DNA of 64,000 nt. Origin: Enterococcus caccae ATCC BAA-1240. Lineage in GTDB: Bacteria > Bacillota > Bacilli > Lactobacillales > Enterococcaceae. Shown here one piece after another: positions 1 through 64,000 of this stretch (within the stretch, counting starts at the first letter, position 1; each line of letters starts with the position of its first letter). The position numbers were made by a program, and so were the translations under genes. The stretch covers positions 1,097,658 to 1,161,657 of the forward strand of contig NZ_KE136472.1 in NCBI RefSeq assembly GCF_000407145.1, read 5' to 3'. The notes under the pieces were generated by a model. It was not told the origin of the DNA. It worked only from the letters and a program-made list of their open reading frames with translations, and did not search any database.

Positions 1-364
1 TCGATCACAACCATTTTTTGACCTTTAAAAATACGGCCTTCGATTTGATTGCCTTTACCATGTTCTTTTGCTTTACTGCGAATGTAAACCATAGGTAAAT
101 CTAAAATATCTGCTACCCAAGCAGCATGCGCAATCCCAGCAGTTGCAGTTCCTGCAATCACTTGAACATCTGGATAGGCTTCTTTTATTTTGTCTGCTAG
201 TCCTTTGGCGATATCTTTACGAACAACAGGATAGCTCATTGTAATCCGATTATCGCAATAGATCGGGCTCTTGAGGCCGCTCGCCCACGTAAAAGGTTCA
301 GTTGGACTTAGAAATACTGCTTCAATTTCTAATAAATCTTTCGCAATCGCTTTAGCTAGTTCTG

Positions 365-368
<4 letters not shown>
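1..368 (-). CDS. pyrE: Orotate phosphoribosyltransferase, 3' end outside window
   Basis: PyrE joins orotate to PRPP to give OMP, the fifth step of UMP synthesis. Only about the first 122 residues are inside the window. The translation begins [17 protein letters not shown] and contains [16 protein letters not shown] and [20 protein letters not shown], both typical of PyrE. The ATG (reverse complement of 366-368) overlaps the TGA of pyrF in an ATGA, so translation is probably coupled. It is the last visible gene of the minus-strand pyr operon. The PRPP-binding loop near the C-terminus lies off the window, so intactness cannot be judged. Confidence 0.93.
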
Positions 369-2789
<2,421 letters not shown>

Positions 2790-2856
2790 TTATTTCGCTC
2801 CTTTACAACATGACGTTGAGAAAAAACAAGTGCCTTTTCCCAAAGCTTACTCAGTT

Positions 2857-5800
2857 TTAGATAGACTCCGTTGAAAATGCTCTTGATTCTAATACTTTTA
2901 AAATTGCTTCTGCTGTATCCAATGAAGTAAATAGTGGAACCCCATGTTCTACTGCTTCTCGACGAATCATAAATCCATCTTGATTTAGGTCAGAGCGATT
3001 TTTATCCATCGTATTCACAACAACTTGAGCCTCACCGCTGCGGATCAAGTCAAGGACCGTTTCTCCGCCTTGATTTATTTTGAGAACTGTTTTCACTCTC
3101 AAGCCATTTTTTGTTAAAAATTCAGCTGTCCCTTTTGTAGCAATCAAGCTATAGCCAATTTGATTAAAGCGTTTAGCTAGTAACAAAGCTTCTTCTTTCG
3201 TCTCATCTGCTATCGTGAATAGGACTGCTCCAAAACTTGGCAAGTGTAATCCTGATGCTTCAAAAGCTTTATATAAGGCTTTTTCCAAACTATAGTCTGA
3301 ACCCATCACTTCACCAGTCGATTTCATTTCAGGTCCTAAATATGTGTCCACCTTTTGAAGTTTAGTAAAAGAGAATACCGGCGCCTTGATGTGTACTTGC
3401 TGACTTTCAGGATACAAACCATCTTGATATCCTAAATCAGTTAGTTTCTCACCAAGAATTGCTTTAGTCGCTACCTGAGCCATTGGAATTCCTGTGATTT
3501 TACTTAAAAACGGTACTGTTCGACTTGCTCGAGGATTAACTTCTATCACGTAAACTTTCTCCTCATGGATTACAAATTGGATGTTCATCATGCCAACACA
3601 ATTCAAACCGATTGCAAGCTTTTTTGTATAATCAGCGATTGTCTGTTGAATCTCTTTTGATAATGTTTGTGGTGGATAAACAGCCATTGAATCACCAGAA
3701 TGAACTCCAGCACGTTCAATATGCTCCATGATGCCAGAAATCAAGACAGTTTGTCCATCACAAATTGCATCAACTTCACATTCTTTACCTAGTAAATAGC
3801 TATCCACTAATACTGGATGCTCTGGTGAAGCTTTTACTGCATTGCGCATATAGTCTTCCAAGTCCTTTTGATTTTCAACAATTTCCATTGCTCGTCCTCC
3901 AAGTACATAACTAGGACGAACTAAAACGGGATAACCGATCTTATTAGCGACTGTCACTGCTTCTTCGGCACTTGTTGCAGTATCTCCTGGCGGTTGAGGT
4001 ATATTTAATTCTTGTAATGCTTGTTCAAAAAGGTCTCGGTTTTCAGCTCTATCTAAGTCTTTGATTGATGTTCCTAGAATCTTAACGCCTTGTTTTACTA
4101 AAGGTTCCGCTAAGTTGATTGCTGTTTGACCGCCAAACTGAACGATGACGCCTGTAGGTTGTTCCAGTTCAATCACATTCATCACATCTTCTAACGTTAA
4201 TGGTTCAAAATAAAGTTTATCCGAAATCGAAAAGTCCGTTGAGACCGTTTCAGGATTACTATTCATAATGATTGCTTCAAAACCTGCTTCTTGAATTGCT
4301 TTTACGGAATGAACCGTCGCGTAGTCAAACTCCACACCTTGCCCGATTCTAATGGGACCTGAGCCCAGCACTAATACGGAAGGTTTCTCAGAACGGATAC
4401 TTTCGTTTTCAAATTCATAAGTACTGTAAAAGTACGGGGTTTGAGATTCAAATTCAGCTGCACAAGTATCAACCATTTTATAAACAGGGAGTATTTTTTG
4501 CTCGTGACGATACTCCGAAATTTCTTTTTCAGTCATCTTCCACAATTCAGCAATTTTTCTGTCAGTAAAACCATTTTGTTTAGCTTCTTTTAAAAGTTCG
4601 GAATCTCTAATATTTGCTTCTAATGCCGTTTCTAATTCAACAATATGAAGAAGTTTGTCTAGGAAGAATAAATCAATTTTCGTCAACTTAGCCAAATCTT
4701 CAATCGTAAACCCTCGTCTAATTGCTTCTGAAAGATAAAACAATCGATCGTCTTGAGCTTTTACGATTTTTTCAGTCAATAATTCGTCACTGACTTCTTG
4801 CATTTCTTTTAGCTCGTTGTGATACACTCCGATTTCAAGAGAACGTACAGCTTTCAACAATGATTCTTCAATATTGCGGCCTATCGCCATGACTTCCCCT
4901 GTTGCTTTCATTTGAGTGCCTAATCGCCGTTCGCCTTTTTCGAATTTATCAAAAGGCCAGCGAGGAATTTTTGCAACAACATAATCCAAAGCTGGTTCAA
5001 ACTCTGCATACGTTGTTTCTGTAACTGGGTTTTTCATTTCATCTAATGTTAGACCTACAGCAATTTTGGCAGCTAATTTGGCAATGGGATAGCCAGTTGC
5101 TTTGCTAGCTAAAGCAGATGAACGAGAAACGCGTGGATTAACCTCAATTACATAGTAGTTAAAACTATGTGGATCTAGCGCTAGTTGAACATTGCAGCCA
5201 CCTTCTATTTTTAGTGCTCTAATAATTTTAAGTGATGCATCACGAAGCATTTGATATTCGTGATCAGACAATGTTTGACTTGGAGCAAATACGATCGAGT
5301 CACCTGTATGGATTCCCACTGGATCGAAATTTTCCATGTTACACACAACAATTGCATTATCAGCAGAATCACGCATTACTTCATATTCGATTTCTTTGAA
5401 TCCAGCGATACTTTTTTCAATCAAACATTGGGTTACAGGAGATAGTTTCAGACCATTTTCAGCGATGATTCGTAACTCTACTTCATTGTCACACATTCCA
5501 CCTCCTGTACCACCTAAGGTAAAAGCAGGTCGTACAATGATTGGATAACCAATGGTATTGGCAAATTCTACCGCTTGTTCTACCGTATTGACGATTTCAC
5601 TTTCAGGAATCGGCTGATCTAACTCTTCCATTAGTTGTTTAAATAAGTCACGATCTTCTGCTTGATCGATTGCATCTAGTTTTGTTCCTAATAATTCGAC
5701 TTTTAACTCATCCAAAATACCAGAAGCAGCTAACTCCATTGCCATATTTAGTCCAGTCTGACCACCTAATGTTGGAAGTAATGCATCTGGGCGCTCTTTT

Positions 5801-6036
5801 CTTAAAATGCGAGAAACAAATTCCAGTGTAATCGGTTCGATGTAAACTTGGTCCGCGATTTCTTTATCCGTCATAATTGTTGCTGGATTTGAATTGACTA
5901 AGACCACTTCATACCCTTCTTCTCTTAAAGCAAGACAGGCCTGTGTACCGGCATAATCAAATTCTGCGGCTTGGCCAATAATGATTGGTCCAGAACCTAT
6001 TACCATGATTTTGTTTATATCTGTTCTTTTTGGCAT
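2857..6036 (-). CDS. carB: Carbamoyl-phosphate synthase, large subunit
   Basis: Makes carbamoyl phosphate from bicarbonate, ATP and ammonia supplied by CarA. The duplicated ATP-grasp architecture is visible: [20 protein letters not shown] near the start and [19 protein letters not shown] in the second half, with ATP-grasp motifs NVQLALDP and [20 protein letters not shown], then a C-terminal MGS-like domain. An upstream ATG at 6054 would add six residues. I choose 6036 because AAGGAG sits eight bases before it and [11 protein letters not shown] is the usual N-terminus. This start lies inside the end of carA (22-base overlap), so the two subunits are probably coupled. Length 1059 aa is normal. 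Confidence 0.97.
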
Positions 6037-7115
6037 TCGTCCTGCTCCTTCCATGCATCCATTAATTCCATAAATTCATCAAACAGATGAAGTCCATCGT
6101 GGGGACCTGGTGCTGCATCTGGGTGGTATTGAACTGTAAAAGCTGGGTATTGGCGATGTCTAACCCCTTCAACTGTCCCATCATTTACTTCTACGTGCGT
6201 CACGATTAGTTTTTCAGGATCAACGGTTGTGTCATCTACTGCATATCCATGATTTTGTGAGGTAAAATCGATTCGTCCAGTCGCAATTTCCCGAACAGGA
6301 TGATTTAATCCTCGATGTCCGAACTTCATTTTATAAGTATCTGCTCCATTCGCTAAAGCAAATAGTTGATGGCCTAAACAAATCCCAAAAATCGGTACTT
6401 TTCCTTGAATAGCTTGTATCATTTTAATTGCTTCTGGTACATCTTTAGGATCTCCAGGTCCATTTGTCAACATAACCCCATCTGGCGAGAGTTCTAAAAT
6501 CGTTTCAGCAGCTGTATTATAAGGTAAAACGGTCAAGTTACAGTGACGTTTTGATAATTCACGTAAAATACTATGTTTCAAACCGAAATCGACTACAACC
6601 ACATTACGACCAACCCCAGGACTTGGATAAGGTTTCGTTGTTGAAACTTGTGCTACTTGGTTTTTCGGTAAAACGGTCGCCTTAAGTTGATCGAATTCAT
6701 GTGTTAGATCATCGTCAATATCAACAAATCCTGCTTTCATTGTTCCAACTGAACGAAGTTTCCTTGTTAAGGCGCGTGTATCTATTCCTGAAATACCCGG
6801 AATTCCTTTTCTTTTCAAAAATTCGTCAAGCGTCATTTGTGCCCGCCAATTTGAAGCAAGTCGAGCGTGTTCTTTGACGACTACACCTTTACAAGTTGGG
6901 GAAATTGATTCATAATCATCGCGATTGACACCATAATTACCAACCATTGGATAGGTAAATGTAATAATTTGACCATTGAAACTTTGGTCAGTGATCGTTT
7001 CTTGGTAGCCTGTCATACTTGTTGTAAATACAATTTCTCCAACAACATTAACTTCTGCACCAAACGCTTTTCCTTCAAAAACGGTTCCGTCTTCTAGTAT
7101 CAATAGTCGCTTCAA
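6015..7115 (-). CDS. carA: Carbamoyl-phosphate synthase, small (glutaminase) subunit
   Basis: Class I glutamine amidotransferase that feeds ammonia to CarB. The 366-residue protein has the N-terminal CPSase small domain ([19 protein letters not shown]) and the C-terminal GATase with the nucleophile elbow [13 protein letters not shown]. The His-Glu part of the triad is represented by [13 protein letters not shown]. It begins two bases after the end of pyrC and overlaps carB. No separate promoter is visible, so it depends on the pyr operon transcript; no arginine-type control is evident here. Confidence 0.97.
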
Positions 7116-7117
7116 AT

Positions 7118-8410
7118 TTATGCATCTCCCTTAGACCAAGCTGATTGCCCATCAACAAAGGTCATTAATGTATTCCCTTTAACTTTCCAGCCAACAAATG
7201 GTGTATTGATCCCCATCGACTCAAAATCTTTGTCATCAATCGTTTCTTCTAACTCTAAATCGAAAACTGCGAGATCAGCAGGAGCACCAATCGTAAGTGT
7301 TCCAGCATCTAGTCCAAAAATCTCAGCTGGTTTTGTTGCCATCCAGTTGATTACTTGTTCTAATGTGAATTTTCCTGTTTCCACAAAATTTGTATAAATC
7401 AATTGGAAAGCTGTCTCACTACCGACAATTCCGAATGGCGCTTTTAAGAAAGTTTGATTTTTTTCTTCTAAACCATGAGGGGCATGATCTGTTGCGATGC
7501 AGTCGATTGTGCCATCCAATAAACCTTCGATCAAAGCATCACGATCAGATGTTGCTCTGAGCGGTGGATTCATTTTCCAAAAGCCATTATCCTCCGGAAT
7601 ATCTTCATCAATCAAAATCAAGTGATGCGGTGCTACTTCTGCCGTTACATGTATTCCTGCTCGTTTAGCATCACGAATCACACGAACACTTTCTTTTGTT
7701 GAAACGTGACAAACATGATAGTGAACACCTGTTTCGCCCGCTAACACAACATCTCGAGCGATTTGTGACGCTTCTGTCGAACTTAAAATCCCCGGTAGTC
7801 CTAATTTTTTAGAAATTTCTCCTTCATGCATAACTCCGTCAAAAAGTAATGACTCATCTTCTGTATGAGCCACGATCGCCATGCCGAGCGAAGCGGCTTC
7901 TTTCATAGCAAGGTACATTGTTCCAGCCGTTTGTACTCCTACACCGTCGTTTGTGAATGCGAAAGCACCAACTTCTTTTAGCGCTTTCTGATCTGTTAAC
8001 GTTTCGCTGCGCAACTTTTCTGTAATCGGTGCATATTGTAGTACTTTTACAACAGCATTTTTTTCAATGATTTCATAAACTTCTTTTAATTTCTCTGCAG
8101 TATCTGGAACTGGATTTAAGTTAGGCATAGCACAAACGGTAGTATAGCCGCCTCTAGCCGCTGATTTGCTACCTGTTTCAATTGTTTCTTTATACGTAAA
8201 TCCTGGTTCTCTTAGATGAACATGGACATCCACTAATCCAGGAGTGATCAGCTGTCCTTTAGCATCATAGACTTTTTCAAATGTACTTTCATCAAATGTT
8301 TCACCAATTGCTCTGATCTTACCATCTTCAAGCCAAATTTCTGCTGGAATTAACTGATTGTCTTTTTTTATGATTTTCCCATTTTTGATAAGTGTTTTCA
8401 TGTTGTTCAC
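7118..8410 (-). CDS. pyrC: Dihydroorotase (type I)
   Basis: Cyclises carbamoyl aspartate to dihydroorotate. Zinc-ligand motif [15 protein letters not shown], substrate motif YAPITE, later metal-binding VAHTEDE and CHVSTKESV, and the catalytic [10 protein letters not shown] are all present, in a 430-residue amidohydrolase. The frame opens with GTG at 8410, five bases after a GGAAAGG ribosome binding site and directly after the pyrB stop codon. An ATG three codons later (8401) is a possible alternative start giving 427 residues. Both fit the family. Confidence 0.96.
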
Positions 8411-9337
8411 CTATGCCTTTCCATGTAATACTGCTTCTAAAATTGCCATTCTCATATAAACACCGTTACTCATCTGCTGGATGATTCTTGATTGGATTCC
8501 TTCTACTAGAGAATCCGCCAGTTCAACATCACGATTGACAGGGGCTGGATGCATAATAACTGCATGTTTTTGGAGTCGTTTAGCCCGTTCAACGGTTAAA
8601 CCATACTCTTGATGGTACTCTTCTTTTGAAAAGATTTCTGATCCGTCATGGCGTTCATGTTGCACTCTAAGTAACATCATAACATCTACCGTTTCAACCA
8701 CTTCATCTAGAGGCATATAATGTCCATACGCTTCAAATTGCTTATCGTACCACTCTTCCGGTCCTGAGAAAAAGATCGTTGCACCTAGGCGTTTCAGCAT
8801 TTGCATATTTGATTTTGCCACCCTAGAATGAGTGATGTCTCCCACAATCGCAATTTTTAATCCTTCAAAGTATTTAAACTCCTCGTAAATTGTCATCAAG
8901 TCTAGTAGACATTGGGTAGGATGCTGACCACTGCCATCTCCACCGTTAATGATTGAACACTGGATTGTTTTGCTTTGGATCAGTTCATCATAATAATTTT
9001 CTTCTCCATGACGAATGACTGCCACATCTACTCCGATCGCTGACATTGTCAGCACCGTATCATACAATGTTTCGCCTTTTTTCACCGAGCTCATACTTTC
9101 TTCAAATTCGATCACTTCGATCCCTAATTTTTTTTCAGCAACATCAAAGCTTTTATGCGTTCGTGTGCTATTTTCAAAGAACAAATTTGTCGCAAAGTAT
9201 TGTTTTTTCTCAGGTTGCCAAGTTCCTCCCTGTTTGAACTCCTGTGCACGATGGATCAAGCCCATAACTTCTTGATCACTTAGTGCTTCTACGGTTAAAA
9301 GATGTTTTAAACTGATACGTTCAGATGTGATGATCAT
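8411..9337 (-). CDS. pyrB: Aspartate carbamoyltransferase, catalytic subunit
   Basis: Condenses carbamoyl phosphate with aspartate. The 308-residue product has the carbamoyl-phosphate motif [19 protein letters not shown] and the aspartate-side motif [11 protein letters not shown]. No regulatory pyrI gene follows, which is usual in Gram-positives. Its ATG has the strong ribosome binding site TAAGGAGG. A 160-base gap separates it from pyrP; that gap contains a structured element described separately (9432-9491), suggesting an internal regulatory point within the operon. Confidence 0.97.
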
Positions 9338-9431
9338 TCGTTTTCCTCCTTAGTTTGAAAGCTGAAAGTGCACACTTAGTCTTGACTAGAAATGAGAAAA
9401 TCTATTTGTAACGTTCTTTGTCACAGGGATA

Positions 9432-9491
9432 TTTTATCTTTTTTCCGAAAGACTAACTCTTGAAGCTAGATAACAATCGTAACAACGTTCT
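9432..9491 (-). promoter_or_regulatory. Conserved 60-nt leader element, copy 1 (upstream of pyrB)
   Basis: In the transcribed sense this 60-base block starts AGAACGTTGTTAC and ends CTTTCGGAAAAAAGATAAAA. An ungapped relative lies at 36277-36336 before trpX, with 44 of 60 positions identical, the first nine and last twenty identical. It contains two possible hairpins, CTAGCT-loop-AGTTAG and CTTT-CGGAAA-AAAG. The end of pyrP (GACTAACTAGATAA) can also pair with TTATCTAG...AGTTAGTC in the gap. I see no PyrR-loop consensus here. Function unknown; a cis-acting RNA is an inference. Confidence 0.55.
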
Positions 9492-9497
9492 GTTTAT

Positions 9498-10784
9498 CTA
9501 GTTAGTCTTTTCTTCACTACGTGCTGTTTCAGGTAAAATCAAGTTTAGAATAATTCCTAAGACCGTTGCGAGTGCCATTGATGATAATTCAAAGGTATCA
9601 AGTTTAAAGACTAAACCACCTATACCGACGACTAAGATCACAGAAGCAATCAACAAATTCTTTTTCTTATCAAAGTTGATTTGATTATCAATTAGTATTT
9701 TCAAACCGCTTGCTGCAATAACTCCGAATAAGACAAAGCTGATACCTGAAATAACTGGACCTGGGATACTCAAAATGACTGCACTTAATTTTCCTACAAA
9801 TCCAAGTCCCACTGCGAATACTGCAGCACCTGCGATAACAAATACACTGTGCACCCGTGTAATGGCTAAAACTCCGATATTCTCACCATAACTTGTGACA
9901 GGAGGTCCACCGACTAAACCTGCTACGATTTGCGCAGCACCATCACCCATCAATGTTTTGGATAAACCTGGGACTTGGAAGAAGTTTCGTTTTGTTAATT
10001 TATTTAATACCATTAAGTGACCGATATGTTCTGTCATTGTTACAAATGCGATTGGCGCCATTGTTGTAATTGCATTTAAATGTAGTTTTGGTTGATATTG
10101 AACAAAAGGTATTTCAAAGTTTGGCATAGCAAACCAAGCTGCATTTTTAATTGGTTCAACATCTACGATCCCAAACAACAAAGCAATTAGATATCCACTC
10201 ACGATTCCTAGTAAGATAGGTATCAATCCTAGAAACCCTTTGAAAAACATATTGTAAAAGATCGTCAAGCCAAGTGTAATCAAAGCAACTGCGATGAATT
10301 TAAAATCATACTCTCCCTTGTTAAACATAGCATTGTTTGCAGCGTTAGATGCAAGTCCTAATCCAATGACCATCACAACTGGTCCTACTACGATCGGTGG
10401 TAAAATTTTATCCAACCAAGCCGAGCCGATTTTACTAATGATAATGGAAACGATTAGGTAAACTAACCCTGTTGTGATTGCACCTTGAGCTATTGCTGGG
10501 TAGCCATCGCTTTTCATTAACATCTGCATAGCTGCTATAAAGGCAAAACTACTTCCGAGATATGCTGGAATCTTCCCTTTCGTTACAAACAAATAGACGA
10601 TTGTTCCAAGTCCTGAACTGACTAAGGCAATTCCTGGATCGATTCCTACTAAAATCGGAACTAAGACTGTTGCACCAAACATTGTGAATAAATGCTGTAA
10701 ACTTAAACCGACCCAGTGCGTTACCTTTGGTCTATCGTGAATATCTAACACTGCTTCTTCATTGCGAAAATTTTTTTCTGTCAT
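9498..10784 (-). CDS. pyrP: Uracil permease (NCS2 family)
   Basis: Membrane symporter that brings uracil into the cell for salvage. The 428-residue product is strongly hydrophobic, with about 12-14 predicted membrane segments, and carries the NCS2 nucleobase motifs HLFTMFGATVLVP near the N-terminus and GDGAAQIVAGLVGGPPVTSYGENIGV in the middle (here given by its 273-300 region; key residues GG-PP-TSYGEN). It sits between pyrR and pyrB, the usual place of pyrP in Firmicute pyr operons. The stop codon is part of a potential hairpin with the downstream gap. Confidence 0.95.
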   Translation of the reverse strand: MTEKNFRNEEAVLDIHDRPKVTHWVGLSLQHLFTMFGATVLVPILVGIDPGIALVSSGLGTIVYLFVTKGKIPAYLGSSFAFIAAMQMLMKSDGYPAIAQGAITTGLVYLIVSIIISKIGSAWLDKILPPIVVGPVVMVIGLGLASNAANNAMFNKGEYDFKFIAVALITLGLTIFYNMFFKGFLGLIPILLGIVSGYLIALLFGIVDVEPIKNAAWFAMPNFEIPFVQYQPKLHLNAITTMAPIAFVTMTEHIGHLMVLNKLTKRNFFQVPGLSKTLMGDGAAQIVAGLVGGPPVTSYGENIGVLAITRVHSVFVIAGAAVFAVGLGFVGKLSAVILSIPGPVISGISFVLFGVIAASGLKILIDNQINFDKKKNLLIASVILVVGIGGLVFKLDTFELSSMALATVLGIILNLILPETARSEEKTN

Positions 10785-10817
10785 CTCAACCTACCCTATC
10801 TTTACTATTGTATTTGT

Positions 10818-11387
<570 letters not shown>

Positions 11388-11545
11388 CTAAAAATGTCAT
11401 TCGAATGATGCCTTATGAGCTTCCTGTTTCAGTGTAAAGGCGTTACACTTGCTCTTTTTCATGTGTGTTAGTACTTGTTTTTCCTGATTTTAAGTAGTTG
11501 GGACTTTTGATGGTTCACTAGTGTGATAGCTTCGCTACAAACAAA

Positions 11546-11577
11546 AATCCTCCCACCCGTGTTCGGATAGGAGGATT
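11546..11577 (-). terminator. pyrR leader: Attenuator terminator of the pyr leader
   Basis: An eight-base perfect stem (AATCCTCC / GGAGGATT) with an inner CCG/CGG pairing, followed in the minus-strand transcript by a T-run. It lies about 170 bases before the pyrR start and downstream of a PyrR-binding loop, the layout of a PyrR-controlled attenuator. Confidence 0.85.
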
Positions 11578-11661
11578 GAATTTATCTATACAAAGATACC
11601 ATTCAGTTCACACAGATTTTTTCTAAGCGCACTTAGATATTGTTCTGCATGTTTCCTTCTT

Positions 11662-11675
11662 AGCCTCACGGGACT
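11662..11675 (-). promoter_or_regulatory. pyrR leader: PyrR-binding loop in pyr leader RNA
   Basis: The transcript reads AGTCCCGTGAGGCT, an exact fit to the known PyrR anti-antiterminator consensus ARUCCNGNGAGGYU. Position between the promoter and the leader terminator supports UMP-dependent attenuation of the whole operon. Confidence 0.88.
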
Positions 11676-11714
11676 ACTCTTAAAGGATTACTTATTAAAT
11701 TTTCTTTCTAAAAC

Positions 11715-11743
11715 AGTGTACCTTTTCTTTTGAAATAAATCAA
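11715..11743 (-). promoter_or_regulatory. Promoter of the pyr operon
   Basis: On the minus strand TTGATT (11738-11743) is followed after 17 bases by TACACT (11715-11720), a good sigma-A promoter. The -35 box overlaps the stop codon of rluD, so the pyr operon starts directly at the end of the upstream gene. Confidence 0.75.
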
Positions 11744-12654
11744 TTATTATTTCTTAATTGGTCTAAAGTTTTTTCAAAAAGATCAGGTAAAGGGGCTTCA
11801 AAGACCATCATTTGGCCAGTTGTAGGATGTTTGAAACCTAGAACTTCGGCGTGCAAAAATTGACCATTCCCTTTTAACGTTTTTCTCGGACCATATAGTG
11901 GATCACCAGCAACTGGAAATCCGATATACTTCATGTGTACACGAATTTGGTGTGTACGTCCTGTTTCCAACTGCAACTGAACTAGCGTATAACCGTCAAA
12001 ACGTTCTAAGACTTCAAAGTGAGTCACTGCAGGCTTACCGCCTTCTATTACTGCTTGCATTTTTCGGTCATTTTTTGAACGGCCGATCGGTGCATTTATC
12101 TCGCCTTTATCATGTGCTATTTCACCATGAACTAAAGCGATGTATTTCCTAAGCGAGGTTTTATCTTTTAATTGTTCCGCTAAAGCAACGTGGGCTTTAT
12201 CATTTTTAGCAACCATTAATAATCCTGAGGTATCTTTATCAATTCGATGAACAATTCCCGGACGAATGATTCCATTAATCGATGACAAGTCTTTTATATG
12301 ATACAATAACGCATTAACTAATGTACCATGCTGATGTCCAGCGGATGGATGAACAACCATGCCTTGCGGTTTATTGACCACTAAAACATCGTCATCCTCA
12401 TAAACAATTTCAATCGGAATATCTTCTGCTATAACGTTAAGTTCCTCTGGTTCAGGTACATTGATACTAATTTCATCATGTTCTTTCACCTTATAATTTG
12501 AACGAGTCACTTCACCATTGACAATTATATTTTGGTCTTTTAACCATTGCTGGATTTGCGAACGAGAATGATTTTTCAGTACATCGCTTAATACCTTATC
12601 GATCCGCCCTTTTTCTTGTTTTATTTTCACATTAATTTGTTCCATTTTTCCCAT
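11740..12654 (-). CDS. rluD: 23S rRNA pseudouridine synthase, RluA/RluD family
   Basis: Converts uridines to pseudouridine in large-subunit rRNA. The product of about 300 residues has an N-terminal S4 RNA-binding domain (KGRIDKVLSDVLKNHSRSQIQQWL) and the catalytic-domain motif GIVHRIDKDTSGLLMVAKN, whose Asp is the nucleophile of the family, plus QLETGRTHQIRVHMKYIGFP. It overlaps the end of lspA, a common Firmicute pairing. The ATG at 12654 or the one at 12645 (MEQINVK) could be the start. RluD-versus-other-RluA paralogue identity is not certain from sequence alone. Confidence 0.92.
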   Translation of the reverse strand: MGKMEQINVKIKQEKGRIDKVLSDVLKNHSRSQIQQWLKDQNIIVNGEVTRSNYKVKEHDEISINVPEPEELNVIAEDIPIEIVYEDDDVLVVNKPQGMVVHPSAGHQHGTLVNALLYHIKDLSSINGIIRPGIVHRIDKDTSGLLMVAKNDKAHVALAEQLKDKTSLRKYIALVHGEIAHDKGEINAPIGRSKNDRKMQAVIEGGKPAVTHFEVLERFDGYTLVQLQLETGRTHQIRVHMKYIGFPVAGDPLYGPRKTLKGNGQFLHAEVLGFKHPTTGQMMVFEAPLPDLFEKTLDQLRNNN

Positions 12655-13108
12655 CCTTCGCTGCTTTTTCGTCTAAAACTAAATAAATAAAAATACATAT
12701 TACGCCAATCACTAGCGCTGAGTCAGCAACATTGAATATAGGAAAGCGAATAAATTCTGTTTGGAACATATCAACAACATACCCTAGACGAATTCGATCA
12801 ATAAAATTTCCGACTGCTCCCGCTAGAACTAAACTCAAACCGACTGTGAACCACTTACTTCCATTGATATTTTTAACTAAAATATAGAGAACTACAGCAA
12901 CTACGATTACAGTCACAATATAAAAGAACCACATTTTTCCTTCTAAAAGGCTCCATGCAGCCCCAGTATTACGCAAATTGGTAAATGACAAAAATCCGGG
13001 AATAAACTCCTTTGTTTCGCCTAGTTGAATATTGGTTACTGTTAAATATTTCACCCACTGATCTATTCCAATCAGAATTGCACTGATAATAAGATAAACT
13101 GCTAACAA
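12632..13108 (-). CDS. lspA: Lipoprotein signal peptidase (signal peptidase II)
   Basis: Membrane aspartyl protease that removes signal peptides from lipid-modified prolipoproteins. The 158-residue product has four hydrophobic segments and the two catalytic Asp motifs, GAVGNFIDRIRLGYVVD and FNVADSALVIG, as well as the early IGIDQWVK. Length is normal. It follows the CBS-domain gene by six bases and overlaps rluD by 23 bases, so the three are probably cotranscribed. The substrate-binding lipoprotein at 57 kb is one likely client. Confidence 0.96.
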   Translation of the reverse strand: MLAVYLIISAILIGIDQWVKYLTVTNIQLGETKEFIPGFLSFTNLRNTGAAWSLLEGKMWFFYIVTVIVVAVVLYILVKNINGSKWFTVGLSLVLAGAVGNFIDRIRLGYVVDMFQTEFIRFPIFNVADSALVIGVICIFIYLVLDEKAAKDGKNGTN

Positions 13109-13114
13109 CGGCTT

Positions 13115-13819
13115 TCATTCCTTCTCTAAATTATTATATAAATCCCTTGGACGAATAATACCTAGTAAACTCCCATTGGGATTCCCATCTTTTGTAATCA
13201 ATATCGCTTCTAATCGGACCTGTGTCACAAACATTTCCTCAACTTGAAAAATCGTTGTATCACTACTAACGAATTGATAATTGCTTCCCTTGTAGTTGCG
13301 TTCTAAAAGCTCAACTGCTTTTCTACCTTCTAATTGAATGTCTCCCTTAGAACTTTCAACAGCTAACCAAATACCTAAACCACGGACAGTGATCAACCCT
13401 TTAAATTGACCCTGATTATAGATTGGAAATTGGGAATATTGCTTGCGCGCTACGATTGCTAAGATATCCTTGATTGAAATATTTATATCGAACCCTGTAA
13501 CTTTCTTTGCAAAACGCGGCAAAACTTTTTCAGGACTGATTAATGCTGTTTCAATTTCCGCCATACGTTTGACTGCCCACTCATTTGGTTCTGCTATCAC
13601 AAAATCGGTTGAAATCTGTTCATGCACAATTGCATTTCTTAATTGAGCCATTTGTAGTAAGTCATCTTGAAAAAGAGGAATTTGACTGTCTTTTTTCCTA
13701 GAAAGTCTTCGAACCATTTCACTAAATCCCATGTTGGTTGGATTATTCAATTGTTCGCGAAACCACTTTTCAATACGGTTAAAACTACTTAAAAATTCTT
13801 CCGCTCTTTCCCCCATCAT
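13115..13819 (-). CDS. CBS-domain protein with N-terminal HEPN-like helical region
   Basis: Function not established. Residues about 110-234 form two CBS repeats (ISIKDILAIVARKQYSQFPIYNQGQFKGLITV and a second ending LLGIIRPRDLYNNLEKE), a nucleotide-sensing module. The N-terminal 100 residues look all-helical and contain LRNAIVHE at residues 60-67: R61 and H66 fit the Rx4H motif of HEPN ribonucleases and nucleotidyltransferase partners. An HEPN-CBS combination would suggest a nucleotide-gated RNA-acting protein, but that is inference. Start has two tandem ATGs; the first overlaps the stop of the upstream 127-aa gene (ATGA), implying coupling. Confidence 0.75.
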   Translation of the reverse strand: MMGERAEEFLSSFNRIEKWFREQLNNPTNMGFSEMVRRLSRKKDSQIPLFQDDLLQMAQLRNAIVHEQISTDFVIAEPNEWAVKRMAEIETALISPEKVLPRFAKKVTGFDINISIKDILAIVARKQYSQFPIYNQGQFKGLITVRGLGIWLAVESSKGDIQLEGRKAVELLERNYKGSNYQFVSSDTTIFQVEEMFVTQVRLEAILITKDGNPNGSLLGIIRPRDLYNNLEKE

Positions 13820-14199
13820 GTCTTCTCCTTGATTACATAAGCTTTATTTAATAATGAACATACAAAAATAAAATAAAGAACGAGTACGATTAAAATACCA
13901 CCTATATTTAGATGTAAAATTGGAATCAAAAACATCCCCCCAAAGAGTATAACATAAACGAAAATCAAAATTGGGTTCATCGTTATTTCCAAATTGATGA
14001 CTTGTCCTTTATCAATCAATGTAAACGGCGCACTCTTCAGAAAAAAAAATTTAGCTTGAATCGTGCACTCCTGTTCAATCACTTCTATTTGCTTGGTATC
14101 ATTTTGGTTTAAATAAAACCACTTTTCACCATTTTTTATTACCTCGATTGGACTGGCCATTCCATAAAATCCAGTATTTCTACTACAACGAATCTTCAT
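13816..14199 (-). CDS. Small membrane protein of unknown function
   Basis: I do not recognise the family. The 127-residue product has a soluble N-terminal half with beta character (residues 1-75) and two hydrophobic segments near residues 75-95 and 98-118, ending in a basic tail. It overlaps the CBS-domain gene by four bases (ATGA), so the pair is likely made together. An AGGAGG-like ribosome binding site (GAGGAGGGATC in the minus sense) precedes the ATG. It may anchor or signal to its CBS partner; that is context only. Confidence 0.7.
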   Translation of the reverse strand: MKIRCSRNTGFYGMASPIEVIKNGEKWFYLNQNDTKQIEVIEQECTIQAKFFFLKSAPFTLIDKGQVINLEITMNPILIFVYVILFGGMFLIPILHLNIGGILIVLVLYFIFVCSLLNKAYVIKEKT

Positions 14200-14535
14200 A
14201 ATGATCCCTCCTCGAGCTTTAATCTAAAGTATATAACAAAATCCCGCTGACTGGAAGAAAGAAGTTGATTTGAGTATAAATAAACTTGATTACAAAAAAT
14301 TTTACTTTGCTCCTGTAGATAATCACATTTTAAAATAATCCACTTCTATTTCCATCTTTATTTAATATTGATGGACAATCCATCCGCTACTTACGAAATT
14401 TTCTATGTCTGTTTTCATCAGACTACCAATTTTTACGAACAATTTTGTAAGCTTTTTAGTTTTCGTCAAGAAACTACTCATTCCGTCACCTCTTAATGCT
14501 ACTTTTTATTACTATAACAACTTTTTTGCAAAAGA
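14200..14535. other. Intergenic region upstream of csp
   Basis: No supported gene, repeat or structured RNA. The sequence is AT-rich and open frames are short and lack ribosome binding sites. The csp promoter begins at its right end. Promoter activity for the leftward small membrane gene presumably lies near 14215-14260, but I cannot pick boxes with confidence. Confidence 0.5.
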
Positions 14536-14564
14536 TTGACGGGTACCTTTTTTCACTTTATAAT
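14536..14564 (+). promoter_or_regulatory. Promoter of the cold-shock gene
   Basis: TTGACG (14536-14541), a 17-base spacer and TATAAT (14559-14564) form a near-consensus sigma-A promoter. The predicted 5' UTR is about 30 bases, short for a cold-shock gene, so there is no room for the long cspA-type thermosensor leader. Confidence 0.85.
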
Positions 14565-14601
14565 GATGCTAGACTTTATAATATAAAGGAGCGTGATTTG
14601 A

Positions 14602-14802
14602 ATGGAAAAAGGGTTCGTCAAGTGGTTCGACAATAGAAAAGGTTACGGATTTATTGGTTACAATGAGGACGAGGAAATCTTTGTTCATTTCACAGCAATT
14701 GAAGAAGATGGCTTTAAGTCATTAGATGAAAACCAAGCCGTAGAATTTGAAGTAATGGAAGGTACACGTGGTTTACAAGCCGCACATGTGAAGAAAATAT
14801 AG
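14602..14802 (+). CDS. Cold-shock domain RNA chaperone
   Basis: A 66-residue single-domain CSD protein. It has the RNP1-like KGYGFI and RNP2-like IFVHFTAI aromatic motifs and the opening [18 protein letters not shown]. It binds single-stranded RNA and DNA and helps melt secondary structure. AAAGGAG lies nine bases before the ATG. It is monocistronic: strong promoter upstream, terminator directly after. Several csp paralogues usually exist, so I give no number. Confidence 0.96.
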
Positions 14803-14803
14803 A

Positions 14804-14840
14804 AAAAAACAGCATTCCTCAAGCAGGATGCTGTTTTTTT
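14804..14840. terminator. Bidirectional terminator between csp and ebsA-like gene
   Basis: AAAACAGCAT pairs with ATGCTGTTTT around a 12-base loop, with A-run on the left and T-run on the right, so it can stop both the rightward csp and the leftward 14839-15282 gene. Confidence 0.85.
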
Positions 14841-15282
14841 AGTAGTGTTTGCTAATGGTCAATTGCGGATCATCGATGATCGTTGCACTCAATAAGCTTT
14901 GCTGTTTCATCGACTTTATAAAAGCTACTTTATTTTTTTTTGTCATGATAAATAGTTGCGTACCTTCTTTAAACCCAGGTGAGCTTATTTCGATACATTT
15001 TGGTCCAACTCGAATCATTTCGATTGCTGACAATGTTATTTTTTTTCGTCTGATTGGTAACAATGCATGGACGATCAACTGCTCATCCTCAATCATAAAA
15101 TAACGATTGCATCCTACTAAAGCAAAGAAAAAGAAAATACCTAACACGATATTGCTAATCAAATAAGGACGAGTATGTTCCAATGTTAAAATCAAACTTA
15201 AAAATAAAATGCCAAATGTACAGGACCAATAAATTATCGCTGTTGATAATTCTGGTTGCCAATGATAGACTTTTTTCTTCAT
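14839..15282 (-). CDS. ebsA: EbsA-like membrane protein
   Basis: A 147-residue protein with two membrane segments (residues about 16-34 and 40-58) followed by a small beta-rich domain (residues 62-140, RYFMIEDEQLIVHALLPIRRKKITLSAI). This layout resembles EbsA of enterococci, a gene first linked to display of the aggregation-substance receptor. The neighbouring RNase HI and EbsC/YbaK genes match the ebs neighbourhood, which is the main support. Molecular role unknown. Divergently arranged from the RNase HI gene with an 83-base gap holding both promoters. Confidence 0.6.
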   Translation of the reverse strand: MKKKVYHWQPELSTAIIYWSCTFGILFLSLILTLEHTRPYLISNIVLGIFFFFALVGCNRYFMIEDEQLIVHALLPIRRKKITLSAIEMIRVGPKCIEISSPGFKEGTQLFIMTKKNKVAFIKSMKQQSLLSATIIDDPQLTISKHY

Positions 15283-15365
15283 GTAGCGACCCCTTAATAA
15301 AAATTCAATATGTTATAATAATAACATACTTCAACTTTGAACGAAAAGAAAATAAGGAGAATTTT

Positions 15366-15761
15366 ATGTTACGAATATATGTCGACGCTGCAACAAAAGG
15401 GAATCCTGGTCCAAGTGGCGGAGGAATCGTTCTTGTAGGGGATCATCTACACGAGCAAATCCATGTTCCACTTGGGGAATGTTCCAATCATGAAGCAGAA
15501 TTTAAAGTTTTTATTAAGGCTCTACAATTAACTATTGAAAAAAAACTAAATAATCAAACGGTTGTGATTCATTCCGATAGTAAAATCGTTGTCCAAACGA
15601 TTGAAAAACAGCATGCCAAAAATTTGTTGTTCCAACCTTACCTTAAGACTTTTCAACAATTAGAACAAAACTTTGCGTTATTGTTAGTAAAATGGCTTCC
15701 TGAAAATCAAAATAAAGGAGCAGATTCATTAGCACGACAAGCGTTACAAAAATATCAGTAG
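15366..15761 (+). CDS. Ribonuclease HI family protein
   Basis: Cleaves the RNA strand of RNA-DNA hybrids. The 131-residue product begins MLRIYVDAATKGNPGPSGGG and shows the acidic active-site residues in IYVDAATKG, NHEAEF and VIHSDSKIV, with a last Asp in NKGADSLAR. The frame extends upstream to 15183, but 15366 is chosen because AAGGAG precedes this ATG and family homology begins there. The hybrid-binding domain of RNase H1 is absent, as in the short RnhA-like group of Firmicutes. Lies between ebsA-like and EbsC-like genes. Confidence 0.88.
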   Translation: MLRIYVDAATKGNPGPSGGGIVLVGDHLHEQIHVPLGECSNHEAEFKVFIKALQLTIEKKLNNQTVVIHSDSKIVVQTIEKQHAKNLLFQPYLKTFQQLEQNFALLLVKWLPENQNKGADSLARQALQKYQ

Positions 15762-15803
15762 CGTTTGAGACAAGAATGCTTATTCTGCTCTTTTCATTGT
15801 ATT

Positions 15804-16292
15804 TTACATTGTTAACTCTGCCATTTTGCCACTCGTTACTTGAAGAATTGATAACGGAGACAACTCGATCTGCATTCCTCTTTTACCAGCTGAAATAATG
15901 ATCGTATCAAACAATCTGGCATCTTCTGCAATGTAAGTTGGAAACAATTTTTTCATTCCAATTGGCGAACAACCTCCTCTAATATACCCCGTTGTTTCTT
16001 CTAAGTCTTTCAGATGGAGCATATCCACTTTTTTGTTACCGCTAGCATTGGCTAGCTTTTTTAGATCCAATTCCTTATTTCCTGGAATAACAGCAACGAC
16101 CGGCCCAGTTTTATTGCCCACAGTTACCAACGTTTTAAATATTTTTCCATCTTCGATTCCTAATTTTTCAGCAACGTTATTCGCGCTTAAGTGATCTTCA
16201 CTCCATTCAAATTCATATTCTTTATAAGCAATTTTATGCTGTTCAATAATACGCATCGCATTTGTTTTTTGGTTCTTTTTTTTCTTAGCCAA
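15804..16292 (-). CDS. ebsC: YbaK/EbsC-type aminoacyl-tRNA deacylase
   Basis: Trans-editing protein of the YbaK/ProX superfamily, expected to hydrolyse Cys-tRNA(Pro). The 162-residue product has the family motifs KTLVTVGNKTGPVVAVIPGNKELDLKK (residues about 50-76; catalytic Lys in the KTLV segment) and GYIRGGCSPIGMKK, followed by a conserved SAGKRGMQIELSP. A very basic N-terminus (MAKKKKNQK) is common in this group. Convergent with the RNase HI gene with only 42 bases between them. Confidence 0.9.
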   Translation of the reverse strand: MAKKKKNQKTNAMRIIEQHKIAYKEYEFEWSEDHLSANNVAEKLGIEDGKIFKTLVTVGNKTGPVVAVIPGNKELDLKKLANASGNKKVDMLHLKDLEETTGYIRGGCSPIGMKKLFPTYIAEDARLFDTIIISAGKRGMQIELSPLSILQVTSGKMAELTM

Positions 16293-16339
16293 TTCATTTC
16301 ACCTCACAATTTAGTTTATCAAAGAAATCAATGGATGCA

Positions 16340-16503
16340 AGAAAAAAGGGTGTGAGACAAAAGTAAAAATCACTTTTGTTTCACACCCTAAATGCGAATA
16401 CACGGTGGAAGCAGAATCAATCCCTTCGGAAATAAGCTGATGTTGCACAGTACCTACTTGGTCACAAAAATTTGAAGAACACCGATTAGGAATCATTCAA
16501 CAT
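16340..16503 (+). repeat. Modular intergenic repeat, copy A (short form)
   Basis: Shares three modules with copy D (43725-43988, opposite orientation): a hairpin AGGGTGTGA...TCACACCCT (16346-16390), a spacer resembling CGAATACACGGTGGAAGCAG, and the core TTGCACAGTACCTACTTGGT at about 16444 followed by CACAAAAATTTGAAGAACAC and CGATTAGGAATCATT. Relative to C and D it lacks the middle block of roughly 80 bases between CGGAAATAAGCTGA and the core. No coding capacity. The element lies between the 5' end of ebsC and the 3' end of aroD. Confidence 0.75.
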
Positions 16504-16590
16504 CAGAATGAAAAATTCCGTGTTTCTTGTCATTTTCGTGTATGCTTCTTATTTCTCGGGATTAAACGTTTCTGTCCTATCCTCATTCTA

Positions 16591-17355
16591 TTAAAATGCT
16601 AAAGTTTGGAGAATTTCACGCAGTTGTCCAACAGGTACTTGTCCTGGAGCTGAAGCTTTTTTTGCCGCTCCAAAAGTCATTGCAGAACCAAAAACTTCTC
16701 CGCTCATCCGGCTGACCATCCCTAATTGACCCATTGACATTGTAACGATTGGTCTATCGGCATGTTTAGTTTTCATCTCATTAGTTGCTTCTAAAAGTGT
16801 TAATACATCCTCTGAAGATTGTGGCATTACAGCGATTTTACAAATATCAGCATTTTTTTCCTGCATACGACATAATCTTGAAACAATTTCTTCTTTAGTA
16901 GGTGTTTTATCAAAGTCATGATTACACATAACAATTTTGATTCCTTTATTATGGGCTGCTCCGATTGTCTCTTGAACCTGTTTCTCATCCATAAATAATT
17001 CAACATCTAAAAGATCGATTACACCATTTTCGATGACTGTTTTATATAAACCAAAATATTGTTCATCCGAAAAGGCTATTTCTCCACCTTCTTGTTTTGT
17101 ACGGAACGTAAACAAAACTGGTTTATCGGCTAGAATCTCTGCAATTTTTTTTGACATTTCAACAACTGCTTGATAATCAGCAACTTGATCAAAAAAGTCC
17201 ACACGCCATTCAACCAGATCACAATCGACCGGCAATAAATGTTTCGCTTCTGCAATTAATTCTTTTTCATTTTTCCCTACTAGAGGCACGATAATTTTAG
17301 GACTCCCACTTCCAAGAGTCACTCCTTTAACTGTAACTGTATTCACTGTTTGCAT
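16591..17355 (-). CDS. aroD: 3-Dehydroquinate dehydratase, type I
   Basis: Interconverts 3-dehydroquinate and 3-dehydroshikimate through a Schiff base. The 254-residue protein has the type I motifs VEWRVDFFDQV, the general-base His in VMCNHDFDKTP and the Schiff-base Lys in CKIAVMPQSS, with MSMGQLGMVSR near the C-terminus. It is the last gene of a four-gene minus-strand operon, seven bases after the MFS gene, with an aroE upstream. The context suggests catabolic or salvage use of quinate/shikimate rather than only aromatic amino acid synthesis. Confidence 0.95.
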   Translation of the reverse strand: MQTVNTVTVKGVTLGSGSPKIIVPLVGKNEKELIAEAKHLLPVDCDLVEWRVDFFDQVADYQAVVEMSKKIAEILADKPVLFTFRTKQEGGEIAFSDEQYFGLYKTVIENGVIDLLDVELFMDEKQVQETIGAAHNKGIKIVMCNHDFDKTPTKEEIVSRLCRMQEKNADICKIAVMPQSSEDVLTLLEATNEMKTKHADRPIVTMSMGQLGMVSRMSGEVFGSAMTFGAAKKASAPGQVPVGQLREILQTLAF

Positions 17356-17361
17356 CCTCCC

Positions 17362-18564
17362 TTATTTAGATGTATCGATTGTTTGACGATAACGAATAAA
17401 AATAATGACAGCTAAAATAAAACCAATTCCGGCAATAACGGTATCTAATAACATAATGCCATGAGGATTACTATTAGCGATTTTACCAGAAACAACAGGA
17501 ATAGCAAAGGAAGCAATACTTCCGAATGTGTAAAAAATTCCTGTAATCGTTCCTTTACCCGCTGGGAACATTTCCCCCATTACAGTTAAACCTAATTGCA
17601 TAACACCACCTGCGGCAAAAAATCCTACTAAAACTGCTCCAATGGTTAACACTGCTGGCGTTGGGAATAACCACATAGCCGCGATAGCTAGAAATGACGC
17701 TAACGTATAAGGTAACACTAGATTAACTGGACGAATTTTAGCTGCAACAACTGCCGTTACACCAACACAAACTAATGATCCTGTAGAATAATATGAAACA
17801 AGTAACTTCGCCGCATTTTCGGACATAGAGGCAACTTCTTGACCATATACAGCAATATATTGACTAATCAGGTAAAACGTAGCTTGAGAAATAAAACCGT
17901 AAATAACAAATGCAACACCTTCGATATGCATTTTAGGTTTACTTTTAAATTTAGTAACTGGAGCAGCTTCAACTTCCACGCCCTCTTTTTCAGCCGCTTT
18001 ATTATCAGCATCAGGAAAAGGTAATTTCAATAAGAATAGTGCATTGATACATAATAAAACTAAACATACAACAAAAGACCAACCAAACCATAAACCGCTA
18101 CTACCTAAAAATGCAATAATGAATGGTAACGCAAATTGACCGATTTGTACAGCGGCTTTGATTAATACGCTTGCTGTACCAGCCGTTTTAGGAAATGATT
18201 CCATCAAAGCAGGGTATGTCCCGGAATCAAGACAAGAATTAGCTATTCCTGCAATCACACCAAACGCCATCGCAACAGGTACACTTGGACTGAATAAAAT
18301 CCCAACAAAAAATAATGCATAAATCACCATTCCAAGATACACAAAAGGCTTACGACCGAATTTGTCTGATAACCATCCAGAAATCAAAATGGCAACTAAT
18401 CTCCCGATACCAAGCATTGCAACAACGCCTGATACGCCCTCTATATTCGTATTCCATTGTGATGCTAGTGCATCCTTGTTTTGCATAATGATCAAAACGC
18501 CCATTCCATGAACAATATAATTGATATACAGCCCTAACGCTGTTGGTACATACTTGTTTTTCAT
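17362..18564 (-). CDS. MFS transporter, probable shikimate/quinate importer
   Basis: A 400-residue major facilitator with about 12 membrane segments and the loop 2-3 signature GWLSDKFGRKPFVYLG. A soluble, charged central loop (residues about 190-215, KAAEKEGVEVEAAP) joins the two six-helix halves. Substrate cannot be read from sequence. Position between aroE and aroD points to quinate, shikimate or dehydroshikimate uptake, which is inference. Start ATG at 18564 follows a GGAGAGAG ribosome binding site. Confidence 0.85.
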   Translation of the reverse strand: MKNKYVPTALGLYINYIVHGMGVLIIMQNKDALASQWNTNIEGVSGVVAMLGIGRLVAILISGWLSDKFGRKPFVYLGMVIYALFFVGILFSPSVPVAMAFGVIAGIANSCLDSGTYPALMESFPKTAGTASVLIKAAVQIGQFALPFIIAFLGSSGLWFGWSFVVCLVLLCINALFLLKLPFPDADNKAAEKEGVEVEAAPVTKFKSKPKMHIEGVAFVIYGFISQATFYLISQYIAVYGQEVASMSENAAKLLVSYYSTGSLVCVGVTAVVAAKIRPVNLVLPYTLASFLAIAAMWLFPTPAVLTIGAVLVGFFAAGGVMQLGLTVMGEMFPAGKGTITGIFYTFGSIASFAIPVVSGKIANSNPHGIMLLDTVIAGIGFILAVIIFIRYRQTIDTSK

Positions 18565-18593
18565 TCGTCTCTCTCCTGTAAGTAAAATTCTAT

Positions 18594-19472
18594 TTAATCT
18601 TTGAATAATAGCTCTTTAATGTAATCAACAGGCATATCTTCTCCTGTGAAATGTTTGAACGCTTCTGCACCTTGGTATAACATCATACCGAGACCATTAA
18701 TCGTTTTTTTAGCGCCATGTTCACGAGCAAACTTTAATAATTTCGTTTCTTTTGGAATATAGACAACATCGAAAACAACTAAATCTGGACGAATAACTTC
18801 TGGATCATTGATTAAGCTTTCTTCTTGAAGTGGTTTCATCCCAACTCCAGTAGCATCAATATAAATACTACTTTCACTAATTGATTGTTTAAAGGCTACT
18901 TGGTCAGATAAATCAGTTAATGTTGCGATACAATTTGTATTTTCGTTGATTTTTTTCACTGTTTCTTCTGCATTTTTATAATGTTGATCGTTAATATTAA
19001 AAATACGTAACTCCTTTACTCCATCTAAAGCTGCTTGGATTGCAATGGCTGTTCCAGCACCACCGGCACCAGTCATCGTCACGACTTGTTCTTTAACTTC
19101 TACGCCTTCTTCTTTCAATGCACGCATTGCGCCTGTTCCATCTGTTACATGACCAACTAAATGGCCTTTTCCATCTTTATTTGTCACAGTATTCACTGCA
19201 CCAACTAATTTTGCAGCAGGTGAAAGTTCGTCTAAATAAGGAATGATTGCTTGTTTATTTGGCATTGATACGTTAGAACCTCGGATACCCAATGCTCGAA
19301 TTCCTTGAACGGCATCTTTTAATTCTTCATTGCCTACTTCAAATGCCATGTAAGCATAGTCTAAACCTAATTTTGCAAATGCTTCATTGTGCATAGTTGG
19401 TGATAAACTATGGCGAATTGGTGTTGCAATCAAACTGATTAATAATGTGTGTCCGTCAATTCTTTCTGTCAT
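18594..19472 (-). CDS. aroE: Shikimate/quinate dehydrogenase
   Basis: Reduces 3-dehydroshikimate to shikimate, or the reverse with NAD(P). The 292-residue product has the substrate motif [15 protein letters not shown], the catalytic Lys in [10 protein letters not shown], a dinucleotide loop [14 protein letters not shown] and the C-terminal [17 protein letters not shown]. The frame opens at a GTG (19487), but I choose the ATG at 19472 because GTGAGGG lies eight bases before it. It starts 16 bases after the oxidoreductase stop. Context suggests a YdiB-like, catabolic role, but cofactor preference cannot be told. Confidence 0.93.
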
Positions 19473-19488
19473 GTTAATTTCCCTCACT

Positions 19489-21546
19489 TTATATAGTTTG
19501 TGTCACTTGTAAACTTTTTGTTTGTTCAAACAACATTTTTTGTGTTCGTGTGTTTTCTAAAACTTCGATTGTTTTCAGAATGTCGCGGGCTTCTCTTGTC
19601 CCTTCCATGATTCGTCTAGCAACTTTACTGTCCCCCATATTTAAAAGTACAGCACCATTACTTCTAGCATATTGATCAAGTTCACGAATCATCGGTGCTT
19701 CAGCACGCATTCCTAAACATACAAAACCTAAATCAAATGGTAATTCGATCATTTCTCCATCTTTTTCAACTAAAAAGCTACTTTCTCTAACTTCTGTCAG
19801 TTTTGTTTCTACATGGACTTCCACATCAAATTTTTCGACAATTTCCATCATCGCAAGTTTTGTAATCAAATCAAGATCTTTCCCGATTTCACCTTGCATT
19901 TCCACAATACTCACTTTTTTAGCACCACGTTCAGCGTAATATTCCACAACGTCTAACCCAACAGCACCTCCGCCAATCACAACAACTTCTTTTCCTTCAA
20001 ACTCTTGGAATTTTGACATATCATCTAAAATATCAAAAATAGAGAAGATTTTTCTGTTTGGATTATCTAGTTGTTCTTTTAGACCATTGATTGGTGGCAA
20101 TAATGGTTTCGCTCCAGTAGCGTTCACGATAATATCTGGACCGATTGCCTCAATATCTTTCAACGTTGCTGCACGGTTTAGATGGATCGCTAAATTATCT
20201 AGTTCTTTACAACGATTGATTTCATACGTAATAAAATCATCGATTCGTTTCTTATCTGGGAAACGAGCAATTTCATGACCTAAGCCACCTAGATACTCTT
20301 TTTGTTCAAAAAGTTCTACGCTAACACCAACTTCAGCTGCTGTGGCTGCTGCTTCAAGTCCTGTCGTCCCGCCACCGATCACAACCATTTTAGTTGGATG
20401 TAAAATAGGTTTCATTTTATAGTCATCTTCATAATGTAGATCTGGATTGACGGTACAACGCATTGGACGAGCTTTAGCAATACGATGATCAGCACATCCG
20501 ATGTTACAAGAAATGCATTTTCTTAGTAAATCTTCTTGTCCATTGGCTACTTTATTTACCCAGTTTGGTTCGGCAATCAATCCACGACCCATTGCTAAAA
20601 GATCTGCATCTCCTGCTTCAAGGATTTCAGTTGCCCGTTTAGGACTGCGGATATTTCCAGAAGTAACGGTTACTTTATCAGGAAAACGCTCCTTAACCGC
20701 TTTTGACATATACGCACGCCAGCCATCCGCTAAATTCATTTTATCGATTTGATATTGTAAGCTGTCATTCAATGCAGCTGATACATTTAAAATATCTACT
20801 TCCTCTGCAAAATAACTTAAAATTTCAATTGTATCTTCTAATGAATTACCGCCTTCTAGTAATTCATCTGCACTAAAACGAAGAGAAATTGGGAAAAATG
20901 GTCCTACTGCTTTTCGAACGGCTTCAACCACTAATTTAGTTAAACGAGCACGATTTTCTGGACTTCCGCCAAATTTATCTGTTCGTTTATTATATAAAGG
21001 AGATAAAAACTGACTTAAAAGATACGAATGTCCTGCGTGAATTTCTACACAATCAAAACCAGCACGTTGCGCTCTCAACGCTCCATCTGCATAGCGTTCA
21101 ACAATTCCATAAATCTCCTCTTCAGTTAACGGACGTGGAATCGGATTACCTTTTTTTGAAGGAATATTTGATGCAGAAACTGGTTGCTCCCCTTCTAAGC
21201 GTAATCCATAGGCAGAAGCTCCTGCATGATTGATTTGAACAGACGTACACGCACCATAAGCATGCATCTTTTCATTAAAATGCCATAACCCAGAAATATA
21301 TTGATCATTATCCATTCTTAATTGACGAGCACCATTTGTTCCCATCGGATAATCGATACACACATTTTCTAAAGTGATTAAACCAGTTCCACCCTTAGCT
21401 CGTTGTTCATAATATGAAATATGCTGCATACTGAAAGTACCGTCCATATTAGCGAAATTTGTCCCCATCGGTGGCATAACGACACGATTTTTTAATGTCA
21501 TACGTTTTACAGTTAAAGGTTCAAATATTGCTTGATAATTATTCAT
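19489..21546 (-). CDS. FMN/FAD/Fe-S oxidoreductase of the 2,4-dienoyl-CoA reductase (old yellow enzyme) family
   Basis: A 685-residue three-part enzyme. Residues 1-340 are an old-yellow-enzyme barrel ([29 protein letters not shown]). Next comes a Cys cluster [12 protein letters not shown] with a fourth Cys in RCTVNP for a 4Fe-4S centre. The C-terminal half has two dinucleotide folds ([20 protein letters not shown] and [21 protein letters not shown]). Family members (FadH, BaiCD) reduce conjugated C=C bonds. As the first gene before aroE, a shikimate/quinate transporter and aroD, it may act on an alicyclic unsaturated acid such as dehydroshikimate; this is inference. Divergent from the LysR gene. 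Confidence 0.87.
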
Positions 21547-21865
21547 GATTACCTCCTATTTTTAAAAGCAAAGTAGCCTTAATTGAAAATATGAAATGAT
21601 GACTGAAGTGCTTTTCATGTCATTTATAATATATTTTTTCCAAAAAACAACTTATCTAAATAGCTTTTATATTGTTAATCTTTTCACAATTGATGTAAAT
21701 TTATTTTAATCCAACAAACCAATAAATTCCAATGAATGTTTTTTATATTTTTGATAAATATAATTTATGTATAAACTCAAATCATTTTTTCATTCGTTGA
21801 TGCATATTTTCAGAATTATTGATAAACTGTGCTTATGAATCAATTACTGATAAGGAGTATTACTT
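21547..21865. promoter_or_regulatory. Divergent promoter region between the oxidoreductase operon and the LysR gene
   Basis: A 319-base AT-rich gap between divergent genes, the classic place for a LysR-type operator. Several T-N11-A style partial dyads occur around 21740-21790 (for example ATAAATATAATTTATG), but I cannot single one out. No ORF or repeat is visible. Confidence 0.5.
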
Positions 21866-22762
21866 ATGAATTTGAGACAGTTAGAATTTTTTAGAATGTT
21901 AGCAGATACCCAACATATGACCCATGCAGCCAAGTTATTAAATACAACCCAGCCAAACTTAAGCCACTCCATGTCAGAATTGGAAAAAGAACTAGATGCA
22001 CAATTATTTGAAAAAAAAGGCAGAAATATTCAACTGACAAAATATGGGAAATTTTTCTATACGTATGTTTCAACTGCCTTAGAAGAATTAGCCAAAGGCG
22101 AACGTGCGTTAAAAGAATTGGTCAGTCCAGAAAAAGGGTTGATTGATTTTGGTTTTATTTATACCGCAGGTTCTTTTCTAGCCCCGATGCTTATGAAGGA
22201 GTTTTCAACCTATCCAGGCAATGAACAGATTCGTTTTAATTTATTTCAAGGAAATTCTTCTGATATGACAGATTTACTATTGAAGGAAGATGTAGATCTC
22301 GCAATTACTTCAAAGCTACAAGAGGATGAGCAGCTTAATTACGAAATATTAACGGAACAAGAAATTGTTTTGGTCGTTCCCTTAAACCATCCTTTAGCTT
22401 CATACGATAGCATTTCCTTGAAGCAAACAAGTCCATATCCTTTCGTTTATTTTAATGAACGGAGTGGCTTACGACCTTATCTTGATAAAATGTTGACTGC
22501 AGCTTCTATTACACCAAAAATCGTATGTGAAGTTGAGGAAGATCATACCATGCTAGGTTTTGTTGCACATGATTATGGCATTGCACTGATGCCAAAAATC
22601 CCATCTATTTCTGCTTATAATGTCAAAACACTAACGCTCAAAGATAACTTTTTTCCTCGCTATATTTATCTAGCAACCAAAAAAGATCATTTTCTTTCAC
22701 CAGCGGCTCTGCGCTTTAAAGAGTTTATTGTGCCGTTTGCTCAAAATATATTTTATCAATAG
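21866..22762 (+). CDS. LysR-family transcriptional regulator
   Basis: A 298-residue protein with the N-terminal winged helix (MNLRQLEFFRMLADTQHMTHAAKLLNTTQPNLSHSMSELEKELDAQLF, residues 1-48) and a periplasmic-binding-protein-like effector domain with EQEIVLVVPLNHPLA. It is transcribed away from the oxidoreductase-aroE-MFS-aroD operon, so it most likely activates that operon in response to a pathway intermediate such as shikimate or quinate (inference). AAGGAG precedes the ATG by nine bases. Confidence 0.9.
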   Translation: MNLRQLEFFRMLADTQHMTHAAKLLNTTQPNLSHSMSELEKELDAQLFEKKGRNIQLTKYGKFFYTYVSTALEELAKGERALKELVSPEKGLIDFGFIYTAGSFLAPMLMKEFSTYPGNEQIRFNLFQGNSSDMTDLLLKEDVDLAITSKLQEDEQLNYEILTEQEIVLVVPLNHPLASYDSISLKQTSPYPFVYFNERSGLRPYLDKMLTAASITPKIVCEVEEDHTMLGFVAHDYGIALMPKIPSISAYNVKTLTLKDNFFPRYIYLATKKDHFLSPAALRFKEFIVPFAQNIFYQ

Positions 22763-22794
22763 GAAAAAATCTGAATGAACGGTGGTTAAAATGA

Positions 22795-23060
22795 CAGCTA
22801 CTACATCATATTTCAACCACATTGCTGTACCTCACGAAGATCGATGAGACACCATCCAAAGTGTTTGTGTGACTCGTTACTTCCTTAATTTAAAAACTTC
22901 GATAAAAAATGGAAGCATTGTAAACACAGTACATGAAATGAACTGATTTTGCACATTACTTACTTGGTCACAAAAAATGGAAGAGCAGCAAATACGTACC
23001 AATTATCATCCGCTCTCACACTCACTGTGATGCTTGGTCATGTTCATGAATTCTTTACTA
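22795..23060 (+). repeat. Modular intergenic repeat, copy B
   Basis: The region contains TTTTGCACATTACTTACTTGGT and CACAAAAAATGGAAGAGCAG (diverged core), then a right-hand module ACCAATTATCATCCGCTCTC with CACTGTGATGCTTGGTCAT, both also in copy C. A left module near 22797-22850 (CTACTACATCATATTTCAAC, CACATTGCTGTACCTCACGA) also matches copy C. Short open frames here (for example 22949-23149) have no ribosome binding site and I treat them as non-coding. It lies between two convergent genes. Confidence 0.65.
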
Positions 23061-23129
23061 TAAACCTAAAAAAGAAAATAGAGAGTACGCCATCCATCGA
23101 TGACGTTACTCTCACTCTTGACGTATTTT
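23061..23129. terminator. Hairpin between convergent genes
   Basis: GAGAGTACG...CGTTACTCTC forms an imperfect stem around 23079-23115, flanked by AAAAAAGAAAATA on the left and TATTTTCTATTTCTTT on the right. It plausibly terminates both LysR and rlmI transcripts. Similar GAG(A/G)G hairpins sit at 33455-33495 and 59163-59200. Confidence 0.55.
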
Positions 23130-24302
23130 CTATTTCTTTATTTCAATGAAGAAGACTTTCAAATAATTCCCTTCTTCAAAGTGCTTTGTCGTTTTAAAAT
23201 CGTTAGGCAATTGATACGTTTCCTTAAATTGATAACGAACTTTTTTTTCTTCTAATGCAGCGATAATCATTTTTTTATATTTTTCTAGAGAAATGTTTGC
23301 TGCATTGGTTGAAGCAATCAATAGCCCTTCTTTTTTTAAGATATCAACAGAATCTTTTACCAAATCTCCATAATTTTTAGTAACAGAAAAAACCTTTTTC
23401 TTATTTCGTGCAAAGCTTGGTGGGTCAAGAATAATCACATCGTAACTTAGTTGCTTGCGCGCAGCATATTTAAAATAGTCAAATACATCCATCACAATAA
23501 TTTTTTGATCTTCTGTAGCTAGATGGTTCACTTCAAGTTGTTCTTTCGTCTTTGGTAAACTGCGTTTAGCTAAATCCACACTAGTCGTCATACTTGCACC
23601 GCCCATCGCACTCGCAACAGAAAATGCACCAGTATAACTAAACATATTCAAAACTGTTTTTCCAGCTGCAACACCTTCAACCAAACGACCACGTACTTCT
23701 TTTTGATCCAGGAAAATCCCCGTCATCAGTCCGTCATTTAAATATGTAGCATATGTTACGCCATTTTCATAAACCAAAAGAGGCTCTGGTGCATCATCTC
23801 CAAACAGTTTCTGTGATTCTGGTAATGATTCGGCTGAAAAACGAATTTTTTCATACGCACCTATGATTTCTGGAAAATTCTTTTTAAACGCTTGGATGAT
23901 TTCTTCTTTCATTTGATACAATGTTTCGTTATACCATGAAAATACAGCGAAATCACCATAACGATCAACGATCAATCCCCCCAGTCCGTCTCCTTCTCCA
24001 TTGAATATACGATAAGCAGATGTGGAATCATCTTGTTCATAAAATGCTCGGTGACTTTTGGCTTTTAAAAATAAGTTTTCTAAAAAAAGGGCATCCACAC
24101 AACCTTGCCAGTTTACTAGCCAACCAATCCCTTTGTTTTGTTTGCCTAGATAGCCTGTCGCAATCAATTGACCTTGATTATCAACAAATTTTACCCACTC
24201 ATTTGAAAATGTCTTAGGCACATCAAGTAGATCTTCTTTTTGAATAAGAGGATATCTTCCTTTAAATTTCTTTTCTGATTTTTTGGTTACTATTATATTC
24301 AT
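23130..24302 (-). CDS. Class I SAM-dependent rRNA (cytosine-C5) methyltransferase, RlmI-like
   Basis: About 390 residues: an N-terminal PUA-like RNA-binding domain (residues 1-75), a linker domain, then a Rossmann methyltransferase with VLNMFSYTGAFSVASAMGG (SAM motif I) and VIILDPPSFARNKKKVFSVT (motif IV, DPPSF). These match the RlmI/YwbD family that methylates 23S rRNA cytosine. The frame opens at 24311, but GAAGGA precedes the ATG at 24302 (MNIIVTKK) by eight bases, so I use that. Target base is inferred from family only. Confidence 0.9.
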   Translation of the reverse strand: MNIIVTKKSEKKFKGRYPLIQKEDLLDVPKTFSNEWVKFVDNQGQLIATGYLGKQNKGIGWLVNWQGCVDALFLENLFLKAKSHRAFYEQDDSTSAYRIFNGEGDGLGGLIVDRYGDFAVFSWYNETLYQMKEEIIQAFKKNFPEIIGAYEKIRFSAESLPESQKLFGDDAPEPLLVYENGVTYATYLNDGLMTGIFLDQKEVRGRLVEGVAAGKTVLNMFSYTGAFSVASAMGGASMTTSVDLAKRSLPKTKEQLEVNHLATEDQKIIVMDVFDYFKYAARKQLSYDVIILDPPSFARNKKKVFSVTKNYGDLVKDSVDILKKEGLLIASTNAANISLEKYKKMIIAALEEKKVRYQFKETYQLPNDFKTTKHFEEGNYLKVFFIEIKK

Positions 24303-24486
24303 TCTTGTCATCCTTCGTTCAAATTTTCTTTTTATAAAAAAGCACCTTAATTACTTGTGAAGTCATCACTGGCTAGTATATCAAAAAATAAAGCTTCTGT
24401 CGTTAGCTAAAATCAACCAAATATAGAGTGAACTGTTAAGAAAAGTAAATTTTTGTTAACTTTATTTATACAAATCTTGATTTAAA

Positions 24487-24515
24487 TTGACATAGAATTA
24501 CAGAGAGAGTAGAAT
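24487..24515 (+). promoter_or_regulatory. Promoter of the ltaS-like gene
   Basis: TTGACA (24487-24492), 17 bases, then TAGAAT (24510-24515): a close sigma-A match about 70 bases before the gene. The remaining 24312-24486 gap shows no gene. Confidence 0.8.
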
Positions 24516-24583
24516 TGTAGCAGTGTATAGAAAGTTTTTAATTACTTTCTTTTAGATTTGATTTTGGAAAGGATACGTTTACT

Positions 24584-26701
24584 TTGAATATTATAAAAAA
24601 AATACATATGCCCAAGTTTTTAAACACTCGTTTAGGACTATTCGGTTTTGTGGCTGTATTGCTCTGGTTAAAAAATATTTTTGCTTATACAGTTGATTTC
24701 CACTTAAGAATCGAGAATGCTTTTGAATACTTCATTCTCTTCATTAATCCAATTGCTTCTACGTTTTTCTTATTGGCGATTGCTTTGTATGTGAGAAGAA
24801 AGAAAGCTTCTTATATTACTATGATGGTGCTTTATTTCTTATTGACGTTACTGTTATTCTCTAATGTTGTTTACTATAGAGAGTTTACTGACTTTATCAC
24901 CGTCAACACTATGCTCGGTGCAGGAAAAGTCGCAAGTGGACTTGGAGAAAGTGCTTTACGTTTATTTAGACCTTACGATGTGCTTTATTGGCTTGATTTT
25001 GTCATTATCGGCATCTTACTACTAACTAAAAAAATCAAGATGGATGAGCGCCCGGTCAGAGCTCGAGTGGCTATTTCCATCAGTATGTTATCTGCGTTAT
25101 TTTTTGTTGCGAACTTGACTTTAGCTGAAACTGCTCGCCCTCAGTTACTAGGTCGTCAATTTTCACGTGATTATATTGTTAAGTTTTTAGGCTTAAATGC
25201 GTTTACCGTCTATGATGGTGTGACAACTTACCAAACAAACCAAGTTCGAGCTGAAGCCAGTGAAAATGATATGGATACTGTTTCAGACTACGTTAAAGGT
25301 CATTATGCCGCACCAAACCCTGATACTTTTGGTATGGCTAAAGGAAAAAATATTATCTATATCCACTTAGAAAGTTTCCAACAATTTTTGATTGATTACA
25401 AATTAAAAGATGAAAAAGGTGTTGAACATGTAGTAACTCCTTTCATCAATAGCTTGTACCACAGTAACAGCACCTACAGCTTTGATAACTTTTTCCATCA
25501 AGTAGGACAAGGAAAAACAAGTGATGCTGAAACAATGTTTGAAAACTCATTGTTTGGTCTTAGCCAAGGCTCACTGTTCACACAAGTTGGTGGTAAAAAT
25601 ACTTTTGAAGCAGCCCCAGCCATTTTAGGTCAAGAAGCAGGCTACACTAGTGCTGTGTTCCACGGAAATGCTGGTAATTTCTGGAATCGTAATGAAACAT
25701 ACAAACATTTGGGATACAACTATTTCTTCGATGCAAATTACTATGATGTCAATGAAGATAACTCGTTCCAATATGGCTTGCATGACAAACCTTTTTTCCA
25801 ACAGTCTGCACAATACTTGGAACATCTACAACAACCTTTTTATTCTAAATTTATTGCTGTTTCTAATCATTATCCATATTCACAATTTACAAATGATGAA
25901 GCTGGCTTCCCGATTGCTCAAACATCAGATGAAACAATCAATGGCTACTTTGCTACAGCAAACTATCTTGATAAGGCTGTTGAGGAATTCTTCAATTACT
26001 TGAAAGCTTCTGGATTGTATGATAATTCTGTAATCGTTCTTTATGGCGATCATTATGGTGTTTCAACTTCTAGAAATCAAAATTTAGCTGAGTTACTTGG
26101 AAAAACAAAATCAACTTGGAATGACTATGATAACTCAACTATGCAACGTGTGCCTTACATGATTCACATTCCTGGTCAAACAAATGGTGGGATCAACCAC
26201 ACATATGGTGGCCAAATCGATGCATTACCTACCCTGTTACATTTGATGGGTATTGATACTAAGAATTATATTCAAATGGGACAAGACCTATTCTCCAAAG
26301 ACAATTCTCAACTTGTTGCTTTTAGAAATGGAAACTATGTTTCACCAAAATACACCATGCTAGGTTCTAGTATCTATGAGACAGCCACTGGTCGTTTATT
26401 GGAAGAACCAACTGAACAAGAAAAACAAGAAGCGCAAGCGTTAAAAGAAAAAGCTAACTTGCAGTTAGAGATGTCTGATCAAACAACAAATGGCGACTTG
26501 TTACGCTTTTATACAAACAGCGGATTGACTCCAGTGAATCCCGATGAGTATAATTATAAAGATCAATTAAAACAATTAGAAAAGATTGAAGATGAAAAAG
26601 GCAATAACTCAACAAGTGTTTACAGTAAAAATAATAACACTTCTACTGTTGATAAATATCATACTGAATCTTACCAAAACTATTTAAAATCGGGCAACTA
26701 A
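24584..26701 (+). CDS. ltaS: Lipoteichoic acid synthase (LtaS-type polyglycerolphosphate transferase)
   Basis: Membrane enzyme that polymerises glycerol phosphate from phosphatidylglycerol into lipoteichoic acid. The first ~190 residues hold five hydrophobic segments. The extracellular sulfatase-fold domain follows, with metal and active-site motifs IIYIHLESFQQF, GQGKTSDAETMFEN (Thr312, the likely nucleophile), FHGNAGNFWNRN and VLYGDHYG. The C-terminal ~80 residues are polar and rich in Lys, Glu, Asn and Ser. The start is TTG at 24584 after GGAAAGGA; an ATG at 24608 is an alternative. Enterococci often carry two LtaS paralogues, so which one this is remains open. Confidence 0.93.
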   Translation: MNIIKKIHMPKFLNTRLGLFGFVAVLLWLKNIFAYTVDFHLRIENAFEYFILFINPIASTFFLLAIALYVRRKKASYITMMVLYFLLTLLLFSNVVYYREFTDFITVNTMLGAGKVASGLGESALRLFRPYDVLYWLDFVIIGILLLTKKIKMDERPVRARVAISISMLSALFFVANLTLAETARPQLLGRQFSRDYIVKFLGLNAFTVYDGVTTYQTNQVRAEASENDMDTVSDYVKGHYAAPNPDTFGMAKGKNIIYIHLESFQQFLIDYKLKDEKGVEHVVTPFINSLYHSNSTYSFDNFFHQVGQGKTSDAETMFENSLFGLSQGSLFTQVGGKNTFEAAPAILGQEAGYTSAVFHGNAGNFWNRNETYKHLGYNYFFDANYYDVNEDNSFQYGLHDKPFFQQSAQYLEHLQQPFYSKFIAVSNHYPYSQFTNDEAGFPIAQTSDETINGYFATANYLDKAVEEFFNYLKASGLYDNSVIVLYGDHYGVSTSRNQNLAELLGKTKSTWNDYDNSTMQRVPYMIHIPGQTNGGINHTYGGQIDALPTLLHLMGIDTKNYIQMGQDLFSKDNSQLVAFRNGNYVSPKYTMLGSSIYETATGRLLEEPTEQEKQEAQALKEKANLQLEMSDQTTNGDLLRFYTNSGLTPVNPDEYNYKDQLKQLEKIEDEKGNNSTSVYSKNNNTSTVDKYHTESYQNYLKSGN

Positions 26702-26716
26702 GCCAAAATAATCATG

Positions 26717-26746
26717 AAAGCTTGAGTAAATTACTCAAGCTTTTTT
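26717..26746 (+). terminator. Terminator after ltaS
   Basis: AAAGCTTGAGTAA pairs with TTACTCAAGCTTT and is followed by a T-run, 15 bases after the ltaS stop codon. Confidence 0.9.
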
Positions 26747-26808
26747 ATATCTTATTCATAATTTATTCATATTCTTCTTTTATACTTAGTTTAGTGAGGT
26801 GACCTTAT

Positions 26809-27519
26809 TTGAAAAACATACGTTACGCTTTTGCCAGCGTTTCTTACCATAAAAAAATTTCTTTTGTTATCGGTGCTAGCTCTGCTATTTTTCTGTTCCT
26901 ACTAACAAGCCTTTTGAATCTTAAGTATTTAGAAACTTCTCTGTATGATCAAGTAAGTCCTTTAATCAACAATAGTGATTATCACCTCAATTATCAAAAA
27001 ACGATGCAGCTTTACACTTCTTTATATATTGTGACCTTAATTTTATGGACGATTTTAATTGCTCTATTCGTGTTTATTTCATTAAAAATAAAGCAACAAG
27101 ACATGTTGAAATGGCGTATTATGGGTTTTTCAAATCGCTTTGTTATCAAACAATCGATATTGGAGAGTATTATTCCAATAGCTCTTGGAATATTTACGAT
27201 TGCTTTGTTTCTTGGGGTTTGCCAACATACATATGAATTTATATTAATCGAGGTGAGACCGTTACTTGCAAACGGTATAGGAATCAAGAGAGTCGCTCTT
27301 TTCTCCTCTAATGTACTTATTGAAAGTACCCCTAATCAAGTACTAAATTCTACTGCAGGAACACATTTTTTATCTATGAGAATCAACAGCTTACCTGTTG
27401 CTACTATTTTTAAAGCTTTTTCAAAAAATAGCATGTTATTACTCTCTATTACGACTGTGATCACGTTAATTTCAACTTATTTTCTTTCAAAAAAATCGAA
27501 AAAAGTATTTAGGATGTGA
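26809..27519 (+). CDS. FtsX-like four-helix membrane protein, possible ABC permease half
   Basis: A 236-residue protein with hydrophobic segments near residues 17-37, 68-92, 117-140 and 203-225. The arrangement (one helix, extracellular loop, three helices with a cytoplasmic KIKQQDMLKWRIMGFSNRFVIKQSILES between) resembles FtsX/MacB-type permeases, in which the MLKWRIMGFS-type coupling segment contacts the ATPase. Start is TTG at 26809 with GAGGTGA upstream. It lies four bases from the downstream ABC-like gene, which supports a complex. Function unknown; possibly bacteriocin or antibiotic sensing/export, but nothing shows it. Confidence 0.65.
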   Translation: MKNIRYAFASVSYHKKISFVIGASSAIFLFLLTSLLNLKYLETSLYDQVSPLINNSDYHLNYQKTMQLYTSLYIVTLILWTILIALFVFISLKIKQQDMLKWRIMGFSNRFVIKQSILESIIPIALGIFTIALFLGVCQHTYEFILIEVRPLLANGIGIKRVALFSSNVLIESTPNQVLNSTAGTHFLSMRINSLPVATIFKAFSKNSMLLLSITTVITLISTYFLSKKSKKVFRM

Positions 27520-27523
27520 GTAA

Positions 27524-28075
27524 ATGAATTTCCCTTTAGTAAAAAACTGGACAGATGACAGTTTCAAAGAATTATTTCAACAACAGCATATGACAGTTGT
27601 TTTGGAAGACCAAAGTAGTGTCCAAGCTGACTTTTATTTCCTCATTGATAAAACATTTGATATGAAACATGATATGGCAATTGGCTTCATTTTATCTGAG
27701 AATATCTTTTTACCTTATCTTTCAATAAGAGATAATTTATTTGTGGGAACATCTATCAAAGAAAGGGAAAAAAAGCAACTACTTAATAACTGGCTCACCT
27801 ATATTGGACTTCCAACAAGTGTCTTAAATAAATCAGAAGATACCTTAACTTCCTTTGAACAAATTAAGCTTCAGTTAGTTCAATTACTACTTATAAAAAA
27901 AGATATCATCATTATTGATGATATCTTCCAAAAACTCTCAATTGGACAAAGACAAGAACTATTACCCTTACTTCAAAAAATAGCAAAAGAAAAACAAAAA
28001 GCAATTTTAGTTTTAACAAACGATATTCAAATCGCTGAAAGTCCTTATATGGATAAAATCATTAAAACGGCATAA
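27524..28075 (+). CDS. Degenerate ABC ATPase-like protein lacking Walker A
   Basis: The 183-residue product has the downstream half of an ABC ATPase pattern: a Q-loop-like FILSENIFLPYLSIRDNL, a signature-like LTSFEQIKLQLVQLLL in place of LSGGQ-R, a Walker B-like DIIIIDDIFQ (Asp-Asp rather than Asp-Glu) and an H-loop-like ILVLTND (Asn for His). No GxxGxGKS/T can be found and the domain is about 40 residues short. It may be a non-hydrolysing partner or a decayed gene, yet the frame is open and starts four bases after the FtsX-like gene. Confidence 0.6.
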   Translation: MNFPLVKNWTDDSFKELFQQQHMTVVLEDQSSVQADFYFLIDKTFDMKHDMAIGFILSENIFLPYLSIRDNLFVGTSIKEREKKQLLNNWLTYIGLPTSVLNKSEDTLTSFEQIKLQLVQLLLIKKDIIIIDDIFQKLSIGQRQELLPLLQKIAKEKQKAILVLTNDIQIAESPYMDKIIKTA

Positions 28076-28175
28076 AAAAGGTTTGGATCAGAAGCGATTG
28101 CTTATGATCCAAACCTTTTTCCTGATTCCAAGTGAATGGGACATGACTCTTCGAGTCATATCCCATTCACTTTTT
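28075..28175 (+). terminator. Tandem terminators at convergent gene ends
   Basis: First hairpin: AAAAAGGTTTGGATCA with TGATCCAAACCTTTTT (28075-28120), usable in both directions. Second: AGTGAATGGGA...TCCCATTCACT with a TTCG tetraloop region (28131-28169) and a rightward T-run. They separate the ABC-like pair from the convergent histidine kinase gene. Confidence 0.85.
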
Positions 28176-28176
28176 A

Positions 28177-29646
28177 TTATGCTTCATCTTCTATCTCTAC
28201 ATCAGGAAATGAAATGGTAAAACTAGTTCCTTTACCAGCTTGGCTTTCTACATTAATTTTCCCTTTATGCAAACGAACAAGCTGCTGAACAATGGATAAA
28301 CCTAAGCCTGATTCACCATATTTTGTATTTTTTCTGGAAGGATCCACTTTGTAATAACGATCCCAAATATTTTGAACTTGTTCTTCTGACATGCCAATAC
28401 CAGTATCAGAAATGGTAATGATCGTTTCTAAATAGCCTTTTTGTAAGCGGACTCGAATCTCTCCGTCTTGCGTGAATTGAATCGCATTTTGGATAATATT
28501 CACCATAATTTGAACAAAGCGATCATAATCAGCATAAACATCGATGGCTTCATCCGCTTCTAGAATTAACTTATCATTAGCTGACTCAGCTTTTCCTTCT
28601 AGCTGAGTCAGGATATTCTTCAATGTCTCAGTAGCATCAAATTTCTTAACCACAATACTGATTTGATTGGTCCTGATTTTTTCATAATCTAAGTTTTCAT
28701 TCACTAAACGGATTAAACGAGACGTTTCATTTTGCATTAACTTGATCGCGTTTTCTCTTTGACTTTCTGGAATTGCATTGTACTGCAGCCCTTCCAATAA
28801 TCCGTTGATCGTCGTAAGTGGTGTTCTCATCTCATGAGAGGCATCTGCCATGAACTGTCGACGCCTGTCTTCTTGCCGATCGATCTCTTCCCTAGATTCT
28901 TTCAAGGACTCCGCCATTTTATTGAAATCTTCCGCTAAATCATCAAATTCGTCTTTATCATGCGAGACAAGTTTGATATCAAAATTACCACTTGTAATTT
29001 CTTTTGTGGCTTTTCGCATTCGGTTGATTCGCTTCACTTGGAAACTAGCAAAGAAATAGCTTAGAATAAGTCCAACAATACTCGATATAATAAAACCTTT
29101 GAACAAATTAGCTGTTATTGCGTCCACACTATCTGATACATTTTTCGCAGGTTGTGTCACGACCAATGCTCCAACAATTGTATTTTCATTTGTTTGCGTA
29201 TTGGTCTGAGAAACAGGCATCATTACATAAGAAGACATGTTCGGATTTCCATAAATATCTTTATTGACCGTGATATATTCTTGTTCTCCTTGCATTAATT
29301 TGTTCCAATTACTTTCAATCAATGAATAGTCTAATTTCTTTTTTGTTTTTATCGGATACTGAATTGACATGTCCTTATCGATAAAAACAAATTGAACATC
29401 TTGATTGCTTAGCACACTTTCAGATAAAGTGAATGACATATTCAATAACTCTTGATCCGTCATTCCAGGATAGCGAGTGATCGAATCTTTAGTCTTCCAT
29501 GCAGATTGCGCATACCCTCTCAGTTGTTCATAATTCGTATCTTGCATCGTTTTTTTAGTCAATTGAGTGAAAGATGTTCCTACAATCAAAATAATGAGAA
29601 TAATCACACCCCAAAAAGCGAGTAATTGTTGATATAAATATTTCAT
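28177..29646 (-). CDS. Sensor histidine kinase of an OmpR-type two-component system
   Basis: A 489-residue membrane sensor: TM1 (residues about 10-30), an extracellular domain of ~140 residues, TM2 (~180-200), a HAMP linker (RINRMRKATKEITSGNFDIK), a HisKA domain with the phosphorylated His271 in DASHEMRTPLTT and an HATPase_c domain with NIIQNAIQFT, DTGIGM and GLGLSIVQQL. It starts immediately after the response regulator stop. Resembles the LisK/EtaS group of Listeria and enterococci, linked to envelope stress and acid tolerance; that assignment is from memory and moderate. Signal unknown. Confidence 0.9.
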   Translation of the reverse strand: MKYLYQQLLAFWGVIILIILIVGTSFTQLTKKTMQDTNYEQLRGYAQSAWKTKDSITRYPGMTDQELLNMSFTLSESVLSNQDVQFVFIDKDMSIQYPIKTKKKLDYSLIESNWNKLMQGEQEYITVNKDIYGNPNMSSYVMMPVSQTNTQTNENTIVGALVVTQPAKNVSDSVDAITANLFKGFIISSIVGLILSYFFASFQVKRINRMRKATKEITSGNFDIKLVSHDKDEFDDLAEDFNKMAESLKESREEIDRQEDRRRQFMADASHEMRTPLTTINGLLEGLQYNAIPESQRENAIKLMQNETSRLIRLVNENLDYEKIRTNQISIVVKKFDATETLKNILTQLEGKAESANDKLILEADEAIDVYADYDRFVQIMVNIIQNAIQFTQDGEIRVRLQKGYLETIITISDTGIGMSEEQVQNIWDRYYKVDPSRKNTKYGESGLGLSIVQQLVRLHKGKINVESQAGKGTSFTISFPDVEIEDEA

Positions 29647-30366
29647 CTAGGCTACACCAGAATCGTCAAATTTATACCCTACACCCCAAACAGTTTGAAT
29701 CACTTGTGGTCCCACTTTTTCAATTTTTTGACGTAATTTTTTAATATGTGCATCTACTGTTCGTTCATCACCGAAATATTGATAATCCCAAACCATTTCA
29801 AGTAACTGTTCACGCGAAAACACTTGTCTTGGTTTTTTCGCTAATGTATAAAGCAAATCAAATTCCTTAGGTGTTAATCCACCGATCAATTGATCATCAA
29901 GATACGCTTCTCTCGTCTTAGTATTCATCTTAAAATGGTCTGTCTCTACATCAAATTGATCATCTGAACGTTCCGATCCTTCCACAGTATGTTCCCCTAT
30001 CTCAGAACGGCGGTGTAACGCTTTGATCCGAGCTATCAACGTTAATGGGCTGAAAGGTTTTGTAACGTAGTCATCTGCACCCATTTCTAGCCCGATTACT
30101 TGATCACTTTCAGAATCTCTAGCTGTTAGCATAATAATTGGAACAGTATTTGACACTTTGCGTACTTCGCGGCAAACAGACATACCATCCATTGTAGGTA
30201 AATTTAAATCAAGGGTGATCATATCCCACTTTTCTGGATTCTCTAAAAATGCATCCAAGCCTTCTTTCCCATCATATTTAAACGTAGCTTCCCAGCCTTC
30301 ATTTAAAAAGAACATTTGCATCATTTCTGAAACTGATTCGTTATCTTCTATCATTAATACATTCAT
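29647..30366 (-). CDS. OmpR/PhoB-family response regulator
   Basis: A 239-residue regulator. The receiver has the acidic pair in MIEDNE, phospho-acceptor Asp53 in ITLDLNLP, the Thr in MLTARD and Lys in YVTKPFSP. The C-terminal winged helix (residues ~145-235) includes LTPKEFDLLYTLAKKPRQVFSREQLL and RTVDAHIKKLRQKIE. First gene of the two-gene minus-strand operon with the kinase. Resembles LisR/EtaR, probably controlling envelope-related genes. Confidence 0.92.
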   Translation of the reverse strand: MNVLMIEDNESVSEMMQMFFLNEGWEATFKYDGKEGLDAFLENPEKWDMITLDLNLPTMDGMSVCREVRKVSNTVPIIMLTARDSESDQVIGLEMGADDYVTKPFSPLTLIARIKALHRRSEIGEHTVEGSERSDDQFDVETDHFKMNTKTREAYLDDQLIGGLTPKEFDLLYTLAKKPRQVFSREQLLEMVWDYQYFGDERTVDAHIKKLRQKIEKVGPQVIQTVWGVGYKFDDSGVA

Positions 30367-30516
30367 TATTTAATCGCCTCTTCCCTTCAACTTTAACGTC
30401 ATTTATATTATACTCTAAAAATCAGCTAGCTCCAATAACTTCTATCTTTCTTCAAAAAAGCTTTGTCTTTTATTCAATCTTTGATACTATTAAAGATGAA
30501 AGGACGTTGAAAATTC

Positions 30517-31290
30517 ATGGAAAATATTCAAGCAGTTGCTTTTTTTGATTTAGATGGTACATTATTGAATCATCAATCGCAAATTACGCCAGAGATAACG
30601 AAAGCAATTAAAGCATTAAAAAATAACAATGTGTTACCTCTTATTGCGACTGGCCGGACAGTTGTAGAAATTGAGCACATTATGAACGATAGTGGGATCG
30701 ATTCGGCAATCGTAATGAATGGTCAGCTTATTCAAGTTGAAGGAAAAAAAGTTTATTCAGATGAGTTTACGTATGAAGAATGTTCGAAAATGTATGAACA
30801 TGTCAAAAAGTTAGGACATGAACTCTCGTATTATAATGATCAGCAAATCTGGTGCTCTGGCCATAATGAAATCGTTACAAACGCTTATGCATTCATCCAT
30901 TCCAAAGCCCCGATAATTGATCGCTCTAGTGTAGAAGATAAAACAGTTAATATGATGTTAGTTCTCTCAGAGGATGGCGATGAACACTATTTAGAACATT
31001 TCCCTGAAATGACCTTTTATCGCAACGGCCCTTACTCCATTGATACAGTTAGAAAAGGTGTTTCTAAAGGAACTGGCGTAAAAAACTTATTTAAAACATT
31101 AGACTTACCCCAAGTTCCTACATTCGCTTTTGGTGATGGAATCAATGATCTCGCTTTATTTGACGCTTGTGACAATAAAATTGCTATGGGCAACGCACGG
31201 AGCGAATTAAAGGAACGTTCTAGCTTTATCACTAAGAAAAATACTGAAGGCGGAATCGTTCATGCCTTGCAACATTTTGATCTGATTTAA
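30517..31290 (+). CDS. Cof-type HAD-superfamily phosphatase
   Basis: A 257-residue haloacid dehalogenase fold enzyme with motif I FFDLDGTLLN, motif II in LIATGR, the Lys in RKGVSKGTGV and motif IV FAFGDGINDLALFDAC. The cap between motifs II and III is the C2b type of the Cof/YidA group, which acts on sugar phosphates and similar small molecules. Exact substrate unknown. Transcribed divergently from the two-component operon. Confidence 0.92.
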   Translation: MENIQAVAFFDLDGTLLNHQSQITPEITKAIKALKNNNVLPLIATGRTVVEIEHIMNDSGIDSAIVMNGQLIQVEGKKVYSDEFTYEECSKMYEHVKKLGHELSYYNDQQIWCSGHNEIVTNAYAFIHSKAPIIDRSSVEDKTVNMMLVLSEDGDEHYLEHFPEMTFYRNGPYSIDTVRKGVSKGTGVKNLFKTLDLPQVPTFAFGDGINDLALFDACDNKIAMGNARSELKERSSFITKKNTEGGIVHALQHFDLI

Positions 31291-31303
31291 ATTAATATAT
31301 TAG

Positions 31304-31352
31304 AAAAAAAGCGTTTTGCTCCACTTTTTTCACCAGAGCTAACGCTTTTTCG
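31304..31352 (+). terminator. Terminator after the HAD phosphatase gene
   Basis: AAAAAGCGTT...TGCTC pairs with GAGCT...AACGCTTTTT around a 14-base loop, followed by T-rich sequence. Confidence 0.7.
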
Positions 31353-31370
31353 CTTAAAAAATCTCGCTTC

Positions 31371-31559
31371 TTATTTAGAAGATGGGATTTCTTTTTTATG
31401 TCTTTTTTGATGAACACAGATAACGGTTCCTGTCACTTGAATCAGTAAGAGAAAAAGCAAAATGGCGCTTAGTCCTATATGTCCTTGATCGAACGTTCTT
31501 TTTAACAATACGAGTAAAATCAGACTACTTACTGAATAAAGTGACCATTGTTTATCCAT
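31371..31559 (-). CDS. Small two-helix membrane protein of unknown function
   Basis: A 62-residue product with two hydrophobic stretches (residues about 7-20 and 30-48) and a basic C-terminal tail (HQKRHKKEIPSSK). AAAGGGG lies about ten bases before the ATG, a plausible ribosome binding site. It stands alone between a rightward HAD gene and the rightward ThrE-type genes. I do not recognise a family. The clear amphiphilic layout favours a real small protein, but conservation would be needed to be sure. Confidence 0.5.
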   Translation of the reverse strand: MDKQWSLYSVSSLILLVLLKRTFDQGHIGLSAILLFLLLIQVTGTVICVHQKRHKKEIPSSK

Positions 31560-31799
31560 AATATCTAGACCCCTTTGGTTTGTTATCTATAAGGATAGGA
31601 CTTTTGAATAAAAAAAGCAAGGATGTTTTAGGTATCTGTGAAGTTTCCAACAATTTTTTAGTGTTTCCTTAAATTTCTAAGAAAACTCTAAACAATGACC
31701 CGCTAGTTTTTTTATTGTAACATGCGCAATTCATTTCAAACAGCACAAAAAAATGATACACTAATTTTATTGTAACTTTACTGTAAGGAGTTTTTGGTT

Positions 31800-32561
31800 A
31801 TGAACGAAGAGAAACAATCATCGATACAACTTATTTTAGATACATGTTTAATGGCTGGTAAAATTATGACAGAAAGTGGTTCTGAGGTTTATCGTGTTGA
31901 AGATACGATGAATCGAATCGCTGAAAATGCTGGTCAAAAAGAAAGTGTTAGTTATGTTACTGCCACAGGCCTTTTTATGGGCTTTCGCTCTAGTAATTAC
32001 ACTCAATTAGAAAATGTGACTGAACGTAGCATCAATTTGGAAAAAGTAGCAATTGTTAATAACCTTTCTCGAAAATTTGCGAATAAAGAAATTTCTTTAG
32101 AAGAACTCAATTTAAAACTGACAAACATCAATCATGAAGCACCAACCTATTCGATTCCTTTGCAAATTCTTGCAGCAGGTTTTGTCAGTTCAACGCTCAT
32201 GTATATATTTGGTGGAACGTGGAATGACTTTCTAGCTACCTTTGTGATTGGAATGATTGGTTTTAGCGTTGCTCTTTTTACAAAGGAGTGGTTAAACATT
32301 AAATTTTTAGACGATTTTTTGGCTGCCTTTTCCATTGGCTTTTTAGCTTATTTAGCAGTGAGATTTCACTTAGCTGGCAATATCGATAATATCATTATTG
32401 GCGCTGTTATGCCTCTTGTTCCTGGTGTTGCGATCACAAACTCATTTAGGGATATCTTAGCAGGTCATTTATTAAGTGGGACAGCCCGTGCAACAGAAGC
32501 AATATTTGTTGCAGGTTCGATTGGTATTGGAATAGCCATTGTATTTAAATTATTCATGTAA
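31800..32561 (+). CDS. ThrE/YjjP-type transporter subunit (threonine/serine exporter family), larger half
   Basis: About 253 residues. The N-terminal ~115 residues are cytoplasmic and carry the family motif LMAGKIMTESGSEVYRVEDTMNRIAENAG; the rest holds five hydrophobic segments. This is the YjjP-like half of ThrE-type exporters, which in many bacteria are split into two proteins. AAGGAG nine bases before the ATG at 31800 favours that start over a TTG at 31794. The second half follows six bases downstream. Substrate (threonine, serine or a dicarboxylate) cannot be told. Confidence 0.88.
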   Translation: MNEEKQSSIQLILDTCLMAGKIMTESGSEVYRVEDTMNRIAENAGQKESVSYVTATGLFMGFRSSNYTQLENVTERSINLEKVAIVNNLSRKFANKEISLEELNLKLTNINHEAPTYSIPLQILAAGFVSSTLMYIFGGTWNDFLATFVIGMIGFSVALFTKEWLNIKFLDDFLAAFSIGFLAYLAVRFHLAGNIDNIIIGAVMPLVPGVAITNSFRDILAGHLLSGTARATEAIFVAGSIGIGIAIVFKLFM

Positions 32562-32573
32562 GGAGAAATGAAT

Positions 32574-33029
32574 GTGGAATTTGTTATTCATTGTTTATTT
32601 AGTTATCTGAGCACAGTAACTTTTGGAATCGTTACGAATGTACCTAGAAAAGTTTTAAATGCTTGTGGTATTACTGGAGCTGTAGGTTGGATGATTTATT
32701 GGTCTACTGAAAATATGGACGCTGGGGGCATTTTTGCTAATTTTCTAGGTGCAATCGGCATTGGTATGTTAAGTATTTATTTTTCACGTAGAAAAAAATT
32801 GCCTATGACAATTTTTAATATCCCAAGTCTCGTTCCTTTAGTTCCCGGTGGTCCTGCTTACCAAGCAGTTCGAAGTATTGTTTTAGGAGACTACGTTAGT
32901 GGTGTTCATTTTATCATTAAAGTGATCATGACCGCAGGAGCGATTGCAGCTGGTTTTATGGTCACAGGAATCGTTGAACGATTATTAAAAAATTTGCTAG
33001 ATAAAAATAAGATTGTTTCAAAAAAATAA
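32574..33029 (+). CDS. ThrE/YjjB-type transporter subunit, smaller half
   Basis: About 151 residues with four to five hydrophobic segments, including PSLVPLVPGGPAYQAVRSIVLGDY, the ThrE_2 motif (key residues P-VPLVPGG). It pairs with the upstream YjjP-like protein to form a full transporter. Start choice: an ATG at 32568 lies only two bases from the AAGGAG, whereas the GTG at 32574 is eight bases away, so I prefer GTG. The two genes form an operon. Confidence 0.86.
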   Translation: MEFVIHCLFSYLSTVTFGIVTNVPRKVLNACGITGAVGWMIYWSTENMDAGGIFANFLGAIGIGMLSIYFSRRKKLPMTIFNIPSLVPLVPGGPAYQAVRSIVLGDYVSGVHFIIKVIMTAGAIAAGFMVTGIVERLLKNLLDKNKIVSKK

Positions 33030-33054
33030 TTGAGCCCGAATAAATAGCAAGAAA

Positions 33055-33454
33055 TATGCAACTACTACGATACACTTCGACCACATTGTTGTACATCACG
33101 AAGAACGAAGTGCTTCGATGCCACACAATACAAGGTGGCTTTCATCTACCTTGCTTCCTTTATTTTCAAGTTAAGACACTAAGAGTTGAAGGATTCGGAA
33201 ATAAGCTAAAATTGCTGTAAAACACAACGAGAAATGAGTTGATGCTTTCTCTCTAAAGGCTCGTCGCAGATAAACATTGTTGCACAGTACCTACTTGGTC
33301 ACAAAAATTTGAAGAACATCAAGTAGGTACCAATTATCATCTGTTCGCACGCTTACTGTGATGCTTGGCACTCTCCATGAATCCCTTCTTATTCCTCAAA
33401 GCGACTCCCTTTGTCCCAATCTTCCTCTCACTGATTACTACAGTCTTAAAAAGG
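33055..33454 (+). repeat. Modular intergenic repeat, copy C (long form)
   Basis: Contains the left module shared with copy B (CACATTGTTGTACATCACGA near 33083), the middle block shared with copy D (GAAATAAGCTAAAATTGCTG, TAAAACACAACGAGAAATGA, GTTGATGCTTTCTC, AAAGGCTCGTCGCAGATAAA), the core TTGCACAGTACCTACTTGGT at 33282, and the right module shared with B (ACCAATTATCATCTGTTCGC). It is thus a bridge between the B and D types. No ORF with a ribosome binding site. Lies between convergent genes. Confidence 0.75.
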
Positions 33455-33511
33455 AATAGAGGGAAAATTCATCCGTTAATGAGTTTTCCCTCTTTCTTAC
33501 TATGTTTATTT

Positions 33512-34297
33512 TTAATCAAGCGTGATTTCTTCTACTTCTTCTTCAAAGAATAGTAATAAATCTTGTAAGCTTAACTTTTCTTTTTCTGCTTTACTGAGGT
33601 CTTTGATAATTTGACCTTTTTGTAAAACAATTAATCGGTTACCATAATTCAACGCATCTTCCATACGGTGGGTGATCATTAAACAAGTTAAATCTCCTTC
33701 TTTGATTCGTTGATCTGTCAACTGCATCAACTGTTTTGATGTTTTAGGATCTAAAGCTGCCGTGTGTTCATCTAAAAGCAATAAGTCAGGCTTTGTTAAT
33801 GTTGCCATTAATAGACTCAGTGCTTGTCTTTGTCCACCAGAAAGATTCCCTGTCGGCGTGTCTAAATGATTTTCTAACCCGTTTCCGACTTCACTGCAGA
33901 TTTTTGTAAATAGCGTTCTCTCTTCATTTAATCTACGTAACCGTAAGCTTCGCTTTTTCCCTCTATACATAGCTAATAATAAATTCTCAGCAACGGTCAT
34001 CCTTGGTGCTGTCCCCATCTTAGGATCTTGAAAAACACGCGATACGTATTTTGCACGTTTTTCTTCAGAATAAGCAGTGATATTTTGATCGTTGATCAGT
34101 AAATCCCCTTCACTTAATGTTACTGTTCCAGCAATACTGTTAAATAACGTACTTTTACCTGCTCCATTACCACCTAATACGGTAACGAATTCACCCTGAG
34201 CTATTTTTAAATTCACATGATTTAAAATCGTTTTTGTTTCATTCAACCCATTATCAATACGCTTCGTCGCATTTTTTAGTTCTAAAACTGTGCTCAT
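33512..34297 (-). CDS. trpZ: Tryptophan ABC transporter, ATP-binding protein (TrpZ-type)
   Basis: A 261-residue ABC ATPase: Walker A LGGNGAGKSTLFNSI, Q-loop VFQDPKMG, signature LSGGQRQALSL, Walker B PDLLLLDEHTAALDP and H-loop LMITHRMEDAL. The frame is open up to 34366, but the ATG at 34297 (MSTVLELKNATKRI) is preceded by GGAGGGGGAG and overlaps the permease stop in ATGA, so that is the start. Last gene of a three-gene operon with a TrpX-type binding protein. Tryptophan specificity is inferred from the family and from the Trp-codon leader upstream. Confidence 0.88.
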   Translation of the reverse strand: MSTVLELKNATKRIDNGLNETKTILNHVNLKIAQGEFVTVLGGNGAGKSTLFNSIAGTVTLSEGDLLINDQNITAYSEEKRAKYVSRVFQDPKMGTAPRMTVAENLLLAMYRGKKRSLRLRRLNEERTLFTKICSEVGNGLENHLDTPTGNLSGGQRQALSLLMATLTKPDLLLLDEHTAALDPKTSKQLMQLTDQRIKEGDLTCLMITHRMEDALNYGNRLIVLQKGQIIKDLSKAEKEKLSLQDLLLFFEEEVEEITLD

Positions 34298-35190
34298 TTC
34301 TCCCCCTCCTTTTGTGGTAAAAAGTGCAGATTTAATGCTTTTTTTAGTTGTGGTATCATTAAACATACTGCTAAGATCACAGCAGAGAAGACTTTTAAGT
34401 AAGTTGTATCAAACCCTAGCTTGATGACCAACAAAATAAGTAACTGATAAATAATACTCCCTACAACAATCGCTACTAGACGTTCCGCAAAGGTCAATTC
34501 ACCGAATAACACTTCACCAATAATGATTGAGGCCAAACCAATAACGATCACACCAGTTCCTTTATTGACGTCTGCATAGCCATCATTTTGAGCAATCAAA
34601 GCACCAGATAAGGCAATCACACCGTTTGATAATGTCAGTCCTAATATTTTCATAGAATCAGTCTTGATACCGATCGAGCGCGCCATATGTTCGTTATCAC
34701 CTGTTGCAATATAAGCTTGACCCAAATTCGTATTGAAGAAAAAGAGTAATAAACTAATAATGATTGCTAAAAAAATCACTCCTAAAAAGATGATATCGTA
34801 ATAATTAGGAAGATTAAGTTGTAAAAAGAAATCTTGAATCTTCGGTTTATTTAGTAAAGATAAGTTTGGCGTTTGCATTACAAAAAGTATCACTGAATTC
34901 AACCCTGACATCACTAAAATACCTGCCAATATTACTGGGATTTTTCCTTTAGTAAAGAGTAATCCAGTTATCAGACCGGCACTCATCCCAGCTAAAACAC
35001 CTAACAATGTAGCAATAATAGGATGAATACCATTTGTAATTGCCGTAACACATACTGCTCCTCCTAATGGAAATGAGCCTTCTGTCGTCATATCAGGAAA
35101 GTTTAAAATACGATAAGTCATAAAGATTCCTAAACCTAATATTGCCCATAACATTCCTTGTCCAATTGCTGAAACAATCATTTGATCCAC
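34294..35190 (-). CDS. trpY: Tryptophan ABC transporter, permease (TrpY-type)
   Basis: A 298-residue integral membrane protein with about eight to nine segments, of the branched-chain/BMP-like permease superfamily (LSNGVIALSGALIAQNDGYADV near residue 200 is characteristic). It begins nine bases after the binding-protein stop and overlaps the ATPase gene by four bases (ATGA). Only one permease gene is present, so it probably works as a homodimer. Confidence 0.88.
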   Translation of the reverse strand: MDQMIVSAIGQGMLWAILGLGIFMTYRILNFPDMTTEGSFPLGGAVCVTAITNGIHPIIATLLGVLAGMSAGLITGLLFTKGKIPVILAGILVMSGLNSVILFVMQTPNLSLLNKPKIQDFFLQLNLPNYYDIIFLGVIFLAIIISLLLFFFNTNLGQAYIATGDNEHMARSIGIKTDSMKILGLTLSNGVIALSGALIAQNDGYADVNKGTGVIVIGLASIIIGEVLFGELTFAERLVAIVVGSIIYQLLILLVIKLGFDTTYLKVFSAVILAVCLMIPQLKKALNLHFLPQKEGEK

Positions 35191-35199
35191 TCCTTCTAC

Positions 35200-36189
35200 C
35201 TATTCTGTAATTGTAGCTTTTGATTTAATATGTTCAGGAATCGAAATTCCTAGCTTCTCTGCTTGTTTTTGATTAATGATGATATCACCTGTTTTAAATG
35301 TATAGATTGGTGTTGTTTCCGGCTTGGCTTTTCCAGATAAAATATCAGCAGCCATTTTGCCAGTTTGAACACCTAAGTCAAACTGATTGATCCCTACTGT
35401 AGCAAGTCCACCTTGCTCAACCATTGTGTCCACAGAAGGAATAATCGGTGTTTTAGTTTTGTTCGCTTCATTGACAACTGTTTGCATCGCATTAGCAATC
35501 GTATTGTCTGTAGGAATATAGATAAAATCTACTTCACTTGTCATGACTTGAACAGTTTGTGCAATTTCATTACTTGAAGGTACAGCATAGGTCTTAACCG
35601 TCAATCCTTTTTTTTCTGCAACATTTTTTGCTTCCTCAACTTGATATTTGGAGTTTTCCTCTGACGATGCATATAAAATTCCAACTTTTTTCTTTTTCGG
35701 TAAAATTTCAGACACTAAATCAAACTGAGCAGCTACAGGTGATTTATCACTAACACCAGTGATATTGCCCCCTGGTTGATTATTATTCTTTACAAGTCCT
35801 GCACTGACCGGATCCGTGATTGCCCCAAGAACGATTGGTATTTCTGTCGTTATATTTGCTAGTGCCTGTGCTGCCGGTGTTGCGATTCCGATTAGAACAT
35901 CTGCTTTCTTTTCTTGTACTAATTGCTGACTCATTGTGGCCAATTTACTTTGATCCGCTTGACCATTTTGAAAAGCAATCACCATGTTCTTCCCATCTTC
36001 ATACCCTTTTTCTTTCAAACCAGCTTGAATGCCTTTATAAATTTGATCCAATGCAGGATGACTAACAAACTGCAATACACCAACCGTTGGCAACTTTTCT
36101 TTGGCCGCTTCTTTTTTTTCTACAAAGAATGAACCAATTAAAAAAATAACAATCATTACGACAACAATCGATAAACGATTTTTTCTCAT
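35200..36189 (-). CDS. trpX: Tryptophan ABC transporter, substrate-binding protein (TrpX family)
   Basis: A 329-residue type I periplasmic-binding fold protein with VGVLQFVSHPALDQIYKGIQ near residue 36, GIATPAAQALAN, IPIVLGAITDPVSAGLV and IPTDNTIANAMQ, typical of the ABC substrate-binding TrpX family. The N-terminus (residues 7-24) is a membrane anchor without a lipobox Cys, so it is held by an uncleaved helix or is secreted, unlike most Gram-positive binding proteins. AGGAGG precedes the ATG. Upstream lie a conserved 60-nt element and a Trp-codon attenuator. Confidence 0.87.
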   Translation of the reverse strand: MRKNRLSIVVVMIVIFLIGSFFVEKKEAAKEKLPTVGVLQFVSHPALDQIYKGIQAGLKEKGYEDGKNMVIAFQNGQADQSKLATMSQQLVQEKKADVLIGIATPAAQALANITTEIPIVLGAITDPVSAGLVKNNNQPGGNITGVSDKSPVAAQFDLVSEILPKKKKVGILYASSEENSKYQVEEAKNVAEKKGLTVKTYAVPSSNEIAQTVQVMTSEVDFIYIPTDNTIANAMQTVVNEANKTKTPIIPSVDTMVEQGGLATVGINQFDLGVQTGKMAADILSGKAKPETTPIYTFKTGDIIINQKQAEKLGISIPEHIKSKATITE

Positions 36190-36276
36190 TTCTTCTCCTC
36201 CTAAATTTTAAAATGGAATGTGCTTTCGATTTCGTATGAAACCTAAGAAAAATTGACTGAGGTATTCTTCACCTCG

Positions 36277-36336
36277 TTTTATCTTTTTTCCGAAAGTCTA
36301 GTCCACATTGCTAGATTTATACGGTAGCAACGTTCT
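36277..36336 (-). promoter_or_regulatory. Conserved 60-nt leader element, copy 2 (upstream of trpX)
   Basis: Transcribed sense starts AGAACGTTGCTACC and ends CTTTCGGAAAAAAGATAAAA. Same length as the block before pyrB (9432-9491), no gaps, 44 of 60 identical. Ends 87 bases before the trpX ATG; the pyrB copy ends 94 bases before its ATG. TTGCTA can pair with TAGCAA and CTTT with AAAG. Function unknown. Confidence 0.55.
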
Positions 36337-36356
36337 TTTATTATTCCCACCTAAAC

Positions 36357-36398
36357 AAAAAAACAATGACAAATCCTAAAAAGGAGCAGTCATTGTTT
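36357..36398 (-). terminator. Second leader terminator upstream of trpX
   Basis: Transcript AAACAATGAC...GTCATTGTTT with a T-run of seven, 18 bases after the attenuator terminator. A second hairpin in tandem may tighten termination in the tryptophan-replete state, or belong to an additional control layer with the 60-nt element. Confidence 0.8.
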
Positions 36399-36404
36399 CT
36401 AAAC

Positions 36405-36523
36405 AAAAACCGCATAGACTACCCATCTATGCGGTCAAAAATTCATCTTGAATATACCGACATAGATACAAAATTTAGAATTTGTCTTCTAAAGTTGTAT
36501 CTATGAGAGTCTCATACATACAA
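36405..36523 (-). promoter_or_regulatory. Five-segment attenuator of the trpXYZ operon
   Basis: Five segments can pair only with neighbours. Segment 1 (36524-36510) and 2 (36508-36494) form a 13-bp stem with one mismatch. Segment 2 (36504-36486) and 3 (36480-36462) form a long stem. Segment 3 (36466-36456, TCTATGTCGGT) pairs with segment 4 (36435-36426, ACCGCATAGA). Segment 4 pairs with segment 5 (36418-36409, TCTATGCGGT), followed by TTTTTG, an intrinsic terminator. A ribosome at the leader stop codon would cover segment 1, giving 2:3 and the 4:5 terminator. A ribosome stalled at the Trp codons leaves 1:2, then 3:4, so the terminator is lost. Mechanism inferred from base pairing. Confidence 0.75.
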
Positions 36524-36586
36524 CTATCTACGCCAGTTTTGCCATGAATTATTCAATTCTTTGATTGGTTTTGATAGTCCGTTCAT
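36524..36586 (-). CDS. Tryptophan-rich leader peptide of trpXYZ
   Basis: A 20-residue ORF reading MNGLSKPIKELNNSWQNWRR, too short for usual gene calls. AGGAG lies seven bases before the ATG. Two of the last six residues are Trp (codons 15 and 18), and the TAG stop is directly at the first base of attenuator segment 1, the spacing expected for ribosome-mediated attenuation. The operon it precedes encodes a TrpX-type tryptophan transporter. No T-box signature is present in this leader. The peptide itself probably has no function beyond its codons. Confidence 0.75.
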   Translation of the reverse strand: MNGLSKPIKELNNSWQNWRR

Positions 36587-36617
36587 GTAATCACTCCTAT
36601 AGTTTTGTAATAAAGTT

Positions 36618-36647
36618 AGTGTACACCAAAGAGAATTTGTTCGTCAA
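36618..36647 (-). promoter_or_regulatory. Promoter of the trpXYZ leader transcript
   Basis: TTGACG (36642-36647) and TACACT (36618-36623), spacer 18 bases, on the minus strand. The start site would fall about 20-25 bases before the leader ATG, leaving room for the AGGAG site. Confidence 0.75.
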
Positions 36648-36671
36648 GTCCAAAAATATGTAAAAGAACAA

Positions 36672-37268
36672 CTATTTTGAATTTTCTTTTCTGGTACCCA
36701 GTCTTTTTAATCGTCTGCGGTAACTCCAACTGTCCTCGTTTTCTTTAAAAGGATAGAATTTTAAACTTGCAAACATTTTCTGAGAAGCTTTATTCCAATT
36801 GAAAATTTCACTAACTGTAATAAACTCTCTGCCTAGTTTTTTTGATTTATAGATAAAATATTTTGTAACACTTCGACCAATATGGCGATTCCGAAATGCT
36901 TGATCGATCACAATGGCATAATCATCCTCAGCTAACCAAACATCTCCAATTATTTGGTAATGGCTCTCGTTATTATATTCAATATAGTAGAGTAGTCCAT
37001 GTTCATTTTGCCACTCATACATTTGTTGGATCTGTTTCTTTGTATAGGTACTTTTTATTCCGACTATATGATACATACTTTCAGGATCCTGATACCATTT
37101 TAATGACTCTTGACGAAATTTATCAAAAGGGAGCAATCGAATTTTTTCGCTTATTCGAATCCCCTTAGAGCCGTTACGCTGGAAAGAGGACTCAATGCTA
37201 GGCTGAGTCCTCTTTCCTAATAAATCAGTCGCCAAAGTCCGCCACTTAATACTTGCCACGTCGATCAC
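36672..37268 (-). CDS. GNAT-family N-acetyltransferase
   Basis: A 198-residue protein whose C-terminal ~130 residues form a GNAT fold. YAIVIDQAFRNRHIGRSVTKYFIYKSKKLG carries the acetyl-CoA loop (R-N-R-H-I-G-R-S), followed by ITVSEIFNWNKASQKMFASLKFYPF. The first ~40 residues are unusual and their DNA contains a 14-bp perfect inverted repeat (37181-37217). Start is GTG at 37268, or a GTG four codons later; neither has a strong ribosome binding site. It overlaps a 32-codon membrane ORF, which may couple its translation. Substrate unknown. Confidence 0.75.
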   Translation of the reverse strand: MIDVASIKWRTLATDLLGKRTQPSIESSFQRNGSKGIRISEKIRLLPFDKFRQESLKWYQDPESMYHIVGIKSTYTKKQIQQMYEWQNEHGLLYYIEYNNESHYQIIGDVWLAEDDYAIVIDQAFRNRHIGRSVTKYFIYKSKKLGREFITVSEIFNWNKASQKMFASLKFYPFKENEDSWSYRRRLKRLGTRKENSK

Positions 37269-37344
37269 TTCTTATATAAACACCTTGTAATCTAGGTTTT
37301 ATTAAAAAAAGTCCTACTAAAATGAATAGAATAAGCTCTTTCAT
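37246..37344 (-). CDS. Possible 32-residue membrane peptide upstream of the GNAT gene
   Basis: ATG at 37344 is preceded by GAAGGA about eight bases away. The product MKELILFILVGLFLIKPRLQ... has one hydrophobic helix followed by a basic tail ending SDRRGKY. It overlaps the GNAT start by 23 bases in another frame. Such micro-ORFs can be real membrane peptides or coupling ORFs. Evidence is only the ribosome binding site and composition. Confidence 0.4.
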   Translation of the reverse strand: MKELILFILVGLFLIKPRLQGVYIRSDRRGKY

Positions 37345-37371
37345 ATCAAGTCCTTCTTCCTAAAATTTGAT

Positions 37372-38028
37372 TTATTGCGTTACTGATTCAGCTTCTGTAG
37401 ATTGTTCACTTACTTGTCCTGATGTCGCCTGAGACGTTTCTGAACTTGACGTATTTGAAGCAGTTGTTGACGTTGCTGGTGGCTGAACACTTTGACCAAC
37501 AGCAGATAAAGGCAACTGATTTAAAGACGGAATAAGCATTGTTTTTATATCAAGACTTTGGTCAATCGAAAGTCTATTTTTCTCTTTATTATTTTCAAAA
37601 AAGATGATAGTTACTTCATTTTTTTTGATATTATATTTTTTTTCGATTTTCTCTGTATTATAAACAATTGGGTAGATATAGATACTACGGTTAAACTCTT
37701 TCGTCTGCTTTGTGTCTTTTAACACGTCTATAATTTCATTATATGTCTTTCCACTTGGTGTTGAGAATAATACAGTCATGGCTGCCTTTTCACTTATTTC
37801 TTTATCGGCCGTTTCAATATCTAAGTAATTTGCTTTTTTCGTCAGATTGGCTTCATTTACAAGCGATTTAATTTCAGATGAACGAATATTGGCTTGCATT
37901 CTTGGTACTGCTACAACTAAACTTATAAACGCTAAAACGATCACAGCTAAAATGATTGCACTAAGTTTTTTTTGTCTATTTATGTAAGCAATAAAGTCAT
38001 CTTTAACATCAATAAAATTTTTCTTCAT
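37372..38028 (-). CDS. Membrane-anchored protein with Ser/Thr-rich tail, unknown function
   Basis: A 218-residue product: cytoplasmic N-terminus of ~22 residues, one membrane helix (residues ~23-42), then an extracellular domain of ~130 residues with VLFSTPSGKTYNEIIDVLKD and IYIYPIVYNTEKIEKKY, and a tail from ~178 rich in Ser, Thr, Gln and Ala (SVQPPATSTTASNTSSSETS) that ends without an LPXTG signal. The central region looks like a small alpha/beta, possibly thioredoxin-like, domain but without a CxxC. I do not recognise it. Minus strand, single gene. Confidence 0.7.
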   Translation of the reverse strand: MKKNFIDVKDDFIAYINRQKKLSAIILAVIVLAFISLVVAVPRMQANIRSSEIKSLVNEANLTKKANYLDIETADKEISEKAAMTVLFSTPSGKTYNEIIDVLKDTKQTKEFNRSIYIYPIVYNTEKIEKKYNIKKNEVTIIFFENNKEKNRLSIDQSLDIKTMLIPSLNQLPLSAVGQSVQPPATSTTASNTSSSETSQATSGQVSEQSTEAESVTQ

Positions 38029-38193
38029 GCGTTCTCTCCTCTACAACTTATGCTTTTATTATACTAGTTGTTCATTCCTTTGCCTAGTATAACAGCTAAA
38101 GACTCTTAGCTATTTAAGAAAACAACCATCTTTTTTATTGTATAATTATATAAATATTAAAAAACAACAAAAAACAAAAAGAATGATCCCCAG

Positions 38194-38222
38194 TTGACAA
38201 ACAATATGCTCTAGCCTATACT
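38194..38222 (+). promoter_or_regulatory. Promoter of the T-box/metE-like operon
   Basis: TTGACA (38194-38199), 17 bases, TATACT (38217-38222). Near-consensus, placed just before the T-box stem I. Confidence 0.85.
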
Positions 38223-38227
38223 TTTGT

Positions 38228-38516
38228 TAATGATGAATCAATTAGAAAACGATGAAAAGAAGAGTACTATTTTCAGAGAATTAATGAGAGAGTCTTGGTA
38301 GCTGAAAAGAGATATTTCGAGAAAATAGGAAGATGGTCTTTTAGTTAACATTGGTCAACTCTGTATAGCCAATGTTGGGTACGCCCATTACAGCGTCTAG
38401 GTATTAAGTATGATTTGTACCTAAAGAGGAAAATCTTGTGAGAGATTTTTGAATTAAAGGTGGTAACGCGTTCAATCGTCCTTTACTTTTGCAAAAGAGT
38501 ATTGGACTTTTTTTTT
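38228..38516 (+). ncRNA. T-box leader, probable methionine specificity
   Basis: T-box riboswitches read uncharged tRNA. Visible landmarks: AGAGAGTCTTGGTAGCTGAA (stem I distal part, from about 38287), a candidate ATG specifier at 38333-38335 in GGAAGATGGTC, the T-box proper AAAGGTGGTAACGCG (38456-38470), and a terminator GTCC...GGAC with a nine-T run (38478-38516). Specifier placement is by pattern and by the downstream methionine-synthase-like genes, so the amino acid is probable, not proven. Confidence 0.88.
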
Positions 38517-38555
38517 ATTTTTTAACAAATCTGACTAAAAAATGGAGGAAACATT

Positions 38556-39674
38556 ATGGCTGATAACAATCAAAAAATCCCTTTTCGTTATGATATTGTA
38601 GGGAGCTTTTTGAGACCTGAATCTTTAAAAATCGCTCGTGCTGCATATGCTGATGGGGCAATTTCTAAAGCCGACTTAACTGAAATTGAAGATCAAGCGA
38701 TTCTTGAGTTAATCAAAAAACAAAAGGCAGCTGGCCTTCATGCTGTTACAGACGGTGAATTCCGTAGGCGCTGGTGGCACTTAGATTTTATTGCAGGGTT
38801 AAATGGTATTACTGTTTTCGATTTTCAAACCTCCGCGTTTGGGATTACAACTGAAGCGCAAGGAACATATGTTAGTGGTCCATTATCTTTTCCAGGTACT
38901 CATCCTTTCCTTGAACATTTTCGCTTTACTCAAAAACATGCATCTCCTGCTTTAGCCAAACAAACGATTCCAGGACCAAACATGATATTCTTGGACTCTT
39001 TGATTTTGTCAAAACAATATAATGAAATGCCGATTTATGATTCTTTAGACAGCTTCAAGCACGACTTGATCAAAACTTACCAAGATGCGATCCAAGCTTT
39101 TTACGATGCTGGTTGTCGCTATTTACAATTGGATGATACGAGTTGGGGTGGATTATTTGACGATCGTTTTCGTGAACTAATCAAAAATAACGGTTTAGAT
39201 GCCGATCAGTTGCTAAATGATTTCCAAGAAGTGACTGAGAAATCGTTAGCTAATAAACCAGCAGATCTTGCTGTAACCTTCCATTTTTGCAAAGGAAATT
39301 TCCAATCTCATTGGCTTTACAACGGTTCTTATGAAAAAATCGCCAAAAATTTGTTTTCAATCGATGCTTTTGACGGGTTCTTCTTAGAATATGATGATGA
39401 TCGTTCAGGCAGTTTTGAACCGCTTAAAGAATTAAAAAATCAACGAGTTGTCTTAGGATTAGTTACAACGAAAAATGGACAACTAGAAGATTCAGCAGCA
39501 ATGATCAAACGGATCAAGGAAGCGAGTCAATTTGTTCCGCTCAATCAAATTTGTTTGTCACCGCAATGTGGGTTTGCTTCAACACATGAAGGTAATCACT
39601 TGTCAGAAGCAGATCAATGGGAAAAAATCAATCTTGTAAAAACGATTGCTGAAACTGTTTGGCAAGACGCTTAA
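38556..39674 (+). CDS. MetE C-terminal-domain-like methyltransferase (YxjG/YxjH type), copy 1
   Basis: A 372-residue protein equivalent to the catalytic half of cobalamin-independent methionine synthase. Zinc-ligand and substrate motifs are recognisable: VGSFLRPESL, AVTDGEFRRRWWHLDF, YLQLDDTSWG, VTFHFCKGNF (His and Cys) and ICLSPQCGFAST (second Cys). The folate-binding N-terminal half of MetE is absent, as in YxjG/YxjH, which may use another methyl donor to methylate homocysteine. It is the first gene after the Met T-box; AGGAGG precedes the ATG. A paralogue follows after 19 bases. Confidence 0.9.
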   Translation: MADNNQKIPFRYDIVGSFLRPESLKIARAAYADGAISKADLTEIEDQAILELIKKQKAAGLHAVTDGEFRRRWWHLDFIAGLNGITVFDFQTSAFGITTEAQGTYVSGPLSFPGTHPFLEHFRFTQKHASPALAKQTIPGPNMIFLDSLILSKQYNEMPIYDSLDSFKHDLIKTYQDAIQAFYDAGCRYLQLDDTSWGGLFDDRFRELIKNNGLDADQLLNDFQEVTEKSLANKPADLAVTFHFCKGNFQSHWLYNGSYEKIAKNLFSIDAFDGFFLEYDDDRSGSFEPLKELKNQRVVLGLVTTKNGQLEDSAAMIKRIKEASQFVPLNQICLSPQCGFASTHEGNHLSEADQWEKINLVKTIAETVWQDA

Positions 39675-39693
39675 AATAAAAGGAGGCAACAAC

Positions 39694-40815
39694 ATGACTA
39701 ATATTAAAAAAATTCCATTTCGGTTTGATCAAGTCGGAAGCTTTTTACGACCTGAGACATTAAAAGAAGCAAGAGAAAATTTTTTAAATCAAAAAATTTC
39801 TAAAAAAGAATTACAAGCAGTCGAAGATCAAGCAATTATTGAGTTGATTGACCAACAAGTTAAGAATGGTTTGAAAGCTGTCACAGACGGTGAATTCCGT
39901 CGTAGTTGGTGGCACTTGGATTTTCTTTGGGGCTTAAACGGTGTTGAACAAACAACACCAGAACATGGATATCAATTTAATCAAGTTGAAACGAGAGCAG
40001 CATCCTATCAAATTACAGATAAAGTTACATTCAACCCAGAGCATCCTTTTTTTGAAGCTTTTACTTTTTTAAAGAAGCATACACCAGATGGAATAATCGC
40101 CAAAGCAACGATTCCGTCACCTACATTGCTTTTTAACCGCAAAAGTGATACTTTCACTTACGCAAGTTATACTGATGAAAATGTCTTTATTGATGATTTA
40201 GCGAAAGCATACCACCAAACCATCTTAAAGTTTTATGATTTAGGCTGCCGCTATTTACAATTAGATGATACTTCTTGGGGAATGTATACAGGTTTTATTG
40301 AGAATGCTAAAACACCAGAAGAGGTTCAGCATTGGCAACAACAATGTGAAGCAGGTGTTGCTGTGGTTAACCAATTACTTCAAGGTTTACCAGAAGATTT
40401 AACCATTACAATGCATGTTTGTCGCGGCAATTATAAATCTGATTGGGCTATTGCTGGACCGTATGATCATGTTGCTGAATACCTAGCGCAATTAACTATT
40501 GATGGCTATTTCTTAGAATATGACGATGACCGCTCTGGTGGATTTGAACCGCTAGCGCAAATTTATAAAAACGATCCTGCAAAAAAAGTAGTTCTTGGAT
40601 TAATTACTTCTAAGTTTCCTGAATTAGAATCAAAGGAACGTTTAACGAAACGAATTACTGAAGCTTCGGCTTATATTCCACTGGAAAACCTATGTCTTTC
40701 ACCGCAATGTGGGTTTGCTTCTACAGAAGAAGGAAATCATTTAACTGAGGAGGAACAATGGGCGAAAGTACGCTTAGTTGTTGAAACTGCAAAACAAGTT
40801 TGGCCAGACGCTTAA
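39694..40815 (+). CDS. MetE C-terminal-domain-like methyltransferase (YxjG/YxjH type), copy 2
   Basis: A 373-residue paralogue of the preceding protein, with the same motifs: VGSFLRPETL, AVTDGEFRRSWWHLDF, YLQLDDTSWG, ITMHVCRGNY, FLEYDDDRSGGFEPL and LCLSPQCGFAST. The frame is open from 39646, but AAAGGAGG before the ATG at 39694 decides the start. Tandem duplication under one T-box resembles the yxjG-yxjH pair of Bacillus. Divergence between the copies is large enough that different substrates are possible. Confidence 0.9.
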   Translation: MTNIKKIPFRFDQVGSFLRPETLKEARENFLNQKISKKELQAVEDQAIIELIDQQVKNGLKAVTDGEFRRSWWHLDFLWGLNGVEQTTPEHGYQFNQVETRAASYQITDKVTFNPEHPFFEAFTFLKKHTPDGIIAKATIPSPTLLFNRKSDTFTYASYTDENVFIDDLAKAYHQTILKFYDLGCRYLQLDDTSWGMYTGFIENAKTPEEVQHWQQQCEAGVAVVNQLLQGLPEDLTITMHVCRGNYKSDWAIAGPYDHVAEYLAQLTIDGYFLEYDDDRSGGFEPLAQIYKNDPAKKVVLGLITSKFPELESKERLTKRITEASAYIPLENLCLSPQCGFASTEEGNHLTEEEQWAKVRLVVETAKQVWPDA

Positions 40816-40816
40816 A

Positions 40817-40860
40817 TAAAAAACCAAGGCGCTAGATTTTCTCTTGCTCCTTGGTTTTTA
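40817..40860 (+). terminator. Terminator between the metE-like pair and the convergent gene
   Basis: AAAAACCAAGGCG pairs with CTCCTTGGTTTTT across a loop of about 15 bases. A- and T-runs on both sides allow use in both directions. Confidence 0.8.
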
Positions 40861-40862
40861 CT

Positions 40863-41807
40863 TTATCTATTAATTGAACGAGCCATTCGATTGATTGTAT
40901 GACGCATACCACGAATCGCTACCGACATTTCATAAATATTCTCAACGGGTGCCAGTCCGCCGTATCCGGCGTCCCCAATATGTTGGATATCTACTCCACA
41001 AATTTTGTTTGTCAATGCAATTTGACGAATCGTTTCCTTGCTTGCACTCTCTTGACTCGTTCCAATCGCAGACATTGTCAATAAATCATATTGCTTAGCA
41101 ATCGCTACTGCTGCTTTCATATCTTCTTCAGCAAAACCTTGAATCGTGCCGACTGCTGGCAACAATAATATATCTGCCCCAGCTTTTGCGTATGCTTCAA
41201 CTGCTTCATTTGACACTACAGGTTCATCTGATCCTGCACTGTGCATTTTTCCAGCTATCACCAACCCAGAAAAATTTTCTTTGGCAACTTTAACCGCTTT
41301 GGCAATCTCAGTATTTGTAACACCAGTACCAGGATTTCCTGTTAAACAAATAAAATCAATCCCCAATGCTTCCGCTTTTTGAATCGTTTCTTTTGAACTG
41401 GTACGACCATTGCTAATTGCTAATTTTTCACTAAACATAGTCGACGACTCATCGACCGGTTCTAAGTTTACGCCGATTGGACGCCCCACTAATTCTTTTA
41501 AAATTTGAATTGGATTAATCTGATTTGTTTCCGGATTTTGCCAATATGCCATAATTTCTTCTAACGACATCCCTGGAATCCCTTGTACTACTGGGTTAAA
41601 ACAGTCAAAAGCATTTAATAAAATCAAATCTGCACCAAATGCCGCCGCAACTTCTGCATTACTGATATCTCCTGCTTGCGGAGATGCAATAACTACATTT
41701 TCAGAAAGGATCGTTCTTCCTTCACTAGCTTTGATAGACTGTTTCAATTCTTCTGCCGTCATTTTTGCTACGTCACTATAACTTGCACTAATCAATCTTT
41801 TTACCAT
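40863..41807 (-). CDS. TIM-barrel-like protein of unknown function
   Basis: A 314-residue protein with repeating beta-alpha units and barrel-end motifs such as GADLILLNAFDCFNPVVQG, IGVNLEPVDE, LGIDFICLTGNPGTGVTN, AGADILLLPAVGTIQGF and GVDIQHIGDAGYGGLAP. It is like PEP-phosphonomutase/imidazole-glycerol-type barrels but lacks the phosphonomutase Cys-EDK signature I would look for. Start is the ATG at 41807 (MVKRLISASYSDVAKMT) because GGGAGG is nine bases upstream; the frame continues to 41840 without support. I do not assign a reaction. Confidence 0.75.
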   Translation of the reverse strand: MVKRLISASYSDVAKMTAEELKQSIKASEGRTILSENVVIASPQAGDISNAEVAAAFGADLILLNAFDCFNPVVQGIPGMSLEEIMAYWQNPETNQINPIQILKELVGRPIGVNLEPVDESSTMFSEKLAISNGRTSSKETIQKAEALGIDFICLTGNPGTGVTNTEIAKAVKVAKENFSGLVIAGKMHSAGSDEPVVSNEAVEAYAKAGADILLLPAVGTIQGFAEEDMKAAVAIAKQYDLLTMSAIGTSQESASKETIRQIALTNKICGVDIQHIGDAGYGGLAPVENIYEMSVAIRGMRHTINRMARSINR

Positions 41808-41987
41808 AATAATTCCTCCCTTTAATAAGGCTAAGTTCATTATACTAAAAACGATAAGAAAGCGCAGTCATTTACAAATTAGATGAAACAATTTCTCATT
41901 CTCAAATTTTTATTTTCCACTTCCTTTATAATTAAAAAGAACTCCGTTATAATAGTACTATTATGTATATAGAATTGAGGGATGTTT

Positions 41988-43712
41988 ATGTCATTTGATG
42001 GCGTATTTACTCATGGAATCGTCTCAGAATTGTCTGAGACATTAGTCACTGGTCGCATTTCAAAAATCCACCAGCCTTATGAAAATGAAATTATTCTAGT
42101 TATCCGAACTAAAGGGAAAAATCATAAATTACTTTTATCAGCTCACCCAAGTTATGCTCGTGTCCAGCTGACCGAAATCGCTTATGCTAATCCTGATACA
42201 CCGCCTAATTTTGTTATGATGCTTCGTAAGTTTCTGGAAGGAGCTATTTTAGAAGAGATTCATCAAATCGACAATGATCGCGTGATTCACTTTACGTTTA
42301 CCAAAAGAGATGAATTAGGTGATTTGCAAAATATCGTTTTAATTGTTGAACTGATGGGTAGACATAGTACAATCGTTTTGATGAACAAAGAAAATGGTAA
42401 AATTTTAGATGCAATCAAACATATCGGCAGTTCTCAAAACAGTTATCGCTCTTTGCTTCCGGGTGTTGATTATATTGATCCACCTAAACAAAATCAGCAA
42501 AATCCTTTCTTAGCGACAAAAGAAAAAGTCTTTGAACTTCTTTCAAAAACAAGTGAGCTAAATGGAAAATATCTGCAAAGTCAATTTCAAGGTTTAGGCA
42601 AAGACACAGCTGATGAGTTAGCTTTTCGTTTAAACGAACGCCCTAACGAAAAAATGCTGGTATGGCAGTCATTTTGGTCCTCAATTAAATCAGAGCTTGA
42701 TCCAACTTTAACCATAACTGACAAAAAAGAATACTTTACTCCCCTTTCATTTATCTCTTTAAATGGAAAACAAGAACATTTTGGGACATTGAGTGAATTG
42801 CTAGATACCTTTTATGGCGGAAAAGCTGAAAAAGATCGGGTCAAGCAACAAGGCGGAGAATTGATCCATAAAATAGAAAATGAACTGAAACGAAATCAAA
42901 CCAAAGTCGTAAAACTTCAGCAAACATTAGCCGATACAGAACATGCCGAAAACTATCGCCGAGATGGTGAACTTTTAACAACCTTTATGGCTCAAGTTCC
43001 AAAAGGTGCTGAATTTGTTGAATTACCAAATTACTACGAAGAAGACCGTGTATTAAAAATCAGCTTAAACCCAGCGCTAACACCAAATCAAAATGCTCAA
43101 AAATATTTTCAAAAATATCAAAAGCTTAAAAACGCAGTGAAAGTCGTTCATGGACAAATTGAACAAGCAACTCAAGAAATCAGCTATTTAGATTCTGTCT
43201 TGTCTCAACTAGAAATCGCAGGTCCGATGGATATCGAGATGATTCGAGAAGAATTGATCGAACAAGGATATGTAAAAAAACGTGGTACAAAAAAACAAAA
43301 GCAACCTAAAAAAAGCAAACCTGAAGAATTTTATTCAAGTGATGGTAGCCTGATTCTAGTCGGTCGTAATAATCTGCAAAATGATCAGCTTACACTAAGA
43401 ACCGCTAAAAAAACAGATATTTGGCTACACGCAAAAGATATTCCAGGCTCTCATGTAATTATCAAAGATACAAATCCATCAGAACAAACACTTATGGAAG
43501 CTGCAAACCTTGCTGCATATTATTCTAAATACCGTTTATCAGCGCAAGTCCCAGTTGACTATGTGCAAGTCAAACATGTTCATAAACCTAACGGCGCTAA
43601 ACCAGGATATGTTATCTACGAAAATCAAAAAACAATCTATGTAACGCCTAATGAGCAATTACTAGAAACATTAAAAGAGGATGGGACAGCAGCGTTTACT
43701 CCCGAGAAATAA
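41988..43712 (+). CDS. rqcH: Ribosome quality control protein RqcH (NFACT; PavA/FbpA family)
   Basis: Binds stalled 50S subunits and adds C-terminal Ala tails for proteolysis; also described as a fibronectin-binding protein (PavA). About 574 residues: NFACT-N domain (MSFDGVFTHGIVSELSETLV... VILMNKENG-like segment), central coiled coil (residues ~280-440, KIENELKRNQTKVVKLQQTL), and NFACT-R with the motif KTDIWLHAKDIPGSHVII. Two ATGs are close together; the second (41988) has the better distance to GAGGG. Monocistronic, followed by repeat copy D. Confidence 0.94.
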   Translation: MSFDGVFTHGIVSELSETLVTGRISKIHQPYENEIILVIRTKGKNHKLLLSAHPSYARVQLTEIAYANPDTPPNFVMMLRKFLEGAILEEIHQIDNDRVIHFTFTKRDELGDLQNIVLIVELMGRHSTIVLMNKENGKILDAIKHIGSSQNSYRSLLPGVDYIDPPKQNQQNPFLATKEKVFELLSKTSELNGKYLQSQFQGLGKDTADELAFRLNERPNEKMLVWQSFWSSIKSELDPTLTITDKKEYFTPLSFISLNGKQEHFGTLSELLDTFYGGKAEKDRVKQQGGELIHKIENELKRNQTKVVKLQQTLADTEHAENYRRDGELLTTFMAQVPKGAEFVELPNYYEEDRVLKISLNPALTPNQNAQKYFQKYQKLKNAVKVVHGQIEQATQEISYLDSVLSQLEIAGPMDIEMIREELIEQGYVKKRGTKKQKQPKKSKPEEFYSSDGSLILVGRNNLQNDQLTLRTAKKTDIWLHAKDIPGSHVIIKDTNPSEQTLMEAANLAAYYSKYRLSAQVPVDYVQVKHVHKPNGAKPGYVIYENQKTIYVTPNEQLLETLKEDGTAAFTPEK

Positions 43713-43724
43713 GAAGGAATTCAC

Positions 43725-43988
43725 GAAAAGACATTCAACACCGATTAGGAATCATTTCGATGTTGAATGATTCCTAATCGGTGTTCTTCAAATTTTTGTG
43801 ACCAAGTAGGTACTGTGCAACAATGTTTATCTGCGATGAGCCTTTAGCGAGAAAGCATCAACTCGTTCCTCGTTGTGTTTTACAGCAATTTCAGCTAAAT
43901 TCCGAAGAGCGTGCTTCTGATCCCACCGTTTATTCGTATTTAGGGTGTGAAACAAAAGTGTTTTTTACTTTTGTCCCACACCCTTTTT
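43725..43988 (-). repeat. Modular intergenic repeat, copy D (long form, inverted)
   Basis: On the minus strand, in order: hairpin AGGGTGTGGGACAAAAG/CTTTTGTTTCACACCCT (43942-43983), block CGAATAAACGGTGGGATCAG, middle block shared with copy C (TTTAGCTGAAATTGCTGTAA, AACACAACGAGGAACGAGTT, CTCATCGCAGATAAACA), core TTGCACAGTACCTACTTGGT and CACAAAAATTTGAAGAACAC, then a 20-bp perfect inverted repeat (43737-43756 with 43766-43785, nine-base loop). The outer hairpin has a rightward T-run and can terminate rqcH transcription. Confidence 0.78.
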
Positions 43989-43995
43989 GTGGCTA

Positions 43996-45807
43996 CTAGC
44001 GAACCACCATCGCTCGCTCCACTAATTTATTGGCGACATCAGAAATAATCGTATTTGCAGAAACACCTTCCAAAACAGGTCTTTTAAGCGTCATATAAAA
44101 AATATACTTAGGATCTTCAGTCGGTGTGATTGTCACTACAGAATGTAAGTACTCTTGTTTTTGATAAGCACCGTTTTCAAAGAATTCTGCCGTTCCAGTT
44201 TTAGCAGAGACATTTAATCCTTTAATAGCATATTCTTTTCCCATACCATATTTAGGATCAACTGTAACATCTTTCATGTATTCCAATACTTTCCCAGCCG
44301 TTTCACTAGAAATCGGTGTTCCAACAGTTTCTGGTTGAATTGTTGTTTCTTCTCCAGTTGCCGAAACGATTTTGCTGATGATATTAGGTTTGATCATGTT
44401 TCCGCCATTGGCAATCGCTGTATATGCTTGAAGCATTTGCATATGCGTCACAGAGATTCCTTGACCATAAGATGTCATGGCTCTATCTACCGTGGTCTTA
44501 TTTTGAATCTCTCCGGCAGCTTCACCAGCTAATCCAAAATTTGTACTTTGACCAAACCCAAATCTTTTAAGATACTCTTGCCATAAATCTGGCATTCGCT
44601 CTTGAAGGTTCACCATACCGACATTACTAGACCACGCTAAACCTTGTCTAAAGGTCATATTTCCCGCTCCAACACCATTATTCCAGTCACTAATCATTGT
44701 ATCATCCACTTTGATACTTCCAGATACAAACTGCTCACTTTCATTGAATTTAGTTTCTTCAATTGCGCTTGCGACCATCATACTCTTCATTGTTGATCCT
44801 GGTTCATAGATATCTTCAACAAGAATGTTACTCCATCTAGCAGTATTAGGATCATCCAAGCCTTTTTTTGTATCTAACGCAAAAGACGGGCGTTGCGATG
44901 TTGCTAAAATATTTCCAGTTTTAGCTTCCATTAAAGTAGCCGTGATATGTTCTGGTTGATATTTTTGGGTAGCATCATCTAATAATTCTTCAAGAAAAAA
45001 TTGCAGATTACTATTTAACGTAGTATAGATATCACTCCCATTAACACGTTTTTTCTCTTTCACGCTTCCAGGCTTTACATCACCCAATGCAGAATTTTTT
45101 TCAAAGCTTTTATAACCGTTTTTACCAGCTAACTTATCGTTATATGCTTCTTCAATTCCCATAACGCCATGCTCATTCCCATTATCATCTTGTTGCGTGT
45201 AACCAATAAAATAAGAAGCAAAGTTGCCAACTTGATAAGCACGTTTTTTTTCTTCTCTAAAATAAACACCTGAGATTTGTTTCTTATCTAGCTCATCTTG
45301 AATAACTTTTTTTGTTTCAAAACTCAAATTTCTTCCTTTTGTTCCAAATTCAACCGTTGTAATTGGCTCTCCTTCTTCATTTAGGCTAGGTTTTAATTGT
45401 TTTAAGGTCACGTTTTTGTCTATTTGTACATATTTTTCAAAAAGCTCTGCAATCGCTGTCCAATCCTTTTCTTGGACATATAATTTTTTACCCTCTAAAT
45501 CAGTATAGTTTTTATCTAAAATAGCGTATAACGAAAACGCACTTGAATCCTCAACTAAAACATTACCATCCTTATCAAAAATAGAGCCTCGTTTGGCTTC
45601 AAGTGTCTCATGAACTTCATAAAGTTCCTTTGTCTTTTCAGAAAGATTCGTTCCAGCAACTTTACCTGTAATCAAGATATAAGAAAATCGAAAAGTAAAT
45701 AATAAAAAAAGCAAGATTGTCAAAACTAAAACAATAATCCCTACTCTTTTTCGATTTTTAGTTGTTGTAAGATTATGATTGTTGATCCAGTCTTTCAATT
45801 TTTTCAT
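43996..45807 (-). CDS. Class B penicillin-binding protein without PASTA domains
   Basis: Transpeptidase that crosslinks peptidoglycan. About 603 residues: short cytoplasmic tail, one membrane helix (near residues 20-42), a PBP dimerisation/pedestal domain (EAKRGSIFDKDGNVLVEDSS), and a transpeptidase domain with the SxxK motif in EPGSTMKSM, SSN in LAWSSNVGM and KTGT in SAKTGTAEFF. The protein ends soon after the transpeptidase fold, so the C-terminal PASTA repeats of PbpX/PBP2x-type proteins are missing. Start at 45807 (MKKLKDW) has GGAG about ten bases upstream; the ATG at 45831 has none. Confidence 0.92.
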   Translation of the reverse strand: MKKLKDWINNHNLTTTKNRKRVGIIVLVLTILLFLLFTFRFSYILITGKVAGTNLSEKTKELYEVHETLEAKRGSIFDKDGNVLVEDSSAFSLYAILDKNYTDLEGKKLYVQEKDWTAIAELFEKYVQIDKNVTLKQLKPSLNEEGEPITTVEFGTKGRNLSFETKKVIQDELDKKQISGVYFREEKKRAYQVGNFASYFIGYTQQDDNGNEHGVMGIEEAYNDKLAGKNGYKSFEKNSALGDVKPGSVKEKKRVNGSDIYTTLNSNLQFFLEELLDDATQKYQPEHITATLMEAKTGNILATSQRPSFALDTKKGLDDPNTARWSNILVEDIYEPGSTMKSMMVASAIEETKFNESEQFVSGSIKVDDTMISDWNNGVGAGNMTFRQGLAWSSNVGMVNLQERMPDLWQEYLKRFGFGQSTNFGLAGEAAGEIQNKTTVDRAMTSYGQGISVTHMQMLQAYTAIANGGNMIKPNIISKIVSATGEETTIQPETVGTPISSETAGKVLEYMKDVTVDPKYGMGKEYAIKGLNVSAKTGTAEFFENGAYQKQEYLHSVVTITPTEDPKYIFYMTLKRPVLEGVSANTIISDVANKLVERAMVVR

Positions 45808-46069
45808 TCCAGTATATCTCCAATATCTCATTTTAAATGTATCTATACAAAATAGTCACTACTTTATGTATTGCCTTTCCACTAATCATGTTCTTTTATT
45901 TTACCTCGTTTACCTACTAAATTTCACTTCTACTCTGTTTCTTAAACAAAAATTAGAGTCTTTAAATTAAGAAGCTGTTGATTCAGATAATGAATGTTTG
46001 AAAAATGAAACAAAAAAAGATAGAACACACAACTACAAGCTTTTATTGCGTGACCTATCTATTCTATGA

Positions 46070-47518
46070 TTATTTTTTTCTTGCTACATGTACTTTTAAT
46101 TGCTTACCTTTGATTGTTCGCTCTTTCATCGCTTGAATCACAAGTTGGCCTTTTCCATTTAAAATATCAACATACGTCACATTCTCTTGAATTGTAATAA
46201 TGCCAATATCTTCTGCCGTAATCCCTTCAATTTTAGAAATAGTGCCCACAAAATCAAGTGCACGTAATTTCTTTTTCTTACCGCCATTGAAATAAACTTT
46301 TGTTATTTCTTCATTTACTCGTTTGGCTTTAGGTTGTCTTATCTTTTGTTTTGTCGTTATTTTTGTTTCAAAAGCAGCTTTGCTTCTTGCAACTAGTTTA
46401 GCATTTGGCAGTGTAATTCGAGTCATTGTCAGATGACCAAAAGTTTCGATTTCTTTTTTTAATGCTACTTCTTTTGATGTCACTAGCGTCAAGGCGAAAC
46501 CAGCTTTTCCGGCACGTCCAGTTCGTCCTACACGATGAATATAGCTTTCTTTTTCGTACGGGACATCTAGATTGATAACATGAGTGATATTCTCGATATC
46601 GATTCCTCGCGCAGCTACGTCTGTCGCTACGAGATAACGAAACTTTGCTTTTCTAAAAGCATCCATTACCTCAAAACGATCTTCTTGCATCATTCCACCA
46701 TGTAATTTACCAACAGGATATCCTGCTCTTACCAAGAAATCGTAAGTATCGTTAACTTTCTCTTGAGTATTAGCAAATATGATACAAGTATCTGGATTTT
46801 CAACGATCGTTACCGCTTCTAAAGCAACTAACTTACTTTCTTCTGTAACCTCTAAAAAAGAATGTTGAATTTTGGGCGTTGTTTGTTCTGTTGCTTCAAT
46901 TTTTACGACGGTTGGATCATGTAAATAGGAACTACTCAGTCTTTCAATCGTTTGCGGCATGGTCGCCGAAAATAACAATGTATTTTTTCTATTCGGCAAA
47001 CGTGTAATAATTTCTTTTACTTGATCAATAAAGCCCATATTTAACATTTCATCTGCTTCATCAATGACTAAACAGCTGATTTTTTCAAGTGGAAGACTCC
47101 CTTTTTTAATATGATCCAGTACACGTCCCGGTGTTCCAACCACCATATGACTTTTCTGTTTTAGCTCAGACTTTTGTTTGATATAAGATGCTTTTCCAAA
47201 TACTGCCGTCGCTTTGATTCGTTTGTAGCGCCCAATATTGATTAGATCTTCTTGAACTTGCTGCGCTAGTTCTCTAGTAGGTTCAAGGACAAGAATTTGT
47301 GGCTTATTCTCAATCCAATCAACTTTTTCACAAAGAGGTATACCAAAACTGGCCGTTTTTCCACTACCCGTTTGAGATTGAACTAAAACATCTTTTTCAT
47401 CTAAAATTGCTGGAATAACAGCTTGTTGGACAGGTGTGGGGCTTTCATACCCCAAGTCTGAAATTGCTTCCAAGATTACATCACTTAGTGGATAATTGCT
47501 AAAATTTATTTTATTCAT
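46070..47518 (-). CDS. dbpA: DEAD-box ATP-dependent RNA helicase DbpA
   Basis: A 482-residue helicase: Q motif and motif [21 protein letters not shown], motif [11 protein letters not shown], motif [11 protein letters not shown], then domain 2 with [12 protein letters not shown] and [12 protein letters not shown]. The last ~75 residues ([21 protein letters not shown]) form the DbpA/YxiN RNA-binding domain, which directs the enzyme to helix 92 of 23S rRNA during 50S assembly. Start ATG at 47518 has a GGGGAAACG upstream. A 5' UTR hairpin (47534-47564) may affect its expression. Confidence 0.95.
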
Positions 47519-48096
47519 CGTTTCCCCATTCTTTTAGTTAATGTTCAAAAAACATTTAACTAAATGGTCATTCTTACTTTTTTAGACCTAGTCCTTTATT
47601 ATCCACGAAAAGAGGTAGAACTGCAAGAGCTTGAATTCTTCTTTTTATATCGTCTATTAGTATAAAAAAAATGAAGACAATATTTAGTCCTCGTTTAACA
47701 GTTAAATCAACAAAACATTACTTTACTAAATTTCCCAAGATTCGGCATCAAAAGACTTTCTCTTTGCTCTTTTTCATTTCTATAAAAAACAGACTACTTT
47801 ACCGCTACTCTGACAATTTCTTTTACCACCTGTTGCAGGAGATTCCTCCTCAATATTTGCCAAGTCATTGTGAATCGTTTGCTTCGAGACCTATAACTTT
47901 TACTGAATGATACTCTCGAAATGATTCGTAAAAAACTGCACTCGAGTAAAACTAGTCTATATCACTAGAACTAGCACATTTTCTTTGACCCTTTATTTCA
48001 ATACACTTTGTTTTAGTGCTTTTAAAATTTTAAATCAATCACAAAAAAAGGCGTGTTTACGATAACACCTATTCTCTAAAATTCAACTCTCATGTA
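47519..48096. other. Long intergenic region with a possible gene remnant
   Basis: No intact gene. The right half on the minus strand at about 47845-47890 reads VSKQTIHNDLANIEEE, which looks like a helix-turn-helix segment of a DeoR/BglG-type regulator, but stops lie on either side. Near 47534-47564 an imperfect stem (TAGTTAAATGTT / AACATTAACTA) lies directly before the dbpA ribosome binding site. Open frames on the plus strand have no ribosome binding site. Confidence 0.4.
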
Positions 48097-48137
48097 AAAA
48101 AAATCCTTGATCAGTAACGATACCATCAAGGATCTTC
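48097..48137 (-). terminator. Terminator of the beta-glucan operon
   Basis: Transcript GATCCTTGAT...ATCAAGGATTTTTTTT, stem of nine to ten bases and an eight-base T-run, about 190 bases past the LacI stop codon. Confidence 0.8.
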
Positions 48138-48326
48138 CATATTAAATCAATCTGTTTCTTTCATAACATAAAATAGTACGTGATTAAAAAAGGCCTCTAT
48201 ACAATCTCTAGTTTTAATTCGTTATCCCAATAACACAATAAGATCCATTTAAGAGCGCTAGTCCAATCATCAATCTTACTTTTTCTAATAATGACGAACA
48301 AAAGTTGATACATGTAGCTGACACTT

Positions 48327-49298
48327 CTACTCATTTCCTTCAGGAAATGAGGGACCATCAATAAAGCTAGTGTAAATATGATCATCATCCGTTTCTTCTC
48401 CAGCAATCAGCTGAATGATTTTTTCAGCAGCTAGCATACCCCAACGATGTTTAGAATAGGAAATAGTTGCTAACCGAGGCTGAATAAAGGCACTAATATC
48501 GATATTATCAAAACCAATCAATCGAATATCCTTCCCAATTTCATAAGGTGTTTCTTTAAAATATTTATATACGCCAATTGCCATTTCGTCATTCAATGCA
48601 AAAATATCTAAAGGAAATACAGGTTTTTTTTCCATGATTTTCTTAGCTGCTCGGTAGCCTGATGGTTCTGTAAAATCACCTGAAATAATATCATATTCAA
48701 TTCCAAACCGTTCTAGTTCTTTGATACTAGCATTTAAACGTTCTTGACCGTCATAGCTCTTCTTTGGTCCTGAAATTAAAAACAACTTCTTAGTTTGGCA
48801 AGCAACCGCTTTTTCAATGGCTAACGTAGCACCACCTTTATTATCCAATAAAACTTTTCGTACATTTTCATGGGTAATCAACCGATCTAAAATCACTAAA
48901 AAATGACCTCGATCTGCATACTGCTCGATTTCTTTATTCTTAAACGTCCAGTCCAACACAATTGCGCCATCGATCATTCGTTCAGGAATAAACAAATGTG
49001 ATTTATTCCCACTGCAAACGATCATCTCAAAATTTTGAGTTTCTAGCCCTTTTTTTATGCCATCCAATAGTTCACCATAAAAACTACCACCATAATCAGC
49101 AAGGTAAACACCGATAATGTTAGTTTGCTGCCTTTTTAACGTACGAGCAGCCATGTTAGGAACATAGTCCAATTCATCCGCAATCGCTTGGATTCTTGCT
49201 CGAGTTGCTTCAGTAACTTTTGGACTGCCATTTAATGCATAAGAAACAGTTGAAATCGATACCCCTGCCTTTTTTGCAATTTCTTTGATTCCTATCAT
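48327..49298 (-). CDS. LacI-family repressor of the beta-glucan operon
   Basis: A 323-residue regulator: N-terminal HTH (MIGIKEIAKKAGVSISTVSYALNGSPKVTEATRARI) with the hinge helix DYVPNMAARTLKRQQT, then a periplasmic-binding-like sugar domain (IFALNDEMAIGVYKYF, LIGFDNIDISAFIQPRLATI). It is the last gene of the operon, 13 bases after the GH94 gene. Two identical GAAACGTTTC palindromes flank the operon promoter and are the probable operators. The inducer is likely a beta-1,2-glucooligosaccharide or its product, by context. Confidence 0.92.
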   Translation of the reverse strand: MIGIKEIAKKAGVSISTVSYALNGSPKVTEATRARIQAIADELDYVPNMAARTLKRQQTNIIGVYLADYGGSFYGELLDGIKKGLETQNFEMIVCSGNKSHLFIPERMIDGAIVLDWTFKNKEIEQYADRGHFLVILDRLITHENVRKVLLDNKGGATLAIEKAVACQTKKLFLISGPKKSYDGQERLNASIKELERFGIEYDIISGDFTEPSGYRAAKKIMEKKPVFPLDIFALNDEMAIGVYKYFKETPYEIGKDIRLIGFDNIDISAFIQPRLATISYSKHRWGMLAAEKIIQLIAGEETDDDHIYTSFIDGPSFPEGNE

Positions 49299-49311
49299 GA
49301 ATACTCATCTC

Positions 49312-52300
49312 CTAACAATAAATATCTATCTGATTTTCTCTCTCGTCTAGGTAAGTGACCAGTTCTGCTAATGCAACAATATAGCCCCCTTGACGGTAAG
49401 GATTGTTTTCTCGTTCAGTGGACAATTTTTGTCCATTTGCAAAAACCGCCTCTTTTTGACCATCTAAGTGAAAAATAATTCGTACCTTTTTTCCAACTAG
49501 TTGATAGACCATCTCTAATTTATCTAATTCTTCTGGTAGTACCGGATCAAAGATCACATGTTGTTTGTCTTCCCGAATACCTAATACGTTCGTTAGGAGC
49601 TGATTCATATATATTCCAGGTCCGCTAGAATAAATTCGCCAGCCGCCTTTGACGCCAACACTACCATCTTTCAACTGATCAAAGTTCTTCTGAGCATCAT
49701 ACCTTGTTTTAAAATCACCATCGGAACTACTAAAATAAACATTTGCTTGACGGATTTCTGCATTTTTTACATGATCTTTTATTTGAATAGGGGTAATAGT
49801 ATTCAATCCTTGCCATGTTTCATGGGCTTTTCCAAGTTTTGCCATTGCTTCTACAAAACGGATATGTGCATGGACATACTGCAAGCCGATTTCACGTCCA
49901 AAATTGGCTGATTGTTCAGCACGTTTAAAGTTAGTGCTTACCCCACCTTGATAATTAGCAGGCCGATTCATCAAACGAACACCATCTGGAAAGTGTAAAT
50001 GTTCCTTAATGATCGCATAATGCTGTTCCGCTTGTTCCGTAGTTAGCAATTCAGCGATCATACTACGTGTCATTGGTAATAATCGATACTGGATCCCTGT
50101 TTTTTCATCTGTTGGATGAATCATGAATTCTACATGATCTGTATCCTCCATATAAACAAAACCTGGAATAGTTTCCGTGGATAAAATGTATGTTTCAAAG
50201 TCATTTTTGATATTTTCAGCAAGTTTAACTAAATGATCGCCATATGTTTGATCTATCTCTGTCAGTAGATAAGACAATTTTTTTATTACTTGGTAGGTTA
50301 AAGCCACCGTCCAACTACTTGCCATATATTTTTTTAGTTTATTATCATATGGTTGTAAAGTGTCGTCCCAGTCACCATCACTATAACAAGATAAATAGGT
50401 TCCTTCTAAAAAGTTGTTCTCAATAAACTGGATCTCTTTTTTCACATGTTCAAATAAAGTCTCTGTCTCATCTGTTTTTAGGAACGTAGCCCTATCGGAA
50501 TACGGGATTTTTTTATCTAAAATCGCAAAATCTTTTGTTTTTGCTAGATAATCAGCAACAATCTTCATTGGCCAAACAATCACATCTCCATGACTTTCAT
50601 CCGCCTTTTGTTTTTCATAACGATCAAACATAAACCACTGTGGCCAATTACCATCATCACTAAATTGATTTGCATAAACAGTTTTTATGATATCTCGCAC
50701 AATTTCTGGTTTATTAACGGCTAAGAAGAATTCTGTTGGTCCTTGCGAAACGTCTCTAGTCCCCCATGCAGCCCCACCATATTGCTCTAACCCATGGGGA
50801 GAAAGGTAATGCACTAGCATGTTATGCGTATACCAACGCGACAAATTATTCATCGCTTCAACCTCTGCTGTCTCGTGCACCAGTTGAAAGTTGTTCAGTA
50901 AGCTATTTATAAAATCCAAGAACTGCTTGTTTTCCTTATGGTAAGTGGTATTGGTTTCTTGAAATGGTGCTCCCGTCATGTTTGCTTGAATATGCATACA
51001 AAATTCTGATTGTTCTTCAATCACAAAAGTGCTCAAGACTTGTCTAGTTCCACTAGATAAAAACAGACGCTCATCTGTTAGTTCAAATGGTTTATCTATT
51101 GAAAAATAATAGGTCAAATCAGGGTATTCTTTATAGATGACTGAATCCATTGATGGTGTAATCGTAATCAACCCGTTTACTTTTGTTAGAATGAATGCGG
51201 GTTCTTCTTCCTCAGCATTCATTACCAATTGATTGGTTACAGCAAACGTATAGTTAATTCCATTTTGGCTAGTCACCTTTGTACAAATCTCTTTGGTCTC
51301 ACACAACGTAAACGTTCTCACGATAATTATATCATTCTCTAATTTATAATACCACGTAGCCGAGTTTAATCCCATCTCAAATGCAGATGGCATCGTTAAT
51401 ATCCGCCACTTCTCTTTTTCTTTAATGTAGATTCGTTGTCCTGCTTGCTTCATAATATTTAACGAATTACGACTATTACTCATTAATTTATTCATTGACG
51501 TATTGCCTAGAACGATTTGTGAATTAAATAAACCATACATGTAAACAGTCGTACTTAGTAACGGCTGTTCCACATCAAGCTCTGTCCCACTTAATAAAAT
51601 ATGCCCATGAGCTCTTTCCATCGCTACTTCTTTTTCCTTCAATACAACATGATGATAGTCATCCGTAAAGAAAGAAGCGATTTTTCCATCAATCATTTCA
51701 ACTTGATTTTGTTTGGGAAATAAACTACTACATTCGTTCCTCGTTAACGTTCCCCCTACAATCGGTTCAGCTAACTTTTTTTCAACACTTGTTCCTTGCT
51801 TGTTAGTCATTTTTATTTTTAAAGAATCATAACTGTTTTTGATTTTCTCTTTAGAAATCAGTGGTTTTTCAATCACTGTAGGTTGATTTTTGATTGGTGC
51901 TCCATAAAAGACAATTGTCTTTTCTTTTTCAATTGCAACATAGCTTTCGGTTTGTAGCGCAACATAAGCAAACTCATATTGATACACTTCATTTGCCAAA
52001 AAATCTTGTTTCAATACTTTTGGTTGATTTGTCTCTTTGTATTGCCGACCGAAAAATTGGTAACCATCTGTGGAAAAAGCGATTACAGGCGTCAAACTCC
52101 CTTGTTCCACTACTGGAAAACAGCCTTCTTGTGGCTGATTTTGACGAGATGAAATAGTCACGGTCTCACACTCTTTTGAAACATGGTGATCTACATATTG
52201 AGACATGTAAGCTTCGTTCGAGCGAACAGCTCCTTTTGTAGCATTCCCAATATCTTGCCCGTAAATAACATCAACTTTTTGACCAGAGCCAATTACACTT

Positions 52301-52617
52301 ACTTGCCAAAACCAAATACCTGATTTTGAAACTTGAAAATTTACTTGGTAGGATACTCCTAAAAAATCTCCCCACCAGTTTGCTTGTTCGTTATCAATAT
52401 AAAACGTACTTGCTGAATTAGAACCAACCATCGGAATTGTCTGAATCCCCTCTTCTTTGTAGACTCTTAAATAGAGCTGATTACAGCTGCCATCTAATAC
52501 ATTTCCATGTAATTGATTGATCATTATATTTCCTTGGAGTATTTCATAAAGATCCCCAGTTTCCAAAAATGAGACAATTGTTCCACCGTTTTCTATCGTT
52601 CGTTTTTGTTCTGTCAT
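49312..52617 (-). CDS. GH94 phosphorylase, probable 1,2-beta-oligoglucan phosphorylase
   Basis: A 1101-residue GH94-type enzyme. Known members split beta-1,2-glucooligosaccharides with phosphate to alpha-glucose-1-phosphate. The (alpha/alpha)6 catalytic region contains GGAAWGTRDVSQGPTEFF, CYSDGDWDDTLQPYD (Asp749, Asp751, Asp752; the acid is expected here) and a C-terminal SSGPGIYMNQLLTNVLGIRED. The size is almost that of the characterised Listeria innocua enzyme Lin1839, and the neighbours match too (GH3, ABC transporter, LacI). Cellobiose or chitobiose phosphorylases of GH94 are about 800 residues, so they fit less well. Cytoplasmic: no signal peptide. Confidence 0.82.
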   Translation of the reverse strand: MTEQKRTIENGGTIVSFLETGDLYEILQGNIMINQLHGNVLDGSCNQLYLRVYKEEGIQTIPMVGSNSASTFYIDNEQANWWGDFLGVSYQVNFQVSKSGIWFWQVSVIGSGQKVDVIYGQDIGNATKGAVRSNEAYMSQYVDHHVSKECETVTISSRQNQPQEGCFPVVEQGSLTPVIAFSTDGYQFFGRQYKETNQPKVLKQDFLANEVYQYEFAYVALQTESYVAIEKEKTIVFYGAPIKNQPTVIEKPLISKEKIKNSYDSLKIKMTNKQGTSVEKKLAEPIVGGTLTRNECSSLFPKQNQVEMIDGKIASFFTDDYHHVVLKEKEVAMERAHGHILLSGTELDVEQPLLSTTVYMYGLFNSQIVLGNTSMNKLMSNSRNSLNIMKQAGQRIYIKEKEKWRILTMPSAFEMGLNSATWYYKLENDIIIVRTFTLCETKEICTKVTSQNGINYTFAVTNQLVMNAEEEEPAFILTKVNGLITITPSMDSVIYKEYPDLTYYFSIDKPFELTDERLFLSSGTRQVLSTFVIEEQSEFCMHIQANMTGAPFQETNTTYHKENKQFLDFINSLLNNFQLVHETAEVEAMNNLSRWYTHNMLVHYLSPHGLEQYGGAAWGTRDVSQGPTEFFLAVNKPEIVRDIIKTVYANQFSDDGNWPQWFMFDRYEKQKADESHGDVIVWPMKIVADYLAKTKDFAILDKKIPYSDRATFLKTDETETLFEHVKKEIQFIENNFLEGTYLSCYSDGDWDDTLQPYDNKLKKYMASSWTVALTYQVIKKLSYLLTEIDQTYGDHLVKLAENIKNDFETYILSTETIPGFVYMEDTDHVEFMIHPTDEKTGIQYRLLPMTRSMIAELLTTEQAEQHYAIIKEHLHFPDGVRLMNRPANYQGGVSTNFKRAEQSANFGREIGLQYVHAHIRFVEAMAKLGKAHETWQGLNTITPIQIKDHVKNAEIRQANVYFSSSDGDFKTRYDAQKNFDQLKDGSVGVKGGWRIYSSGPGIYMNQLLTNVLGIREDKQHVIFDPVLPEELDKLEMVYQLVGKKVRIIFHLDGQKEAVFANGQKLSTERENNPYRQGGYIVALAELVTYLDERENQIDIYC

Positions 52618-52631
52618 GTCAATCTTCCTAT

Positions 52632-54779
52632 CTATTTCAGTAATTTAAAGGTACTAGTTACGACATCTCTACTATTTGGTCCAATCATTACGTCAAACAT
52701 TCCCGCATCACTACGACATGTCTGATCACTATGAACATATCTTAAAAGCTCTTCTGTAATCGTGAATTGTACTGTCTTTTGCTCATTTGCTAGTAAATTC
52801 ACTTTTTCAAACCCTTTTAATTCTTTTATTGGACGAACTACCTCTCCAATTTGATCTCGAATATAGAGTTGTACCGTTTCTTGACCTGCTACATCCGACT
52901 GGTTTTCTAGAGTCACAGAGACCGTTAGCACATCTCCTGACTGTAATTCATTTGTGCTTAATTGAAGATCAGTATAAAGACAGTTGCTGTAGCTCAAACC
53001 AAAACCAAAAGGATACTTGGCAAAATTGGATACATCTAAGTATTTGGATACATATTTTTCATCGCCAGGTTTATAAGGTCTGCCTGTATTCTCACCATTA
53101 TAATAAACAGGCACCTGGCCAACGGTTTCTGGAAACGACATACTTAAGCGACCGCTTGGATTATACTCGCCATATAAAATATCCGCTAGTGCGGCGCCAC
53201 CTTCTGTCCCAGGGAACCAAGCTTCAACTATCGCTTTTGCTGAATCGATCCCCTGTAAATCTAACGGGCGACCATTGTATAGTGTGACGATGATATTTTC
53301 ATTAACAGCTTGAATCGCTTTAAATAAGTCAAGCTGTGCTTGCGGTAAACGGATATCGCTACGGCTTGATGCTTCCCCACTCATCCAATCTTCTTCACCA
53401 AGTGCTAAAACAACTTTATCTGCCTCTTTTGCTAAAGAAACAGCTTCATTAATCGCAGCCTGACTAGGATTGAAGTAATCAAACACTTCTTTTCCAGCCA
53501 TGTACTCAACCTTAAGTTGTTTAATGCCTTGTACTAAAGTGATCGCTTCTTCTTTTTTACCTTGCCATGACCAAACACCTATCACATCATGGGAATCTGC
53601 AGCAGGACCCACAATAGCAACTTTTTCTTGTTTAGATAAAGGTAAAATATTTTCATTTTTCAATAAAACAATTGATTTTCTTGCAACATCTTTGGCGATT
53701 TCACGATGTTCGTTAGATAAAACGACTTCTTTTTCTAAAGTAACATCCGCTCCTCTATGTGGATTTTCAAATAAACCTAAGTCATTTTTCAATGTTAAGA
53801 TTCGTAAAACCGCTTCGTCAAGTATTGCTTCATCAACAATATTTTCGTCGATTAATGCTTTTAAGTTTTCTGTATAGCACGTTGTCATCATTTCAATATC
53901 TACACCTGCATTGATTGCTAACTCAGCAGCTTGTCTCTTATCTTCTGCAACTCCATGAGGAATCAATTCAATCACTGCTCCCCAATCAGAAATAACGACA
54001 CCTTCAAAGCCAAATTCTTTTCTCAAGACGTCTCTAAACAACCATTTGTTGCCTGTAGCAGGAATCCCATCAACGGTATTAAACGAAGTCATCACTAATT
54101 TTGCTCCTGCATCTAACGCTGCTTTATAACCTGGTAAATAGCTATCTCGTAATTGTCTTTCAGACATGTTGACCGTATTATAATCTCGACCGCCGATTGC
54201 CGCACCATAAGCAGCAAAGTGTTTGACACAAGCCGCTACTCTTAAAAAATCATTCTTCAAATCCTCTCCTTGATAGCCTCTAACAAATGCCTCTGCAAAG
54301 CGACTATTTAAAAAGGGATCTTCTCCTGTTGATTCCATCACACGGCCCCAACGAGGATCACGAACTAAATCAACCATGGGTGAAAATGTTACATGTAAAC
54401 CAGACACTGCCGCTTCTTTCGCTGAAACTTCTGCCATTTTTTTGGCAGCTTCTAGATCCCACGAACTACCTAAACCAAGAGGAATCGGAAAAATCGTCCG
54501 AAAACCATGGATGATATCTGCCATTAGCATAGTTGGTATTCCTAGTCTATTATTCTCCATGTATGCCTTTTGTACCCGAATTGCTTCTTTAGCTCCTGAA
54601 ATGCCAAGTGTTGTTCCTGCATTATTAATATCTTCATGTGTTAAACCGAGATCCGTCATTGGACCAGTTTTTTCTTCTGCTTTTTCAGAGTAAAATTCTG
54701 CTGCTAATTGAAGTAATTGACCAACTTTTTCGTCCAATGTCATTTGCTTCAGTAAATCAATTAATTGATGTTGTTCCAT
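52632..54779 (-). CDS. GH3 beta-glucosidase (BglX-like)
   Basis: Removes glucose from beta-glucosides. The 715-residue protein has the GH3 N-terminal barrel (PTMLMADIIHGFRTIFPIPL, CVKHFAAYGAAIGGRDYN), the nucleophile Asp265 in GVVISDWGAV, the alpha/beta sandwich with the acid/base region (EEDWMSGEASSRSDIRLP) and a C-terminal fibronectin-III-like domain. No signal peptide, so it acts inside the cell on imported oligosaccharides. In the Listeria locus the corresponding GH3 prefers sophorose; the same is plausible here. It lies 14 bases before the GH94 gene. Confidence 0.88.
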   Translation of the reverse strand: MEQHQLIDLLKQMTLDEKVGQLLQLAAEFYSEKAEEKTGPMTDLGLTHEDINNAGTTLGISGAKEAIRVQKAYMENNRLGIPTMLMADIIHGFRTIFPIPLGLGSSWDLEAAKKMAEVSAKEAAVSGLHVTFSPMVDLVRDPRWGRVMESTGEDPFLNSRFAEAFVRGYQGEDLKNDFLRVAACVKHFAAYGAAIGGRDYNTVNMSERQLRDSYLPGYKAALDAGAKLVMTSFNTVDGIPATGNKWLFRDVLRKEFGFEGVVISDWGAVIELIPHGVAEDKRQAAELAINAGVDIEMMTTCYTENLKALIDENIVDEAILDEAVLRILTLKNDLGLFENPHRGADVTLEKEVVLSNEHREIAKDVARKSIVLLKNENILPLSKQEKVAIVGPAADSHDVIGVWSWQGKKEEAITLVQGIKQLKVEYMAGKEVFDYFNPSQAAINEAVSLAKEADKVVLALGEEDWMSGEASSRSDIRLPQAQLDLFKAIQAVNENIIVTLYNGRPLDLQGIDSAKAIVEAWFPGTEGGAALADILYGEYNPSGRLSMSFPETVGQVPVYYNGENTGRPYKPGDEKYVSKYLDVSNFAKYPFGFGLSYSNCLYTDLQLSTNELQSGDVLTVSVTLENQSDVAGQETVQLYIRDQIGEVVRPIKELKGFEKVNLLANEQKTVQFTITEELLRYVHSDQTCRSDAGMFDVMIGPNSRDVVTSTFKLLK

Positions 54780-54836
54780 ATTTAGTCACCTTTTCTTCCT
54801 TGATTTTCAGATAGTTTTATTTTTATATCCTAGCGT

Positions 54837-55667
54837 TTATTTAATTCCAGAAACATTAAAACCTTGTAAAATATATTTTTGAAAAATTGAGAAAACAATC
54901 AGAATCGGTATCACCATAAATGTTGCGCCTGCCATTTGTAAGGCATAATTATTCCCGTGTTGTCCCTGTAGTAACTGTAATCCGACTGATAAAGTATAAT
55001 ATTTTTCGTCATTCGCAATAATCAGCGGCCATAAGAATGAATTCCAACCGCCTATAAAGGTTAGTATTCCTTGGACAGCTAATATAGGACGACTGACAGG
55101 TAAAATGATCTTAAAAAAGATATACCATTCACTAGCCCCATCTAACCGAGCTGCTTCAAGCATTTCATTTGAAATAGTATTCATAAATTGTCGGAATAAA
55201 AAGATACCAAATGCGCCTGCTAAACCTGGTAAAACTATGCCAATCAAAGTATTCGTCAAACCGACAGAGTTTAATAATAAATACACGGGAATCATCGTTA
55301 CTTGGCCAGGGATCATCATCGTTGCTAAAACCATGAGAAATAACCCGTTTTTTCCTTTAAAATCAAACTTTGCAAAACCATAGCCAGCCATCGCATTTAA
55401 TAATAATCCAACAAAAGAACACGCTGTAATGATCAAGGTATTTTTAAGATATATTCCAAAATTCAACCGGATAAACAGTTCTTTAAAATTATTGAATGTT
55501 GCGTCTTTGGGAAATAAACTAGGGACGATTTGATTGATTTCTGCATTCGTTTTAAATGACGAAAAAATCATCCATAAAAATGGGAAAAAGGTCATGATGC
55601 CCAGAACGCCTAAGAGGATACCGATAAAAAACTTAAAACTCATTTGTGCATTTTTATGTGAATTCAT
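54837..55667 (-). CDS. Sugar ABC transporter permease, MalG-type
   Basis: A 276-residue permease with six membrane segments and the EAA loop EAARLDGASEWYIFFKIILPVSRP that contacts the ATPase. The frame opens at 55691, but AAAGGAG eight bases before the ATG at 55667 (MNSHKNAQMS) decides the start. It follows the MalF-type gene by 13 bases. No ATPase gene is in the locus; a shared MsmX/MsmK-type ATPase elsewhere in the genome is expected. Confidence 0.9.
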   Translation of the reverse strand: MNSHKNAQMSFKFFIGILLGVLGIMTFFPFLWMIFSSFKTNAEINQIVPSLFPKDATFNNFKELFIRLNFGIYLKNTLIITACSFVGLLLNAMAGYGFAKFDFKGKNGLFLMVLATMMIPGQVTMIPVYLLLNSVGLTNTLIGIVLPGLAGAFGIFLFRQFMNTISNEMLEAARLDGASEWYIFFKIILPVSRPILAVQGILTFIGGWNSFLWPLIIANDEKYYTLSVGLQLLQGQHGNNYALQMAGATFMVIPILIVFSIFQKYILQGFNVSGIK

Positions 55668-55680
55668 CTCGTTCTCTCCT

Positions 55681-56565
55681 TTATCCTTCATTTTCTTTTT
55701 GTTTCGTTTGAATTTTCATTTGGATACTCGTCACAATAATGATTGCGACGAATAAAATGACAGACCCAGCGGCTGCATAGCCGAATTTATTATATTGGAA
55801 TCCTCTTTGATAAATAAACAACGCAACGGATAACGTGCTGTCTAACGGACCACCTTTGGTCATAACAAACGGTTCATCGAAAAATTGGAACCAACCAATC
55901 AGCGTCGTAACGGTTACAAAGAAAATTGAAAATTTTAACAAGGGAATTGTGATTTTTAAGATTTGTTGCCATTTATTAGCACCGTCTATTTCTGCTGCTT
56001 CGTAGTATTCTTTGGGAATACCTTGGATCGCTGCTAAAAAAATCAACAAATTCAACCCAATTGCTTTCCATACTGCAATAATAATCAATGAAAGTTTCGA
56101 TGTACTTGGATCTGTCAGCCACATGATTGGGCCAATATTTAAGTAAGAAAATAAATGATTCAATAACCCAATCGTCGGATTGTACAAATACATCCAAACA
56201 ACCGATACTGCAACTGTATTTGTGATTGACGGGCTATAGAATACTAAACGCATAAACGAGAAAAATTTATTTTCACCAAAATTGATCATAATTGCTAAAG
56301 CCAAAGAAGAAATAATGACAAGTGGCACACCGATTATGACATAATAAGCTGTATTAAACATTGCTTGACCAAAGACTTTATCCTTAAAAATGGTTAAATA
56401 ATTGTCAAAACCGACAAAATTGATACGAGAAAAATCGGCTAATCCAGCTAAACTCATATCCGTGAAACTAATCGTTACCGCAATAAAAATTGGTATAATC
56501 GAAAAAACAAGCAATAATGCTACGGCTGGCGCGATAAAAAAATAAGGCGATTTTGATTTTTTCAT
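55681..56565 (-). CDS. Sugar ABC transporter permease, MalF-type
   Basis: A 294-residue permease with six membrane segments and the EAA-loop EAAEIDGANKWQQILKITIPLL. The frame is open to 56589, but AAGGAGG eight bases before the ATG at 56565 (MKKSKSPYFF) sets the start. It forms the heterodimeric channel with the MalG-type protein. First permease after the binding protein. Confidence 0.9.
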   Translation of the reverse strand: MKKSKSPYFFIAPAVALLLVFSIIPIFIAVTISFTDMSLAGLADFSRINFVGFDNYLTIFKDKVFGQAMFNTAYYVIIGVPLVIISSLALAIMINFGENKFFSFMRLVFYSPSITNTVAVSVVWMYLYNPTIGLLNHLFSYLNIGPIMWLTDPSTSKLSLIIIAVWKAIGLNLLIFLAAIQGIPKEYYEAAEIDGANKWQQILKITIPLLKFSIFFVTVTTLIGWFQFFDEPFVMTKGGPLDSTLSVALFIYQRGFQYNKFGYAAAGSVILFVAIIIVTSIQMKIQTKQKENEG

Positions 56566-56679
56566 GATTTTATCCTCCTTATAAATCAATAAAAGGAATA
56601 AAAGTATAGAATCGACTGTCTATTATTTAGCTGATAAATGATAGATAGAAGCTAGCTTTTATTCCTTTTCTCCTTACAA

Positions 56680-57921
56680 TTATTTAATCAAGCTCTCCGT
56701 TTGTTCATTTAGTTCATCCATTGCCTCTTGTAGGTTTTTACCACTTACAACAACTTGTTCCCATTGTTTCATAAAGTTTTGAGAGATTTCATCCCATTGT
56801 TTTAATAATGGCATTGGTTGTGATTCGTTTAATTGTTTTCCAAAAGCTGAAATAAGTGGATCATTCTTGAATACATCCGCATTCCATGCCTCTTTATTCG
56901 TTGGAAGTGAATTTGTATTTTCAAAGAACTTTGTTTGATTTTCAGGTTTTGAAAGATAGTCGATCAATTTCATAGCATCCTCTTTTTTCTTAGAACTGCT
57001 AAAGACCGCTAAATTAGCCCCACCAGTAACAGAAGTATTGCTTACCGGACCTTTAGGTAATTCTGCAACACCCCATTTTCCATCAAGATCAGGAGCAGAG
57101 TCTTTAATGCTGTTAATCATCCATGGGCCACTGATAAACATTGGAACGATACCTTCGCCACCAAAACTTTGACCGATTTCTAATCCTAAATCTGTTTTAG
57201 GCGCTGAACCATCTTGTACTAATTTATCTAAAAACTTCAAAGCATCCACCATTTCTGGCTGATTAAATAATGGTTTATCCTTTTTATCGAACAGCTCAGA
57301 ACCATTTTGACGAGCAAACATAAAACCGAAAGTTGGTTCTTTTAGCTCAACACCGAATCCATATTTATTATCCCCTCTTGCAGCTAATTTTTTCGCTGCA
57401 TCAGCTAATTCATCCCATGTTTTAGGCGCTTCTTTATACCCCACACTTTCGAGTAAATCTTTTCTATAATACAATCCACGAGTTTCTGTATACCAAGGAA
57501 CAGCATACGTTTGCCCGCCAAAGGTTGTTGTAGCTACCGAACCGTCAAAAAAATTATCCGACTTCATGACTTCACTTTTCTTTACATCATCCGTAATATC
57601 CATCAGAGCCCCAGCATCCACAAATTCACTCATATAAGTTGTTCCCATTTGAACAACATCTGGGCCTTCTTTAGAAGCGACTGCTGTAAGTAATTTATCT
57701 CTAGAAGTAGACCACGGAATGCTTTGTATTTTAACTTTGATTCCAGATTCTTTCGTAAATTCATCTACAATTGGTTTGATTCCTTGATCACCATCACCCA
57801 TATACCAAAACGTCAACTCATCTGAAGCGCTTTCTTTATTTCCCGAAGAACATGCTGCCATTACACCTACAGTTGCAAATAAAGTTGTTCCAAGTAAGCA
57901 AAGCTTTTTCCATGATTTCAT
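56680..57921 (-). CDS. Sugar ABC transporter substrate-binding lipoprotein
   Basis: A 413-residue extracellular lipoprotein. The signal peptide ends in the lipobox VMAAC (Cys near residue 23), followed by SSGNKESASDELTFWYMGDGDQ and the family-1 oligosaccharide-binding fold (KFLDKLVQDGSAPKTD, GPWMINSIKDSAPDLDGKWGVAELP). The ATG at 57921 is chosen because GAGGAG lies seven bases upstream; a start at 57936 lacks one. First gene of the operon. By synteny with Listeria Lin1841 it probably binds sophorooligosaccharides. Confidence 0.92.
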   Translation of the reverse strand: MKSWKKLCLLGTTLFATVGVMAACSSGNKESASDELTFWYMGDGDQGIKPIVDEFTKESGIKVKIQSIPWSTSRDKLLTAVASKEGPDVVQMGTTYMSEFVDAGALMDITDDVKKSEVMKSDNFFDGSVATTTFGGQTYAVPWYTETRGLYYRKDLLESVGYKEAPKTWDELADAAKKLAARGDNKYGFGVELKEPTFGFMFARQNGSELFDKKDKPLFNQPEMVDALKFLDKLVQDGSAPKTDLGLEIGQSFGGEGIVPMFISGPWMINSIKDSAPDLDGKWGVAELPKGPVSNTSVTGGANLAVFSSSKKKEDAMKLIDYLSKPENQTKFFENTNSLPTNKEAWNADVFKNDPLISAFGKQLNESQPMPLLKQWDEISQNFMKQWEQVVVSGKNLQEAMDELNEQTESLIK

Positions 57922-57947
57922 ACTTCCACTCCTCAATATTATTTAGT

Positions 57948-58071
57948 GAAACGTTTCTACAAAAATGATTATATTCCTCAATTGAATTAAAAGCAAGCGT
58001 TTTCTTTTCTTTTTGATAACCTATAATCATAAATAATTTAAAAATACTTTCAATATAAATAGAAACGTTTC
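57948..58071 (-). promoter_or_regulatory. Promoter with two LacI operators and a cre-like site
   Basis: Minus-strand -35 TTGCTT (57991-57996), 17-base spacer and -10 TATAAT (57968-57973). Identical palindromes GAAACGTTTC lie at 57948-57957 (just downstream of -10) and 58062-58071 (upstream), 114 bases centre to centre. GAAAACGCTTGCTTTT (57989-58004), similar to a CcpA cre site, overlaps the -35 box. This fits repression with looping plus catabolite repression. Confidence 0.78.
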
Positions 58072-58106
58072 ACCTAAAACGAAGCAACTCATTGAAATTC
58101 GTTTCG

Positions 58107-58147
58107 CAAAAAACCTCATTGACTAGTAAAAAAACTACAATGAGGTT
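58107..58147 (-). terminator. Terminator after the esterase gene
   Basis: Transcript AACCTCATTGTAGT...ACTAGTCAATGAGGTT followed by TTTT, about 26 bases past the stop codon. Confidence 0.75.
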
Positions 58148-58172
58148 CCTTTGCTTTGATTAGAATAAAAAA

Positions 58173-58859
58173 TCAATGAAGAATAAATTGTTTTATATCC
58201 TCCACTGCACGCTCTCTATTTTCTCCTAAGAACAGCTGATGTCTCCCCTTCTCATAGATTTTCAAGGAAACTTTTGCATTAATGGTCTTCGCTAGATAAT
58301 AGGCACTTTTGTAATAGGTCGTTTCATCTTGTCTATTTTGTAAAATGAGTACTTTTTTATCCATTACAGATTGAGACTTTCTTTTTATTTTCTTCCTTGT
58401 TTTTTGAAGTAATAATAAAAATTGAATACATGAGTGAATTGAGGCTGTTTTTGCCGAATTCATATAATATTCTAGTGTGCCTTGTTTTTTTAGCACTAGT
58501 CCTTTCAAGATGTCTTGAGCAATGACATTGGCATTGTATAGATAAATCGGTGTGCTGCATAACACAAATTGATCAATTGATTCTCTATTTGAAACCTGGA
58601 TAGTTAACAAGCCGCCCATTGAAAAGCCAACACAAGTTATCTGTTCATAGGTTTGTTCTAACGCATCCAATTTCTTTTCAACATCAGCCTGCCATTGATA
58701 ATAGCTCACTTTTGAAAAATTTTCTTTATTTCCATCATGCCCCGTTAATTGTAGCCAATATGAATCAAGACCATTTTTTTTCAAGAACTCATGTAGATAA
58801 AGTATCTCTTTCTCATTCCCACCAAATCCATGGATAATCAATACAGCTCTTTTATTCAT
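58173..58859 (-). CDS. Alpha/beta hydrolase, Est30-type carboxylesterase
   Basis: A 228-residue lid-type esterase with the oxyanion-region LIIHGFGGNEKEI, the nucleophile elbow VGFSMGGLLTI, the acid in LILQNRQDETTYY and His in YEKGRHQLFLG. Resembles Geobacillus Est30 and monoglyceride lipases of Firmicutes. Natural substrate unknown. Single gene on the minus strand, upstream of the sugar operon promoter by about 100 bases but with its own terminator. Confidence 0.88.
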   Translation of the reverse strand: MNKRAVLIIHGFGGNEKEILYLHEFLKKNGLDSYWLQLTGHDGNKENFSKVSYYQWQADVEKKLDALEQTYEQITCVGFSMGGLLTIQVSNRESIDQFVLCSTPIYLYNANVIAQDILKGLVLKKQGTLEYYMNSAKTASIHSCIQFLLLLQKTRKKIKRKSQSVMDKKVLILQNRQDETTYYKSAYYLAKTINAKVSLKIYEKGRHQLFLGENRERAVEDIKQFILH

Positions 58860-59249
58860 GATGACCTACTTTCTTTAACAGATAACCTTATTAGGAATCG
58901 TTTGTACTTTTGGACTCTCACTTTATCACTTTAATTTGAACATGCCTACTCATTATCCATTTTCTTATTAATTTTAATAAAAATTTAGTATACAAACATC
59001 CCCTAAGCGTCCTTATTATAACGTTCGTAGTCGTATTTTGTATCGTTCGAAATAATAAAATGACAGTGAAAGATGACTTTTTTTGATAAAGAGTCGATCT
59101 CCCAGAAAGTATGGTCGATCTTCTCTTCACTTCTCACTATCTATATACCAAAAAAGAAAAATAGAGAGTAAACATATCCGCTGATACGTTTCCCCTCTAA
59201 TCTTGGTATATTTTTTTATTTATGCACTATTTACTTTGATCACATTTTT
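58860..59249. other. Intergenic region with a hairpin near its right end
   Basis: No supported gene. A hairpin GAGAGTAAAC...GTTTCCCCTC (59163-59198) flanked by A- and T-rich runs serves as a plausible terminator for the MFS gene (minus). It resembles hairpins beside repeat copies B and C, but the repeat core is absent here. Confidence 0.5.
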
Positions 59250-60446
59250 TTATTCGTTCGGTCTCTTTATTATAACAATCATCGCAGTTAAAAAAGCTAA
59301 TAACATCATGATTATTCCTTCTGTAATAAAAATATCGGTATTTTTTTTAAAACCAAGTATGTTTCCTAATACAGAAATTGATATTGGTGCAAAAGCCGCG
59401 CCAATATTGAATCCGATTAACAATAATGAAGTACTCTTTTCTGAATTTCCTTTTGCTTCTTGATTCACCTCATTGAACAAATACGGGATAAATGTGCGGA
59501 ATGAAAATCCACATAACATCACCGCCACCGAAAGTGAAGCTAAGTTTTTAGAACAAGCAATCATAAACATCGAACTACTTAGAGCAATAAATGAGATCGG
59601 TAATGTCCACTTTTTAGTTATTGTAACGATTTGCCCAAATAACGCGCCAGCAGTCATAGCTCCTAATCCCACTAAAGCTAGTAAATTACTACCATTTGTC
59701 GCATTTCCAAAACCTTTTTCAAGTAATAAAGCAGCAATTTTCACCGTCACTGACATGTAAATAGTTACAACTACAATTAATAGCCCGATATAAGCATATG
59801 TTGAAGTATTGATTTTTTGATTTTCTGACATGCTTTTATTATCCTCTTCTTGTAGAGAAACGTCTGGAACAAACCAGGTAAATAACAGTAATATCGGTAA
59901 AGCTAGTAGATATGCAAAAAAAGAACTACGCCAATTCATTATTAGCAGTTGACCTACTGTAAACGTAATGATCATTCCGCCAATCCCTTCAAATGCACTC
60001 TGAAATCCAATAACAGATGAAAATTCTTTACCTTGATATAACTTTTTTGTTAAAGAAAAGAGTAACGGATTAAATAGTCCAACTCCTATGCCAAACAATA
60101 TTCTGCAGAAAAAGAGAAGCCAAAAAGACTGAATAAACGTAGGCATAATCCCGGCACTTAACACCAAACTTATGCCAATTTGTACAGATAATTTGCAGCC
60201 AATTTTTTTAGCAACGATATGGCTAAACGGTACGGTTAAAATGATAAATAAAGATGGGATTGTGGTAATCAATTCCACTATAGTAGAATTAATATGAGGA
60301 TAAGTGTTCATAATAGCTGGAATATTGGCAGCAATTGCTCCACCTGATACCACAAGTAATGATACTGATAATAATGAAAGCTTGGTTAATGGATTCAACG
60401 AGTGGTCTCCTTTTAAGATATACAAAAGATCATTCGTAGTTTTCAT
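59250..60446 (-). CDS. MFS transporter of unknown specificity
   Basis: A 398-residue major facilitator with about 12 segments (SLLVVSGGAIAANIPAIMN, FFCRILFGIGVGLFNPLLFSLTKKLYQGKE, GFSFRTFIPYLFNEVNQE). Its ATG overlaps the stop of the CMD gene (ATGA), so it is part of the aldo-keto reductase operon. YbfB/CynX-type efflux pumps look alike. Substrate unknown; efflux of an aldehyde or reduced product is one idea. Confidence 0.85.
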   Translation of the reverse strand: MKTTNDLLYILKGDHSLNPLTKLSLLSVSLLVVSGGAIAANIPAIMNTYPHINSTIVELITTIPSLFIILTVPFSHIVAKKIGCKLSVQIGISLVLSAGIMPTFIQSFWLLFFCRILFGIGVGLFNPLLFSLTKKLYQGKEFSSVIGFQSAFEGIGGMIITFTVGQLLIMNWRSSFFAYLLALPILLLFTWFVPDVSLQEEDNKSMSENQKINTSTYAYIGLLIVVVTIYMSVTVKIAALLLEKGFGNATNGSNLLALVGLGAMTAGALFGQIVTITKKWTLPISFIALSSSMFMIACSKNLASLSVAVMLCGFSFRTFIPYLFNEVNQEAKGNSEKSTSLLLIGFNIGAAFAPISISVLGNILGFKKNTDIFITEGIIMMLLAFLTAMIVIIKRPNE

Positions 60447-60784
60447 TCACTAAAAATTTCTTTTGCTAAAGTAAATGCTGTCCACGCTTTTGGCCAACCT
60501 GTATAAAAAGCTAAATGAGTGATTAATTCCACCATCTCCTCTTTGGTCACACCATTTTGCTTTGCCATTTTCATGTGTGCTTCTAATTGGGGCACACCTT
60601 GAGTTAGCAAGCTTGAACATGTGATCAAGCTACGGTCACGTGATGAAAGCTGCTCTTCTCTTGACCAAACTTCACCAAATAACACATCATCATTGAATTC
60701 TGCAAATTTTGGTGCAAATTCTCCTAATTGATCTCTGCCTGCTGTTTGTTTTTTCATTAGGTAAGACTCCCATCGTTTATTCAT
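60443..60784 (-). CDS. Carboxymuconolactone decarboxylase (AhpD-like) family protein
   Basis: A 113-residue helical protein with the CMD family pattern (RSLITCSSLLTQGVPQLEAHMKMAKQNGVTKEEMVELITHLAFYTGWPKAW). The CxxC of true AhpD peroxidase partners is missing: only one Cys is present, so peroxidase function is doubtful. It overlaps both neighbours by four bases (ATGA), implying coupling. Paired with cupin genes in many Firmicute stress operons. Confidence 0.88.
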   Translation of the reverse strand: MNKRWESYLMKKQTAGRDQLGEFAPKFAEFNDDVLFGEVWSREEQLSSRDRSLITCSSLLTQGVPQLEAHMKMAKQNGVTKEEMVELITHLAFYTGWPKAWTAFTLAKEIFSE

Positions 60785-61194
60785 TTTTGTAATTGATTGT
60801 ATAATTCATCTGAAACCGGCTCCAACCATTCCGGGATTCCGGCCGTGATAGCTAAATGTTCAAACCAGCTATTTTTTGCTGCTCCATGCCAATGTTTCAC
60901 ACCATCATGAATAATAATAACATTGCCACCAGTTAAAAATTGTGCCGCTTTCCCTTCCTCTTGATACCAACCTTCGCCACCAGTCACTAATAATAATTGA
61001 AATCCATCATGGTGGATGTGCCAATTATTGCGACAACCAGGTTCAAATGTAACATTTCCTACGCCAACATCGATCTTAGGGTCTGCAACTAAATTTTTCA
61101 AATAACTTTGACCGATAAAGAAGTGTGCATACGCTTCATTCTTTTCTCCTACAGGGAAAATCACTCCATTTTTTACTTCTTCAAATTTCGCCAC
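60781..61194 (-). CDS. Cupin-domain protein
   Basis: A 137-residue single cupin. Metal-site motifs GCRNNWHIHHDGFQLLLVTGGEGWYQEEG and VIIIHDGVKHWHGAAKNSWFEHLAI give His ligands. The frame starts at 61212, but GGAGG lies seven bases before the GTG at 61194 (MAKFEEVKNG), so I choose GTG. Similar proteins are found next to CMD proteins and may oxidise or isomerise small organic compounds. Reaction unknown. Confidence 0.86.
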   Translation of the reverse strand: MAKFEEVKNGVIFPVGEKNEAYAHFFIGQSYLKNLVADPKIDVGVGNVTFEPGCRNNWHIHHDGFQLLLVTGGEGWYQEEGKAAQFLTGGNVIIIHDGVKHWHGAAKNSWFEHLAITAGIPEWLEPVSDELYNQLQK

Positions 61195-61224
61195 TTCTAT
61201 TCCTCCAACCATTATTTTATATAC

Positions 61225-62208
61225 TTATTTATGTCCGACAATGACATGCGGAACATAGGGTTCTTCTAAATAGTGCACTTCCTCTTCCGTCAAAATTAAA
61301 TCTAAAGCAGGAATTGCCTTCGTCAGATGACTTTCTTTTGTTGCACCAATAATTGGTGCAACTACTGGGCCTTTTTGAAGCAACCATGCAAGTGCAACTT
61401 GTACACGTTCCACACCACGTTTTTCTGCAATTTCAGCAACCCTTTCAACAATGATGCGGTCTTGATCAGCTGTTTTATCATATTTTGATTGTGCCATTTT
61501 ATCTGTTTCAAAGCGTTTAGTTTGCGCAGTCCAATCACGTGTTAAACGCCCTGAGGCCAATGGACTGTAAGGTGTAACCGCAATTTTTTGGTCTTCACAC
61601 AATGGCAACATTTCCCTTTCCTCTTCACGATATAATAAGTTCAAATGATTTTGCATAGAAACGAATTTTGTCCAACCATTTTTCTCAGCTACTGCTTGAG
61701 CTTTTGCAAACTGCCAAGCAAACATCGCTGAAGCTCCAATGTAACGAACTTTTCCAGCTTTCACAACATCATGTAATGCTTCCATCGTTTCTTCAATAGG
61801 CGTATTGTAATCCCATCGATGAATAATGTACAAATCTACATAATCCATGTCTAAACGTTTTAAACTAGCATCTATTTGATGGAAAATTTCTTTTCTAGAC
61901 AATCCACCACTGTTTGGAACATCTTTTTTCATCGTAGTGAACAATTTGGTTGCAACAACGATTTCGTCGCGATTGGCGTATTCATTCAGCGCTTTTCCAA
62001 GAATCTGTTCACTGGCACCATATGAATAGACATTAGCTGTGTCAAAGAAATTGATTCCTAAATCCAATGCTTTTTTGATCACTTTTTTACTTTCTTCCTC
62101 TTCTAACACCCACTCGTGGAATCCACTGTTTGGATCACCAAAGCCCATCGCACCTAAACAAATTCTTGAAACTTCCAGTCCTGTATTGCCAAATTTTACA
62201 TAGTTCAT
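61225..62208 (-). CDS. Aldo/keto reductase (YhdN/AKR11-like)
   Basis: Reduces aldehydes or ketones with NADPH. The 327-residue barrel has DTANVYSYGASEQILGKAL (catalytic Asp and Tyr), the Lys in IVVATKLF, the His in YIIHRWDYNTPIEET and a cofactor-binding C-terminus VVAPIIGATKESHL. AAGGAGG precedes the ATG. First gene of the AKR-cupin-CMD-MFS operon and directly behind a MerR-type promoter, so probably induced by electrophiles such as aldehydes. Confidence 0.93.
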   Translation of the reverse strand: MNYVKFGNTGLEVSRICLGAMGFGDPNSGFHEWVLEEEESKKVIKKALDLGINFFDTANVYSYGASEQILGKALNEYANRDEIVVATKLFTTMKKDVPNSGGLSRKEIFHQIDASLKRLDMDYVDLYIIHRWDYNTPIEETMEALHDVVKAGKVRYIGASAMFAWQFAKAQAVAEKNGWTKFVSMQNHLNLLYREEEREMLPLCEDQKIAVTPYSPLASGRLTRDWTAQTKRFETDKMAQSKYDKTADQDRIIVERVAEIAEKRGVERVQVALAWLLQKGPVVAPIIGATKESHLTKAIPALDLILTEEEVHYLEEPYVPHVIVGHK

Positions 62209-62246
62209 TGAACTTCCTCCTTTTAATAAATCTGTTTTCTTATTTT

Positions 62247-62277
62247 AGTCTATCTCTTAAAGTGAACTCTAAGTCAA
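62247..62277 (-). promoter_or_regulatory. MerR-family promoter (19-bp spacer) before the aldo/keto reductase
   Basis: -35 TTGACT (62272-62277) and -10 TAGACT (62247-62252) are 19 bases apart, with the near-palindrome CTTAGAGTTCACTTTAAG between them. A long spacer with a central dyad is the hallmark of promoters bent into shape by MerR-type activators such as AdhR/NmlR. The regulator gene lies directly upstream. Confidence 0.85.
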
Positions 62278-62293
62278 GCATTTTATTGAATAA

Positions 62294-62326
62294 ATAAAAA
62301 AACTTCTAAACAAATGTGTTTAGAAG
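62294..62326 (-). terminator. Terminator overlapping the merR stop
   Basis: CTTCTAAACA pairs with TGTTTAGAAG around a four-base loop, T-run on the minus side. It overlaps the last codons of merR, so regulator and reductase operon are separate transcripts. Confidence 0.88.
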
Positions 62327-62733
62327 CTGTCAATTTTTTGTTGTCTATTCTTATTAAAATCTCTTAGCGCATTTTCAGCTGGAATCATATGGTTATCATA
62401 ATTGGCTAATTTAAACTCCAAGCGCTCGATAACGGTGTTTAATTCTGTGGCCTTTTCTTTTAATTCTATAATTTGATCCGCAATAATTTCTTTACGAGCT
62501 GGGACTGTTTCCTCGCCTACTTGAAATAAGGTTAAATATTCCACTAATGATTCGATCGATAAACCGGCATTTCTCATTTGCCTACTAAAAACGATCCAAC
62601 GTAAATCTTCCTCGTCGAAATCACGAATTCCATTAGCACGGCGTTTCACAGGTGGAATCAAGCCGATACGTTCATAATACCTGATCGTATCCGCAGAAAC
62701 ACCACTTAATTCACTAATTTTTTTTATATTCAT
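62320..62733 (-). CDS. MerR-family transcriptional regulator
   Basis: A 137-residue regulator: HTH (MNIKKISELSGVSADTIRYYERIGLIPPVKRRANGIRDFDEEDL), then a dimerisation coiled coil (residues ~80-120). It lacks the metal-binding Cys pair of MerR/CueR, so it fits the AdhR/NmlR type. The MerR-type promoter downstream points to control of the aldo/keto reductase operon. Confidence 0.92.
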   Translation of the reverse strand: MNIKKISELSGVSADTIRYYERIGLIPPVKRRANGIRDFDEEDLRWIVFSRQMRNAGLSIESLVEYLTLFQVGEETVPARKEIIADQIIELKEKATELNTVIERLEFKLANYDNHMIPAENALRDFNKNRQQKIDSF

Positions 62734-63060
62734 CTCTTACTCCTCCCCATGTTGTTGTCCTTGTACTCGTTTTTCTTCAGCTATTTTATTTCTGTTTATA
62801 AATGTTAAACGTATTTTTATTCTTTAAAATATCGACTCTCTTTCTTGAACAAGAGAGTGATTGAAATCTTTTTGAGACATTTTTAAGCGTATAGATTTTA
62901 AAATCATTATAACAAATAAACTTAGCATACTTCAAACTTAAATCTACTTATAAGTATATGTGGAAACGTATTTTATTCTTATAAGTAGTAGAACTTTCTA
63001 ACTTTTCAATTTGTAAAAAGTAATTTCATAATTCTTGAATTCATTAAAAAAAGAAAAAAA
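62734..63060. other. Intergenic region between merR and rplS
   Basis: AT-rich, with several TTTTTA tracts and an imperfect repeat CTTATAAGTA (near 62948 and 62979). No gene, RNA or known repeat is recognised. The merR promoter presumably lies close to 62760-62830. Confidence 0.4.
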
Positions 63061-63063
63061 TAA

Positions 63064-63088
63064 AAACCCCTTGATGATCAAGGGGTTT
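63064..63088 (-). terminator. Terminator of rplS
   Basis: AAACCCCTTGA pairs with TCAAGGGGTTT, three-base loop, T-run on the minus strand, 25 bases after the rplS stop. Confidence 0.92.
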
Positions 63089-63112
63089 ACTGTGTTAATG
63101 AATAACAAGTTT

Positions 63113-63460
63113 TTAACGACGGATTTCTTTAATACGAGCTGCTTTACCATGTAATGCACGTAAGTAATAAAGTTTCGCACGACGAACTTTACCATAGCGT
63201 ACTACTTCGATTTGAGCAACACGTGGAGTGTGTAATGGGAATGTACGTTCCACACCAACACCGTTAGAAATTTTACGTACTGTATAAGTTTCGCTGATAC
63301 CAGTGCCGCGGCGTCCGATAACAACTCCTTCAAATAATTGGATACGTTCTCGAGTTCCTTCGACTACTTTCGCATGAACGCGAACAGTGTCCCCAGGACG
63401 AAATGCAGGGATATCTGTACGTAATTGTTCTTGTGTTAATTCTTGAATTAATGGATTCAT
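63113..63460 (-). CDS. rplS: 50S ribosomal protein L19
   Basis: The 115-residue L19 (bL19) has the expected sequence ([77 protein letters not shown]). It sits at the 30S-50S interface. AGGAGAAAAAAG precedes the ATG. Here it is transcribed alone with its own promoter and terminator rather than next to trmD, as is common in Lactobacillales. Confidence 0.98.
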
Positions 63461-63575
63461 TCTTTTTTCTCCTCATTCCAAACATTCTTATGACCACTGT
63501 CACAGCGGAATATCGTAATAGTTGAGCGCTTTGCACTCACTAAAACAGTTTAACACAGCTCTTTATGACTGTAAA
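63461..63575 (-). promoter_or_regulatory. rplS promoter and probable L19 autoregulatory leader
   Basis: TTTACA (63570-63575), 17 bases, TAAACT (63547-63552) on the minus strand. The ~80-base leader has GCAAAGCGC/GCTGTGACAG structured segments, in keeping with the known Firmicute L19 leader, but I cannot verify the fold. The promoter is better supported than the leader. Confidence 0.6.
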
Positions 63576-63657
63576 GGGATTTTTCTTGATATCTATTAAA
63601 TAGTAGTCTCGACGAAAAATCCATCTATATAGGTTTGAAGTTGGTTGACTAGTTTAC

Positions 63658-63957
63658 CTACATGAAGACCATATCAACGTTTAAATCAGTAAAACTAGGA
63701 ATTAAACGCTCCACTAAAAGAACATCCTTCCCACGTATCTTATAACGAAAATTTTCAATGAGGTTCATTATTTTTGTTGTGGCATGGATTAATACATAAT
63801 AATGAGACAACTGATTTTCTTTCATATACTGATAAAAATGAATGATATCGATTTGTATCGTAATGCCATACAAAGGCGAGCTATCATCCCTAGTAAAAAA
63901 ATCAAAATGTGCTTTTCGGTCCCAGTTCGTTTGATCGATTACTCTAGCTGATATAAC
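63658..63957 (-). pseudogene. Truncated chloramphenicol acetyltransferase-like gene
   Basis: The reading frame gives RVIDQTNWDRKAHFDFFTR, YGITIQIDIIHFYQYMKENQ and ENFRYKIRGKDVLLVERLIP, which match the N-terminal ~100 residues of CAT-type enzymes (about 215 residues). No in-frame start lies between the upstream stop (TAG at 63958-63960) and the CAT-like segment; an ATG at about 63965 in another frame suggests a frameshift at the 5' end. A stop at 63658 removes the catalytic His region. It is therefore broken and not a resistance gene. Confidence 0.7.
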
Positions 63958-64000
63958 CTAACATCACACTCTCTTTTTTTGAGACACTACTTTTTAACTG

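Follow-up and report, generated by a model that had tools for sequence, protein, structure and literature searches.

A candidate ribosome-mediated tryptophan attenuator ahead of trpXYZ in Enterococcus caccae and its sister leaders with tyrosine and phenylalanine codons

The trpXYZ leader and its parts

The window, that is the whole stretch of 64,000 nucleotides analysed here from Enterococcus caccae ATCC BAA-1240 (contig NZ_KE136472.1), carries a trpXYZ operon on its (-) strand. Upstream of the operon lies a leader with a short ORF, a series of segments able to pair in rival ways, and two terminator-like hairpins. Its parts are as follows.

36618..36647 (-), promoter-like site, -35 TTGACG and -10 TACACT with 18 nt spacing (9/12 consensus matches)
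36594..36599 (-), Shine-Dalgarno sequence TAGGAG of the leader ORF
36524..36586 (-), leader ORF MNGLSKPIKELNNSWQNWRR, 20 codons, ending in SWQNWRR, stop codon TAG included
36544-36542 and 36535-36533 (-), leader Trp codons
36525..36537 (-), segment 0, the end of the ORF with the last Trp codon, able to pair with segment 3
36510..36524 (-), segment 1, partner of segment 2
36488..36508 (-), segment 2 (C), partner of segment 1 or 3
36456..36479 (-), segment 3 (D), the switch segment, partner of 0, 2 or 4
36425..36435 (-), segment 4 (E), forming the antiterminator with 3 or terminator 1 with 5
36401..36418 (-), segment 5 with the U-tract (F), partner of 4 or of the 5' arm of terminator 2
36408..36436 (-), terminator 1 (terminator consensus scan)
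36398..36507 (-), match to Rfam RF04312, covering the 2:3 and 4:5 helices (covariance model)
36361..36398 (-), terminator 2, with 5' arm G at 36398-36386 and 3' arm H at 36370-36361
35200..36189 (-), trpX, tryptophan ABC transporter substrate-binding protein (NCBIfam)
34294..35190 (-), permease gene, trpY by position (Pfam BPD_transp_2)
33512..34366 (-), ATPase gene, trpZ by position (Pfam ABC_tran)

The initial annotation of this DNA had described a Shine-Dalgarno sequence, a 20-codon ORF, a TAG at the edge of segment 1 and five complementary segments, and all of these are present where it placed them on the (-) strand. The promoter that it named, TTGACG-18-TACACT, is there too, yet such sites are no more frequent than in shuffles (two in the 551 bp scanned against 2.2 expected), which makes the site at 36618-36647 weak evidence. 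Terminator-like sites number three in the scanned region against 0.1 expected. The terminator at 36408 had been taken for the last stem. It is not the last, since a second terminator-like hairpin follows at 36398-36361, unreported by the consensus scan, which takes loops of 3-8 only. The 163-nt stretch that begins right behind the stop codon and runs through terminator 2 folds at -57.9 kcal/mol, compared with -30.4 (sd 3.6) for shuffles (z -7.6, 0/200 as low). A small hairpin, GAGGTGAAGAATACCTC, lies between terminator 2 and trpX at 36259-36275 (-).

TrpX scores 480 bits against the NCBIfam equivalog model of the tryptophan transporter (cut-off 390), and its close named relatives are Enterococcus proteins with up to 91% identity. 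No T-box covariance model matches the leader; T-box control is thereby rejected, in agreement with the initial annotation. TRAP control was rejected as well: there are 11 (G/U)AG triplets in 257 nt, no two of them spaced 2-3 nt apart. Elsewhere in the window there is a T-box at 38243-38486 (+, 95 bits), ahead of two ORFs that by eye resemble MetE-type methionine synthases, and a PyrR binding site (RF00515) at 11541-11690 (-, 56.6 bits).

With 61.6 bits against a cut-off of 59 the leader is a member of RF04312. With 21.4 bits against a cut-off of 61 it falls below the threshold of RF02863, of which it is a sister, not a member. A search for the names of RF04312 in the open-licence literature found only PMC11109978, which places this "trpB ncRNA motif" among ten remaining strong riboswitch candidates and counts over 900 representatives of it among Firmicutes and Fusobacteria, most commonly next to an uncharacterised amino-acid-like ABC transporter. 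The passages of that paper on the motif report no upstream ORF, and its authors leave a classic attenuator standing as a possibility (PMC11109978). The RF04312 model shares the 2:3 and 4:5 helices with the window and is without the leader ORF, segments 0 and 1, and terminator 2. A leader-peptide reading of RF04312 or RF02863 was not found in the open-licence literature (main texts). The initial annotation had thought a leader-peptide attenuator before a Trp transporter not well described; the RNA motif itself had already been listed by Rfam and published as an orphan.

Leader ORFs and rival pairings among relatives

The ORF in the window alone is little proof, since the same 401 bp around the leader are overlapped by 13 ORFs with 20 aa or more. 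Conservation in the family is the evidence. RF04312 was searched in 196 related genomes, of which 152 matched (59 above the cut-off) and 44 gave no match. A survey of 398 genomes across the phylum, where the family is spread thin outside the window's order, yielded five matches, three judged real (two from the window's own order) and two false. We examined 153 loci, window included, taken from the best 150 matches listed among the relatives and from the phylum survey; they span seven of nine labelled families.

A leader ORF was defined as an ATG with 10-30 codons, Shine-Dalgarno pairing of -5.5 kcal/mol or better, and an end at most 35 nt upstream of the motif. Such an ORF is present at 148 of the 153 loci. 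Trp occurs in the last 12 codons of 146 of these 148 and W-x(1,2)-W in 125, while shuffled upstream DNA (n=2,960) gave 75 ORFs, 14 with Trp and one with W-x(1,2)-W, and control positions within the same loci (n=1,180) gave eight ORFs, one with Trp. The same definition finds no leader ORF at L034, L035, L127, L145 and L153. By eye these are other terminators or coding sequence, and we rejected them as true members.

The initial annotation had proposed a comparison across genomes, and this comparison finds what it predicted, namely Trp codons conserved in the leader ORF (146/148) and stems that covary. Stems kept without the ORF or its Trp codons would have spoken against it. Among the 148 loci there is no such case except for two with Phe/Tyr codons and another gene: the leader of L152 ends in YYFSYFR before aroE and that of L033 in FFNNHFR before a sodium-dependent transporter, both without Trp.

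The 148 leaders comprise 133 distinct peptides. SWQNWRR is the tail in 44 of them; other tails are WRNWRR, WQSWYKTLY and WQGQ. Between close leaders 176 of 231 changed codons are non-synonymous, and hence there is no general coding constraint beyond the tail. The first downstream gene, assigned by homology (n=148), encodes TrpX at 138 loci, TrpB at five, AroE at one and a sodium-dependent transporter at one; three have none. When 71 named loci encoding TrpX relatives are considered, 62 have a Trp leader of the same kind upstream; the ORF of L225, nine codons with a single Trp, is unrelated. With a model built from our own leader alignment, the scaffold is recovered ahead of trpX in 58 of these 71, the rest being six Bifidobacterium and seven distant loci.

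Several single loci may be mentioned here. Five of the six Bifidobacterium TrpX loci (L198, L200, L202, L206, L215) have a Trp leader, with tails such as WRGWRS and WRCWRRYL, at places where the scaffold model has no match; in L198 arms resembling CATAGATGCGA and CGTCTATG appear by eye to be kept. Transfer of the transporter together with its attenuator is one possible origin of these leaders. L171 has the scaffold (138-278, 105 bits with the model) and Trp codons, and no ATG leader start was found there. L005 (TWQNWHR) and L027 (TWQNWQI) have intact-looking Trp leaders followed only by an opposite-strand ORF that by eye is aldehyde-dehydrogenase-like, no trp gene being found; these leaders could be orphan, decaying, or RNAs acting in trans. 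In L002 an ORF that by eye resembles a group II intron reverse transcriptase lies about 440 nt past the motif, at the expected place of the controlled gene.

Covariation was scored on 66 representatives of less than 85% identity against 500 pair shuffles that ignore relatedness. All four pairings of the initial annotation covary: 1:2 scores 0.201 (shuffled mean 0.140), 2:3 scores 0.179 (0.136), 3:4 scores 0.151 (0.126) and 4:5 scores 0.288 (0.137), and 0/500 shuffles reach the score of any of them. Partners slid by 1-3 columns always score lower, though helices read from the window have an advantage over their slid versions. The antiterminator (3:4) and the intrinsic terminator (4:5) are mutually exclusive. 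A further pairing, 0:3, joins segment 3 to the terminal part of the ORF, in which the last Trp codon lies. It scores 0.292 (shuffled 0.229, slid maximum 0.111), above all 500 shuffles, and own pairs reach -16.5 kcal/mol against -13.4 for swapped partners and rank in the top quarter in 22 of 30 clusters; base pairs changed in both partners show no excess (77/500 shuffles as high). The 0:3 pairing helps to explain, in part, why the leader tail is conserved. A weak pairing of the ORF start with segments 0/1 (A:B) gives -13.0 for own and -10.2 for swapped partners, with a codon-permutation mean z of only -0.73.

A second terminator-like hairpin follows the first at 133 of the 148 loci and in 20 of 30 cluster representatives; it is missing at 15 trp-type loci, including three of the five trpB loci. 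Its 5' arm can pair with the 3' arm and U-tract of terminator 1 (F:G). For the 20 cluster representatives that have terminator 2, F:G gives -14.1 with its own partner and -8.9 with swapped ones (best quarter in 18 of 20), and F with the 3' arm of terminator 2 gives -5.5. At 85% identity 52 of 66 representatives have terminator 2, and in the alignment made of these (A2, 50 rows, L152 and L124 left out) F:G covariation is 0.329, compared with 0.228 for shuffles and at most 0.194 for slid partners, and lies above all 500 shuffles. Pairs with changes on both sides are again not in excess, 386/500 shuffles being as high. A coupled double terminator would be a low-leak design; we know of no other attenuator that has it, and found none in the open-licence literature.

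Sister leaders with tyrosine and phenylalanine codons

Many relatives have a second match about 3 kb downstream of the trpX leader, which Rfam assigns to RF02863 at four of the 18 named loci scanned. RF02863 is found in 147 of the 196 relatives, 112 above the cut-off. We fetched 71 of its loci, a non-random set made of 30 of the best matches, 40 picked for variety among the matches listed, and the second match of the window's genome. All 71 have a Tyr/Phe leader, four or more of whose last eight residues are Phe or Tyr, and in all 71 an ORF with a Shine-Dalgarno sequence and ATG runs into the RF02863 model, as happens in only 4 of 1,420 shuffles. The first gene encodes a TrpX paralogue at 49 loci (304-341 bits, under the TrpX cut-off of 390), AroE at 11, DAHP synthase at six and AroC at one (these three pass curated family cut-offs), AroB at three (assigned by Pfam DHQ_synthase) and AroK at one (shikimate kinase models matched below their cut-offs). 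Six leaders of the RF02863 type are Phe-only (e.g. SFFFSFFR) and one is Tyr-only (RYYVSYY). The 0:3 helix is kept with the swapped codons in 16 of 16 loci looked at.

RF02863 thus has the same kind of scaffold as the trpX leader and a similar leader tail (LNN...), and differs in its Tyr/Phe codons, its label as an sRNA, and its TrpX-paralogue or aro genes. The window's genome has three members, the leader of trpX, that of aroE and that of a paralogue sharing 41% identity with TrpX, and a model made from trp leaders picks up two RF02863-type loci there. Other genomes have several units each, before genes for TrpX paralogues, AroE, DAHP synthase, AroC, AroB and AroK, every unit with its own Tyr/Phe leader (L256-L266 in G089, G070 and G097; L277, L285, L289, L294). 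Twenty hand-picked weak matches to RF04312, not all of them independent (L303 and L304 share leader and sequence, and L313 is the place of L173), comprised six Trp leaders, nine Tyr/Phe leaders, several of them at places also matched by RF02863, and five loci with none. A tree of 108 transporter proteins, all TrpX-like, separates those with a Trp leader (57) from those with a Tyr/Phe leader (51) by one branch with 100/100 support.

Terminators of the sisters were scanned at 26 of the 71 loci. In TrpX-paralogue leaders (L226, L240, L254, L256, L284) no clear U-tract follows the first hairpin, and the second alone resembles a terminator. The double terminator is therefore valid for trp leaders and for most of the aro leaders examined, not for the TrpX-paralogue sisters, which represent a single-terminator form of the scaffold. 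To judge by name and length, RF02863 ("Enterococcus sRNA 2410") derives from sRNA_2410 of E. faecium, a 195 nt RNA studied under daptomycin that gave two transcripts on Northern blots (PMC5593968). These blots are evidence for short RNAs from a sister leader, not for a mechanism, and we do not read the two bands as terminators 1 and 2 because terminator 1 of TrpX-paralogue leaders has no clear U-tract.

Proposed mechanism and alternatives

The E. coli trp leader encodes a peptide with two Trp codons and forms rival antiterminator and terminator hairpins. The leader described here is like it in layout; here there are more segments, a second terminator and mostly a transporter gene, in Enterococcaceae and relatives. 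The his leader of Salmonella and E. coli also has an extra hairpin before its terminator, modelled to lower leak (PMC1183508); here the codons are different, segment 3 can also pair with the end of the ORF, and terminator 2 can pair with the 3' arm of terminator 1. Leader-peptide attenuation is described for His leaders in Firmicutes (PMC2965389, PMC9413887) and for Leu/Ile in the ilv leader of S. aureus (PMC5794164), which concern other amino acids and are alike by mechanism. In S. suis the same operon responds to the same signal through a T-box (PMC9382623), where tRNA binds the RNA directly and there is no leader peptide.

We think it very probable, on the comparative evidence, that the window's leader is a ribosome-mediated transcription attenuator that senses charged tRNA-Trp. 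The initial annotation had proposed a ribosome-read Trp attenuator before trpXYZ, and the TrpX model score and the Trp codons kept in relatives argue for it. The leader ORF, the identity of its codons, the rival pairings and the match of codons to genes come directly from sequence comparison and covariation; from them we infer translation, stalling, a starvation response, the sequence of events and a role for terminator 2. In 49 of 66 representatives, 11-12 nt separate the last regulatory codon from segment 1; in eight more, all with a single Trp codon, the gap is 20-21 nt. A ribosome occupies roughly 11-12 nt of RNA on the 3' side of its A site. With the last regulatory codon in the A site, it would reach just far enough to cover segment 0, and segment 1 would stay free.

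Events would then run as follows. When Trp-tRNA is scarce, the ribosome would wait at the leader Trp codons, covering segment 0 and leaving segment 1 free, so that 1:2 would form. Segment 3 would then be free for segment 4, which would block terminator 1, and the freed 3' arm of terminator 1 could pair with the 5' arm of terminator 2, allowing transcription of trpXYZ. In the alternative state 2:3 would form and both terminators would fold. If there is no ribosome, segment 2 or 0 is predicted to hold segment 3 in most relatives, and the default would be off. The sisters with Tyr/Phe codons would exert the same control over genes of aromatic transport and the shikimate pathway.

Partition functions with the ribosome masked, which describe equilibrium only, were computed for 147 loci (one of the 148, in which no terminator was found, was left out). 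The commonest predicted partner of segment 3 is segment 4 in 87 of 147 with the ribosome at the first regulatory codon; with the ribosome at the last one it is segment 4 in 82 and segment 2 in 64, and with the ribosome at the stop codon it is segment 2 in 136. The trend is as expected if ribosome position sets the fold, although individual loci depart from it, and it weakens in longer transcripts. Without a ribosome it is segment 2 in 94, segment 0 in 31 and segment 4 in 22. The initial annotation had argued that five segments imply read-through when there is no translation. There are more than five, and 3:4 is predicted to dominate without a ribosome in only those 22 loci. The window's leader is one of these: segment 3 pairs with 0/2/4 at 0.12/0.01/0.51 without a ribosome, 0/0/0.67 when stalled and 0/0.57/0.08 at the stop codon, but once the modelled transcript extends to the 5' arm of terminator 2 the antiterminator fraction is 0.01, 0.62 and 0.03, respectively. 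The parity of that annotation is thus not the rule of the family, and even for this leader it is uncertain. The earlier reading was right in kind, and its parity and segment number were wrong or incomplete. For such longer transcripts the mean of D:E at equilibrium over 133 loci is only 0.21 when stalled. F:G in the 20 cluster representatives is nearly independent of state (0.25 without a ribosome, 0.24 stalled, 0.22 at the stop codon).

Could the RNA itself bind tryptophan, with the 2:3 hairpin as the aptamer, as proposed for RF04312? RF04312 was published as a strong candidate, and both a terminator and a potential antiterminator were described for it (PMC11109978). However, the published motif is without the ORF, which is present in 148 of 153 loci with codons that fit the downstream genes; Phe/Tyr codons on the same scaffold accompany other genes; and 2:3 has rivals in 1:2 and 0:3. 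We regard such a riboswitch as extremely improbable. Another candidate is an arrest peptide similar to TnaC, with free Trp halting the ribosome at the stop codon on the conserved tail WQNWRR; 2:3 and the terminators would then fold. Such a stall would regulate in the correct direction, and SWQNWRR does recur in 44 of 148 leaders. Yet the tails vary (WRNWRR, WQSWYKTLY, WQGQ), their nucleotides are held by the 0:3 pairing, the regulatory codons may be Phe/Tyr, and the last of these codons keeps a looser distance to the stop codon (6-30 nt, sd 5.4) than to segment 1 (sd 3.0); arrest of this kind is very unlikely. Codon identity tracks gene identity, which control by tRNA charging predicted and which neither a Trp aptamer nor an arrest peptide would predict.

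A different question is how much of the architecture belongs to the switch. Attenuation may be correct and terminator 2 an independent backstop, with 0:3 and F:G as by-products of repeated sequence. If terminator 2 arose as a copy of terminator 1, this could yield F:G (L103 is a case in point); F:G hardly varies with ribosome state at equilibrium, double-change pairs for F:G and 0:3 are no more frequent than in shuffles, and 15 of 148 loci do without terminator 2. Against this, F:G at -14.1 beats both F with the 3' arm of terminator 2 (-5.5) and swapped partners (-8.9), and an unconditional second terminator would block the operon. We consider the backstop somewhat unlikely. A more far-reaching reading is that one ancestral scaffold was duplicated through the order and took new codons (Trp; Tyr and Phe; Phe-only; Tyr-only), giving an aromatic regulon without a protein regulator. 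One switch segment would have three rival partners (the ORF end, segment 2 and the antiterminator), the genes would be expressed only during a ribosome pause at the regulatory codons, and the two terminators would be coupled like dominoes, so that one decision serves both gates. Such a logic would be new. It is made less likely by the indifference of F:G to ribosome state in the model and by transporter sisters without the double terminator, and our judgement of it is evenly balanced.

The swapped codons amount to a natural experiment that can tell codon sensing from ligand binding. If the attenuator reading is correct, a specific function can be proposed for two curated families filed otherwise, RF04312 as a riboswitch candidate and RF02863 as an sRNA. 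Together they suggest that Enterococcaceae and their relatives use ribosome-mediated attenuation to control genes for aromatic amino acids.
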